In this document: positions 1-64,000 of the stretch, piece after piece
Numbering within the stretch: the stretch's first letter is position 1
Layout: each line of letters begins with the position of its first letter
Assembly (NCBI RefSeq): GCF_032362555.1
Contig: NC_083516.1
Span: 3,063,001-3,127,000, forward strand
Length of the DNA stretch: 64,000 nt
DNA from: Amyelois transitella
Taxonomy: Eukaryota; Arthropoda; Insecta; Lepidoptera; Pyralidae
Reading direction: 5' to 3'
Translations under genes and position numbers: made by a program
Notes under the pieces: model-generated
The model's input: only the letters and a program-made list of their open reading frames with translations
Told to the model about the DNA's origin: nothing
The model's database searches: none

Positions 1-207
1 TGTCATTATAAGCATAGCGTAGGTTTTGTATATACACTATTTGACTCGTTTGTGTAATTTAAAATTAACCATGGTAAATTTGCATGAAACTTTTAATGGT
101 CTAAAATCCATATTGTTTATATGAAAGTTACATGTGTTAACAAATCTCATTGATCTTTGTGTAGGTTGTAAATAACTTGCTTTGATAATGCATTGGTGTT
201 TTATTAG

Positions 208-3200
208 GAACAGTTGGCTTGCATGAACAAATTGCACGAAGAATTACAGTACTTGCAACAAAAACTGATAAATTCTGATTCTGATTTTGTAGTAAAATAT
301 GACAAAATCAACGAGGATCTTATAATACAGAAACGAGATTTTGAAGAAAAGCTTGATGAAAAAGAAAATGAAATTAAAGAAGCTTTACAAAATCTTGAAA
401 TATTAGAAAGTGAATTGGAAATTACCAAACAAAGATACGATGAAGGAATTAAAGAAAAGACTGAAATGATAACATATCTTGAAGGAAAAGTAGTTGAATT
501 AACCGACACTAGGAATTTAGATCTCAGAGTTATTGAAGATTATAAAATTAAATTGGAAGAAACGATAAAAAATAGTCAAGCATCTTATGAAGATCTCCAA
601 ATGAAATTAAATAATGAGATGGAAGAAAAAGATATTGAAATTTTAAAAATACGTAACTTGTTAGAAGAAAGTGATGATCGTTACACAAAACTCACTAAAC
701 AAGTAGAAGATAAACATCAGGAGATTTTAGAGTTACGTAAACTGTTGGAAGAAAACACAGAAATAGGTAATGAGGAAAAATCTAAAAGTGAATATTTGTT
801 GAGGACAATAAGTGAACTTGAAGATAAATTAGCAAAGCAAACTGAAGAAATCGAAAATCTTAACTCGCAACTCAAAGATAACCGGACACGCGAAGAAACA
901 CAAAAACAGGAGTTCGAAAAGGTAGAAAAGGACTATAAATACGAAATAACAATTCTAAAAGATAAAATAGAGAATATTGTTGAATGTAAAGATGAACTTA
1001 TAAATAATTTAAAAAGTATGATTGAAAACAAAGACGAGCAAGTAATTTCATTGAATGTTCAAGTGCAGAAACTTACGGAAGATGTTGACCGACTACAGGA
1101 CGAGTTAAAAGAAACACAAGCCGAGTTAGAAATTGGCAAAAATGAGTTGTTGAGTTTAGAAGAAGAACATGCCATGATTGTTCAGCGGAGTGATGATAAC
1201 CTTACTCTAAAAAACCAGGAACTGAGAAGTCTCCATGATGAAGTAACGAAATTATCTCAAGAAAAGTCAGAATTAGTTTTAGCCAAAGAAAAAGTCGTCA
1301 GCGATTTCGCCTCTCAGCAATTGGTTTGTTTTTTTATTCTTTATAACCATTTGTGTATTTTGCTGTTTTTAATATACTAACATTATTTATATATTAACAT
1401 TCTTTGCTAGGTTTACGAAAGTAAATTAAAGGAATTCGAAGAGAAATTTGAGCAGCTGCAATCAGTTCAAAATGATACCGAGCGAGAGAGCAAAAAAATT
1501 GTAGAAAACTTAAATGAGGAAATAAAATCATTGAGAGAAGAATGCCAACAAATAAAAAACGATAAAGATGAAGAAATCAAAGTTATTCAATGTGCTCATA
1601 CCCAGGAAATAAACGAAAAGGACACCACTATTGCTAATCTTAATGAAAATTTGACACAATTAAGAGCTGAATTAGAAAGTTTATTAACGACGAAATTGAA
1701 AGAGAAGGAAGATTTGCAACTGATGCTATCTGAAAAAGACAAAAACAGCCAGGTTAGGGATACTAATGTTCACTGTGATGCGTTACTTGTTACACGTGAT
1801 TAATTTGGTGAAGGTGTGTTTGTGTAGTTCATTCTCTTAATGTTTATTGTGTTCATTATTATGTGCTTTGTCATATGTGTAAACTTTAATTGATTTTTAA
1901 TATTTATAACTACATATTATTTCGAAATTAATTTAATATAACTAAAGTTGCATCTAGATATTGTTCCAATTTTCGCGATCCGTGTGTTTTTTGTGTCGTG
2001 TATATATAGTTGCCTTATCTGTTTATTTCCACACAGTTTTTGCTAGATATTGTCGAGTTATACTCTTTCTTACTTTACATTTGTCCTACTTTGTTTCTGT
2101 ATATTTCTTTTGTTATTTACAATTTTAATATGAGCAAGTATTATGACAAATTATTTATGAAATGACGAAGTGAAAATTCAGAATTATCGCAATCAAATAA
2201 AATGACACCGCTTTACTCTATCCTATTTCGATAAAAAAGAATGAGAAAGTATATAACTTACTTTTTAATTATTATTTAAACTATCTTAAATTCTTTACTT
2301 ACGTTTTAGCCTATAATGATATGCTGCACCTCGTTTTAGCGTTGTATCTACCTTCACTTCCAACTTTAGCCTAAACATAAAGATTTATAGCACTTAGAAC
2401 CTTTTTTGTTTATAAATACATATAGCATTGTAGTTGTATGTTAATTCATGTGTACGAATCATACTTTTAGTTAATATCACCTACCTGACGTGGCGACCCT
2501 GCCATAGGTTAGGTTAGGTTCGTACTCATGAAACATAACATTGATATACGATGATCACACACTTTATTATAGCATTGAAACCCTGATTACTGCTAATTAG
2601 CACTTGCTCCTATTAATGCCCTTGTAAAAAAGTACCACTACCGTCCTCAAACTATCAGGCCAACCTATCTTTTAGTTCCTCTAAGCCGTCTTTTATCTTC
2701 TTTTTTTGGGACTATGAGAACATAGTTTGCCTGAAGGGCATTTACTATTACAGCGGGACGTTTTTATTCGAGGGCATGACGTTCCTCCTAACAGCCTTTT
2801 GACCTTTTAGCTTGAGGGAGGCAGTCCTCATATGCTTCGACTTCCGTAGCATGAGTTGAATGCATGTTCACTATCTTTCTCTTTCCTTCCCCGCATGGCC
2901 GCTTCTTCTTTAGCTGATGGAAGCCCGCCTTGGACATACAGAGAGCGAGCGGATGACAGTCGAGTGCGAACTGCAGGTGAGCTCACAGACTAAGACTATG
3001 TATGACTAGGTACTTATGTTGATTTAGTAACTTACCTGTTGTCTCTCATTTCTTTTTATTCACATACTCTCTCTCCTATGAATTTCCAGAATTGAAAGTA
3101 GCATGTTACTTTTAGCGATTTATTCTTACCTATGTACCGGGACGCAAGAGTAGGGCCCAGTTTGGCTCATGATGTTATGCATTAGAAGTCGGTTTATCCT

Positions 3201-6200
3201 CCATACATATAATGAAATAGTAACTGACTGATATATGCCCTTGAAAAATATGAGCAAAAACTCAATATGGGGGATCTGTAGAAGACCAGCAGAAGCCAAA
3301 ATGTGATTTTTAGAACTTTTTGTCTGAGTTTGTGTATATTTCGCATCACGCGACAACTATTGCTTCGATTTTAATGTGGTTTTCTCAGCTGTGTTGGGCT
3401 TGTACCAACTTAAAAACTATTATACAAAAATTTCTCAATACAATACAGGAGGGCCAGTTTTTTCAGTGAACTTTTTCGGCGAACAAAGTTGTGGGCTATA
3501 TAGCTAGTAATAAAAATAAGTCAAAAATTAAATAAAATAATAGTAAAGAGTATCCTAAGCTGACGGGCTTTCATGACAAGATCGTTACAAGATAGAAGAT
3601 GTAGTGTATGTATTAATAACCGTGGGTTGTGCTTGTAGGATCTACTTCAGCACAATTCTGTTTTGGAAGCAGACGTGAGCAATTTGAAGAAGCAGCTGGA
3701 GGACGCGCAAAGGCTGTTGGAAACTCGTAAGTGCACATCCCATTAGAATAAATAGATAATAGAGAGAATATTACAATCTACGCGGAAAAATCTGCTAGCA
3801 CACATTGATTTCTTTACTGCCAGATCAGCTTTGCTATCTAAAACAATGCCTTCGTAATTTCATAACTTTCATTGGACCTTAACAGCAAAAAAAAAAAACT
3901 TTTTACAATTTTACTTTACGTCAATGACATAAACTGGTGCACTTATTTTTTATATTTAATTATAAAAATTTAATCATAGAACGAGCGAATATTGTGAAGT
4001 GTGCGGGCGAAGCGGGCGTGGAGGTGACGCAAGAGGCGCTGTCCAGTCTCGACAGAGGCAGTGCGCAGGAGTCGAGCCGACTCGCCGTACAGGTGGCAGC
4101 ACGCGCACTCGACGATTTAGCCAAACACTCGCAGGTATTATTATAAAAAAAAAGAATAATAAAACCCTGTTCAAAGTCTACGGTTAGAGCCAGTCAAAAC
4201 CCATATGATTTTAAATAGTATTTCACAGTGAAATTTATTACAATAATTTAATTTTTTGAGCTGTTTGATTAAGGTTATTCGAATTATTCAAACTTCGAAA
4301 CTTCGCCTTTCTAGAGAGAAGCTATCTGCTTGTTTTATATCGAATATTTGTATATAAAAGACTTTAACAATGTTGTTTATCTGTGACAGATGAAGGGTTC
4401 CGAAGAGCCGACGGCCCGCAGCGCCATCGCCCTCGCTCACAACGCCGCCTTGCTCTCCTCGTACGTCACTGAAGTGTGCAACGTGTCCACCGACATCGAG
4501 CTGTCTGACAGTCAGTATCATATCTAGACGTGTTAATACTTATCCCTACTTCCCAACTATCCCTACTTAATATTTAAAATGCGAAAGAACTCTTGTCTGT
4601 CTGTCTGTTACGTTTTCACGCTTAAACCGCTTAACCGATTTTGATGTAATTTTGCACAGATATAGTGTTGCCCCTGTAGAAGAACATAGGATATTATGCT
4701 ATAACTACTTTTTATTGCAAATAGAGAAACCACGTTGACAAAGTCGCTAACAAAAACTGTATCTTTACAAAAACATCTATTCCTTATGCAATTAATTGAC
4801 TAAATCCTTTTCGCAGAGCTAACCACCGAATGCCGCACGATGCTATCATCGACGAAGCAATGCCTGGAAACCCTCACCACTGGCGTTCTAGAACCTTCGG
4901 CGTGCGAATCTACCCGCATATTGTTGTCAGAAGTGTCCGAGCACGCGACGAGAGCGGACGTCGCGGCGAGCGGCTCGAGAAGCGTCGACGACGAACTTGC
5001 CGATATGGACCGGGCGATAGAGCAGGCTGCGGAACAGATAGAGGTATTTGAATCGGCCGATAAGAGCTAAGGATTTGTTGTCAGTGTTAGACATGCTACT
5101 TTTTTAATAGTAATTTCCCTTGGGTGAAGCTGCGGTTAACAGCTAATTCATATAATATACTTCATTTACTTTGCACACGGCCGTCTGTAATTTGACGTAA
5201 AGCTACTCGTATCAATAATTACTCAACTTAAATACCCAATTTTATCAATAATCATTGTTCACATTTTGTCAAGTGCATCGACCGGCTCTGTTAGGAGAAT
5301 ACTCGTAAAGCTTAAGTATTGTTAATTTCTTGACTTAATAATTTTTTATTTTATTATTATCCAATTTACCACGTTTTCCTTTTTTTACCATGCATTATGT
5401 CCACATCGAGAAGATCCTACACTTTCGCATTAGCCTATAATGTAATACACGTTATAGGCTTATACAAAAGTGTATGTATATGTGCTGTATATATTCTTCT
5501 ATGTACGAGTAATATTAGTTTTGTGAACCAAATTAAAACAAGCATCGGTTCAAAAATAATGAAACTTATAAAATATTTTCGCAGGGAATGCTCGCAGCGA
5601 GCCGCGCCGCCGATTCCGGCGTGAAGCTGGAGGTGAACGGCAAGATCCTGGACGCGTGCACCACGCTGATGGCGGCGGTGAAGCTGCTGGTGCAGGAGTC
5701 GCGGCAGCTGCAGGGCGAGCTGGGCGACCCGCGCGCGCGGCGCTGCATGTACCGCCGCAACCCGCAGTGGTCCGAGGGGCTCATATCTGCGGCCAAGGCG
5801 GTGGTGTTCGCTGCCAAGTTGCTGGTGTAAGTATATATGTTTACACATAAATTAACATCTTTTTTCAGTAGCCACCACATCTTTCCGCTATCACTGCAAA
5901 TCACACGTCTTTTTCGAATGTGTAGGCAGAGAATATATTTCTTTATATTATACATTTATTTTTATCTTCTAGTGTAAGTGAATCAGAAAAATAAAGTTGA
6001 TACGTAGTGTCGGTGTAATGGACATACATATATCGCCTCCTTCACTAATTTATCAACCATGTTACGACTACTGACGACTGGCAGTGTCGCCACTCAAATG
6101 TGTGTATGCACATAGTATATACTTAACGCCATCTAAAGGTACCAACTATACAACAATATGTGCGAATGAAATGGTAATTGTGTGCAGCACGTCAGCCGAC

Positions 6201-7127
6201 GAGGCGGTGGGCGCGGCGGGGCGCGTGGAGGGCGTGTCGGCGGCGGCGCACGAGGTGGCGGGCGCCACGGCGCAGCTCGTGGCCGCGTCCCGCGCGCGCG
6301 CGCCGCCCGCCGCGCCCGCGCTGGCGCGCCTCACCGCCGCGTCGCGCGCCGTGGCCGCCGCCACCGGCGCCGTGGTCGCCGCCGTGCGCGCGGGCTCGGC
6401 GCTGGTGCACGAGCAGGGTGAGTGTACTATAAGGGATGAGAGATAGAGACCTTCCTTGACACATTTTGAGTTAATCGATCTAGTTGGTTTGTATTAATTT
6501 AAGAAATATTATTAAACTTTGGGATCATGTTGCAATACACATGAAGTTCGTATTCCTACCAAGGCATGTTCATTTATAACCTAAATTTTCCAACAGAAGC
6601 GTTAGACACGTCCACTTTGACGCTGACAGCGACGCGGCGGCTGGAAATGGAGAGCAAAGTGCGCTCGCTCGAGCTGGAGAGCGCGCTCGACGCAGAGCGA
6701 GCGAGGCTGGCCGCGTTGCGCAAGCGGCATTATCATCTCGCGCAGTTGGAAGAGGTATTGTTATAAAAAAATACTTACTGCACCCGACATATAAAAATGA
6801 CAATAGAATTTGACACTTGGTTCAACTTATGTGCCGGGCACAAAACACTTAAAATAACTTGATTAGATTGACAGCAGGACAGATTTATTACTATGACGTA
6901 GGAGCGACAAGTATGAATTTGACAGCGGATAACAGCTTTATAACCTAATCATCAAATTTTCTGGGAAGTTTAAATTTGGATTTGATATTGGAGATACAAG
7001 CAACTAAATTAAAAATACAAGAAGCTATACATAAACATGTTGTTTATTTTTACGTCACCATTCATGTAACACAAATAACTTTTATTTTCTGTCGTAGAAT
7101 GGTGGTATTACAAACGGCAAGGAGTGA
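208..7127 (+). CDS. Hip1: Huntingtin-interacting protein 1 (Hip1/Sla2 family), 5' part missing
   Basis: Endocytic adaptor linking clathrin coats and PIP2 membranes to F-actin. Exons: 208-1323, 1411-1752, 2914-2976, 3639-3726, 3980-4134, 4390-4510, 4817-5043, 5585-5826, 6188-6417, 6597-6754, 7098-7127. They join in phase into 923 codons plus TGA. Residues 1-~535 of this partial protein are Glu/Lys-rich heptad coiled coil; ~690-900 are the I/LWEQ (THATCH) actin-binding domain, with hallmarks SGVKLEVNGKIL, NPQWSEGLISAAKAV, EVAGATAQLVAASR and the tail LELESALDAERARLAALRKR, which line up with human HIP1. The N-terminal ANTH domain must lie left of the window. The coil is longer than in human HIP1 and mostly in one 1.1 kb exon. 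The THATCH exons 5585-5826 and 6188-6417 are very GC-rich. Identity is sure; joining the first coil exons to THATCH rests on splice phase. Confidence 0.93.
2977..3638. other. Hip1 intron, no recognised feature
   Basis: This intron between two short coiled-coil exons is AT-rich and I see no recognisable element in it. The larger intron before it (1753-2913) is likewise unremarkable, apart from two TTAGG-like units near 2503-2519. Confidence 0.5.
4555..4745. repeat. Dispersed lepidopteran repeat (aatgcgaaag...cgattttgat family), partial
   Basis: Intronic stretch beginning AATGCGAAAGAACTC, followed by GTCTGTCTGTCTGT, a conserved block near CCGCTTAACCGATTTTGATG and a block about a CCCCTGTAGAAG site. 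The same arrangement recurs at 26430-26615, and related pieces occur at 13636-13740, 14385-14460, 18040-18252 and 43198-43460. It is a non-coding mobile repeat family; its class cannot be assigned from this window. Confidence 0.6.
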
Positions 7128-8540
7128 AGCCAACGAACGGGATTGTTTTAGAAACCGTGTTTACCGTGCAACTCTTTTGTAAATGTACCCGCATTTCTAT
7201 TACCCAAACATTCTTAACTTGCATTTTTATACAACGAATTGTTTTTTACCCTTTTGGGTTGCTTTTGTACGCATAATTTCATGATAAAACGGAATGTTTA
7301 GAACAAAATAACAGCCTGTATTGTTGTTACGTACGAAAATTATAAGTTGTCGCGTTAAATACCTATTGATTCCAATATATTAATGTGCTTTAAAAATACA
7401 GTATCCGTTTCTTTCTCTCTCATTTAGACTGTAAAATTCTACATTAAACAGCTTTACCTACTCATAAATTTAATATAATTATCTTGACACTTGGTCATCT
7501 GACTGGTTCCGTACTCTTGGATTTCAACATGGAATTATGCGTACAATCATAGTATGAGAGAATCATCGTTCTTCCTGTAGAGATGGCTCAATGTTATTAA
7601 TGTTTAGCATTAAATCCGCGTTGTGATTTGAAATCCTGGGCAATTAGATAGGAATAAAGTATTGCTTAGTAATAAAACAACACTTATTTAGTACACTATT
7701 TACAATTTATATAACTTAACAAATATATATTTTGTGTATATTATTTTTATGTATGATCGATCACTTTAAATAATGTTATGCCGATTTTTACAATGTATAA
7801 TTATCTATAGGCTTCTAACTACGTATAGGTTAACAAATATTATGCTCTTTCCTCAAATGTTCATGTGATAGGTATCGTTAATTTACCATATAATTGCATA
7901 AAATAGCCAGGAATATTGCTAGCGTAATTGGCTTATTATGCGCACTTGAAAAACTACTACCTGATCCTTTTACCGCCCAATATAAAAAGTAAAAACGCGA
8001 CGTTAGGTACGCCGTAAAAGTATGCCAGTTCTAGAATAATCACATCTAGATTTTTTTGTAAGTTGTTGTGTTTAATCAGATTTAATATCTAGTTATCTAT
8101 ACCATTTTTAAATTCCTATAGACATTGATGTTTAAATATAAGAAATAAAATTTAATACTTGTAACACCAAATCTTGGATTTGTAAATCCCCACGAGAATG
8201 TAGATAATAAATCACGAGACTTTAAGCTTTAAGCAAAGACTAAGTAAGAAAATTGTAACTTGTATGTTTTTATGTATAGAGATAAATATTTTGTATGTTT
8301 AATATTTTTGTTGAGAGTTTTATGTTTTCTCAAAATATAGCAACGTATGTAATAATGTATGCTATAATTCACAAAAAGCAACAAAACACATTTTTTGACA
8401 GCCAATTACGATATCCATTGGTAATTTATACTTATTAGCATTTCGATTAAAATTTGTAACTATTTCTAACCGTTTTATCAGCTAAAATGATATGTATCCT
8501 TTGTATCGAAGATATCAACTGGGTTTTATAAATAAAATTT
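7128..8540 (+). other. Hip1 3' untranslated region (putative)
   Basis: AT-rich, without convincing ORFs. Candidate polyadenylation signals AATAAA occur at 8144-8149 and 8531-8536, so the transcript probably ends near one of them. It converges on the minus-strand CARHSP1-like gene. Confidence 0.45.
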
Positions 8541-8808
8541 ATGTACAACTTACTTTTGTTTTATGTTAAATATTTTGCCTACTCCTATGCTGAACAATAT
8601 TTTTTTGAAAAGGACAATTGCACCTAACACCGAATATTTTCATAAGTATATATCATCTCATCTATGGAATAAAAATAAAATTGACATCGTATTATTAATT
8701 CCTACTAGTAAGTTTATTGGGAAGAAAAATGCCGGTAGTTTTACTGGGACCCCAATAAGTCTCAAGATCACAAAAGAATAGCGTTATAGGATTATTCATT
8801 CATATAGT

Positions 8809-9040
8809 CACGTCTATATCCCTTGCGGGGTAGACAGAGACAACAGTCTTAAAGAGACTGGTAGGCCACGTTCAGCTGTTTGGCTTTATAATAGAATTGA
8901 GATTCAAATAGGTTGCTAGCCCAACGGCTTAAATTATCAATATGAATCCCAAGTTTGTAAGCCTATTCCTTAGTCGTCTCTTAGAACATCCATGGGTACG
9001 AGATGGAGTGGTCCTATACTTTTTTATATTGGTGCCACGG
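8809..9040 (-). repeat. SINE-like repeat, family A copy 1
   Basis: A ~230 bp copy of the family that recurs across the window. Read on the minus strand it runs from the block with AATAGGACCACTCCATCTC, through GGCTAGCAACC, to GTCTACCCCGCAAGGGATAT and ACGTGACTATATG. This copy is slightly shortened at its 5' end. It lies between the convergent Hip1 and CARHSP1 genes. Confidence 0.75.
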
Positions 9041-11521
9041 TTATAGGATTAGATGCCCAATTTTAAGATACTCTGTTAAGGAAATCTTTGCAATGTAAGT
9101 AATGATCCGTCAAGGGAGCTTCAGTGTCAAGACACGTCTCTGATTGACTAGCTAACCGAAAGTTATGTAAGCGGAAGAAGGTATCGATAAAATCTGAAGT
9201 TCAATTCCCTTCAGTCACGTTCATTCATAACTAAACATTTAGTCGGTAATCAATATGCATTTTTATAGCTGTCTCGTAGCTAATTATAAATTATGATTAA
9301 TGAGTCAAAAGAGATTCGTTGGCTGTCGAATAAGTTTTAATAAAACAAAAATTTGCTTACACATATTGTTTTATTTATCCAGTAACTTAATACTGCTATT
9401 ACAAACTAAATTAAGCATGGCTAAACTTTACTGATTACACATTTAAAACGGGTTCGTATACACGAGCGGTATGGCAATCACATTAAGTCCTGTACTGCCT
9501 CCAATAAAAAGAAGGCTGTGTCTACCCCGTGATCGGGTAAACAAGAATTATCTTTTAATCAACGGGACACAACCGCTCGTGTAACTCTTGGACGATACAA
9601 AATATAGGGTTTGTATCAAAACTACAGAATATCGCAACACAATCAAAGCAGAAATAGAAAGGGACATCAATGTTTTCACACCAACGGTTAAAATGCAGTG
9701 CTTCGGAATGCTGGGTTACACTTATTATTCTCATAATTCATTGCTACAATTCGGAATTGCATAAAAAAATTCAAACCTTGATAAAAATAAGTTCTTTTCT
9801 TTATCACAAACGGGCACTTCGTTATAATTTGTGCTAAATTATTATCTACAACTACAGGGTAGGCTGACACAAAACTCGTCACAATATTAAGATAGATATA
9901 AGTAATGTCACTCAATTTTATCATAAATAAAGCATTGAATGCTTTCCCGAAAAATTGAAATACTTGTGTGTTTCACACATACAGCTTAATATTTTGTTCA
10001 TGTTGGATAATAAAAATAATAGTTCCTGTTATGTTCTTCTTCGTCCTGGCTTTAGTCCCGGTTGCATCCTCACCACTATGGAGAGGAGCCCAGGGTATGC
10101 CTTTGAACATGGATCCTGGATTGGGTAAGTCAGGATTGCAAGAAGCATGATGCAAGAATTATATAGTTCCTTTTATGTATCATGTACATAATGGAGTAAC
10201 ATAACACCTAAAAATTAAGCCAATTATTGTTCATCAAATGACACAAAGCTAATTTTGCAATTGCAAGAAGCCATTACCCACACAACAATACTGTTAACTC
10301 TAAGTGATGGTAAAACCTTCTAAAATTTAGCACCACATGTTGGCTTCTCACTTTGTTCACAATACTGGATTTAATATGCAATCAATATATACAACCTTGA
10401 CATTGATTCACACATGAGACAATGCATTGAATACTGATAAAGGTGCACTTACACACAGCGTCAAACTGAATTTTTATTTTCACAAAATCGAATTGACTTG
10501 TCTGGATCAAGTAACTGATCAAAAAGTTTATGTTAAATGGTTAAACCACGAATCACGAATTATTAATCGTTTGACGCAGTGTGAATATGAGGAAAAACAT
10601 TTTTCATTTAAAGGAAAATAATGTGATAAGAAAAGTTTTCTGTAACAGAAACAACATAAGGGCTTTTAGTCATATTGATTTCAAGATTTGAATGGTTCAA
10701 TACACATAGTATACTAAGAAAATGGATATTATGGTGGCTACAATCTACATATAAAAGAAACATAATTCTAATACATAGAGTTCATCTACATTAAAAGTAT
10801 ATGTATGTAAAGTGACTATGTAGATAAAAATAAGGTTGGTATTTCAAGGTTAAGGTATGTATGACGTACCTATTTGTCAAATATGCACTACCGATTTCAA
10901 CCTTGAGCCTCCACAGTTGCGACTGATAATAACATTATTAAATAATAAACAGTCAGAGGTTAATGCCTGTTATGTATTTATAATTATAACTGATGATAGC
11001 TCCCTGAGAGGTAAAAATTATGAGTGCCCATGATTTAAGATTAAATGCAAAATTCAATGGGTAATGAGGTTGACTACATTTTGTCTATTTCATATGCCAG
11101 TTATTTTAATATTCTAAACCTAAATTCATATAAAATTCGTTTTTTTGTTACTTTATGGGGTTTCATTAGTGTAGTCTTTTATACTTTACTCAATTGATGC
11201 AGAAGTTATTCTTTATATTGTCTAAAATATTTCACATGTATCAATAATACCACTCTTTTTGAAGTTGTAAAATAACAATGTAATCAACCATCTGATTTTA
11301 TTTATCAGACAACTTTAAAGAGCCTGTAAAGATCACCACTAAAACCTTGACATGAAAAAATAATTGTGGTTGAGATTATTTTTTACGGGGACTCTGCAAG
11401 TTTATACAACCACTTGTATACTCGTGTTAAAGAAAAGAAAAAGAATATCATTAGGATAAGTCTGATCAGTTTTTGTAAGTTTTCCAGATACTCCATATTG
11501 TGTTGCTCTTTACGTAGAAAA
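9041..11521 (-). other. Probable long 3' UTR of the CARHSP1-like gene plus intergenic DNA
   Basis: No gene was recognised. The minus strand has AATAAA at 9370-9375, which could end a ~2.1 kb 3' UTR following the stop at 11522. A 12 bp perfect inverted repeat (9459-9470 with 9572-9583) lies near that end. A stretch at 10040-10140 looks like a dispersed repeat (the block TCCTGGCTTTAGTCCCGG), with a weak echo at 16226-16300. Confidence 0.35.
9370..9375 (-). terminator. Candidate poly(A) signal for the CARHSP1-like gene
   Basis: AATAAA on the minus strand (TTTATT as given), downstream of the CARHSP1-like stop codon. The assignment is by position only. Confidence 0.3.
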
Positions 11522-13028
11522 TTACAGAGGGGGCTCGTCCCACTTCACGTGTTTCTCGGGAGTGAGGTGTACGATCCGGACGTGAACTGCTTGGTTCTTC
11601 TCAAACTTTGGGGGGATGGGGCAGAGACGATATATCACTTCGTCTCCAGGCAATGGAACGTATTCACCTTCAATGCTGAAAATTGTGGATATGGTTTTAT
11701 ATTTTGTTTGTTTTTACGACACTAGTGGAAGATGAGAAATTGAGCCAAAAAAGATGGAAGATAAGAGTAGGTATAATGTTTGCATAGTAACAGAATTTAT
11801 TAAAAATAATAATACATACATACATACATAACATCACGTCTATATCCCTTACGGGGTAGACAGAGCCAACAGTCTTGAAAAGACTGAAAGGCCACGTTCA
11901 GCTATTTGGCTTAATGATAGAATTGAGATTCAAATAGTGACAGGTTGCTAGCCTATCGCCTAAAAAAGAATCCCAAGTTTGTAAGCCTATCCCTTAGTCG
12001 CCTTTTACGACATCCATGGGAAAGAGATGGAGTGGTCCTATTCTTTTTTTTTATTGGTGCCGGGAACCACACGGCACAAAAATAATAATGATATCGATAT
12101 TTTTCTAGCCTAGAAATGGATTAATTATCTGATGTGGTTTATAAAGGCCATTTACAACTATGATCTCATTGGTTAAGAATAGAATAGAATTTATAATACA
12201 ATATTTGCTTTTAAGCTTTTAAGAAAATTTGACAAAAAGATACTTAACAAACAATCAACTTGGCATTGATTTGTCAAGTTTAATATTTGACTATACACAT
12301 GGAAGTGCCAAGGTCAAAGTAAAAATAACAATGGAGAGACTATTATTTTGACGCCCACACTCTACAGGCTTCTGTTAAGTTTGGACAAATTAGATGTTTA
12401 TACAATGCCTTAATGTTTGTGATAATCACTGACTTTGTAGTTAATTTATGTTACCACACCATTTTTAATTCTGTCTGTGGTATGGCTTATGTAAAAATTG
12501 TAATCTATTTTATTCTGAAACTAAAAAACTTATTAAAAAAAAGAAAATGTACCTCATATTGTCGATATATTTATATGATAAAAATATTGCAATTACAATA
12601 CTTAATTGAATCCCCAATAGAGATCCCATTTAAGTAGTATCGATATAAAAATATTTTCACCAACGACATTATATACTACCATTACTTTTACTATCAAAAA
12701 CTACTTACTCGGAAATGTGAACAAAAAGATCGGCCCCGCCTCTATCCGGCGTCACAAACCCGTGGCCTTTCGCACGGCAAAACGACTTTATTTTGCCACC
12801 CTCTAGCGGATTCCCCAATGCCCTCTCAGACCTAAAATCAATAAAATATGGAACTCAATCATCTATACGTGCAATACTTTGTATTGCGTTATATAGAAAT
12901 AGCAAAAATTGGGATACGTACGTCGACGCAGTTCGGTTTCGCCGTGTTATTATTGGGCTGGGAAGTTGCAAGTGCGAATTTGTTTTATTAGGCGAATCAT
13001 CGCTGTTAAAACCATAATCATTAGACAT
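11522..13028 (-). CDS. CARHSP1: Calcium-regulated heat-stable protein 1 (CARHSP1) homologue, cold-shock domain
   Basis: Small single-stranded nucleic-acid-binding protein; in vertebrates CARHSP1 is a phosphoprotein that stabilises mRNA. Exons on the minus strand: 13028-12922, 12831-12709, 11675-11522, giving 127 aa in phase. The N-terminal stretch LPSPIITRRNRTAS matches the Ser/Thr-rich segment that is phosphorylated in CARHSP1. The cold-shock domain follows (~residues 45-120), with RNP1-like KGHGFVTP, RNP2-like DLFVHISD, then EGEYVPLPGDEVIYRLCPIP and the C-terminal VRIVHLTPEKH. The length fits the family (human 147 aa). ATG at 13028 is the first Met of the open frame. The second intron contains a SINE copy. 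Confidence 0.93.
11832..12077 (-). repeat. SINE-like repeat, family A copy 2 (full length)
   Basis: Full copy in intron 2 of the CARHSP1-like gene. On the minus strand it runs from GTGCCGTGTGGTTCCCGGC to the tail ACGTGAT, followed by a short TATG-type tandem tail (plus strand TACA repeats at 11815-11830), as expected for a retroposed 3' end. Confidence 0.8.
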
Positions 13029-14184
13029 GATCACGAAAAGTTCATAAAGACTGAAAAATGCGAAAAATAGAAAACACGCAAGAAGCTAAGCAAATGTGAT
13101 TCAATTTATTTTCCCAAATCCCTATACGCAATGTCAAATGTCAATGTCAACTATGACATACAACTTTATAAAAACGCATTAAAAATAAACTAATTTGACG
13201 GGCTTGATAGGAAAGTTTTTTGCTTTGGTTTTGAAAGAAATGAAGAAATAGAATGATGATTTGATTTTCACTAACATTCGGATGACTAAATTTCGGCCTT
13301 CATGTACATTGACTTCCCAGCGGGGCTACTTCGGGTCTAGCATTGTACGCGTGATGACGTTTTTGTCTCCCGATAAACTATCGCTGTCTACATGCATACA
13401 TATAGTCACGACTATATCCCTTGCGGCGTAGACAGAGCCAACAGTCTTAGACTGATTAAAAGAAGTTTCCAGCCCTCTGGATGCAGAATTCCTCACTATG
13501 TTTTCCCTCAACACGACTTTCAAAAATAGTCATTCGTACATAGTCAAGGTGGGATTCGAAATTGTGCAAAAAGGCAGAGACCACACCTAAGAAATTTCGG
13601 GATACCTACTAAGTTACCTATGTGTTTTTCCAGGTTATAATCTATGGTGTACTAAATTTCATTGAAATCCATCCACTGTAAATAAATAAACATACCTACA
13701 TCTTTCCATACAAACTTTCGCATTTTTAATATTGTCGGGAAGTAGGACAGAATAGGAAACCAACAACGAGATTGCATTGAAAAAAAAAATATAATTCAAT
13801 TTTATTTTTTGCTACGTGTGTTATGTACCAGTTACATTGATATTAAGAAAAATTAAGAAAAATAACAAAATTACCCATACAAGAAAAATATTTTAATTTC
13901 ATAATTAACTACATATGTAATGATTCTTAAATACAAAATTACATAATATTGAGACTGAAGGCAAAAGGTTAAAACTTAATGATAAATAACACGTTATTAC
14001 TATAGGTAATTTTTCAAGCTTCTTTTAAATTCATACTTATTATTTTTAAGTAAATACTCTAATTATTATATAATTATCTTCATAAACTGCAATCTTTGTA
14101 TGAATGTATTATTTACTTTACATACAACGACAAATTTTTTGAAAAGAATTTTAAAAATAATGATTAAAAGGTTTTACATATTAT
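13029..14184. other. Intergenic: CARHSP1-like promoter side and MOXD1-like 3' flank
   Basis: No gene seen. It holds the 5' flank of the CARHSP1-like gene, a SINE family A fragment at 13398-13460, a dispersed repeat fragment at 13636-13740 with the TTTCGCATTTTTAATATTG tail, and AT-rich DNA. Confidence 0.45.
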
Positions 14185-14190
14185 TTTATT
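14185..14190 (-). terminator. Candidate poly(A) signal for the MOXD1-like gene
   Basis: AATAAA on the minus strand, 39 bases beyond the stop codon at 14229-14231. Confidence 0.5.
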
Positions 14191-14228
14191 TTAGGGAGTT
14201 ATGAAAGCATCCCTTTAGTGTTGTTTTC

Positions 14229-17200
14229 CTAATGATATTTATTTGTGCATGTTCTTCTTGGTCTTGGTAAAGGTAGGTGTATTTTAGGAATTGGTATTCC
14301 TTCCCAATCTCCCTGAAATAGATAGCATCAATTTTAAAATGCATGACAAAGTAGGCAATGTTACTTAAGTTAAGTTTTTGTCTGTCTCACCAAACTTCGC
14401 TAAAATCGGTCTAGTAGTTTTTCTGTGAAAATATTATAAACATACATACAAAACACAAATGCTTCCCCTTTTAAACACAGCCTAATGTTTCTTAAACATA
14501 AATAAAGTTGGGCATGGGCTGTCATGAGGGCTGTTTGATGTTTACTTTGCGTGTCTGAAATAATATTTATTTTAATTTACATCTTTTTAAAATTATTTTT
14601 AAACGATGTATGCTGTATTTCTGGTCAAGCTATAACTATATGAATCAATTATGGTGACTTACTTGAAATCTATTCCCATCTGACTTGTTACATTGCATTG
14701 ATATCGGCGATTCTACATAAAGTGTGTGCAGAGATTTCGCCCTCAAAGGTGTCCACGGGTGTACAGCCAAATAATTCGCTCTAGGAGGCGAATCAAAAGA
14801 AATTGAAATGTTATCCCATCTGAAAAAAATTAGGACCATACTTTATTTTAGTTCCTAAAAGCTAAAGGTTCTATGTAATACAAAAGAAATAAATTTATAG
14901 AATAAACGTAAACGAAAGAAAAAAGAATAAACGTCACTTTTTCTCAAACTGGAAGTAGTTTTCCAGCGCCGCATTGGAGACGGCACTCTTGCAGACCTCC
15001 AGGTCCGTGGCGGGGTAGTAGTGGATGTAGTTGACGCACATCTCGTCTGTAATGGCGTGTCCGCCGATCGTAGCGTTCTCTCTTCCTTCCGTGTTGTAAA
15101 CGCAAGTGGTTTCAAGGTAGTCTCCCTGAAAATAACAAAATAAATATATATATAGTATATATGTACCGAAATATATGTAGATACCATTTTCTTAAGCTTT
15201 GTCCACATTCATCACTATCTTCACACGAGAAATGTCGTTGTTTTGAATTAAGATCTTGCGATCTACTCACGATAGTTGCGTACCTCTTTCGTTATATATG
15301 TTGCTGTCAAAACTCTTAACTAGTTAAAAGTATTATTGACTAGCAAAATCAGCCAAAAGTACTAACATATACATATTTATCACTTTCTTAATTCAAGCTC
15401 GTCAGTTAAGAGTACTTTTCACCCAGACGGCTCCCTATGGAAACTTACCGGTAGTACTCTAACAGGATCATGCAAGATCCTGATCTCCTGGAAGTGAGTG
15501 GAGTAGTGCATATCCGTGTTGAGTGGAGGCAGCTCGACGCCTCGCCGCGAGTGCCGCGTCCACACCGCGACGCCGGTCAGGTGCGTGTGCAGTTGACTGC
15601 CGAACACCACGATACCCTGCTCCGGGATCCCCTGGAAATGAGTCGAGTGGTGAAGCCACTTTTATTAAATTTATTTGACATCAACCAATGTTGTTAAACC
15701 ATACGTTTTGACAATTATTAAGCGATATGAAGTATCCTAAAATCTTGAATTTGAATTGAATTTGAATTTAACACCTGATAAATTTATCTCCGCCGAAGAC
15801 TTCCTGTGGGTGTACCCTTCTGGGACCCATTGAGTTATTGGGCGGCATAAAGACTTGAATAATAATTTCAAGACAAATTACGTTTAAAGTCAAAGTTTCA
15901 AAATAAAAGCAAAATACATTGAAATCCTATCTAATCACATCAAAATATTGAAATTTCTAGAAAAATACCACGCAAAAAAGTTAGGCCCAATGGCTAGACT
16001 AAAACACTTGAATTACCACTCCAGTGCACTGAGGCACACAGTACCCGGACAAAGAGAAGGCTTTCTGTCCGGCCGGGATCGCCATTTTGTCCGTGTACTC
16101 CAAACCCAACTCCATGATGGCGGCGTCATATCGGCGCTTGTTGGCCGTCACGTATACTACGATACCGGAACTGTCCACCCAATCTGGAAACCAATCAGTG
16201 TAAATCAATCAATAAATTTTCTTCTTGCTCCTGGCGTCCTGGTTACATCTTCACAACTCTGCAGAGGCTTTTGCCACGACATTTTCCCATGTTGGGTTAG
16301 CACAATGTGTTACTTTCTTCCAATTTGTTCAATCACTGGCCATCTCTTTCTCATATTTTTTTTTTGACACTATATTCTATATGATTTAATATGACAAAAT
16401 GTGCGTACCTTTCCTCATTTCAGGGTTATTATAGTGCACCTCCAGCATCATGAACTTGTTCTGCCCGCGCCCGCCGAGGGGAAGCCCCGCCTCTTCGGGG
16501 TACGTGAACGGGGGCGCTCCCATAGCCCACGCTGACTTTACCTTTAATTAATTATATTTTTAATTTTATATCTTTATATAGTATCTCTATATTAATGGTA
16601 TATTTTATTTGTTTACATTTGAAATTTAATAAGCAAATTAATATAAATTCATCTTTCTGATCATTATCCAAACTTTCCTAAAATTGGTCCTTCGAGCCGG
16701 ATGTCCTCAGCAGACAAAAGAATACAAAAGATTTATTTTCAAAATTGTGTACAAGGTATCATTACATGTAATACAGCTTCCAAAGCGTATATAAGTATAA
16801 TATTTACCATGGATTTCGGAAAATTCGATTGATGACATGATTATGCCATGAAAAGCAATAAACACATAATGATGATTACCTTTGAACAAGTCTTTGTAAT
16901 TTCTGGCCTCTCCGATGCAAAACAGTTGCCTTCATACAGAGGGATCTCGGTCTTCGGATCAGTGTCGCAGTAGAACAGTTCCATGTGATGGACCAGACCT
17001 TCATTGCCTCTCGTGATCGTAGATTGAAACTGTAAGGTTATAAAAAATAGTTACCATAAAGAATAGATAATATACATTATAGTAAATTGTAACTCAGCAA
17101 TGTCTGTTCTTAAAAGATATAGGCAAAAAGTCGAAATGGTGTATGTGTGTGATTTTTAGGCTGGCTAGCTTCTAAAATAGTTAGATTCTTATAAAACCAA

Positions 17201-19369
17201 TACTTTATTTAGATGCGAATTGACCCTTATTTTTAATACACTCTTAGTTTATCTGAAAATCTTAATTACCTGAATTATATGATGTGGCGTTTTGGTTATA
17301 TAGTCAGGTAGCTTAATAACTTTGCACCAGTAAGTGGTGTCATCACTTGGCACCTTTAGATTTTTATTTGTGAACCTCAATTCGTGGCCATCCACCTTCT
17401 TGTGACCTGGAGGCGTCAGAAGTCGGACTCTAATGAAACCATGGTTCTTTGGAGGGGTGCAAGTTAAACTTAAACCTCTTGAGGAGAATAGTTTGTCCAC
17501 GCCACGCGCCCAAACCATGTGGACTGTTCCATCCTGAAAGAGTAATTCAGAACTACGAGTAAAGTGGCTAAAGATATTATGTAAAGTCATGAAAGGGTGC
17601 GTTGTTGTAGAGAGCAAGCGCGAGAGCGCCTTTCCCATGATTTGGCGTTAATGTTGGCATAGTCATGGGTGGTGGAGGTATAGTTTCATCCTGAAATTGA
17701 ATACAATAATATTGTACGATACGTTTTGTTTTTGTACTTACATATATTTGGCGGACTCAAGTTTTAAGATGCCAGTAAAGTCATGAGGACAACCAAACCG
17801 TTTTTTGGGCCTTCTTTAGAGAAATCAAATCGCGGGATCGCGAGAGAAACTATATTTAATTGTGTGGATCGTTTTTATTAAGATACCTACATCTCTATAA
17901 GGAATAAATAAATATATTGCATGAATATATTGCCTGCTGTTTGGTAACATATTTAAGTATATTTTCAAATACTTCGTATAATAGGTATCTCTCCCGGTCC
18001 CCAGTTGCACACTCTTCCACTTTGTATAATTTATATCATACTAGAGGCCGCCCGCGACTTTGTCCGCGTGGAATCATTCTCGCGGGGACTCCGGAATAAA
18101 AAGTAGCCTATATGTTATTCTGGGTCTTCAGCTACCTATATACCAAATTTCATAGTAATCGGTTCAGTAGTTTTTGCGTGAAAGAGTAACAAACATCCAT
18201 ACTGGCATCCTGTCATACTCACAAACTTTCGCATTTATAATATTAGTAGGATGATTTAATTTAAATATATACCTCGATCACGTAGTCGTCCGGATCGCAC
18301 GTATCGAAATCGCGTTCAAAAATAATACTTCTACTCGTGCTGTCCAGATAAAACCCTTCGCAATTCTGTTTCTCATCCCTGGCCAAATTCCCGCTTTTAT
18401 CTGAATGCATATCCTGTAAATACAAGATTATTCTGTAGGGAAAACGACATAGTCTGTTATTTCTAAACCGACTTCAAAAAAGGTCTTCAATCCATCTTTA
18501 TTAAACATCACGTAAGATTCAAAGTTTGGTTTGGTTTGAAATGTAAGTTCAGTGACTGTAAGTGGGTACTTTTGTTCTCTACTAACTTCTACGACATCTA
18601 TATAAAGTGAAGAAATTCTCCTTATTGAAACAAGTCTCAAAAAGATATTTGATGAGCCAATATGTTATTTACCTACCTCAAAATGGTCGTTGCCCTTATA
18701 ATCAGTCCATAGTAGACAAACATCTGCGTTCTCTAAGCCGCCCCGATCAGAGAATCCTATCGCGAACCAATTGAAGGGTGGCGCTTTTTCTGTCAACGAC
18801 AACTCAAACTGAATCTTACGTAGAGAATAGTCCACCTTCCATTTCAATAATAGTTCGCCATTCGGGTCTAATACTGATTCACTTTCGGCAAATCGGCGTT
18901 CTGTATCTGAGAACACAAACAGAACAAGCATAAGCTGCTTTCTAGTTAGGTGGTGATTTTATTTAATTTTCATAGCTTTTTCCTTAGTAGAGTAATTTTA
19001 AAGATCTTTTTGGAGTCTGCCGCATCACAAAATCCATTAATAAATTAATTTGTTTAAAGACCAGCAAGGTAATTGAAGAAAACATTAATAGGTAAGTATT
19101 GAATAAAAAATCATCGCAGAGGTGAAGAATCTAGGGAAGACTTGGAGCGAAATAAAACGCGAAGCTCAAGACCGAGCGGGATGGCGACGCACTGTGGATG
19201 CCCTCTGCCCCAGCTAGGGGACATAGGACCTTAAGTCAAGTCAAGTCATTGAATAAAAAAGCTGTAACTCATATAAAAAAATTATTTTACCTGATTTGCC
19301 TCGTATCAAATAAGAATAATGAGAACATATTAACACTGATATCACTGAAGCGATACACTTAACACGCAT
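14229..19369 (-). CDS. MOXD1: DBH-like copper monooxygenase (MOXD1 homologue)
   Basis: Secretory-pathway enzyme of the dopamine beta-hydroxylase/PHM family; the substrate of MOXD1 is unknown. Minus-strand exons: 19369-19291, 18906-18677, 18413-18273, 17533-17270, 17029-16880, 16541-16409, 16183-16017, 15631-15449, 15125-14938, 14819-14663, 14312-14229; 591 aa, all phases agree. Exon 1 encodes a signal peptide (MRVKCIASVISVLICS). A DOMON domain follows (~35-175), then the two Cu2 monooxygenase domains. All six copper ligands can be placed: H252/H253 in LVHHMELFYC, H324 in LEVHYNNP, H403/H405 in QLHTHLTG, M478 in DEMCVNY. Exon 9 would appear to stop at a TGA (14934), but that TGA is inside a GTGACG donor; splicing continues into two more exons (SISMQCNKSDGNRF-like and WEGIPIPKIHLPLPRPRRTC). 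The product is probably secreted or ER-lumenal. Confidence 0.93.
18040..18252. repeat. Dispersed lepidopteran repeat, long copy
   Basis: Intronic copy in the MOXD1-like gene. It begins near CTAGAGGCCGCCCGCGACTT, passes GGTTCAGTAGTTTTTGCGTG and ends in CGCATTTATAATATTAGTAG. The same head and tail recur at 43198-43460 and 60528-60640 (head only). It is very common in lepidopteran introns; no coding content. Confidence 0.65.
19120..19245 (+). pseudogene. 3' remnant of a non-LTR retrotransposon reverse transcriptase
   Basis: Plus-strand translation gives a segment resembling the extreme C terminus of retrotransposon polyproteins (KREAQDRAGWRRTVDALCPS, then a stop). It sits in the first intron of the MOXD1-like gene, about 120 bp, with no other part of the element visible. 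The identification rests on the AxDRxGWR...LC pattern. Confidence 0.5.
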
Positions 19370-20285
19370 TTTTGTTCGGTAACTTTAAAACATTCTGTCT
19401 TAAAGAGGACTGTCAAAGAGAGAAGTGTTTAGTTCCGATGATAAGACGATAATGGTTAGGGGCAGGGTTCCCGCAGAATAGATTTGAAATAAATGCCGCG
19501 ACACCCTCCGCCGAGGAATGCAATATGGGCGAACAGTCGCGTGCAAAAGTGTTCAATATTTTTAAATCTACGTGAATAAAATGCTATTTTATTGTAATTA
19601 ACTTCCAGGATGGTCTTTAATGAAGAGAGTGTGTCAGATGATTATTGTACCCTTCCGATTGTATGCTTTTAGACAATGAGTTATCAATTTCTCTGAATTT
19701 CAAAGTCAAACGTGTTTTTTGATTATTTATTTTATATATCCGAAAAAGGATAAAGACGTGATCTATATATGTAAGTTTCTTTATACACCACAAAAAATTA
19801 ATATACAAAAGAAATTATAACACTTTTCCATTTATCTGCATTGGACTTGCAGACGTGATATTACGGCCGCCCGCGGTGGCATGCCGATATTAAATTCCTG
19901 GCCACCTTCGCACACAACTCGATTAGGGCGCTAACTGGAATCTTCATTAAACCTAGTACAGTCAACTACAGAATAACCAGCCATTCCAGTTTCTATCTAT
20001 ATAGTGAAGAAAATACTAAATTATATTTTTTAATTTATGTATTTAAGCGACATCTTGTATAAAATTCTCGTGTAACAATGTTCGTTCCCGTACTCCTCCG
20101 AAACGGCTTGACCGATTCTCATGAAATTTTGTGAGCATATTGATGAGGTCGGTAAATCTACATGCATATTGATTATTTTTTGTTAAATGTATTCAAGTAT
20201 TTTTCATACTGAGGGGGCGTGGACTTTGCACACTTTAAAGCTTAATATTAAAAATGAAAAAAACGACAATCTTTTGGAAACTGTA
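19370..20285. other. Intergenic between MOXD1-like promoter and TRMT2A 3' end
   Basis: No gene is supported. It contains the MOXD1-like 5' flank and, at 20045-20240, a dispersed repeat with ACCGATTCTCATGAAATTTT and GTGAGCATATTGA. The latter block recurs at 32220-32390. Confidence 0.4.
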
Positions 20286-20291
20286 TTTATT
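20286..20291 (-). terminator. Candidate poly(A) signal for TRMT2A
   Basis: AATAAA on the minus strand, about 127 bases past the TRMT2A stop at 20418. Confidence 0.45.
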
Positions 20292-20417
20292 TACAATACA
20301 ATTATATACTTATCAATAATAGGTATAGCCAACTCTGAACCTTGTACTAACGGCTAAGGCTTCACTTTATACACGAATAGTGTAGATGAAGATACTCAAT
20401 AATGAGTGAATTAACAA

Positions 20418-23400
20418 TTAGTATACAAAAGAATAAAAATCTTCTTTCAACTCTTTACTTTCTTGGCTATTAATCTCAGACGCAACATTGCTTGACTCCG
20501 GTTCCTGAAAAAATATTAAAACATTTTAGGCAACATACGATTTTTATGGGCCCAAATGTAAACCTAAAATAATACTACAACAACAAATGTGAGCTTTAAC
20601 CGACTACAGATGAGATGTCTTCGCGACCTACGCAGTACCAATCGGTATGTAGAGAAGGTTTTTTTTTATATTGTGGGCACGAATGTAAAGGGTCATAGGG
20701 TAACTTTCATCCCAGTAAAAATTATATTCCTTGAGGGATTTGCGAAAATCCTGCGAATAAAGCTAGTATAATAAAATTGTTAATTTTTCTTTTATAATCT
20801 GTTTAGACCTGTAAAGAGTAAAAGTTTAATTACTCTTTAAGTTACATTTGTATTAATTTTCTTTTAAAGCATTTAAGTCTTTCTAAAAAAATAAAATAAA
20901 TAGAATATAATAAAGTGTATATATAATAAACAGAAGACTAACCTCTTCCCTCTTGAACAGCACGGCCAACTCGACGTGCCTGGTATGCGGGAACATGTCC
21001 ACGAGCACGCCCCTGACGGGCACGAACGGCGCGCCGCGCAGCGTCTTGGAGCGCTGGCGAGACAGGTCCACGAAGTTCTTCATGGCGGTGTCCGGGTTGC
21101 ACGATATGTACACGAGACGCTTCACGTTCCTCGTGTTGCGGAGTTGGGTAACGGCGCGCATGTCTGGTGAAACGTACCAACGTATTTTTTAAGGGACCGA
21201 TACAGATGGCATGGTAACCGGTATAACGTAATACCTTGCCACGCCAGTTTTTGGATCAGTGCCTGTTTAGTATAATTTAAAATGAATATTGGTAACAACC
21301 TTTTTACATCGTTGACAAAGGTTGCAACTGGCCACATACAAAAAAATAAAAATATTTTTTTTTGAGTTCACTTGGAATTCTATAGTAATTTAAAAAGGAC
21401 ATATTTGATGTTTTGTATCATATTAATTTAATTAATAAGGTAGTTAGAATATAGAAGAGAAGAGTACAATAGTAAAGTATTACAAAGCAAATTGAATTTA
21501 AGTAAAATTAATAAAATAAAAAACAACTTACGGAGTCCAGCTCTCGGCGGGTCGACAATAGCCACCACATCCTTGGAGGTCCTCTCCAGTACGGTAGACA
21601 GTATCTGCTCGGCCTTCCCGGCGAAGAACTCACAGTTCTTGATGCCGTTCAGCTCGGCATTCGCTTTGGCGTCCTTAATTGCTTCCGCCACGCTGTCAAG
21701 CCCGAAAACTTTGTTGCAATACTGAAATAACACACTAATAATCACGTCTCTATCAAATACAGGAGGCAAAGCCAACAGTCTCGAAGAGATCAATGATCGA
21801 GTTTAGCTGTATGGCTTAATGATGGAATTGAGATTCAAATAGCGACAGGTTGCTGGTTTATTGTAAAAGTCAATCGAGAGAAAGGCTGATAAACTTGGAA
21901 GGCGATCCTGAAGTTATTTTGCTATTAAAAAGGCGTATGTATTGAGTTGTGTTAGATTATTTATCTTTTATCTATACAAGGAAACGAAAAAAGATTTACC
22001 TAGCTCTACTTACTACTTACTCTAGCTCAGAACATCACACTGAACAACTTTTCCTATACGGCTTACACCAATTCGCGAAAAAAAATTCAATAAGAAATTA
22101 ATTACCTATCGCGGCAAAAAGTCGAATAGCTGATATTTTTAACGAAGCACAGTCCCGGTTCCGCGGCAGATATCCACAGCAGTTTCATCACTCTTCACCT
22201 CATTGGATCGGTGATGATAATGATACAAACCTAAGCGAAGCACAATCTTAGTTTCGCAGCAGATGTCCACAGCACTTTCAACATCCGTTGGGATGAGGTG
22301 AAGAGTGTCACGTCATTCCATCGGATGGTGATGATGATACAAACCTTAGCGAAGCACAGCCCTATAGTTCCGGTTCCGCAGCAGATATCCACAACAGTTT
22401 CATCACTCTTCACTTCACTCAGATCAATTGCCTGTTGGTATAGGATGTTCGCAGCTTTGGTGTTCACCTACAATGTCAAATTTATAAATTGCCAAAAGAA
22501 ATTTTACAGACTAGTCAGGTAGATTTATTATTTAAAATTTAAATTGTATTATTGCCATACTATATTATAAATAGCAGAATCACTACTATCCTCCTTAAAA
22601 CTTAGCTTGATCCTTGTAAAAGAGGTCAAATGCATAAATTTAATGTTCTATCTTTTTCATATCGACATCATTTATCATATAAATCTATCCATCCCCCTTT
22701 CATAGAAACCAAGCCTTTTTTTGTAGGGAATTTGCTTTAAAAGTAAGTATAGAAGAAGTAAGTGGTGATTAGTGTCCGACCGAAGCTTCGGCTTCGGCTT
22801 CGGCTTCGGCCACCTTCGGCCAAAAAATCCACCTTCGGCGAAACATTCGGCTTCGGCCCAAAACCCGAGCGAAGCCGAAGGTTTCGCCGAAGGTCCGAGC
22901 GACCGTCGAGATTGAACGAACTGAACAGGACGTCCTTAATTTGATCAAGATACGTTCGTCTAGGTCTTCCCACTCCGACCTTTCCCTCCACACTCTCCTT
23001 GTATATCTGCTTAGTTAACCTGTTTTCATTCATCCTCTCCACATGACCGAACCATCTCAACATACCCTTTTCTATTCCTGTAACTACATCTTCTTTCACA
23101 TCACAACATTCCCTAATCACGCTGTTCCTTATCCGGTCACTCAATTTCACACCCAACATACTCCTTAACGCTCTCATTTCCACTGCATTTATTCTGCTTT
23201 CGTGCTTCTTTTGCCATACCCAACTTTCACTCCCATACATTAATGTCGGGACCAACACGCCCCTATGCACAGCCAGCCGAGCCTTTTTGGATAGTTTCTG
23301 ACTGCTCATAAAGGCATGCAAAGCTCCATTCACCATGTTCCCCGCGTTCACTCTCCTTTCAATATCACTATCACACTTGCCATCTGATGTAAACTTTGAT

Positions 23401-26400
23401 CCTAGATATACAAACTCTTTCACTTGCTCAACTTTTTCTCCTCCAATCAAAATATTACATGCTGTCATTTCTTTCTCCATTTCAAAAACCAGTGTTTTAG
23501 TTTTACTTACGTTCACTTTCATTCCTTTCTCATTTAAAGCTTCATGCATACAGTTTACCATCTCCTGTAACTCCTCCGCTGATGACGCCAGTATAACCTG
23601 ATCGTCGGCATAGAGCAGACATTTGACGAGTAACTCATTCATCCTTAATCCACTTTCAGACTCTTTCAAATCTGTCAAACAACTATCCATAAATAGGTTG
23701 AACAGCCACGGTGACGCAACACATCCTTGCCTAACGCCTTTCTCAATCTCAAACCACTCAGTGTGCGCTCCGTTTATCCTGACACAAGCACACGAATCCT
23801 CATATAAGGATTTCAGTGCTCGTATCAAGAGACTGCTCACCCCATGCATAGAAAGTGCTGACCACAATTCATTCCTCTCAACTCTGTAATAGGCCTATTC
23901 CAAATCCACGAATGTGCAATAGACTTTTTGACTCTTGGCCAAAAACTTTTCGGCTATGCACCGCAAAGAAAAGACCTGATCAGTACATCCCATTCCCTTT
24001 CGAAATCCCGCTTGAGCATCCCATATTTTGCCATCAGTTTCATTCCTGACTCTTTTAATCAATACCTTAGCATACAATTTGCCGACGACGCTAAGCAGGC
24101 TTATACCACGATAATTTTTGCAGTCCAGTTGTGACCCTTTTCCTTTGTAAAGTGGCACGATAACAGCCTTACACCAATCTTTTGGTACTCGGCCGCTTCT
24201 CCCAACACAAATTGAAAAGGCAGTACAACTGTCTAGCTACGACGCCTTTTCCTGCTTTTAGCATCTCGACCTCTATCATACCCAGCAGCCTTACCCGCTT
24301 TCATACTCTTAAGTGCTTCCACAATTTCGAACATTTCAATTTCGCCTTCCATCTCATTCTCTTTTTCTTCGCTATAGCAGAACTCTTTCTTATTTCTTTT
24401 CTTTTTTTCAAATAAACTCTCAAAATAGTCCTTCCATATCTTTAGCACACATTCTTTTTCTTTCACAACGCCACCATCCTGGCATCTGATCCTAGTCAGC
24501 TCTCTGGTTATAGTTTTTGCTCGGGCTGACCTTACGGATTTCCAGAATACTTTCAGATTTGACTGAAAGTCTTCTGATAACCTTTTATCAAATTCCTCTT
24601 TATACTCTTCTTTCTTTCTAATCACAGCTTTCTTTACCAAATCTTTCATTTTTTTTATATTCCTTACGTGCTTCATTCACATCTTCATCTATAACCTCTT
24701 GCATTCTTAAGTTAGCTTTTGCTGCTAACAAATCCAGCCATGCTTTCTTCTTTAATCGCACAAGTTCTTGCACATCTTTATATGATATATCATCAACTTC
24801 TGTATGAGACAGTCAATATATAAACCTTCAATATTGAGGTTTTGAAATAACTTTAATATTAATTGTAGCTTGTAGACAATATTGTACAAAATTAATTACT
24901 GAGTGCTGAGAGAATATAAACCTTCGGCTTCGGCTTCGGCTTCGGCCGAAGGTTGTGGCGATAGCCGATTAATCGGCTTCGGCTTCGGCTTCGGCCAAAA
25001 ATAGACCTTCGGTCGGACACTAGTGGTGATGGAAACTGATTTTACCTGGAAAAATGCCTCTGGAGACACTCTGAATTGGAGCCCCAATATGGAATCCACG
25101 ATGTGTGTGGGACCCATCAAGTGTATTGGTTTTGAAGGCTCTTCTCCGGGCAGCCTGAAAAATTGGATGAAAAATATTTTTTGTAAGAAACATTGAGAAT
25201 ACCTACTACAATTTTTGCTTTAGAGCCCAGCCCCTATAGTATGTCACGCGCGACGCCTGCCGGAATAACGCGACAAAATTGTCTATATCCCATGCGGGGT
25301 AGACAGAGCCAACAGTCTTGAAAATACTGATAGGCCACGTTCAGCTGTTTGGCTTAATGATAGAATTGAGATTCAAATAGTGACGGGTTGCTAGCCCATC
25401 GCCTAAAAGAAGAATCCCAAGTTCATAAGCCTATCCCTTAGTCGCCTTTTACGACATCCATGGGAACGAGATGGAGTGGTCCTATTTTTTTTTTTTTTTA
25501 TTAGTGCCGGGAACCACACGGCACTTTTTATAGATAAAGAAAATATAATAACAATATAAATAATCAGTTTTTGAAAATCCTGGGCTTTTAAAGCCCGAGT
25601 ACAATACGGGATACATCATGAAAAAATGGAGATAAGAAATAAACTGTTTTGTCTGACCTTTTTTTGACATGCTCGTAATATAACGATTTGATGCCACAAG
25701 CTACCGCGTCCTCCTTGCTAAAGTATTCTATCAAATCCTTTTTAACTTCACCCAGTTGTTCTTCTGTTAAACTCTGAAACACAGGTTTAAGAACATGCAA
25801 GAGTTTGAAAAAATATTATAGTGGCGCCCAAGTCACATTATTTAGTTTTGTTTTAAGTCAAATAATATCTTTGTCTGAAATTTCTGATAGGAAATTCCAA
25901 TTAGAGAAACAAAAAATTGTGTCCAATATATTTTTCAGTATGTCCAAAGAAAAATATATTTTTTCAGCATGTCCTATATTGAATATGGGATCTTCATGAC
26001 TCAAGAGGCTAGCTCATTTCGTCTACGCCACAGAGTTCGACATATAATAGAAAGCAAGAAATAAAAACAAAATGATATTTCAAATGAGTTAAAATTAACC
26101 GATAGATACACAAATAAAATCACGCCTCTTTCCCGGAGGGGTAGGCAACATGTTTCCACTTGCCTCAATTCATGCGAACTACAAATTTAAACACATTCAT
26201 AACTTTACACATAAAATAAATAAAAAATTACCTGCGGATGAAATTGAATGATCATCATGATGTCGTCTGAAGTTGAGGAATGCCTAAGCATCAGCCCTCT
26301 CCAATGGCCGGTGTAATCGACGGCTGAGTACGGTGGTAACTTTGATTGCCTTATGTAGTTTTGGAACAACTAGAAATTAATATTCAAATTAAAAATATTA

Positions 26401-29008
26401 CAATCCCGTCTATATAAAAAGTTATATCCCCACTGATATTATAAATGCGAAAGTTACTCTGTCTGTCTAGTGTTTCGCTTTCACGCCTTTAGGTGTTATC
26501 GATTTTGATGAAATTTGCTACAGGGATAGAGTTGACACTGTGGAAGAGCCAAGGCTACTTTTCGTTTCGAAAAAAGAAACCACGCGAACGTAGTCGCAGG
26601 CATATCTAGTACTCTTTAATGGCATCTATGGTTTTGTCTACTTTTTCTAGCAATAAATAGTTTTGAGTTGCGGGGGTTTAAACTCAAACCTGCCCTGCAA
26701 AATTTGCAATCAGCTATTATTGCGCAATGAAAGCGCTACCGATCGCTGATTGTTTGTCATCGTATTAAGAATGCTTATCGTTTGCTTGCTGCTCACTATT
26801 GATTTGCAATACAATAGCTTCAAAGACACTAAAGCCAATAGCAAATTAGTAACAAACGGAAACTATTTTTGAAAAGTAAATCTCAAACAATTATTAGTTT
26901 TTGTTTGAACATACGTTTGAAATCCATATTTTAGTAGTCGTTTGTTCGGTAGAGGCAGCTCTGTCGTTGGCTTTGCTACTGCCTTGCTTTTGGTGAAACA
27001 TAACACGTTTGCCATTCGGGCGTAGATTTTGCTAAATTTCAGGCTGTCATTGTGCTTCTGCAAGATAGCTAATAACCCTGCCTTCCCTTCCTTTTTGGCT
27101 GCATTAATCTCTAATACCGCATCGTGCACACAGTTTCATGGTTCCATCTTAACCTACTTTTTGCCAGCAATTCATACCTACGATAATTGTAACAACTATC
27201 AAAACTTACCATAACTGCCTTCTTCATTGGTTCCGATACGTGACACATAGTTCTAATGGGTACCACACAAATGTTCCCCTTATTATATTTACCAAGCCGG
27301 AAACCAACAGTCAGTTCCTTGAACTCGTCATAACCAATATTAAACTCGCACTTGTTTCTGTAACCCTCTGTGACTGGGGAACTTTTTATACCCATCAGTT
27401 CGAAAGTTAACCCATTAAACAGTTTACGCTTCGCTTCAATCTCACTTCTTCTAGCAGGATTTTTAAGCCATATTTCATTTTCATATTTCTTAAGCAGGTC
27501 TATTATAACTTTCTGTTTTGTTAACAACTGAAAAAAGATACTGGTAAAGCAAGGTTGAAGATACTAGAATATACATATAATATTGCACAGCTGATTAGTT
27601 GATATTGACATTAGCAGTTTTTTGAAACCAATTCAATTTTGAAATTAACCCACAATAAATACCAATTTTGAAATTTAGTAAACTTATGCAACAACATAAT
27701 ACTATTTTCACAGTTTCAAAACAGTAGCAACTATAGAGTAGTAAAAAAAAACACACACAAGCAACCAATTTGTTTATGCTCTGTAGCAATCAATGGAACA
27801 CATGACTTATTCATCCAATCAGAGTGCACATATTTGTTGATTATTGCTTACTTATTATTTTACTATAGGCATTATTTGTATAATTTGCATAGCTTCAATT
27901 GTTACCTGTTCATCATAAGGGATTCTCCAACAGGGTGTGGTGACATCCCTCAATCTCTCCTCTTGGTCCTTATTCTCCATGTCCTTCTTCTTCTTGTCTA
28001 TAACATCTTGATTGATTTCATCTTGCTTTCTTTTTCTTACCAGCGGATCAGGTGCTGGATTTGCTTTTTCTGCTGTTAACCTTTTTCCTTTTTTATATAA
28101 AAATAAATACCATGTAGTACATCAACAAAGTAGATAAGTACAGTCCCTTGCAGAGGATCATGACTCCCAGTTCATACAAACAAAAATCATAGCGGTTCAT
28201 CAAGTTTCTCTGGAGGTAGACTGTACTTTTATGGAAACTGTATAAAAATTTAAGTAAGTTGAACCATAATTCTACTCTATGGATGCTTATGCAGAGAATT
28301 TTTTTATATGAAAAATTTTAGGGGCATCTTACATACACTGTACAGGCACTGTACAATGAATTTTGCTTAACTTCAAAGCTCAGGGCCAGCTATTACGGCA
28401 GAACATGATAAGAAAAAATTTGATATATACAGTTGTCTATAGTTTGCTGCCTGCCTTACTTGTGTTTGAAAGTATTCTGACCAACCTTGGCGATTTTAGA
28501 TGCATTTATTTTTCATTGATAAATCTTTGTGTTTTGTTCAACAGAATCAAAATATTAGGTACCTTTCCAGAAATAGCCATTCAGTGCCACTATGGCTTTG
28601 CTCCTCTCTTCCTCATTTTGGAAACAGGCAAATGACCACTTGCTGGACTGCTTTAGCCTTTTTATTTTACTAACGTTGAGGCCAAGGGTCTCATTCATCA
28701 GTTTTTTCAGTTCCTGAATCATAAATACCATGTTTTTTTTTCATTATGTAAAAATAAATATATTTTTTGTTCATAGTCATTCATACAGAACTACCAGAAG
28801 AAATAGATTGAATGTTTTGCAATTTACAAAAAGTAGAAATACTTACGACTATTCCATAAAATTTGGGTAATCCTTGTATCTTTATTTTAAAATTTTCTGA
28901 AGAGAAGCCTCCTTTTTCCAAATAAGCATACTCTTCCTTCACTTCATCTTTAGAGTTATTACTATCTGCTTCAATAAATTTTTCTACATTTTCAATTAAT
29001 TCAGTCAT
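20418..29008 (-). CDS. TRMT2A: tRNA (uracil-5-)-methyltransferase homologue A (TRMT2A)
   Basis: SAM-dependent enzyme making m5U54 in the T-loop of cytosolic tRNA. Minus-strand exons: 29008-28847, 28713-28563, 28087-27906, 27527-27210, 26369-26232, 25773-25658, 25154-25046, 22467-22345, 21721-21532, 21163-20943, 20504-20418; 598 aa, all phases agree. Domains: N-terminal RRM (~40-120: [15 protein letters not shown] ... [20 protein letters not shown]), a basic linker, then the TrmA/RlmD-type core with [24 protein letters not shown] motif [19 protein letters not shown], the catalytic Cys518 in YISCNPDTA and general-base Glu561 in RHVELAV. Length and order fit the family. Intron 7 (22468-25045) hosts a 2.25 kb DNA transposon, intron 6 a SINE. 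The third exon's acceptor (TATAAAAAAG) is weak, but phase and homology ([19 protein letters not shown]) support it. Confidence 0.95.
21742..21850 (-). repeat. SINE-like repeat, family A fragment
   Basis: Diverged ~110 bp 3' fragment of family A in a TRMT2A intron (plus strand: AATCACGTCTCTATC, GCCAACAGTCTCGAAGAGA, GGAATTGAGATTCAAATAGC). Confidence 0.6.
22140..22340 (-). pseudogene. Two degenerate tandem copies of the TRMT2A SAM-motif exon end
   Basis: Immediately beside the 3' end of the exon encoding [16 protein letters not shown] (22345-22467) there are two decayed copies, about 22140-22230 and 22231-22340. Each retains a GCGAAGCACA block, the GCAGCAGAT(A/G)TCCAC(A)GCA block and the downstream GATGATAATGATACAAAC-like donor-side intron sequence. 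On the minus strand the nearer copy still reads [14 protein letters not shown] against the genuine [16 protein letters not shown]. They have lost the frame and the SAM glycine motif, so they are not usable exons. They look like local tandem duplication of the exon end plus donor. Confidence 0.7.
22785..22900. repeat. GGCTTC/CGAAGC-rich arm of the hAT-like element (left)
   Basis: Subterminal hexamer repeats (CTTCGGCTTCGGCTTCGG) and inverted GCCGAAG copies, matched by the right arm at 24918-25015. They would allow hairpin formation within and between arms. Confidence 0.75.
22926..24781 (-). pseudogene. RTE-type reverse transcriptase fragment, truncated at both ends
   Basis: Nearly identical, base by base, to 52213-54068 of the longer RTE copy in SPT6. 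It keeps RT motif [19 protein letters not shown] and motif [12 protein letters not shown], and the C-terminal [19 protein letters not shown] region. It lacks the whole endonuclease and the last ~48 codons plus the 3' tail. It is broken by a stop in motif A (VDLE followed by TAG) and by frame disruptions near 24160-24240. Truncation at the 3' end as well as the 5' end is not what target-primed reverse transcription normally leaves. Non-functional. Confidence 0.9.
25280..25524 (-). repeat. SINE-like repeat, family A copy (near full length)
   Basis: TRMT2A intronic copy. The minus-strand head GTGCCGTGTGGTTCCCGGC is intact, followed by a T-rich/A-rich tract and the AATAGGACCACTCC block. The tail is GACAATTTTG instead of a CATA repeat. 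Confidence 0.8.
26100..26170 (-). repeat. 3' end fragment of the RTE element
   Basis: ATAAAATCACGCCTCTTTCC CGGAGGGGTAGG matches the 3' end of the RTE copy at 52060-52095. It is a dead short insertion in a TRMT2A intron. Similar scraps occur at 41138-41160 and, diverged, at 45815-45835. Confidence 0.6.
26430..26615. repeat. Dispersed lepidopteran repeat, copy in TRMT2A intron
   Basis: Starts ATATTATAAATGCGAAAGTT and includes CTGTCTGTC, CGATTTTGATGAAATTTG and a head rich in CGCGAACGTAGTCGC, matching the 4555-4745 copy. Confidence 0.6.
26863..27135 (-). other. Orphan open reading frame in TRMT2A intron, function unknown
   Basis: A minus-strand frame of ~88 codons (with [38 protein letters not shown] and [17 protein letters not shown]) lies just beyond the donor of the 27527-27210 exon. 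It is amphipathic and charged, looks protein-like in composition, and is not part of TRMT2A by comparison with the family. It has no clear acceptor, promoter or continuation. It may be a remnant of an unrecognised transposon or of a lost gene. Confidence 0.3.
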
Positions 29009-29648
29009 TATAAAATAATTTTGTAAATATTTACAGAAAACAGCGCCGGAATAAAAGTGAGGTTATACGATTTTTTTAATGTGATGAAAGGCAACAGGGT
29101 CTTAAACATACAGCCATGTGGAATGTGGTTTGTGTTTGTCTAAAGCCACTGAACCCCTTGAATTTTCGCACATAGTGTGGGGTACTTTTCGTGCGAGTGG
29201 CGCCGTGGGCAGAAGTTACTATTGTAGTATAAAACGTATTTGTATATATCCCTTAAGCAAGCTCTTTTTCTTATATAAATGAGGATAGTCACTGACTGAC
29301 TGAAGAGACATTTGGCCTTTTTATTTTTATTATAATTAGGCCTAAGTGCAGGTCGCAAATTTACGAGTTTGAACTTGGTTGAGCTTTTTATATTTGTCTG
29401 GGGTTGAGCTTGATGAAAAAAGAAAATTAAAAATAAACTTTAGTAGGTACATTAGATATTTAATTAAATTACTATATTAAATTAATACACTACTATATTA
29501 TACTAATACAAGTATGTTATTATCACATTTAGATACGTAGGTACACTTTGTTAGAAGACCATTTAGTTTGGCAACACCCAAGTAAGTATAGACTGAGGTA
29601 ACCAATTATAGAAAAAAAATCTTATAAATTCACAAATGTTATGAAAGT

Positions 29649-31705
29649 TTAATCTCCTTTCAAAAATAGTTTTATTAAAGCATCTCTATCTTTATCTGCT
29701 TTTTCGGCCTTTAATTTTTTTATGTTTTCCAATTCTTTATTTGCAGTTGCTGCCATACAGGGATTCAATGTTTTCAATCTTTTGAAATCTTGCTCTGCTT
29801 GATCAGGGTTCCAGGCACCTATGTGAGCCTTGGCTCGCCTGAATAAAGCTTTTTCATTATCTGCAAATAAATTTTATTAATTTAGGTATATTTTTCTTCA
29901 ATATAATGAATAAATAAACTAAATAGTCTAAAATAAATTAAAGATGACAGCTTCATTAATAATTTCCAATTAAAAGTAGTTTCTTGTATATCATTTTATT
30001 TATGTTGTTATGATATCAGCCCCTGTAGAAAGGCTAGCGTGAGCCATTTTCCCTTATTTATTTAGACGAAAAACAGGACAGTGATAGTTTTGCGGGATAA
30101 AAACGGCGTCGAGGGTGCCATGCTACAAGGGCAGGAGGTTGCTATAAATGTAAAAATTTCATGTACTTCATACATTTAGGACAAGAATAATATTTATACC
30201 TGGATCATATGTCAGCACATTTGTACAATGCTCTATAACTGGATAAAATTCACCTTTGATCAGTTTGCATTGTGCATAGTTCAACAAGATGGGAAGCTTT
30301 ATTTTATTTAAATTTATCCACTCATCATCAGTTTTTCTTTCCCTAAAAACAAACAAATTCTATCTCAAAAATATCATAAACTATGTAACCTACCGCTTAA
30401 GTTATGAGTACCTAAGTATATAAAATGTATTGATATTTTACCTTTTCTTTTGTTATGGTATAATCCATAAGCTAATCATATAAACTTTATTTGATTTAAC
30501 CTTGTAGTTATTATTAAATAAATTACAAAGCAAAAGCTCACCTAATCATGAGTTGTTCACAAATAGAAATTGCTTGACTATAAGCTTCTTCTGCCTCGTC
30601 ATACTTCTTTTCTCCGTACAACTTGTTTCCTTTCTCCTTGAGAGTTGGGACGAGATCTAATCTCTCCTGCACATTTAACTGCCATACTTCTTTCTCATAT
30701 TCATCAGATCTCTCTACTTTTAATAGTTCTGTAAGATTTCAAATAGCATTGAAATTATACTAGGAAAAAAGATTAGATCTGTTTTTGCTTGCAACAAATA
30801 AACTCTAATTTGCCACAAAATTAAAGGCTTGACCCCCAGGAACATTATAAGGATATTATCACATGAGCAAATCATGGAGCGAAAGTTACATAATATTTTC
30901 AAAATCATAGTTATAGTGTACAGTGTTATTTTTACCTATAATAAATTCAAGATCACAAGGGCTGCTGATCAACTCATCCAAGTCTGGGTACCCAATACCT
31001 TCTGTGTGTAGGGTCATAGTGCATGAGTGCTTTATTGTGTGAGCCTCCTTGCCGAGGTCTCGGAGAGTTTTGGACACAAATGGATAACTGTACACCAACT
31101 AAAAATAAATAATTATCATTTTAATGATATATGAGTTCTTGATTTGAGTTTTTATTTTAGAATAGAGAAGAAAGAAGACGCAGTTTCATGTAGACCACTT
31201 CCAAACAATTCCAGTGAGGTGTTATGCCCAAAAAATGAAACCAATAACAAATTCTGACACCCCAAATTAATAAAATTTACTGACTTCATTCCAATTAACG
31301 TACCTCTTTCTTAACCTGAAAACTAGCTACTTCTCCAACTGCCATCATTTTCACAATAGTTTCCCAAACTTCCAATTTGAATTTGTGCCCAATTACTAAA
31401 ACCATGGGTTCCTTTTTTCCTATTTTCTTACTGTCGTCAACTAAAACTCTTTCAGGTCCTAATTTCCATGTTTGAAAGTGAAAATGGGCCTGCAAAAGAT
31501 ACTTTTCTGTAAAATTATTCTTTCAAACAAACTATTGAACAAGCATCAATTTAGTAAATAGGTCCAACAAGTCACTGCACTCTCGCTTCGATTCACATAT
31601 AAACAGAGGCAATGAAGAACGAATTACCTTGCTACCCTCAGAAATTGGTATGTATTTTTGTCCAGCATGTAAAACATTTTTTACTATTGGAGCTGCAGAA
31701 CTCAT
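29649..31705 (-). CDS. AIP: AH-receptor-interacting protein (AIP) homologue
   Basis: Immunophilin-like HSP90 co-chaperone with an FKBP-type domain and three TPR motifs. Minus-strand exons: 31705-31628, 31489-31304, 31098-30936, 30728-30542, 30342-30200, 29860-29649; 322 aa (human AIP 330), all phases agree. The N terminus (VLHAGQKYIPISEGSK then AHFHFQTW) begins the FKBP-like domain (~20-165, with MVLVIGHKFKLEVWETIVKM). TPRs span ~180-310: LKEKGNKLYGEKKYDEAEEA, LNYAQCKLIKGEFYPVIEHC, NEKALFRRAKAHIGAWNPDQ. The last gives the carboxylate-clamp type K/R positions expected for HSP90 binding. It lies 640 bp downstream of the TRMT2A start on the same strand, far enough for its own 3' UTR. Confidence 0.95.
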
Positions 31706-32500
31706 TTTATTTATTTATTCATCAAGTACCCAATGTAAATAAAATGTTAAATATTTTTTTTTACCGATACACTATCTCTTTTCTTTGGTTGATAAGATAA
31801 TGCCAATGTCAGACTTTTTTTATCAAAATTGTGGAACGCGTCTTGTGCGGCACAAGTTGTGCCTGTGAACGCGACCAACCCACATTGATGTGAATGCAAG
31901 TACGCTGGACCAAAAATTATTTAATAATATAAAATATAATTTTTGGTCCAATGTTTGTTGTCAATCAGTCATCAATGCCGATCACGGAATTACAAATATG
32001 AAAAGCCAATATTGGTAATTTTTTATATTATTGTAATGTAAACACTACTACACTCTATTACTTTCAACTTGGTACTGATGTGATATTATTGACTTGACAG
32101 TGTAATAATAGCCACTTCAATACTTGCGATATCGCGATATTATTAGGATCGTGGTAATATTGACCAATCTGAAGACCAATCATTGAATGGAAATGATGGG
32201 CGATATTACGACGATATTATGAAATTTTGTGAGCATATTGAGTGGGTCTGAGAATCGCCCAACATCTATTTTTCATACCCTTTAGTAATATGGGTTGTCC
32301 ACTCTTAACAATATTTTTTAAACTAGAAATTACTTAAAAGTTATTTAAATGACAAAAAAACGTTCGTCGGGACAGCTAGTTTATTATAAATAGAATACTT
32401 AATTAAAATGAACTCAAATTAAAACTAAAGCTAAAATTAATAAGAAAAGTGAAAGAAATTAAGATGATTAGAAACTAAAATTTAATTTACAAATTGTACG
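31706..32500. other. AIP 5' flank and dispersed repeats
   Basis: Intergenic. 31706-32200 is the AIP promoter side, with no motif I can name. 32215-32390 is a dispersed repeat (GAAATTTTGTGAGCATATTG ... CGTTCGTCGGGACAGCTAG) related to 20110-20240. Confidence 0.45.
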
Positions 32501-32509
32501 GTTCCTGCA

Positions 32510-32994
32510 TAGCATCAACTTGCGGGTGCGTGGCCAGAAAGCCGGCAGCATTGCCATTTTGAGTGGCATGATCCTCTGAGCCAGATAATTTATAGCCTTC
32601 GGCAATTATTGGAAAAGCTCATGAGCAGATGGGCCCCACGGCTCCAGAGTTTCTACCCCAAAAGGTTCAAATATATAGGTTTTACCGATTCCTACATATT
32701 TGCGCCTTTTAAGGATTTCTGCCTCATTTGCAGCAGCACCGGCCTTAGATTTGGTAACCTGAAGATGAGACGGCGTAAGTGTGTCGCCCAAATTTCCAGA
32801 GCATCAAAGTCATGCCTCAACTCAGTCAGATTTTCAACGCTGTACACGGAGGATAGAAATGCCGGGAGAGCTACACTGGAAATTTTACGGATACCCAAAT
32901 CTCTGATTGGCAAGGAGGCCTGTTCCAAATTACGATTACAAAAAAAAATAGTTCTAGAATAGTTTGAGAAAAGTATTGAAAGATACCAAGCCAA
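32510..32994 (-). pseudogene. Remnant of a non-LTR retrotransposon reverse transcriptase C terminus
   Basis: Minus-strand frames read QASLPIRDLGIRKISSVALP-AFLSS and, further on in another frame, TYIFEPFGVETLEPWGPSAH, ending GFLATHPQVDAMQEPYNL. SLPIR-x-LGIR-x-ALPAFL and PFxVETxGPW are hallmarks of RT C-terminal regions in insect non-LTR elements. Frameshifts make it dead. It is not the same family as the RTE copies in this window. Confidence 0.65.
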
Positions 32995-33110
32995 ATGAAA
33001 AGATTATTATGCTACCTATGGTAGGTGATTTTAATGGATGGGTGTAAAGCATGATTGGTATGAAAAGGTGCTTAGTGCGTTTGGTTTGTGACGAAAAGGT
33101 AGGTAAATGA

Positions 33111-34112
33111 TCTATCTTCTATGCCTACACTCGCTTAGGAATCACGAAATCTCGAAATCTACTGAGCCAATAAAGATGAAATTTGGCAGGAAGGAAGATT
33201 TTAATTAGGAGGGATCCATTCCTAAGGGGGTGAGATAGGGGTTGCAAGTTTGTATGAAACTTCGTCATTTTTAGTGTGGGATAATTACTTGAAATTTTAG
33301 ATTTCAATTTACGTTTACATAAAAATAATAACCCATTAATTGGATTTTGAAAATCCTAAGGGGGTGAAATAGGGGTTGCAAGTTTATATGAAACTTCTGC
33401 ATTTTTATTATTGGACATATGAAATTTTAGATTTTTTACGATTAGATTAAAATAATAATTCATTAATTGGATTTTGAAAATTGTATTCCTAAGGGGGTGA
33501 AATAGGGGTTGCAAGTTTGTATGAAACTTCGTCATTTTTAGTATTAGGCACATTAGATTTAAATTCACGGTTAGATTAAAATATTAATTCATTAATTGGA
33601 TTTTGAAAATTGCGTTCCTATAGGGGTAAGTTTGTATGAAATTTCGTCAATTTTAACGTTGGGCACATGAAATTTTAGAATTAAATTTTGGTTAGCATGA
33701 AATAATCATTAAAACATTGGATTTTGAACACTGCTTCTCAAGGGCGAAAAGTAAGGTTTGGAAGTTTGTATGAAACTTCGTTTTTTGATGGGTGTCGAAG
33801 TGCGAGAAGTCTTAAATATTGGTAAGTAAAACATACGTGTGTATCAGTTGCGGAAAGCAGGATGGCACTAAATAGGATGGGATGGGACAGGATAGGACTG
33901 GACGGGGCAGGACGGGACATAACATGTTGGGACGGGACGGAACAGAACGAGAAGAGACGGGACAAGACGGGAGAAGCCATATGAATTTAAATCAAATGTA
34001 AACTTAAAACAGTCCCGCACGACACGGGATTAAAAAATGGGTGAAATTTTATGACGTATACTTATAATCTAAAATAAATTTGCGCGGGCGAAGCCGCGGG
34101 CAAAAGCTAGTA
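33111..34112. mobile_element. Non-coding insertion with diverged ~120 bp tandem units
   Basis: Interrupts the RTE relic. Contains four to five units with GGGGTGAAATAGGGGTTGCA, AGTTTGTATGAAACTTCG and ATTAATTGGATTTTGAAAAT at roughly 110-120 bp spacing (33230, 33360, 33490, 33610, 33740). A purine-rich GGGAC-type tract follows (33865-33975), and the end is GCGAAGCCGCGGGCAAAAGC. That last end is common to many lepidopteran repeats. No ORF of note. Confidence 0.6.
33865..33975. repeat. Degenerate GGGAC/GGGATGG simple-sequence tract
   Basis: About 110 bp of imperfect pentamer to decamer repeats (GGACGGGACAT, GGGACGGGACGG, GAGACGGGACAAGACGGGAG), strongly purine-biased on the plus strand. Confidence 0.75.
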
Positions 34113-34208
34113 ATGGTATAAGTGTATCAGAAATGTGTAAGAGACTGGAAACTTTTTGCGTCGAACACAATGTTTTGACATTAAAACATCCATACTTACG
34201 CAGGAGTG

Positions 34209-34399
34209 CAAGATGTTTTAAAAATCCGGTCAAGTGCGAGTCGGAGTCGCGCACAAAGGGTTCCGTATCAATATTCTTTTTTTATATTCACGTTTCTACC
34301 TGTTTATTGTAATCGAACAAAAAATTGCAGGCGGACAGATTGACAGCAGAGGCTTTATAATAGGCTCTCATTTTTACCTCTTAGGTACGGAAATCTTAA
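34209..34399. mobile_element. Second insertion in the RTE relic
   Basis: Begins AAAATCCGGTCAAGTGCGAG and contains GTTCCGTATCAATATTC, a sequence type widely dispersed in insect genomes. It separates two collinear pieces of the endonuclease relic. Confidence 0.5.
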
Positions 34400-35071
34400 A
34401 AATGTAAAAGATTTCGTGGTTATGGATAGTTCATTTAATAACAAAGTGCTGGATCCATGTGCTTATCGTGGTGGCGGCATCGACTCGGACCACTTCCTAG
34501 TGATATATCGAACCTTCAATCGTTGGTGGCGACACAGGGCTAGGGGGCATGCCAGCACTTAAGAAAAAGTGAAAGTAGAAATTATGCAAAATGAGAACGT
34601 TAGTAAGAAGTATGTTCATAGACTAAAGGATGAATTTGAACATTAACATGAGATAACATTGATGGAAAGAATTTAAAGACATAATTCAGAAAGTATCTAA
34701 CTATAAAATTGTACGGTGTAAGTAAAAGAATAAGAGAAAAAAATAAAAAAAGTGGGTAGACTCGAGATGTGCAAAAAACTTGTGTGAATGAATAGGAAAT
34801 AAAAAAGGAACAGGAATAGAAAAAGGAATGCGTAAATGGTTTGGCCATGTCGAGAGGATGAACGAAAGTAGGTTGACTAAGCAAATGTACAAAGGGAGTG
34901 TGATTGGGACTGGTGGAGTCGGCAGGCCTAAACATGGTTGCATGAAAAGAGTTATGAATGTAGATGAAGTGAAAGAACTATGCAAGGATCAAGACAAGTG
35001 GAAAGATGTAGTCCCTACCAAAAAGGTGATTTATAAGGAAAGAGGCGTGATTTATATATACATATACATAT

Positions 35072-35309
35072 AATCACGGCTATATCCCTTGCGGGTTAGA
35101 CAGAGCTTAAAAAGACTGATAGGCCACGTTCAGCTACTTGGCTAAATGATTGGATTGAGATTCAAATAGTGACAGGTTGCTAGCCCATCGCCTAAAAAAA
35201 TAATCTCAAGTTTGCAAGCCTATCCCTTAATCGCCTTTTACGACATCCATGGGAAAGAGATGGAGTGGTCCTATTCTTTTTTGTATTGGTGCCGGGAACC
35301 ACACGGCAA
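35072..35309 (-). repeat. SINE-like repeat, family A copy (full length)
   Basis: Adjoins the 3' end of the RTE relic through a TATACATA tract (35054-35071). The minus strand runs from GCCGTGTGGTTCCCGGC to CCGTGATTAT. It has a small deletion in the GCCAACAGTCTT block. Confidence 0.8.
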
Positions 35310-35633
35310 CGGGTGATTTTATATATGTATATATTAAATACGTGATGTGATACTGTACCTCGTTTATCGAGAAGCCACTTTGTCGACATTTGGACAACAC
35401 TATAATTCTATCAATTGAACGAATGATTCTACCATAGACAAAAGTACGATTTGAAATAGAATGAAGCGACATGCGTGTTATTTTGGTAATTCCTTCACTC
35501 CAACTTCACTCTCTAACTAATCCTTTCGTGTTTCATTTCGTTTCTTTGTGGTGTTTTGTATTTTTACAAATAAATTGTAATTGTACATTTTGTGTTACTT
35601 TATAAGGTTGTTTATTTTATAAGAGAAGAGAAA

Positions 35634-38600
35634 ATGGCAGATTTTCTAGAGTCCGAGGCAGAGGAAAGCGACGTAAGTAGAGCATTTTACATATTCATAT
35701 GAATGTCCAACAGTTGTGATTATTTACTTACGAATTATCATTTGGTAGGCATTTTACACTTACATTCATACAAATCACGATTTCAGGTTGATTCTGAGGA
35801 AGACGAGGGACCAACAGAACGTAAAAAGCCAAAGCGTAAAGCAGCGGTTCAAAGCGACGATGAGGATGAAGAGGAAGAAGGTATACCATACGAATTGTCC
35901 ACGTATATGATTCAAACCACGTTAATGATGGCAATTACTTTGTAAACATCCTGGTATTGTTTAATTTGAATCTCATTTGAGCTTGACAGAACCTAAATCA
36001 ACTCTTTCATAAATAACCTCAATTATACAATTTTGTTTTTTGACACACTTTCAGTGACAATAACTTATTAATCTAATTTCAGACGACGAAGAACGCCTCC
36101 GGGAGGAGTTAAAGGATTTGATAGATGATGCCCCAATAGAAGACTCTGGAAGCGATGGAGAGGACTCAGATGCTAGTGCAGGACCTAAAAAAAGAAAGAA
36201 AAGTGACGATGAATTAGATGATAGACTGGAAGATGAAGATTATGATCTCATAGAAGAAAATTTAGGTGTTAAAGTAGCAAGGGTAAGGTTGTGTTATTTG
36301 TTAATTATTCATACTTTTACCTACCATATACAGTTTTTAACAGAGCAATGAGAACATCTTGTAGGTCTTGTAGTCTTGTAGTAACCTTATTAGCAATTTA
36401 AATCTGCTTTAAACACTAAAAAAATAAATTACCCACTACACTTAAACTTCTTTGCAGTATAGTTGCCTTCTTTTCTCAGCAGTATATTGAATGCCTGGCA
36501 TATTTGTTTAGCGTGAGCGATGATTTGGCTCGACTGCCACCAAAGGGAAGATCTTCCGCCAGGCTAGGTGCTTATGCCTGGAGAACCGCGGCTCCGACAA
36601 TATTGTGTCGGAGGTTGTATTTATGCTCCAATTCATGAAATCTTTGTAATCACAATTAAGATTTCTTTGTCAATTTCTTCAATTGCATTCTTCGTCAATT
36701 TCTTCGCAATAATTGTCAAGGAAATATTTTTCTTTTTTATTTCCATCATATAGTATTTTAAATTTTATTATTTCTTTCCTCTTTGCTCTTTCCATCTCCC
36801 TAGTCTCCCTAGTGAAGAACGTAACTTTTTGCGATTATACTTCCTGCACTTGTTTACTTGAGGAACAACAAATCTTTCATAATCAGATTTTATTTTCTTA
36901 AGATTATAAAAAAGCAAAGATTATTTGCTGTTTATTCTTTTGTAAATCCTCTACAAAAATATTAATCAATGATCAGCTAGAAATTATGTAGTCTAAACAT
37001 TCATAAATCTTTTATGGTTGTCGAAATTGCAAATTACTTTTTTAGGTAGCTTTCTAATCTAACTATCAAATATTTTTAGTAATATTGTTATAGTATCATT
37101 TAAATATGTAAAGCAATCCACATTTATTGTGATGATGTTTTGAACAGAACAAATTCAAGCGTCTCCGACGTCTGGAGGATGATGACAGTGACAATGAAGG
37201 TGCCGATGACCCCGAGTTGGAGAGAGAGGTCATTGCTGAAAAGTTGTTTGTTGGCGGATCAGATGATGTAAGTGTTTATTTATTCTCATTCACTTCATTT
37301 AACAAACTTTATTTCCAAATAACAAATCACAAATACTTATAATCTTCCAATAGAAATGCTGTACGATAGGTGATACCAGGGATAAGTAATTATTTTAAGA
37401 TATTTGGAGAATCTGGACAAATTATACAGACGAAAAATTTTGTAACATTATTTATTTTTTTAATTAAATAAATTGTTCTTTTCCTAATACATACACTATA
37501 TTATGCCCTGCGTAAAGCTACATACATATAGTCACGTCCCTTACAGGTTAGACAGAGCCAACAGTCTTGAGAAGATTGATAGGTCAAATAGTGACAGGTT
37601 GCTTGCCTACAATCTACAAGAGGAATCCAAAGTTTATATTACATATTGGTAAATGAACATACCTAGATTTTAAGCCAGATAGTTCCCTCTACACTTAAAA
37701 GACTGATTATCTTCTCCAAAAGGAAAGTCTTTTGGTGATCATTTACTGAAAAGACATTCTTGTTTTCATATTAGGAAGATGAAAATCGTTCAGAGCCTGC
37801 GCCAGCCAGGGGAGATGTGGAATATGATGATGAGAATGAAGACATGGAGTCGGATGCTGATGATTTCATTGTTGATGATGATGGGCGGCCCATAGCAGAG
37901 CGTAAGAAGAAACGAAAGCCTATATTCACAGATGCGTAAGTATTCAGTCAATAAGTGATACCTCATGCAATTTTGAAAATAAATCTATTCTATTCTACAA
38001 TCTGTCACTTTTATGGATATGGTCCATAAAAGTGATAGATTGTAGAAGAGTATGTTTAAGTATGTCAGCTAGTAATAGGGAATGCAATCTCGTTCTCGCG
38101 AGATCTCGGCCTTTCTGAGCGAGATTAATATCGGAGGGAAAAAGGGCGAGATCTCGCGAGATTAACGAGATTGAAATCGAGTATAAAAGCATTTCGTGAA
38201 TAATTGCCTAAGATCTGTGGTTCCAACTAGCTGGTTGGCTGGCTGGCTGGTTGGCTGGCTGGTTTGCTGGTTATCTGGCCAACAAAATAAGAAGCCGTTT
38301 AGCAGACGATTCTTAGGACATTTTGTGCTTCTTACGGAGCTACTTTCAAAATAATCCGTAATAATAGCTTGTGATTTGAACTGAACAAATATTTAATTTA
38401 ATTGGTATATTTTGTTAATTAATCTATAATTTCTAATAGTCTGACTAATTGGTATATTTTGTTAATTAATCTATAATTTCTAATAGTCTGACTAATTGGT
38501 ATATTTTGTTAATTAATCTATAATTTCTAATAGTCTTACTAATTGGTATATTTTGCTTATTAATCTGTAATGGATCTCAAGAGTACATATAATGTTATTT

Positions 38601-41600
38601 AATTGATAATAATATCTCAATTTAGTAGTCAGCTTCAACTCAACTTAGATGATAAGTTTCCTTTTGTTTTTACTTCTCGTTGTTTTGTTTATTATAAGAG
38701 AACTGTTTTGAACTAAAATATTTTTGTTTGTTATTAGAAGAGAAGACTGGTTGATTTTGTATTTGTTTTTGATAGATACGTACGTCAAAGTTTTTTTCTT
38801 AAAAGTTTATTAAAAGATTAAAATTTTCAGACAGATACATCAAACAATATTCGATGAAAAAATGAATTTTATCTTACAATACCTATTTCTTATTTATTTT
38901 TCTAATTGCTAAAATATAGTCATTCAATCATTATTTGATAAAAAAAAAACACAACTGGCAATCTCGCGAGATCTCCAAATTGACGAGATCTCGCAATATT
39001 GTTATTTATAATTTAGGGCGAGATTGGGGCTCCAGCGAGATCTCGCGAGATTTGCATTCCCTAGTTGGTAACTTAACTATACTTATAAATATATTATGTC
39101 TTTGGCCGATCGATATATTGGCCAGATCATGATGTAGCTGGACATTTCTTGAACCGCCAGGTCAGGGTCAGGTTTTCAAACTAAGCAACTCTGACCTTCA
39201 CAGGGGAACCTAAACCCCTTATTAGGTTAACCTAACCTAAACCCCGTTTAGGTTCCACTGCACAGCACTTCACTACACACTTCCTCTCTGTATAATAATT
39301 CGTATTATTTTCAAGATTTTAGTTTAATTTTCATAACATGTTATACAGATCTCTACAAGAGGGTCAAGACATTTTTGGCGTAGACTTTGATTACGATGAA
39401 TTTGAGAAGTACGGCGAGGAGGACTATGAGGATGAAGACGATGAAGATCTTGACGAGTACATTGAGGAAGAAGATGAAGAAGGTAAGTTTATAAGGATGT
39501 TGTTTTTATATACATACTTTTTTGAGTGTTGCTGGTTGGATAGATAAGTGCAATATGATAACTAAGGTATATGCAAGTTCAAATAATATCTATTCACTTT
39601 TGCCTTGTATTTTCTTGTCTGCTGTATTTAATATTGTTTTTTATGCAAGCAAGTGCAAGCAAAGCCTTAATTAACGTTGTTGGTCATTTGTTACAGGCGA
39701 TAGAAGGCGAGCTAAGAAGGGTAAAGCAAAGAGGCCTAGCAAGAAGTCTATATTCGAAATTTATGAGCCAAGTGAGCTCAAGAGGAGCCACTTTACTGAC
39801 TTGGACAATGAGGTATGTGTTCTTGCTTAAAAATTTTTCATTACACATTTGCTACTTGAACCTTGCGACGAGTAGCTCTACTACTTTATAGAAATTCCAA
39901 GTAATAATAATGATTAAAGTTAAACGAAAAGTTGATGACAAACTAAATTTTCTTTAGATATAGCTCAATCTCTGTGACAGTAGGATAAAACAATAACTAT
40001 GAGTAGTTGCGAAATAGACAAACTATAAAATGTATACATTTGACATCTGCCACAGATATCTTAACTACATATATGTATCTAAACTTTACAGACATAACAT
40101 GCGATAAAACTTGTCAGCAATGTTAGTCATTATTTCAACAAATAAAACATGTTCTCTTTTACATTAAATATACAAACAATGTCAACAAAAACTGTCTGGT
40201 TTAGATCCGTAAAACGGACGTGCCCGAGAGGATGCAAATCCGCGAAGTTCCCATCACGCCGGTGGAAGAGGGCAGCACTGAGCTGGCGGACGAGGCCGAG
40301 TGGATCTACAAGCAGGCGTTCCTCAAGCCACCGGTGTCCAAAGCTGACTCGCAGGAAGCCAGGGAGAGGTCCCGCAGGTAATTGTTTTAACAAAAATTTA
40401 TTTATTCCTTGAATATGGTTATAATATACATAGGTCTTAATTATTACCAAATGCGTACTTGAGACTTCAAATGCCCTTCTTCCAATTAGTTCTGCGGCTT
40501 ACTGAATAAAAAATATGTGTAAAAGAGAGAGAGAAGATAATGTTTATTCTTCTCAAATCATGTCTTGCAGAGTCATATCATGAAGACAGAGTTAACAGTC
40601 TTGAAAAGACTCAATGGCCATGTTCAGCTGTATGGCTTGATGATGAAATTAAGATACAAATAGTGACAGGTTACAGGCCCATCGTCTCCAGAAGCTATTA
40701 TTATCCTTTCCCGTCGTGAATTGCTTTTTTTTGTATACAATTCGAAATTATTCGAAATGTTATTCAATTTACACAGAGGTTCGAGCACAATAACTAAGAT
40801 TCGCCAAGCGTTGGACTTCATGAGGAACCAGACTTTGGAAGTCCCGTTCATAGCATTCTACCGCAAGGAGTACGTTCAGCCTGAGCTCAATATCAACGAC
40901 TTGTGGAAGGTGTACAAGTATGATGCCAAGGTGAGTCAAGTTATTTCAAGGTGCTAATGCTGCTACTTTAGGAATAACCAGACATTTGTAAAAGTAAAAC
41001 ATCAAGCCATTGAAAGGTGGTATTTCTATAACATTTTCTGCACGTTTATAGCCTCCAGGAGTGCCTGCAGCCCCAGGTCTATGAATGTGAATGTGAGGTG
41101 GTGACTCTTGAGCCGATGATTTACATCATAGATAACACCTCACGCCTCTTTCCCGGAGGGCAAAGACTTCATCATTCCACATATATATGGTTAGCTCCAA
41201 GTTAGTTCAGAACTTCTGTTATAAGATACTAGCTCAACAAATATATATAGAAATATCTAAGTGCCGTGTTCCCGGCACCAATACAAAAAAGAATAGGACC
41301 ACTCCATCTCTTTCCCGTGGATGTCGTAAAAGGCGACTAAGGGATAGGCTTACAAACTTGGGATTCTTTTCTAGGCGATGGGCTAGCAACCTGTCACTCT
41401 TTGAATTTCAATTCTATCATTAAGCCAAATAGCTGAATGTGGCCACTCACACTCAGTCTTTTCAAAACTGTTGGCTCTGTCTATCCCGCAAGGGATAAAG
41501 ACGTGACCATATGAATATCTAAGACCCCAGCCAGGAAAAAGTTTGATTTTGATAATTTTAAGTTCCATGGTTATCAATTTCGATTCTTATAACTTGGCTT

Positions 41601-44600
41601 ATTTACAGTGGTGTCAACTGAAACAGCGCAAAGAGAATCTGCTGAAACTACTGGAGAACATGAGGGATTACCAATTGGACAAGGTGATGCAAAACCCCGA
41701 TGCGCCCATTCCAGAGAACATGAGACTGATCAGAGACGAGGATATTGAGAGGTATGTTTTGTACTATAAATAGTAATGAGATTTTTTTTAGAAAGGACTT
41801 TCTCCTTTACTTTTATTTTTTGTTGTGTAATGTTTTAAATTGGAAGGGTGAGAAGAACGTACCTATACAATAAACTACTTACCTCTCCGAGAGAGAGGCG
41901 TGGTTTTATGTTTGTAAGTAAAATAGCAACAACCTCTCAGTATCGTGTTTACTTACTCGAATTTACTTCGGGACTAGCTCAATCTCTGTGTTTTTTGTGT
42001 TTTTTGTCCGGTATTTATTTGTTGCAGAATATAATTATAGTTGTTATTTTGTATTGTTAGCGCCGTCTTCCATGACAGTTCAGTATCGTATTTGATAAAA
42101 TCGTTCGAGTTTGACATTTGGAACAGAGATTGACTTCATAGCTAGCGAACCTTTTCGTTGAGTCAGTAGTTTGGTCAGGATGATTGACATGTCGAAGCAA
42201 GCGAACAAAGTTACTTTACATACGAGAACCGCCGGTGCCGGCCGAACTAGCTCTAGTTGAAAAACAAGCAATTAATACATGGTCAATTTCTATGGTTATC
42301 AGGTTGAAGAGTGTCCAAACACCGGAGGAACTCCGCGACGTTCACACTCACTTCCTGCTCTACTACTCCGGAGACCTTCCCGAGATGCAGAAAGTGCAGC
42401 GGGCCAAGGAGAAGAAGAAAGAGTTAGAGGAGAAGAAGTGAGTAGTTTTACAGTTTTAAACATCTCATTCCCCCTAAAAATAATATCTCATGACCTCCCT
42501 AGAGAGAGAGGAGCATGGGGCACGCCTTTTAAGTCAGAATTTTACTCGAAGCGGCTCCTGTGTGACCTTCATAACCTTTGGAACTTAACCATACTGGATC
42601 ATGGTAAATGCTGCACTAAATGAATGTACCTATTCCCACTTTTTACGACATCCATGGGAAACGAATCCTATTTTAAACTGGTGGCAACTTTTCTATATAT
42701 TTTTGCAGTGTAGTCCTTGGTACTCGTTACCGAAATTTTAGAATAGCATCATACAGTTGAACTGGGTCCCAGCAATAAGCTACATACAAAAGCTGTAAAA
42801 TACATACCAAATCAAAAAACATCTCAGTCTGTTTAAATTTAAAGCAATATTTTTGAATCATCAAATACTTGGCGTCCGTTTAATTATATGTGACAGTACG
42901 TTCCATTTCACGGGAAACGTTATCTTATTCCTAACCCGGTTTGAGGTTATTGTTTTGCACTAAGTGAAATTCCATACTGCTAAATATGTATGTATCTGAA
43001 TAATACATTGTTTCTCCAGGAAATTGGCTCGCGAGGAAGCGGAGAAGAACGGTGAAGATCCCGAGGAAGCCGCTGCGGAGGTGGAAGCTCGCGCCACCGA
43101 GGAAGAGGAGCCCACTGACGTCAAATACGCCGTGAGATCGGGCCGATACGAGCTGTGTAGGAAAGCGGGCATCGGTGAGTCGGATTCTTATTAATTTACT
43201 AGCTGTTGCCCGCGAATACGTTCACTGAAAATTCCAATGAAAAAACTTTCCCACTCCATTGCCAACTTAAAAGAGGTGGGGGTATTAATATTACATATTA
43301 TTCACCAGATTTAAAGTTGGAGCTGGACAAATAGATATACCAAAACCGCATTTTAATCCGATCAATAGTTATTGCGTGATGCGATGACAGGTTATATGCC
43401 CTACATGTCAAATTTCAAATCTTTAGACCTCAGCAGTTTGGGCTGTCCATTGATATTTTAAGAAATATTCCGGAAATATACATATGTGTGCTTTCCATGC
43501 ATTGTGACCAAGTTTATTCTTGTTCACCAGAACCTTTGGTGAAGAAGTTCGGTCTGACCCCCGAGCAGTTCGCGGAGAACGTCCGAGACAACTACCAGCG
43601 ACACGAGGTGGAACAGCAGCCCGTGCCGCCCTTGGAGGCAGCCGCTGAATATGTAAGTAATTACAATATTTAAGATGATGATGATGGCAAGATACATTTT
43701 GTTTTTGTTTTTATTTTAAGTTTAATGTTCTTGTAATAAGGTTTTTTTTATTGAGTTTTCATTCGGTTTGATTCAGCAGTAGATTACGCTATTTCGCGCC
43801 GTCGAAAATTGCCGATGCGACTTTTGTGAAAAGTGGTACTGCACTACTTCAAGGTAACCTACTGCACGTAGGTTACCTTGAAAATCTGACTCCAGCATTG
43901 GCCACTTAAACTTACGATATTTATATAAAAAAGAAAGAATAATAAAGATAATGTTTTTATACAGGTCTATACATGAAACAGACTAATTTTGAGTGAGTGG
44001 CTTTGTCATCGTCAGCCCGAACCGCTACTGTATCTAGAGTTTTTTATATAGTCTAAAAAGTCTAAGAGAGAGTTTCTCTAAATTTCCGAGGAAACGGACA
44101 TTATCGGTATCGGTTTTAATATTATAATTAACTTTTTGGCGCGGGCAGAACCGAGGCTGTTCATTTGTTCTATATTTGAATGATCGCTATTGCCCCAGAT
44201 GAGCAAGACCGGTTCGTGCGAGGAGGTGGTGCGGCGCGCGGTGTACATGTGCGGCGTGCAGCTGGCGCACGAGCCGCAGCTGCGCGCGTCGCTGCGGGAC
44301 GCGCTGCGCGAGCGCGCCACGCTGCGCGTGCGCCCCACGCCGCGCGGCCTCAAGGAGATCGACGAGAACCACCCCTGCTTCAGGTACACGCCAGTACAGC
44401 CCTCTCTGACTGCCCGCCCCGTCAACATGAGGCCCACACCCAGAGGCATGACACCATGTCTGCTTCACAGACACTTAAATAGCTCTCTCTCTCCCCACCT
44501 CCTTCACCATCTCTCCAATAAAAAAATAAAGTTTCGCAATTTTACTGTAATGTTGATTGTGTGCATTGTTACGGATATTTTTTTATAACGAAAAAAAAAA

Positions 44601-47600
44601 AACAGTTACAATCAATGAGATATTATCAAATGTGCCTTTTATACTGTTTCTTTTCTTAGAAATTTCTAAATATTTATTCAACTTTCAGTCTAAAATACTT
44701 GAAGAAGAAACCTGTCCGCGACCTGACCGGCGACCAGTATCTGAAACTGACTATGGCGGTAGAAGACAAACTGCTGGAAATGAGCATCAGCGAGAACATA
44801 GAGGGCAACACCGGCCCCAGCTACCTGGAGGAGCTCAAACAACTTTATCAGAAGGTAAGCCCACTTCACATCCCATCACCACTTATAAATAACTATATAT
44901 GGGACAATACACAGATTGACTTACCATCAAGCTAAGTTCAAAACTTGTGTCATAAGATACTAACTCAACAATACTATATTTCATAATAAATACTTATGTA
45001 AATAACGTCCAAGACACAGGTTAATTAAAAATAATCTCAAGTTTGTAGCTGCATTAAATTAACTTTAACTTTGTTTAACAGGACGAGTTCGCGTCAACTG
45101 TTCAAGCCTGGAACGAGTTGAGGGCTGAAGCGGTGACCATAGCGCTCACCAAGTTTGTGATGCCCGAGCTGAGGAGGGAACTCAATGCTGTGCTGCTGCA
45201 GGAGTCTAAGGAATATGTACTCAAGTATGTGGTTTTTTTTCTTATTTATAGCCTTGAAACTGTTGACCACCTAACATATCTTTAATTCTTGGGAATGTAA
45301 ATAATCATTGGGGCTCAAGTCAAGGCTGTAGGAAGGATATCTATCAACTCCACGTTTTGTATTTTACTTATTTAACTTTCAAAATTGGAATTGTGTTTTG
45401 AATAATATTACATTTCATACAACAAAGAGGTTTAAGTATAATTAATTCCTAAGTATTCTATTCCCGATTTTTACAGTGTGGCCCTCGTATTACTGTCAAT
45501 AATTGAATCGAGACCTTGATGCTAAAATTAATAATATTTTTTGAATTAAAGGTGTATGATATAAATACTTTAATTTTGAAAATGCATCATGCAGACATTC
45601 CGGGAGACTGCAAAAATTCAATGTAATGCGAAGTGCGTAGAATGCGAAGTGGTAAACCGATGTGAAGATCGTATTTTTTCTTTTTTAAATCCAGATGCTG
45701 CCGGCGAAAACTGTACGACTGGCTGAAGGTGGCGCCTTACGAGTCACGTGTCTCCGACGACGATGACGAGGAATGGGACGCTTCGAATGGTACGTATTAC
45801 TACATACTTACCTACATAAAATCACCCCTCTTTCACACACAGTCTTGGTTAATTAGATTTTATCTGTCGCAATCGTTCTGAATCTCATGTCATTTGCATC
45901 TTTTATTTATATAATAATTTGAGTGCGTTTGACCTCAGTCAGCCTCTGGTAAGCAAGATGAGGCCTGAGGTGATGCTCGCAAACTCAAATAAATCCCCAA
46001 GTTGTATGTGTACTCGGAAAGGGGATTCGGGGAGGGAATTCCAAATTACAGCGATTCGCATGATAAAAGATTTGGCTAATTGTAATGTGCGAAGAGTGAG
46101 GATATCGTACGAGTGGAATCCCTGCTCACTGCGCCAGCGCAACCTGTATTCCAGGTCTTAACAAAGTATTAAAATAAAACTAATTTTCAGGTCTCCGCGT
46201 GCTGTCCATCGCGTACGTGCCCGACCGCCAGCACTCCGCGTTCGCGTGCGTGATAGCGGGCGGCGGCGAAGTGGCCGACCACCTGCGGCTGCCCCACCTG
46301 CTGTGCCGCCGCAACGCCTGGGACGCCGCCGAGCGGCAGAACAAGCAGGCCGACCTCACCGCGCTCAGGAGGTAGCTCTCATGTGTATCTAGCTGATATC
46401 CTCACTCTACACTCGATACTGGCGAAGTGGCCGACCACCTGCGGCTGCCCCACCTGCTGTGCCGCCGCAACGCCTGGGACGCCGCCGAGCGGCAGAACAA
46501 GCAGGCCGACCTCACCGCGCTCAGGAGGTAGCTCTCATGTGTATCTAGCTGATATCCTCACTCTACACTCGATACTGGCGAAGTGGCCGACCACCTGCGG
46601 CTGCCCCACCTGCTGTGCCGCCGCAACGCCTGGGACGCCGCCGAGCGGCAGAACAAGCAGGCCGACCTCACCGCGCTCAGGAGGTAGCTCTCATGTGTAT
46701 CTAGCTGATATCCTCACTCTACACTCGATACTGGCGAAGTGGCCGACCACCTGCGGCTGCCCCACCTGCTGTGCCGCCGCAACGCCTGGGACGCCGCCGA
46801 GCGGCAGAACAAGCAGGCCGACCTCACCGCGCTCAGGAGGTAGCTCTCATGTGTATCTAGCTGATATCCTCACTCTACACTCGATACTGGCGAAGTGGCC
46901 GACCACCTGCGGCTGCCCCACCTGCTGTGCCGCCGCAACGCCTGGGACGCCGCCGAGCGGCAGAACAAGCAGGCCGACCTCACCGCGCTCAGGAGGTAGC
47001 TCTCATGTGTATCTAGCTGATATCCTCACTCTACACTCGATACTGGCGAAGTGGCCGACCACCTGCGGCTGCCCCACCTGCTGTGCCGCCGCAACGCCTG
47101 GGACGCCGCCGAGCGGCAGAACAAGCAGGCCGACCTCACCGCGCTCAGGAGGTAGCTCTCATGTGTATCTAGCTGATATCCTCACTCTACACTCGATACT
47201 GGCGAAGTGGCCGACCACCTGCGGCTGCCCCACCTGCTGTGCCGCCGCAACGCCTGGGACGCCGCCGAGCGGCAGAACAAGCAGGCCGACCTCACCGCGC
47301 TCAGGAGGTAGCTCTCATGTGTATCTAGCTGATATCCTCACTCTACACTCGATACTGGCGAAGTGGCCGACCACCTGCGGCTGCCCCACCTGCTGTGCCG
47401 CCGCAACGCCTGGGACGCCGCCGAGCGGCAGAACAAGCAGGCCGACCTCACCGCGCTCAGGAGGTAGCTCTCATGTGTATCTAGCTGATATCCTCACTCT
47501 ACACTCGATACTGGCGAAGTGGCCGACCACCTGCGGCTGCCCCACCTGCTGTGCCGCCGCAACGCCTGGGACGCCGCCGAGCGGCAGAACAAGCAGGCCG

Positions 47601-50600
47601 ACCTCACCGCGCTCAGGAGGTAGCTCTCATGTGTATCTAGCTGATATCCTCACTCTACACTCGATACTGGCGAAGTGGCCGACCACCTGCGGCTGCCCCA
47701 CCTGCTGTGCCGCCGCAACGCCTGGGACGCCGCCGAGCGGCAGAACAAGCAGGCCGACCTCACCGCGCTCAGGAGGTAGCTCTCATGTGTATCTAGCTGA
47801 TATCCTCACTCTACACTCGATACTGGCGAAGTGGCCGACCACCTGCGGCTGCCCCACCTGCTGTGCCGCCGCAACGCCTGGGACGCCGCCGAGCGGCAGA
47901 ACAAGCAGGCCGACCTCACCGCGCTCAGGAGGTAGCTCTCATGTGTATCTAGCTGATATCCTCACTCTACACTCGATACTGGCGAAGTGGCCGACCACCT
48001 GCGGCTGCCCCACCTGCTGTGCCGCCGCAACGCCTGGGACGCCGCCGAGCGGCAGAACAAGCAGGCCGACCTCACCGCGCTCAGGAGGTAGCTCTCATGT
48101 GTATCTAGCTGATATCCTCACTCTACACTCGATACTGGCGAAGTGGCCGACCACCTGCGGCTGCCCCACCTGCAGTGCCGCCGCAACGCCTGGGACGCCG
48201 CCGAGCGGCAGAACAAGCAGGCCGACCTCACCGCGCTCAGGAGGTAGCTCTCATGTGTATCTAGCTGATATCCTCACTCTACACTCGATACTGGCGAAGT
48301 GGCCGACCACCTGCGGCTGCCCCACCTGCTGTGCCGCCGCAACGCCTGGGACGCCGCCGAGCGGCAGAACAAGCAGGCCGACCTCACCGCGCTCAGGAGG
48401 TAGCTCTCATGTGTATCTAGCTGATATCCTCACTCTACACTCGATACTGGCGAAGTGGCCGACCACCTGCGGCTGCCCCACCTGCTGTGCCGCCGCAACG
48501 CCTGGGACGCCGCCGAGCGGCAGAACAAGCAGGCCGACCTCACCGCGCTCAGGAGGTAGCTCTCATGTGTATCTAGCTGATATCCTCACTCTACACTCGA
48601 TACTGGCGAAGTGGCCGACCACCTGCGGCTGCCCCACCTGCTGTGCCGCCGCAACGCCTGGGACGCCGCCGAGCGGCAGAACAAGCAGGCCGACCTCACC
48701 GCGCTCAGGAGGTAGCTCTCATGTGTATCTAGCTGATATCCTCACTCTACACTCGATACTGGCGAAGTGGCCGACCACCTGCGGCTGCCCCACCTGCTGT
48801 GCCGCCGCAACGCCTGGGACGCCGCCGAGCGGCAGAACAAGCAGGCCGACCTCACCGCGCTCAGGAGGTAGCTCTCATGTGTATCTAGCTGATATCCCCA
48901 CTCCGAATCTCTACTTATAGGCAATGAGCGGGCAAATATCTCTTAAATGATATATATTAGCAAAGTTTTTATATTTGTTAAGCTCTTATCTGTGAATGTA
49001 GAATGTATATTTTTAATTAAAATATTTTTTTTTTCTGCAGGTTTATACTCCGCAAGAAACCGCACGTGATCGTTATAGGCGGCGAGTCGCGCGAGGCTCT
49101 GAACGTTAAAGCGGACGTGTCGGAGTGTGTTCAACAACTGGTAGAAGACGAGCAGTTCCCGAGAATACCGATTGAGATCGCCGACAACCATATCAGTAAA
49201 ATATATAGCAACAGCATCCGAGGCAGGGTGAGTTGATGTTTAATATCTAAGCCACTACGATTTTCGATAGTTCCCCTGGATTCCATTGAGATGCCATCGT
49301 CAGATTCTGATTTCGTAGTCATGGTTTGAATTCCACCATTCTTTGAAATATCTCATTTCCAACAAACAAAGAATCATCAAAACCGGTTCATAAACGGCTA
49401 AGTTTTGCGCGAACATGCATAAGCCTATGATTGATAATTGAGAAACGTCTTTTGAAGTCGAAAAGTGGACTTGTCGGAATGTGTACAAAAAATTGGTGGA
49501 TGACGAGCAGTTCTATAGATTTCCAAGAGAGATCGCTGACAAACATCAATATTATATAGCAACATTAAGGTAGGGTGAGTTAAATTATCAACAATTTGGA
49601 ATCGTAGGTCACAAATAAAAAGGCCTCAAAAGATGTTACGCCTGGGGAACTACGGTGCCGACCGTATTATGTCGGAGCTTGTATAATGCCAAACAATAGA
49701 AATTTTGCCTTCACGATTTAGGATTTTCGCTATTGGCTTGTGGCGTAGTGGTGGATTCAGTAATAAAATTGACTTGATGTTTCATTTTAAAATTGATTTG
49801 ATGTCTCATTTTGAAAAGCCGGCTGATGATGACGACTTTGTGGATGTGGGCATTGTATTTAGTTAGAGTCATTGTGCAATAGCTGTAAAATATCCAAATT
49901 CATAAATCCTTTATTCTCATCACGACTATCGTTAGTAAATACCGTAAAAGTCCGATTGTTCCGCCATGTCTAGCGAATGTAATACTTTGGTTGCTAAATG
50001 TATGTTTTTACTTTTATTTACAGAATGACTTCAGAGAATACCCGGACATCCTCCGCCAGGCGATCTGCCAGGGCCGGTTACTACAGGACCCTCTTATGGA
50101 AATCTCACAACTCTGCGGCCCTGACGAAGAAATATTATGCTTCAGATACCACCCGCTCCAAGACCAGATAGCCAAAGAAGATCTCCTTGAAGGCATCGAG
50201 CTGGAATTCGTCAACAGAATCAACGAAGTCGGTGTAGACATGAACGAAGCTATACTAACAGGACGCGGAACAGAGTTACTGCAATTCGTCTGCGGCTTGG
50301 GACCTCGCAAAGCTCAAGCGCTGATAAAACTCTTCAAACAGACCAATCAGAAACTCGAGAACCGAACGCAGCTGGTGACTGTCTGCCATATGGGGCCGAA
50401 AGTCTTCATCAACTGCTCAGGGTTTATTAAGATCGACACGAGCAGCCTAGGAGATAGTACAGAAGCGTACATTGAAGTTCTAGACGGTTCCAGAGTCCAC
50501 CCTGAGACATATGAATGGGCGAGGAAGATGGCCGTTGACGCGTTAGAGTATGAAGACGAAGACGCGAATCCGGCCGGCGCCGTCGAAGAGATCCTTGAAG

Positions 50601-53600
50601 CGCCAGAGAGATTAAAAGACTTAGATTTGGACGCTTTCGCTGAAGAATTAGAGCGACAAGGCTTCGGAAATAAATGTATAACGCTGTACGATATTAGAGC
50701 TGAATTGAACTCTAGGTATAAAGACCTAAGGGTGCCTTATCGCTCGCCTACTCATGAAGAGATGTTTGATATTCTAACCAAAGAATCGCCTGAGACGTTC
50801 TACGTTGGCAAGATGGTGCTGGCTACGGTGGTGGGGATCACACACAGGAAGCCGCAGAAGGAGATGCTGGACCAGGCCAATCCTGTGAGGAATGACGAGA
50901 CCGGGCTGTGGGAGTGTCCTTTCTGTCATAAGAATGATTTCCCTGAGTTGTCAGAGGTGAGTTTAAATACTAGTTTTCCTTAAACTAGTCTCAATTAGGA
51001 AACAACACATTTTTTTAACGAATATTTTCTATAATGCTCGATAATAATACTGAAATTGCAGGCACATTTTGCACTTACATATAATTACTTCTTCATCTTT
51101 TAAGGTGTCTGTCTTTAATGAGAAAAACGCTATTTATTTAGGTTTTCCTAAGGCAGTGAAGAATACTTGTCTTATTTGACCCATGAATTTTGTACCCTAA
51201 AATAAAGTTAATATTATATAAAAAAAACCATAGCAGAACCACATTTGAGATCCCATGCTTTAACAATATATTCCTACACAGGTATGGAATCACTTCGACG
51301 CCGGCGCGTGCCCGGGGCAGGCGACCGGGGTTCGAATCCGGCTGGACAACGGCCTGTCCGGGTACATCCACATCAAGAACCTCTCCGACCGACACGTCGC
51401 GGACCCCACGGAGCGCGTGCGCATCGGCCAGACTGTTCACTGCAGGATACTGAAGATAGATGTGGAAAGATTCTCAGTAGATTGTTCGTCGAAATCCTCA
51501 GATTTGCTGGATAAAAATAAAGAGTGGAGGTAAGTTTATTTTTAGTTGACACTGTTTAAAAAAAGGCTGTACATCACGCGTAGGAATGCAGATACTGTCA
51601 TTTAACATTTCATTATCTCTGTGTCGCAAGGTTGTCGGTTAATAGTAATCTTAACGTTAATCCCAACTGAAATGCGAAAGTAAATATGATTGTTACCTCT
51701 TCACGCGTTAACTACATCAACAATCTCTTTAAAAATTTGCGTATATATAATTAAGAGTCTGGCGAACATAGGGTACTTTCTTTCCACTTAAAACTATAGT
51801 GCCGTGTGATTCCCGGCACCAATACAAAAAGAATAGGACCACTCCATCTCTTTCCCATGGATGTCGTAAAAAGCGACTAAGGGATAGGCTTACAAACTCG
51901 GGATTCTTTTCTAGGCGATGGGCTAGCAACCTGTCACTATTGGAATCTCAATTCTATCATTAAGCCAAATAGCTCAATGTGGCCATTCAGTCTTTTCAAG
52001 ACTGTTGGCTCTGTCTACCCCGCAAGGGATATAGACGTGACCATATACATACATACATACATAAAATCACGCCTCTTTCCCGGAGGGGTAGGCAGAGACT
52101 ACCTCTTTCCACTTGCCACGATCTCTGCATACTTCTTTCGCTTCGTCCACATTCATAACTCTCTTCATACAAGCTCGGCGGTTTCGGGTACTTTTGACCT
52201 GACCCTTTACCAGGACGTCCTTAATTTGATCAAGATACGTTCGTCTAGGTCTTCCCACTCCGACCTTTCCCTCCACACTCTCCTTGTATATCTGCTTAGT
52301 CAACCTGCTTTCATTCATCCTCTCCACATGACCGAACCATCTTAACATACCCTTTTCTATTCCTGTAACTACATCTTCTTTCACATCACAACATTCCCTT
52401 ATCACGCTGTTCCTTATCCTGTCACTCAATTTCACACCCATCATACTCCTTAACGCTCTCATTTCCACTGCATTTATTCTGCTTTCATGCTTCTTTTGCC
52501 ATACCCAACTTTCACTCCCATACATTAATGTCGGGACCAACACGCCCCTGTGCACAGCCAGTCGAGCCTTTTTGGATAGTTTCTGACTGCTCATAAAGGC
52601 ATGCAAAGCTCCATTCACCATGTTCCCCGCGTTCACTCTCCTTTCAATATCACTATCATACTTGCCATCTGATGTAAACTTTGATCCTAGATATACAAAC
52701 TCTTTCACTTGCTCCACTTTTTCTCCTCCAATCAAAATATTACATGCTGTCATTTCTTTCTCCATTTCAAAAACCAGTGTTTTAGTTTTACTTACGTTCA
52801 CTTTCATTCCTTTCTCTTTTAAAGCTTCATGCATACAGTTTACCATCTCCTGTAACTCCTCCGCTGATGACGCCAGTATAACCTGATCGTCGGCATAGAG
52901 CAGACATTTGACGAGTAACTCATTCATCCTTAATCCACTTTTAGACTCTTTCAAATCTGTCAAGCAGCTATCCATAAATAGGTTGAACAGCCACGGTGAC
53001 GCAACACATCCTTGCCTAACGCCTTTCTCAATCTTAAACCACTCAGTGTGCGCTCCGTTTATCCTGACACAAGCACTCGAATCCTCATATAAGGATTTCA
53101 GTGCTCGTATTAAGAGACTGCTCACCCCATGCATAGAAAGTGCTGACCACAATTCATTCCTCTCAACTCTGTCATAGGCCTTTTCCAGATCTACGAATGT
53201 GCAATAGACTTTTTGACTCTTGGCCAAAAACTTTTCGGCTATGCACCGCAAGGAAAAGACCTGATCAGTACATCCCATTCCCTTTCGAAATCCCGCTTGA
53301 GCATCCCATATTTTGTCATCAGTTTCATTCCTGACTCTATTAATCAATACCTTAGCATACAATTTGCCGACGACGCTAAGCAGGCTTATACCACGATAAT
53401 TTTTGCAGTCCAGCTGTGACCCTTTTCCTTTGTAAAGTGGCACGATAACAGCCTTACACCAATCTTTTGGTACTCGGCCGCTTCTCCAACACAAATTGAA
53501 AAGGCAGTACAACTGACTAGCTACTACGCCTTTTCCTGCTTTAAGCATCTCGACCGACACTCTATCACACCCAGCAGCCTTTCCCGCTTTCATACTCTTA

Positions 53601-56600
53601 AGTGCTTCCACAATTTCGAACATTTCAATTTCGCCTTCCATCTCATTCTCTTTTTCTTCGCTATAGCAGAAATCTTTCTTATTTCCTTCCTTTTTTTCAA
53701 ATAAACTTTCAAAATAGTCCTTCCATATCTTTAGTACACATTCTTCTCCTTTCACAACGCTACCATCCTGGCATCTGATCCTAGTCAGCTCTCTGGTTAT
53801 AGTATTTCCTCGGGCTGACCTTACGGATTTCCAGAATACTTTCAGATTTGACTGAAAGTCTTCTGATAGCCTTTTATCAAAATCCTCTTTATACTCTTCT
53901 TTCTTTCTAATCACAGCTTTCTTAACCAAATCTTTCATTTTCTTATATTCCTTACGTGCTTCATTCACATCTTCATCTATAACCTCTTGCATTCTTAAGT
54001 TAGCTTTTGCTGCTAACAAATCCAGCCATGCTTTCTTCTTTAATCGCACAAGTTCTTGCACATCTTTACTCATCCACGCATTTTTGTGATTTTTTCCTTA
54101 CCTTCTTCTACTTACACCACACACTTCAACAGCTACTTTCACAATTCTTTCTTTAAATTCCTTCCATCCATCTTCAATATCGCTCATTTCCTCTAAATCT
54201 TCAAATTCATCCTTCAGTCTATTAATATACTTCTTACCTACATCCATATCTTGCAAATTTTCTACTTTTACTCTTTCCAAAGCGCTGGTTTGCTCCCTTA
54301 CCCTGTGCCGCCAGCGATTGAAGATACCCCTTATCCGGGATATCACCAGTAAATGGTCCGAGTCAATGCCAGCACCGCGATATGCACGGGTATCCAGCAC
54401 TTTGTTCTTCAATCTTTCATCTACAATCACAAAGTCTATCATACTTTTTAAAATACCTTCCACTCTTGTGTAGGTGTGGATCTCTTTATGTTGAAACATT
54501 GAGTTCGACACAAAAAGATCCCACTCTAGACAAATTTCTAATACACTTCTTCCATTATCATTCACCTTTTCGTCACCAAACGCACCAAGCACCTTCTCAT
54601 ATCCATCACGCTTTACACCCACCCATCCATTAAAATCACCTAACATAATAATCTTCTCATTTGGCTTGGTAACTTTCAATACTTCTCTTACACTATTCCA
54701 GAACTCCTCGTTTTCGCTTTTTGCTGATGTTGTACCCCTCGAACCCACATCCCAAGGTGCATAAACACCTAGAACGAAGATCCGAGTGATTCCAACTTTC
54801 AGCCTAATCCATAGAAGACGAGGGCTGACACACTCATACTCATTCACGCACTCAGCCATTCGTGCAGAAAGAATTAGACCGACCCCTTGACAGCCTCGGC
54901 TGGTACTGGAAATTCCAGACCAATACGCCGTGTAAGGGCCGTGCTGCGTCGCGTCGCATCCTTTCCGCTTCGTTTCATTCACGCACAACACATCCAAACG
55001 TCTTTCATCCATCATCTGGCATACTTCCTCAATCTTATCCTTCATTCCTCCTCTTACATTCATCGTCGCAAAGCGGCTTTCAGCAGACCGCATACCGCTC
55101 CCGCCGGGAACGAGACGTGATGGGGTGCGGACACCATCGCCGCCATTTAGGTGCTCTTTTAAAAAATTTGCATCCATGCGATTCCCACGAGACGCAAGGG
55201 AACAATTTTGTCCGCCCCAGCAGAGCCCCGCATGCCAGGGTAAGGCTAGCCATTACCTGGGGGTCGCCCAACCCCATGGCGGAAGTGGCACGCTCGAGAC
55301 TAGGCTCGCCCCTAGCCATGCATCCATCGGCCGTGACCATATATATGTACGTGACCATATGTATGTATGTAAAACTATAGTTCCCGTGAGATTTGCGAAA
55401 AACCTGTATTCTTTTGTAGGTGGCGCTAAATTCATGCGTATAGGTAGCTTTATTGGTGGCGCCAAATTCGCACGGGCAAAGGTGCTATTAAAAGCTAATA
55501 TGAAAAAAATTGTCTCTACACATGTATTAAAAGTCCTCTCTTTTCGCAGGCCACCAAAAGACCCGTACTACGACCAAGAATCCGAGGATAAGGACGTTCG
55601 GAAAGACGTCGAGGCCAAACAGACTAAGGAACGGATGCAATACGTGAAGCGGGTTATAGTTCATCCCGCCTTCCACAATATATCGTTTGCGGAGGCCGAG
55701 AAGTTGATGGAGAACATGGTGCAAGGAGAAGTTATTGTCCGGCCGAGCAGTAAGGTAAAAACATCTGATCTATATATCTATATATATATATAAAGATTTG
55801 CCAAAAATAAAGAATACCTCGCCATATTGAGGCTTAAAGATACCAGAAATATAATGTTCATTTTTGTTACAGGGTTCTGATCACCTGACCGTGACGTGGA
55901 AGGTGGCCGACGGAATCTGCCAACACATTGACGTTCGGGAAGAGGGGAAAGAGAATGCTTTCTCGTTAGGTAGGCTGTTTATGTATTTAAAAGAAACGCG
56001 GAGTTAACAGTCATGCACCAAAGTATAAGTTAGAATGAGAATCCATCAGAGTCAAATGTTCTCTGTGCTAGTTACAACATCCCCCACTTCACTAGAGCGG
56101 AGTCCGGGGTGCGTAGTGTTTTGTGAGTAAATATTTATATTTTGTTTTTCTTTCTCAGGTCGAAGTCTCTGGATACAGGGTTCGGAGTTCGAAGACTTGG
56201 ATGAAATCATCGCTCGTCACGTGACCCCGATGGCGGGACACGCCCGGGACCTGATCGCATATAAATATTACAAACCTTTAGGCGGCATGCGAGACAAGGC
56301 GGAGGAGTGGCTCAAGGAGGAGAAGGCGAAGAACCCTAACAAAATTCACTACGTCATATCCGCAGCGAAAAACCACCCCGGCAGGTTCCTGCTATCGTAC
56401 TTGCCTCGCAGTCGGTGCACCCACGAGTACGTCACAGTGATGCCGGACGGGTACAAATTCAGGCAGAGGATGTTCGACTCGCTCGGCGGGCTGCTCAAGT
56501 GGTTCAAGGAGCACTTCCGAGATCCGCCGCCCAGCGGCACGCCGGCGCAGAGGACGCCGGCCGCGCGCACGCCGCACGGGCTGTCGGCGCTGTACCACAC

Positions 56601-57105
56601 GCCGGCCGCGCACACGCCCGCCTTCCACACGCCCGCGCACACGCCCGCGCCCAACTACGTCAACACGCCCTACACGCCGTCCGCGCAGACGCCCTACATG
56701 ACGCCGTTCGCCAGCACGCCGCGCGCGCCCGACTTCCTGCCGCCGCGCCCCGCCGCGCGCGCCGCGCCCTACGCGGACCCCTCCGACTGGCAGAAGGCGG
56801 CCGAGGACTGGGTGCGGCACCGCTCCGTGCGCGACACGCCCTCCTCGGACATCTCCACCCCGCGGCACGCCGGCCGCACGCCCAGGGCCGACTCCAGGGC
56901 GACGCCGCGCCACGACTCGCGCTCGACGCCGCGCCACGAGCCGCGCTCCACGCCGCACCCCCCGCACCCCCCGCACACGCCGCGCACGCCGCACAGCTCG
57001 GGGCGGGCGTCCCGGGCGCACTCGGTGCGCTCCACCCCGCACACCAACACGTCCCCGCGGTCCATGTCCCTCGGAGACGCGACGCCGCTCTACGACGAGA
57101 ACTGA
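35634..57105 (+). CDS. Spt6: Transcription elongation factor SPT6
   Basis: Nuclear histone chaperone/elongation factor bound to RNA polymerase II. 24 exons: 35634-35672, 35787-35880, 36083-36282, 37148-37267, 37775-37935, 39349-39482, 39697-39812, 40205-40377, 40777-40930, 41609-41751, 42303-42437, 43020-43174, 43531-43652, 44199-44383, 44689-44854, 45082-45224, 45695-45789, 46191-46371, 49041-49227, 50024-50956, 51282-51529, 55550-55754, 55873-55969, 56159-57105; 1710 aa in phase. Residues 1-290 are acidic; then the HTH/core, a YqgF-like domain (~780-905), HhH ([15 protein letters not shown]), death-like domain, S1 (~1212-1290, [13 protein letters not shown]), tandem SH2 (~1310-1518, with VRPSSK and [11 protein letters not shown]), and a Thr-Pro-rich tail (1520-1710, many RTP/HTP). 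Start has a good context (AAAATGG). Intron 18 is a 156 bp satellite; intron 21 holds an RTE. Confidence 0.96.
36480..36620. repeat. Dispersed repeat with CCGACAATATTGTGTCGG stem
   Basis: SPT6 intron 3. The block GAACCGCGGCTCCGACAATA followed by TTGTGTCGGAGGTTGTAT recurs, diverged, at 49633-49690 in SPT6 intron 19 (GAACTACGGTGCCGACCGTA). The core is a short palindrome. Confidence 0.5.
37513..37640 (-). repeat. SINE-like repeat, family A fragment
   Basis: Diverged and deleted copy in SPT6 intron 4 (CATATAGTCACGTCCC, GACAGAGCCAACAGTCTTG, AATAGTGACAGGTTGCT). Confidence 0.65.
38076..39063. mobile_element. hAT-like MITE with TCTCGCGAGA ends
   Basis: Lies in SPT6 intron 5. The ends are inverted: the left starts TAGGGAATGCAATCTCG, the right on the opposite strand TAGGGAATGCAAATCTCG. 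Flanking octamers GCTAGTAA and GTTGGTAA agree at 6 of 8 positions, fitting a decayed 8 bp duplication. Each end carries two TCTCGCGAGA palindromes. The interior has a GGCT/GGTT simple repeat (38228-38275) and a 47 bp tandem repeat, but no transposase. Confidence 0.7.
38399..38574. repeat. 47 bp tandem repeat, about 3.7 copies
   Basis: Units start TAATTGGTATATTTTGTTAA and end TTTCTAATAGTCTGAC. The first three are almost identical and the last is partial and diverged. It is inside the MITE. Confidence 0.9.
40570..40690 (-). repeat. SINE-like repeat, family A fragment
   Basis: Fragment in SPT6 intron 8 (AGACAGAGTTAACAGTCTTG, ATGGCCATGTTCAGCTG, AATAGTGACAGGTTACAG). Confidence 0.6.
41261..41513 (+). 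repeat. SINE-like repeat, family A copy (full length)
   Basis: SPT6 intron 9, sense orientation: GTGCCGTGTTCCCGGCACCA at the 5' end, GGACCACTCCATCTC, GCGATGGGCTAGCAACCTG, ending CCGCAAGGGATAAAGACGTG and ACCATATG. Confidence 0.85.
43198..43460. repeat. Dispersed lepidopteran repeat in SPT6 intron 12
   Basis: Head ACTAGCTGTTGCCCGCGAAT, then a block with CCAAAACCGCATTTTAATCC-type text and a GGTTATATGCC segment. Diverged copy of the family seen at 18040-18252. Confidence 0.5.
43849..43881. repeat. Perfect 14 bp hairpin in SPT6 intron 13
   Basis: TCAAGGTAACCTAC, loop TGCAC, then GTAGGTTACCTTGA. The stem is uninterrupted. It does not resemble the ends of the other elements in the window. Confidence 0.9.
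45905..46150 (-). pseudogene. Remnant of a retrotransposon polyprotein C terminus
   Basis: The minus strand reads [20 protein letters not shown], the arrangement R-x(4)-WNSLPE seen near the C terminus of many insect non-LTR polyproteins. About 240 bp, in SPT6 intron 17. Family unknown. Confidence 0.5.
46265..48895 (+). repeat. 156 bp tandem array made of SPT6 exon 18 end plus splice donor (~17 units)
   Basis: The first unit begins inside genuine exon 18 (GGCGAAGTGGCCGACCACC at 46265). A unit is 107 bp of exon 3' end, the donor AGGAG/GTAGCT, and 49 bp of intron ending CTCGATACT. Units start every 156 bp (46265, 46421, 46577 ...), with donors at 46372, 46528 and so on to 48868. They are essentially identical; the only change I saw is T to A at 48174, creating CTGCAG. 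The last unit breaks off after ~48895. Because 156 is divisible by 3, another frame stays open for 845 codons. Confidence 0.97.
49450..49585 (+). pseudogene. Decayed duplicate of SPT6 exon 19
   Basis: Reads GACTTGTCGGAATGTGTACA, GATGACGAGCAGTTC, GAGATCGCTGACAAACATCA and TATATAGCAACA, then GGTAGGGTGAGTT. This is clearly a copy of exon 19 (49041-49227) plus its donor, with point changes and small indels that break the frame. No acceptor is evident. Confidence 0.85.
51800..52046 (+). repeat. SINE-like repeat, family A copy hosting an RTE insertion in its tail
   Basis: Sense-strand full copy in SPT6 intron 21, GCCGTGTGATTCCCGGCACC to AGACGTGACCATAT. The RTE starts right after its CGTGACCATAT end, and the SINE tail resumes at 55350. 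Confidence 0.85.
52067..54097 (-). pseudogene. RTE reverse transcriptase domain
   Basis: Reverse-transcriptase part of the element. Motif [12 protein letters not shown], motif [19 protein letters not shown] and motif [12 protein letters not shown] with its two catalytic Asp are intact. The C terminus has [18 protein letters not shown] and [15 protein letters not shown]. The frame is open from just after the TAA to 52067; an internal Met lies at 54073. It is listed as a pseudogene because the stop separates it from the endonuclease, although the catalytic residues are all present. Confidence 0.85.
54098..55177 (-). CDS. RTE endonuclease domain (APE-like), ends at premature stop
   Basis: About 359 codons. 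Exonuclease-endonuclease-phosphatase fold: [15 protein letters not shown] (Asn), [12 protein letters not shown] (catalytic Glu), [11 protein letters not shown] (Asp, Asn) and [13 protein letters not shown] (terminal Asp-His). Such proteins are often annotated in insects as craniofacial development protein 2-like, which is a misnomer for RTE endonucleases. The TAA at its end is followed eight codons later, in the same frame, by the RT Met. Confidence 0.85.
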   Translation of the reverse strand: MDANFLKEHLNGGDGVRTPSRLVPGGSGMRSAESRFATMNVRGGMKDKIEEVCQMMDERRLDVLCVNETKRKGCDATQHGPYTAYWSGISSTSRGCQGVGLILSARMAECVNEYECVSPRLLWIRLKVGITRIFVLGVYAPWDVGSRGTTSAKSENEEFWNSVREVLKVTKPNEKIIMLGDFNGWVGVKRDGYEKVLGAFGDEKVNDNGRSVLEICLEWDLFVSNSMFQHKEIHTYTRVEGILKSMIDFVIVDERLKNKVLDTRAYRGAGIDSDHLLVISRIRGIFNRWRHRVREQTSALERVKVENLQDMDVGKKYINRLKDEFEDLEEMSDIEDGWKEFKERIVKVAVEVCGVSRRR

Positions 57106-58123
57106 ACGTTTGAAAAACACGCGGTTAAAAAGTTCTCATAGCAATAAGTACTTCAAATCTAATTTGTATCTACCCGATATATTTGTTGTGCCTATACGTG
57201 ACTATGCCAATTATGAATTATTTATTGAATTATATAAACAGCTTATGCTTTTTCGCAAATGAATTGTGAATCGATTGGCTGGATAATGCCATAAGTGAAG
57301 TTCCAATTGACATCAGAATAAAATTTTCGCTACTCTTTTGTTCTTCTACTTTAACATTTCTCATTCATTTTAAATTTGTATACATATCTATTAAGTGTGT
57401 TTCTTGTAAAAAAAATATTCGCTTCTGTGAAAATTATGAAATGTACATAAGGTACTTTATTTTATTATATCTACCATTGACGTAGGAAGATTTCTATATC
57501 CATGTACGCTATGAGTTTGCTCGCTATATTCGCTAGCGATAGCAATTTATTTGTAAGTACCTGTTATAAGAAATGCTAAAGATGAGTAACTTATAACTAA
57601 TTTTAAACTTTCGCGTTGAATTGTACTATTTATAAATACTATAAATATTGAAACGCGCACGTAATGGACCTTTATTTTATCTTGGACTTTTCGAATTATG
57701 TTAAGGTGCATACGAATAGTATAATAACTTACGCATAATACATCTTTCGATCGTCATTGCCTGTTCGGAAACATATAAAATGCGCAAAAAAGCACATTCG
57801 CTGCTAGTATTAACTTTGTGATAAAGATTTAAAGATGCACAAATGTAGATTTTTAAACAGCATACATCCATCCCTCTGATGTATGGTTGGTGATTAATTA
57901 ATATGTACTGAAGTATATATTAAAATATAAGTAGTATTTATAAATAGTATGAGTAACTTATGTTTTTAATTTTTGTTTCCTATATAAAATTTGCTAGTCG
58001 CTGGCGTATGTAAAAGACTTGATATTGAGGTCCCGGTTGTACCGAAACTGGCAACAAGCCTTAGGAATGGTTAGTGAGGTCGGTTTTATAGTTTGTTCAC
58101 AACTGTTCTGTAATGAAAATAAA
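57106..58123 (+). other. SPT6 3' untranslated region (putative)
   Basis: AT-rich, no ORF of interest. The strongest signal is AATAAA at 58118-58123, about 1 kb past the SPT6 stop codon. Confidence 0.55.
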
Positions 58124-59375
58124 TAATTATGATAAGCCGATGTTGTAGTTTCATTTTACGAAATATTTAATATGGTTTATTTACACATTGTTGTTTTGGT
58201 AGCAAGGGGATAAGGTTAATCACACCTTTCCTGTAATACATTTTACGCAAAAGATACATTCATATAAAAAAGTAAAAAAAATATATAATTCATTCTCGTT
58301 TTGTGATTCTGGGTCACGTCTGAAATGTTAATATGTGTTAGTTATCCGTTGTAGCTACGATACAACAAATTTAGGGTTTCAATGAAAGTGAATTTAAAAA
58401 AATAAGTGTTATGTTGAATCTCTTCGTCCTCCATTCAACTCTTTTTCTCTGTTATTGTTTTATATCCATACAAAAATATTATCTTTTTCAACACTGGTCA
58501 GAAAATTGTGCTGCTATCTTCACTCCATCTTAATTATTGATGTAGGTAGGTACTCATCTCAAACAAGAATGATGACGAAACAGCAGTATAATCAATTCTG
58601 AAATCTAATCTTGAGATCCGCCTGCCAATCCAAGAAGTTGAGGATAGACCAAATTCATTGTAATATTTATTTTTTACATCACTGCCTATACCTACTTCCT
58701 TTTCATGCAAGGGAATACCAAACAATGAATTAAAAATGATAACATCTTTGGTAAAATTACTTAGGATGTATTTTAAGATTAACGAAAAAAAAACAAAAGT
58801 TATTTTGCAGCGTGTAACCTTGTGGAGTTTTTTATCTGTTTGTTTCATTGATCGCTGAGCTGGGTTTAATCCATACTATTTTCATACTTTTCATCAAAAT
58901 TATAATATTATACCTAAAAAACAAAAGACTATTTTTGTTTGTAACAAAAGACATATTTTGAGTTTCCTTTTTTGACAATGTGATAGAAAATTGTCACTAT
59001 ACCTATCCCTATCTGATCTTACTTCCGTCATTGTTAATCCAGCTAAAGGTGGCTTTTGGGTCTTGTAACTACTCTTAGGGTTGCAGACTTGATATTCTGG
59101 GGGTACTATTGGGACAAAATTGTCTTATTGTTCTTCTTTGGGACAACTCAATGTGACTATTGGAATTGATGGAGGGGAAAACGTGATTGAATTGATCAAT
59201 GAACTCATAGCCGAAACCAGGAGATTTCACTGAAATTTGGTGTTCCCATTTACTACAAAAGAAATAAAATGGGGAAAAGTACTAAAGTAAAAAGTGTAAG
59301 AAAAAACGGATGGAAGGTATTTTATAGAATGGGCATGTGGATTTTTGCATTGAAAATTAATTAACTCCGAATTAT
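58124..59375. other. Intergenic between SPT6 and the centrin-like gene
   Basis: No gene or clear repeat recognised. A 104-codon minus-strand frame at 58534-58848 has no recognisable motif and looks fortuitous. Confidence 0.45.
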
Positions 59376-59381
59376 TTTATT
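59376..59381 (-). terminator. Candidate poly(A) signal for the centrin-like gene
   Basis: AATAAA on the minus strand, 93 bases past the stop codon (59474-59476). Confidence 0.45.
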
Positions 59382-59473
59382 GTGAAAGTATTGTTACATA
59401 ACATAACAAATTAAATAAGTCTGAAGTAAGAAAATAATATGATGCTAAAGTGGTGCAGATACTTCTCATAAAC

Positions 59474-62214
59474 TCATGGAGTAACAATATGCACGCTGTT
59501 TTTGATCATTCTCATAAATTCTTGCACATTTATCTGGAAACGTTAAATAATAAAATATAATTAAAACCTGGAGTCATCATCATATTACTGCTATAGCACA
59601 AACGCCGCTAAACACGGTTTTCTCTCGTGATAAGACATTCGACTATTTTTAGTTCATTTATTCCGACCGTGATTGTTTAATTAAATAAGAAAAAAAAATC
59701 CATACAAGTGAATATAAGAAGGCTCGCTCTTAAGTTACCTTTATAGTGCAATACTTACAGGTACCTATTTCATCAATATTTTCCTGTGGTCATGGAAAGA
59801 GGCCAGAAAACTTAGTACTTACGAATGCATAAAAGAATTGTGCGTGCATTGAATCTTTCCAATGTTAGGTTAGGGGGAAATCGAGAAAATAATTTATATT
59901 GAAACAAAAAAACACTTACAAAACCATCAAAGTCTTTATCGGCATCGTCTATCATTTCTTCTATTTCTTCGTCGGTGAGGTAAGTGCCAAGTATTTCAGT
60001 TACTTTTTTAACATTTTCGAAACTGATTAAACCTGTAAGAATAGAGATGTTTAGAGGGTGAAAATATATGAAGTATTTATCATCACCATGGTTAGTCTTT
60101 GTGCTTACAGGGGTTCAGACTTCTTGAATGTGTGCACAGCTGTGCGTTGAAAAATCCCTACATCATACAGATTTATTTTTGTGCTTTTCATATAAACTCT
60201 TTCAATGGTTAAGTATGTCCATTAGTAAATTCGTCAGATAACTTTTATTTTACTAGTACTTTTAAAATCAGCTGCACGTGGCTTTCAGTCCCTTTGTCTA
60301 AAGACGTTATTATGAACGTATGTTCTTTAAAATCATACCGCTATCATCCATGTCGAACAAACGGAAGCTCTTCATGATATCACCATCAGTGTCTAGCGAC
60401 ATGATCTTGCGCATGATGGCCGTCTGAAAGTTCTCGAAGCTCAACTTGCCGGTGTCGCCCTTGTCCACGGCGTTTATCATATGTTGCAGCTCTTCTTTCG
60501 TTGGTTCATAACCTGAATAAAGGTCTTATACTAGAGGACGCCCGCGGCTCCACCCGCGTGAAAAGAAAAATCTCGTAAATTCCCGCGGAAACGGGCATTA
60601 TGCGATTTTACGTGAAAAATCCTCTTTTTGTGCTCATTTATACTAGTGAGACTACATGCCAAAATTCTATTTCCTAAGCCGAGTAGAAACCGGGAAATGT
60701 TTTGATAAACTTGTACAAATTTTAGTACTTAGGTACCTATGTTACGAACTCCGCTTCAATATGTAATTTTAAATAAGAAAGAAATATAATAAAATACGTC
60801 TTGACAGAGTAATCATCATCTTTTATTCCATTTCAAATAATTTAATTATTCAGTCTATTTCCTATAGCCGTTAGAAAATAGTTATTAATTGAATCCTGAA
60901 CCATCCGGAATAACATGTGTATTGGAAATGTTATAGAGTTAGTTTATTGATTTGGTTCCTATAGCGTAATATATTTGCAAAAAAGATCTTCATAAAATCC
61001 AATTATTATTTTAAAGGTCAACATACCAAGAGCTTTTATGACCACACGAAAATCCGCAGCTTTTATTTTCCCTTCTCCTAGATGATCCAGGGAATTGAAC
61101 GCCTCACGTAGATCATTTTCCTGAAAATCATTATGTAAAATTTGTTACAACCTTATGTCTACCAATGAAGTGCATTGTAATTATTTTTACTTCGTCCGCT
61201 TTAAATCTCTACAAATTTTAACTTATAATGTTATTCCTATTTAGGTATGTTTTATTTAAAATGAGTAGTTTTTGCGATCGAAACATCTAAATTTTCGTAT
61301 TTATAAAATTAACAGGATATATAAAAAACATTTAATTATAACCTGTTCCTCGGTAAAAATAAGTTTAGCATAAACTTCTTTTTCTTCCCGTGCTGTTGCT
61401 TCAATTTTATTTTTCACTTCCCCCTGGGACTGGGACTTTTGGGACACAGCGAAGGTCCCAGACCATTCAGGCCAATTTTCATCCATTAATATGTATGAAT
61501 ATTGCAGAGATAATTCAACAAGCAAGTCACCGCGCGCAACAAATCTATGAAGCTTCGGTTTCAAATCGATTTAATACCGTTTCGTTGTTATGAAAACATT
61601 TAGAAGGTAGGGACTTTCTTATGGTTTTAAAAAAAAGAGGAAGTTAAAAAAATTTACGGGTATTTTATTGACTACTTAAATTTTAACCAAGAAATGGGTT
61701 AATAAATTTTAATGCCAAAAAACGATAGAGAGGCGTTTTACGGCTTTTACATCTAGTTGAAACATTTCCGTTCGTTGGGATTTAGAATCCTTTATACGAG
61801 CACGAACTGTAGACTGTCCGCAATAGTTTTAAGCCACTGATAGCCAATACAAATATAAACATATAATCACGTCTTTATTCTTTACAGGGTAGATAATCCA
61901 ACAGTCTTACGAAGACCGGAAGGCCACGTTTAGCTGTAGGGGTATTGGATTTGAGATTGAAATAGGGACAGATTGCTAGCCCGTCGCCTCAGAGAAGAAT
62001 CAGAATCCCAAGTTTATTTGCCTATCTGAACAATCAATACAAATCATGAAAGAATATGGAAATTATTTCCATAGTATAAGAAATTCCGCAGCGGCGGAGG
62101 AAGGCATACCTGTTCCAATGTGAGGATAAGTCTAGCACAAACAGTCTTTTCTTTTTCCTCTGCTGGAATTTCAGTGTCTTGATCAACTTCACCCAAACTC
62201 TCATCTGGATTCAT
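59474..62214 (-). CDS. Centrin-like (caltractin) EF-hand protein, two alternative first exons
   Basis: Calcium-binding protein of the centrin family (centrosome/basal body). Shared minus-strand exons: 61120-61027, 60512-60339, 60032-59920, 59533-59474. First exon A is 62214-62110 ([12 protein letters not shown] ... ARLILTLEQ), giving 181 aa. First exon B is 61486-61343 (MDENWPEW ... [10 protein letters not shown]), giving 194 aa, or longer if an in-frame Met at 61564 is used. Both end phase 0 with an L/F-T-x-EQ motif that precedes LREAF, as in centrins (LTEEQ). EF-hands: the first ([10 protein letters not shown]) and second (VDKGDTGKL) are degenerate; the third (DMDDSGLISFEN) lacks the final Glu; the fourth (DKDFDGFINVQE) is canonical. 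The ending NSVHIVTP is unlike vertebrate centrins. Exact centrin subtype uncertain. Confidence 0.88.
60528..60640. repeat. Dispersed lepidopteran repeat head in a centrin intron
   Basis: CTAGAGGACGCCCGCGGCTC and CCGCGTGAAAAGAAAAATCTCG match the head of the 18040-18252 repeat. Only the head is recognisable. Confidence 0.5.
61865..62010 (-). repeat. SINE-like repeat, family A fragment between the two centrin first exons
   Basis: Diverged copy (AATCACGTCTTTATTC, CCAACAGTCTTACGAAGAC, GACAGATTGCTAGCCCGTCG), 3' half only. It lies between alternative first exons A and B. Confidence 0.65.
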
Positions 62215-64000
62215 TGAGGTAAGTTAATTAACCGGAATGATATGAAAAAATAAATCACGTGAAAACCTTGAGGTGCAAAGTAATTGACGTTTTAGTATCA
62301 AATTTAAGCATCTACATTAGAAGTTAGACAGAAGAAGTAAAACACAAATTTGACCAGTGAAAAAAAGCTATTGAACCTATGAGGATAACATTCTAGAAAA
62401 TAATTCATATTTATTTTTGGATCTCACAATTTGATGATGGATAAATCTTTCATCATGTCCAAATGATTTATCTATTTTTAGACTTTATATTACTTATATT
62501 GTTCATTTCCTGTAGCTAAGATTATGATTATAACACGAATTGCAACCTCTCGTGATAACATATAATCATAAGTTTGTTTGCTATGTAATGAGGATGAGGT
62601 CAAATGGTAATAACTAATTAGAGAGGACCTCCTGAGAATTGACCAATCTCCGAGACAAAACTTTATTGTTAATCTAATGAACAAAAGTGTACTCGTACAT
62701 AACGAAAACTATACAAATGTAAATTTCTACTAGATTTCTTCCCGTTTGCAGTATTTCCCAGGTCTTAAGAATAAGTCTAACATGGATATCGTACAAGGCG
62801 GCTAAGGGAATAAGAAGATTCATCTAGTGTAGAGAAGAAAAAAAAAGAAAAAAATATAGCGTACGATTAAATATACACCTAGTTTGGAACAATATTCAAC
62901 AAAATATTCTTCGTTTAGTTAAGATTATATGGGTGCTTATTCAGTCGTAAGGAGCAATTTTCTTGTTCAAACGTAAAATCCGGGCATCAGAAAATGGATT
63001 GAATAAGGATGGGATTTTTATATGAGTTTATTTTCGCCCGGCTCAGTCAGTTTATACTTAAACTTATTAACAGTACCTAGTTAGGCTTTATCGATGATAT
63101 TTTGATTTTACTCAGTAGCCGTTTCAAATGATTAGATACACATTTAGGTTTTCTAAAAAGTGCTATGCATTACGAGTAAAAGTATATAAAGACACAATTT
63201 GATATAGCTTCACATTGCTTCTAGCAACGTGTTCGAGATATCAAAAAAGCCTTGAAGAGTTCACGCCTCGTAAGAAATTGCAGACATCCACTTGGTGGGA
63301 CGATCTTAAACCGGAGACATGTGAGTGTGCCAAAATATGGAGAAGTGAGAAGTAACACGACAGCAAATATACTTAGTTGTTAAATTTAGTTTAGTCAAAG
63401 GCAAGAAATCATTAATTGGTGTTAGTACCTAATGTTAGTATGGAGACAGCGTCGTTGGTAGTCGTATAGATAAGGCACTCGAATAAAAAATCCGGAAGGG
63501 ACTACTCATAAGTGTAACATGGCCGTGGTAGAAAAACGTCGGTGTGTGGAAACCTGCAGATTTAGGTAACTCGATGTGTAGTTAACCTCATGGTTATAGG
63601 GTCATCCCTATAAGTACCATATAAACAGCAATGTTGCGGAAATCAATTGGGAATTGTTTTGTGCAAAAATATGACTTATCCAATCCAGGATATCCAGTCA
63701 TACGAGTATGTACAACGAGCACCCCTCCAAAGAAGTTAAGAAACAACCAGAACTAACTAAATTGAAATTAGGTATGATGATTAAACTTGTTGTTTTCTGC
63801 GTCCGCCTTACTTTGTGGTCAATACGAGTGGATTCAGTTGATGATTATCGTATTGTACTAATACCTATGTTGGAAGTGGGACATTGTGTTTGTTTCGCTG
63901 ACAGTCGTTCGAAATAACTGGTTATGTACAAAATCACAACCTAAGCGCTAAACTCTCATTGTTCAGATATCCAAATAACTTCTTACCACATGGATAAGGT
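62215..64000. other. Right end: centrin 5' flank, no gene established
   Basis: No gene can be supported. Two short plus-strand pieces look mildly coding. One is at 63532-63577 (MAVVEKRRCVETCRF, then GTAACT). The other is at 63708-63770 (MYNEHPSKEVKKQPELTKLK, then GTATGA), preceded by CAG at 63693-63695. They might be 5' exons of a gene beyond the window, but with no domain and no following exon this is a guess. Confidence 0.3.

Follow-up and report, generated by a model that had tools for sequence, protein, structure and literature searches.

A 17-unit tandem array carrying the end of an SPT6 exon and its splice donor in Amyelois transitella, a possible natural experiment on choice among identical splice sites

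The forward strand of the window (the whole 64,000-nucleotide stretch of A. transitella DNA analysed here) carries SPT6, an essential gene that encodes a transcription elongation factor, and a tandem array lies at the junction of two of its exons. The exon at 46191..46371 (+), identified by Pfam and by comparison with human SPT6, encodes the initial portion of the YqgF domain; the exon that follows lies at 49041..49227 (+), and the native acceptor preceding 49041 has the top score of the 17 acceptors modelled. Together, the two exons code for most of the YqgF domain (PF14639, 78.2 bits), and both align with human SPT6 chains (E=1.5e-27), which bears out the assignment to SPT6 made in the first-pass annotation. 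Open frames 3' of the array match HHH_7, HHH_9, S1 and SH2_2 above their cut-offs, while the specific Spt6_S1 model falls slightly under its own (27.3 versus 27.5), and the domain order is that of SPT6: YqgF-like, HHH, S1, SH2. Reading frame, peptide conservation and a rough splice-site score guided the modelling of 17 donors and 17 acceptors, in a gene model that covers SPT6 apart from its 5' end and the stretch 37268-39349. The acceptor at 39349 was picked by hand where the junction search had put 39323 first, a choice that leaves the range of native scores and the 6-of-17 acceptor count given below unchanged.

Tandem Repeats Finder placed the array at 46265..48903 (+), with a period of 156, 16.9 copies, 99% matches, 0% indels and a score of 5264, the runner-up among its 23 rows scoring 504. 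Its end is 48903, not 48895 as first annotated. Reading the array unit by unit, we found head-to-tail copies of one 156-bp unit (a tandem repeat of the minisatellite/satellite class), 16 of them full and the 17th of 143 bp. Unit 1 (46265..46420) consists of the last 107 bp of the YqgF-domain exon, 36 bp of native intron within which the donor lies, and, at the junction, a 13-bp filler (46408..46420) that is missing from the native flank beyond unit 17. Each unit spans AGGT to AGGT, and CTCAGGAGGTAGCT is present 17 times, the last exon base falling every 156 bp between 46371 and 48867. This is the structure that the first-pass annotation had described, namely a 156-bp unit with 107 bp of YqgF coding sequence (46265-46371) and the 5' splice site, repeated about 17 times with about 17 identical donors. 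Fifteen of the 17 units are identical (1-12 and 14-16). Unit 13 (48137..48292) differs by a single T>A at unit position 38, and unit 17 (48761..48903), a part-unit that runs on into native intron after position 143, matches at 142 of 143 positions, its sole difference being a T>C at 138. Such near-identity supports the earlier suggestion of recent expansion or homogenisation. The exon end with its donor aligned to the intron downstream at a score of 240, more than expected by chance (maximum of 35 in 200 shuffles).

Outside the array the window holds no exact copy of the 13-bp filler (best match, 2 mismatches), and the filler aligns with the native flank no better than shuffled sequence does (0.59 of 2000 shuffles reach the score). 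Folding of the unit found no support as a cause of expansion, with a z-score of 0.06 and 92 of 200 shuffles folding equally well. Searches of the window returned no Rfam structured RNA and no tRNA. An 887-aa open frame that runs through the array (46257-48917) was considered as a gene and rejected; it differs from the SPT6 frame, and it exists because the unit is 52 codons long with one stop-free frame of six.

The array makes its intron 2669 nt long, where a single unit would leave 173 nt. The 15 other SPT6 introns measured, a set that omits the intron between 37267 and 39349, span 214-865 nt and are all longer than 173 nt. Donor 1, GAG/GTAGCT (46372..46377, +), is the native 5' splice site and closes a 181-nt exon preceded by an intron of 401 nt; donor 17 (48868..48873, +) and the native acceptor are 173 nt apart. 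On score matrices that are rough, the native donor is weak (6.0, second lowest of the 17 modelled), and its pairing with the U1 5' end is the second weakest of the 17 (-6.3 kcal/mol). In silico, joining donor 1 to 49041 restored the SPT6 frame. Direct joining of donors 2, 3 and 17 to 49041 gave the same in-frame TAG at the same residue, as had been claimed for read-through past donor 1, and retention of the whole intron also met TAG at once. The same TAG is expected for the remaining downstream donors (3 of 16 were computed), because all such transcripts read through the first donor.

Within the next intron, at 49462..49581 (+), lies a decayed and older duplicate of the 3' end of exon 49041-49227 with its donor. 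This copy, found by a self-comparison run with units 2-17 masked, aligns with 49108-49234 at 75% identity over 128 columns (E=4e-15) and retains the donor core AGGGTGAGTT. Among the 17 modelled donors, 2 have a copy of this kind in the downstream intron (equalled in neither case by any of 200 shuffles, which preserve base composition only), and acceptor-side upstream copies beyond the shuffle maximum were found for none of the 17 acceptors, the test for 49041 having left the array out of its target; two acceptors reached 0.02 and 0.035 of shuffles, which is unsurprising among 34 tests. The decayed copy of exon end and donor means that SPT6 has tolerated an extra downstream donor before. Two donor-copy cases within a single gene are too few for a general rule.

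We searched the 327-Mb assembly (33 contigs) with searches that score top candidates only. The 156-bp unit gave 17 matches, all at the SPT6 locus, which was also the sole site of the 18 matches to a 122-aa SPT6 query. No second SPT6 copy was found in the assembly by this query, from whose listing the decayed copy at 49462-49581 is absent, so that diverged copies can escape it. In a survey of 20 stretches of 10 kb, one at the 2.0-Mb point of each of contigs C1-C20 (in total 200 kb, some 0.06% of the genome, a small and non-random sample), none of the 40 Tandem Repeats Finder rows had a period of at least 50 with at least 5 copies. Chorion_1, a lepidopteran gene family, matched the genome 16 times and was found in 0 of 14 control genomes, in keeping with a moth or butterfly.

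We favour, with somewhat better than even confidence, a real and young tandem expansion in which the productive mRNA joins donor 1 to 49041 and the other 16 donors are decoys. A segment across the 3' end of the SPT6 exon and its 5' splice site would have been duplicated in tandem, with the 13-bp filler arising at the junction, and unequal exchange or replication copying would recently have carried the array to 17 near-identical units. Lying 3' of the native donor, the extra copies would become intron. Across the 181-nt exon the nearest donor (46371) would pair with the upstream acceptor (exon start 46191), and the exon would be joined to 49041; direct joins from the other 16 donors would carry the early stop, and those transcripts would be expected to decay. 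The array itself would have no selected function.

Donor choice of this kind is addressed in PMC9225289. In human minigenes that carried a pair of identical, strong donors under exon definition, only the upstream donor was used, and when the identical donors were both weakened, two larger-exon constructs mainly skipped the exon; in genome data, where donors are near-equal in strength, shortness of the downstream intron tips the choice towards the downstream donor, and about 60% of all events before the strength filter favour the downstream donor. Applied to SPT6, the 181-nt exon behind a 401-nt intron would favour donor 1, while the 173-nt intron would favour donor 17, the wrong one, though the resulting exon would be 2677 nt. 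Given the exon skipping seen with weakened donors, the weak native donor would also count against use of donor 1. The published minigene and genome rule does not settle donor choice in the array. That the downstream frames are open points to sufficient SPT6 from donor 1 or from a two-step route, but frame decay may not be a strong test in an array this young. The extra donors are most likely decoys.

An alternative that we judge unlikely is that the units are spliced out in two steps: the last donor would first be joined to 49041, removing a 173-nt intron, and donor 1 would then be joined to CTCAG/GAG or the AG of AGGT at the end of a unit, excising the units and preserving the frame, with the gain of one Arg or of none. 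Introns can arise when AGGT segments are duplicated in tandem (PMC4974935), and the units here could be spliced out as GT-AG introns because each runs from AGGT to AGGT. The AG of the candidate acceptor CTCAG/GAG lies in unit 2 at 46523..46524 (+), 3 nt ahead of donor 2, and recurs in every later unit. In silico, routes from donor 1 to the CTCAG/GAG of unit 2, 9 or 17 and from the same unit's donor to 49041 remained open and gained one Arg, passage through every unit in turn also left the frame open and added a run of Arg, and use of the AG of AGGT would yield normal SPT6. The earlier statement that only donor 1 gives a correct frame thus holds for direct joins to 49041 and fails for two-step routes via CTCAG/GAG or the AG of AGGT. 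On the rough matrix, CTCAG/GAG scores 1.7, which lies inside the range of the modelled native acceptors (-2.8 to 8.3, n=17), exceeds 6 of the 17 and falls in the top 5.1% of the window's 3474 AGs; the tract ahead of it, however, is C-rich coding sequence, and the 3-nt exon needed, which would make this recursive splicing through a microexon, is hard to recognise. The donor-abutting AG scores -4.5 on the same rough scale, below all 17 modelled native acceptors, which argues against a recursive splice site with a zero-length exon. A separate candidate, the unit as a cassette exon with acceptor GAAG/TGG, was also thought unlikely: the acceptor scores -5.0, the intron would be 56 nt, and one cassette hits a stop; three cassettes in series stayed open through the end of the next exon in silico.

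We regard as rather improbable an assembly artefact, in which an assembler or polisher multiplied what is a single unit, or a few, in the animal. Fifteen identical units could be the product of a graph loop. Against an artefact, placing a 2.6-kb near-perfect array needs reads longer than the array, and assemblers collapse such arrays more often than they extend them. Unit 13 bears its own substitution and edge unit 17 is distinct, as in real arrays; moreover, the window is free of N and its contig spans 11.4 Mb. The one substitution in unit 13, among 2639 sites, corresponds to an age of about 1.3e5 generations (3.3e3 to 7.3e5), or 2.6e5 (3.2e4 to 9.4e5) when the unit-17 difference is included, both being order-of-magnitude estimates that take a butterfly rate of 2.9e-9 and assume homogenisation to be absent. 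The array is probably real in the animal and young.

Quite doubtful, in our assessment, is a self-erasing intron, in which a second splice would remove the AGGT-bounded units, so that a wrong first choice of donor is repaired at a cost of at most one extra Arg. Copy number would then work in an unexpected direction. Arrays of two or three units would fare worst, their decoy exon (337 or 493 nt) being easily recognised, as is the 173-nt intron; with many units the length of the decoy exon (2677 nt for 17 units) would become excessive and the first donor would be shielded, so that growth of the array would be favoured. Very improbable is a regulatory poison array, whose downstream donors would make a stop-carrying isoform on purpose and whose copy number would tune the amount of SPT6, a reading in line with the immediate TAG given in silico by donors 2, 3 and 17 and with the first-pass idea that copy number sets how often splicing fails, but one against which the near-identical units suggest youth, not long conservation.

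If the array is real, SPT6 mRNA is produced in this animal in the presence of 16 further exact copies of its native donor. Alleles differing in copy number would form a graded natural series for donor choice, which has been studied in built two-site constructs (PMC9225289). A real array would also bear on the tolerance of introns for copied exon ends and on whether such copies seed new introns. It is in this sense a possible natural experiment on choice among identical splice sites.

In the openly licensed literature, searched only narrowly for SPT6 and Lepidoptera together, we found no published account of such an array in SPT6. Human IFI6 (6-16, G1P3) contains a minisatellite with a short repeat unit of 12 bp. 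That minisatellite was reportedly described by Turri, Cuin and Porter in 1995 as supplying multiple splice donors. According to PMC4526556, two downstream IFI6 repeat units are used as donors, giving three mRNA species and different isoforms. The likeness is that the repeat units bear a splice donor at the 3' end of an exon, the SPT6 array having 17 identical donors; in contrast to the short unit of IFI6, the SPT6 unit is 156 bp long, 107 bp of it coding, and occurs 17 times, and TAG would end direct downstream use.

Tandem duplication of AGGT segments is a documented route of intron gain (PMC4974935; also PMC3629103). As in the Rogers model, ATP2A1 and potato RdRp (PMC4974935), a segment that carries AGGT or crosses a boundary is duplicated and a GT-AG intron is possible between copies; in the SPT6 array, CTCAGGAGGTAGCT marks this boundary 17 times. 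The Rogers model leaves the peptide unchanged after AGGT duplication (PMC4974935), and so, in silico, would removal via the donor-abutting AG in SPT6, the stronger CTCAG/GAG adding one Arg. The potato RdRp case has two copies, was verified by WGS and RNA reads and crosses the acceptor side (PMC4974935), whereas the 17 SPT6 copies cross an existing donor. Newly gained introns made of tandem repeats likewise consist of repeats similar to nearby exon sequence, but their units are short and not totally identical, and the SPT6 intron instead appears to be old, given its position between conserved exons, and to have been enlarged. The minigenes of PMC9225289 also set identical donors in competition for one acceptor, but they were built, with two donors, in cultured cells, whereas the 17 donors of SPT6 are natural. 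Given the IFI6 precedent, the SPT6 array is not a new category; it shares features with both the IFI6 type of multi-donor repeat and the AGGT type of intron gain.

An open frame of 887 aa (46257-48917) spans the entire array of tandem 156-bp units in SPT6, in a frame that differs from that of SPT6; it arises because the unit measures 52 codons and one of its six frames is free of stops. Within unit 13, the substitution generates CTGCAG|TGC (48176), a candidate acceptor that scores 0.5 on our rough scale.

We also observed that the 3' end and donor of the next SPT6 exon (49041-49227) have been copied into the following intron, at 49462-49581. This copy is decayed, with an identity of 75%, and the core of its donor is intact.

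Non-LTR retrotransposon frames, with matches to RVT_1 (142.6 bits) and Exo_endo_phos_2 (28.7 bits), lie between SPT6 exons on the minus strand at 52070-55252, and the segment 52211-54068 is 97.2% identical to 22926-24780, also within the window. An interspersed repeat of ~250 bp occupies five places (41260-41512, 51798-52046, 35059-35308, 11834-12077 and 25281-25525), with 84-95% identity among the pairs listed for them. Other tandem repeats are found at 38399-38571 (3.7 copies of 47 bp) and 33218-33626 (3.1 copies of 133 bp).
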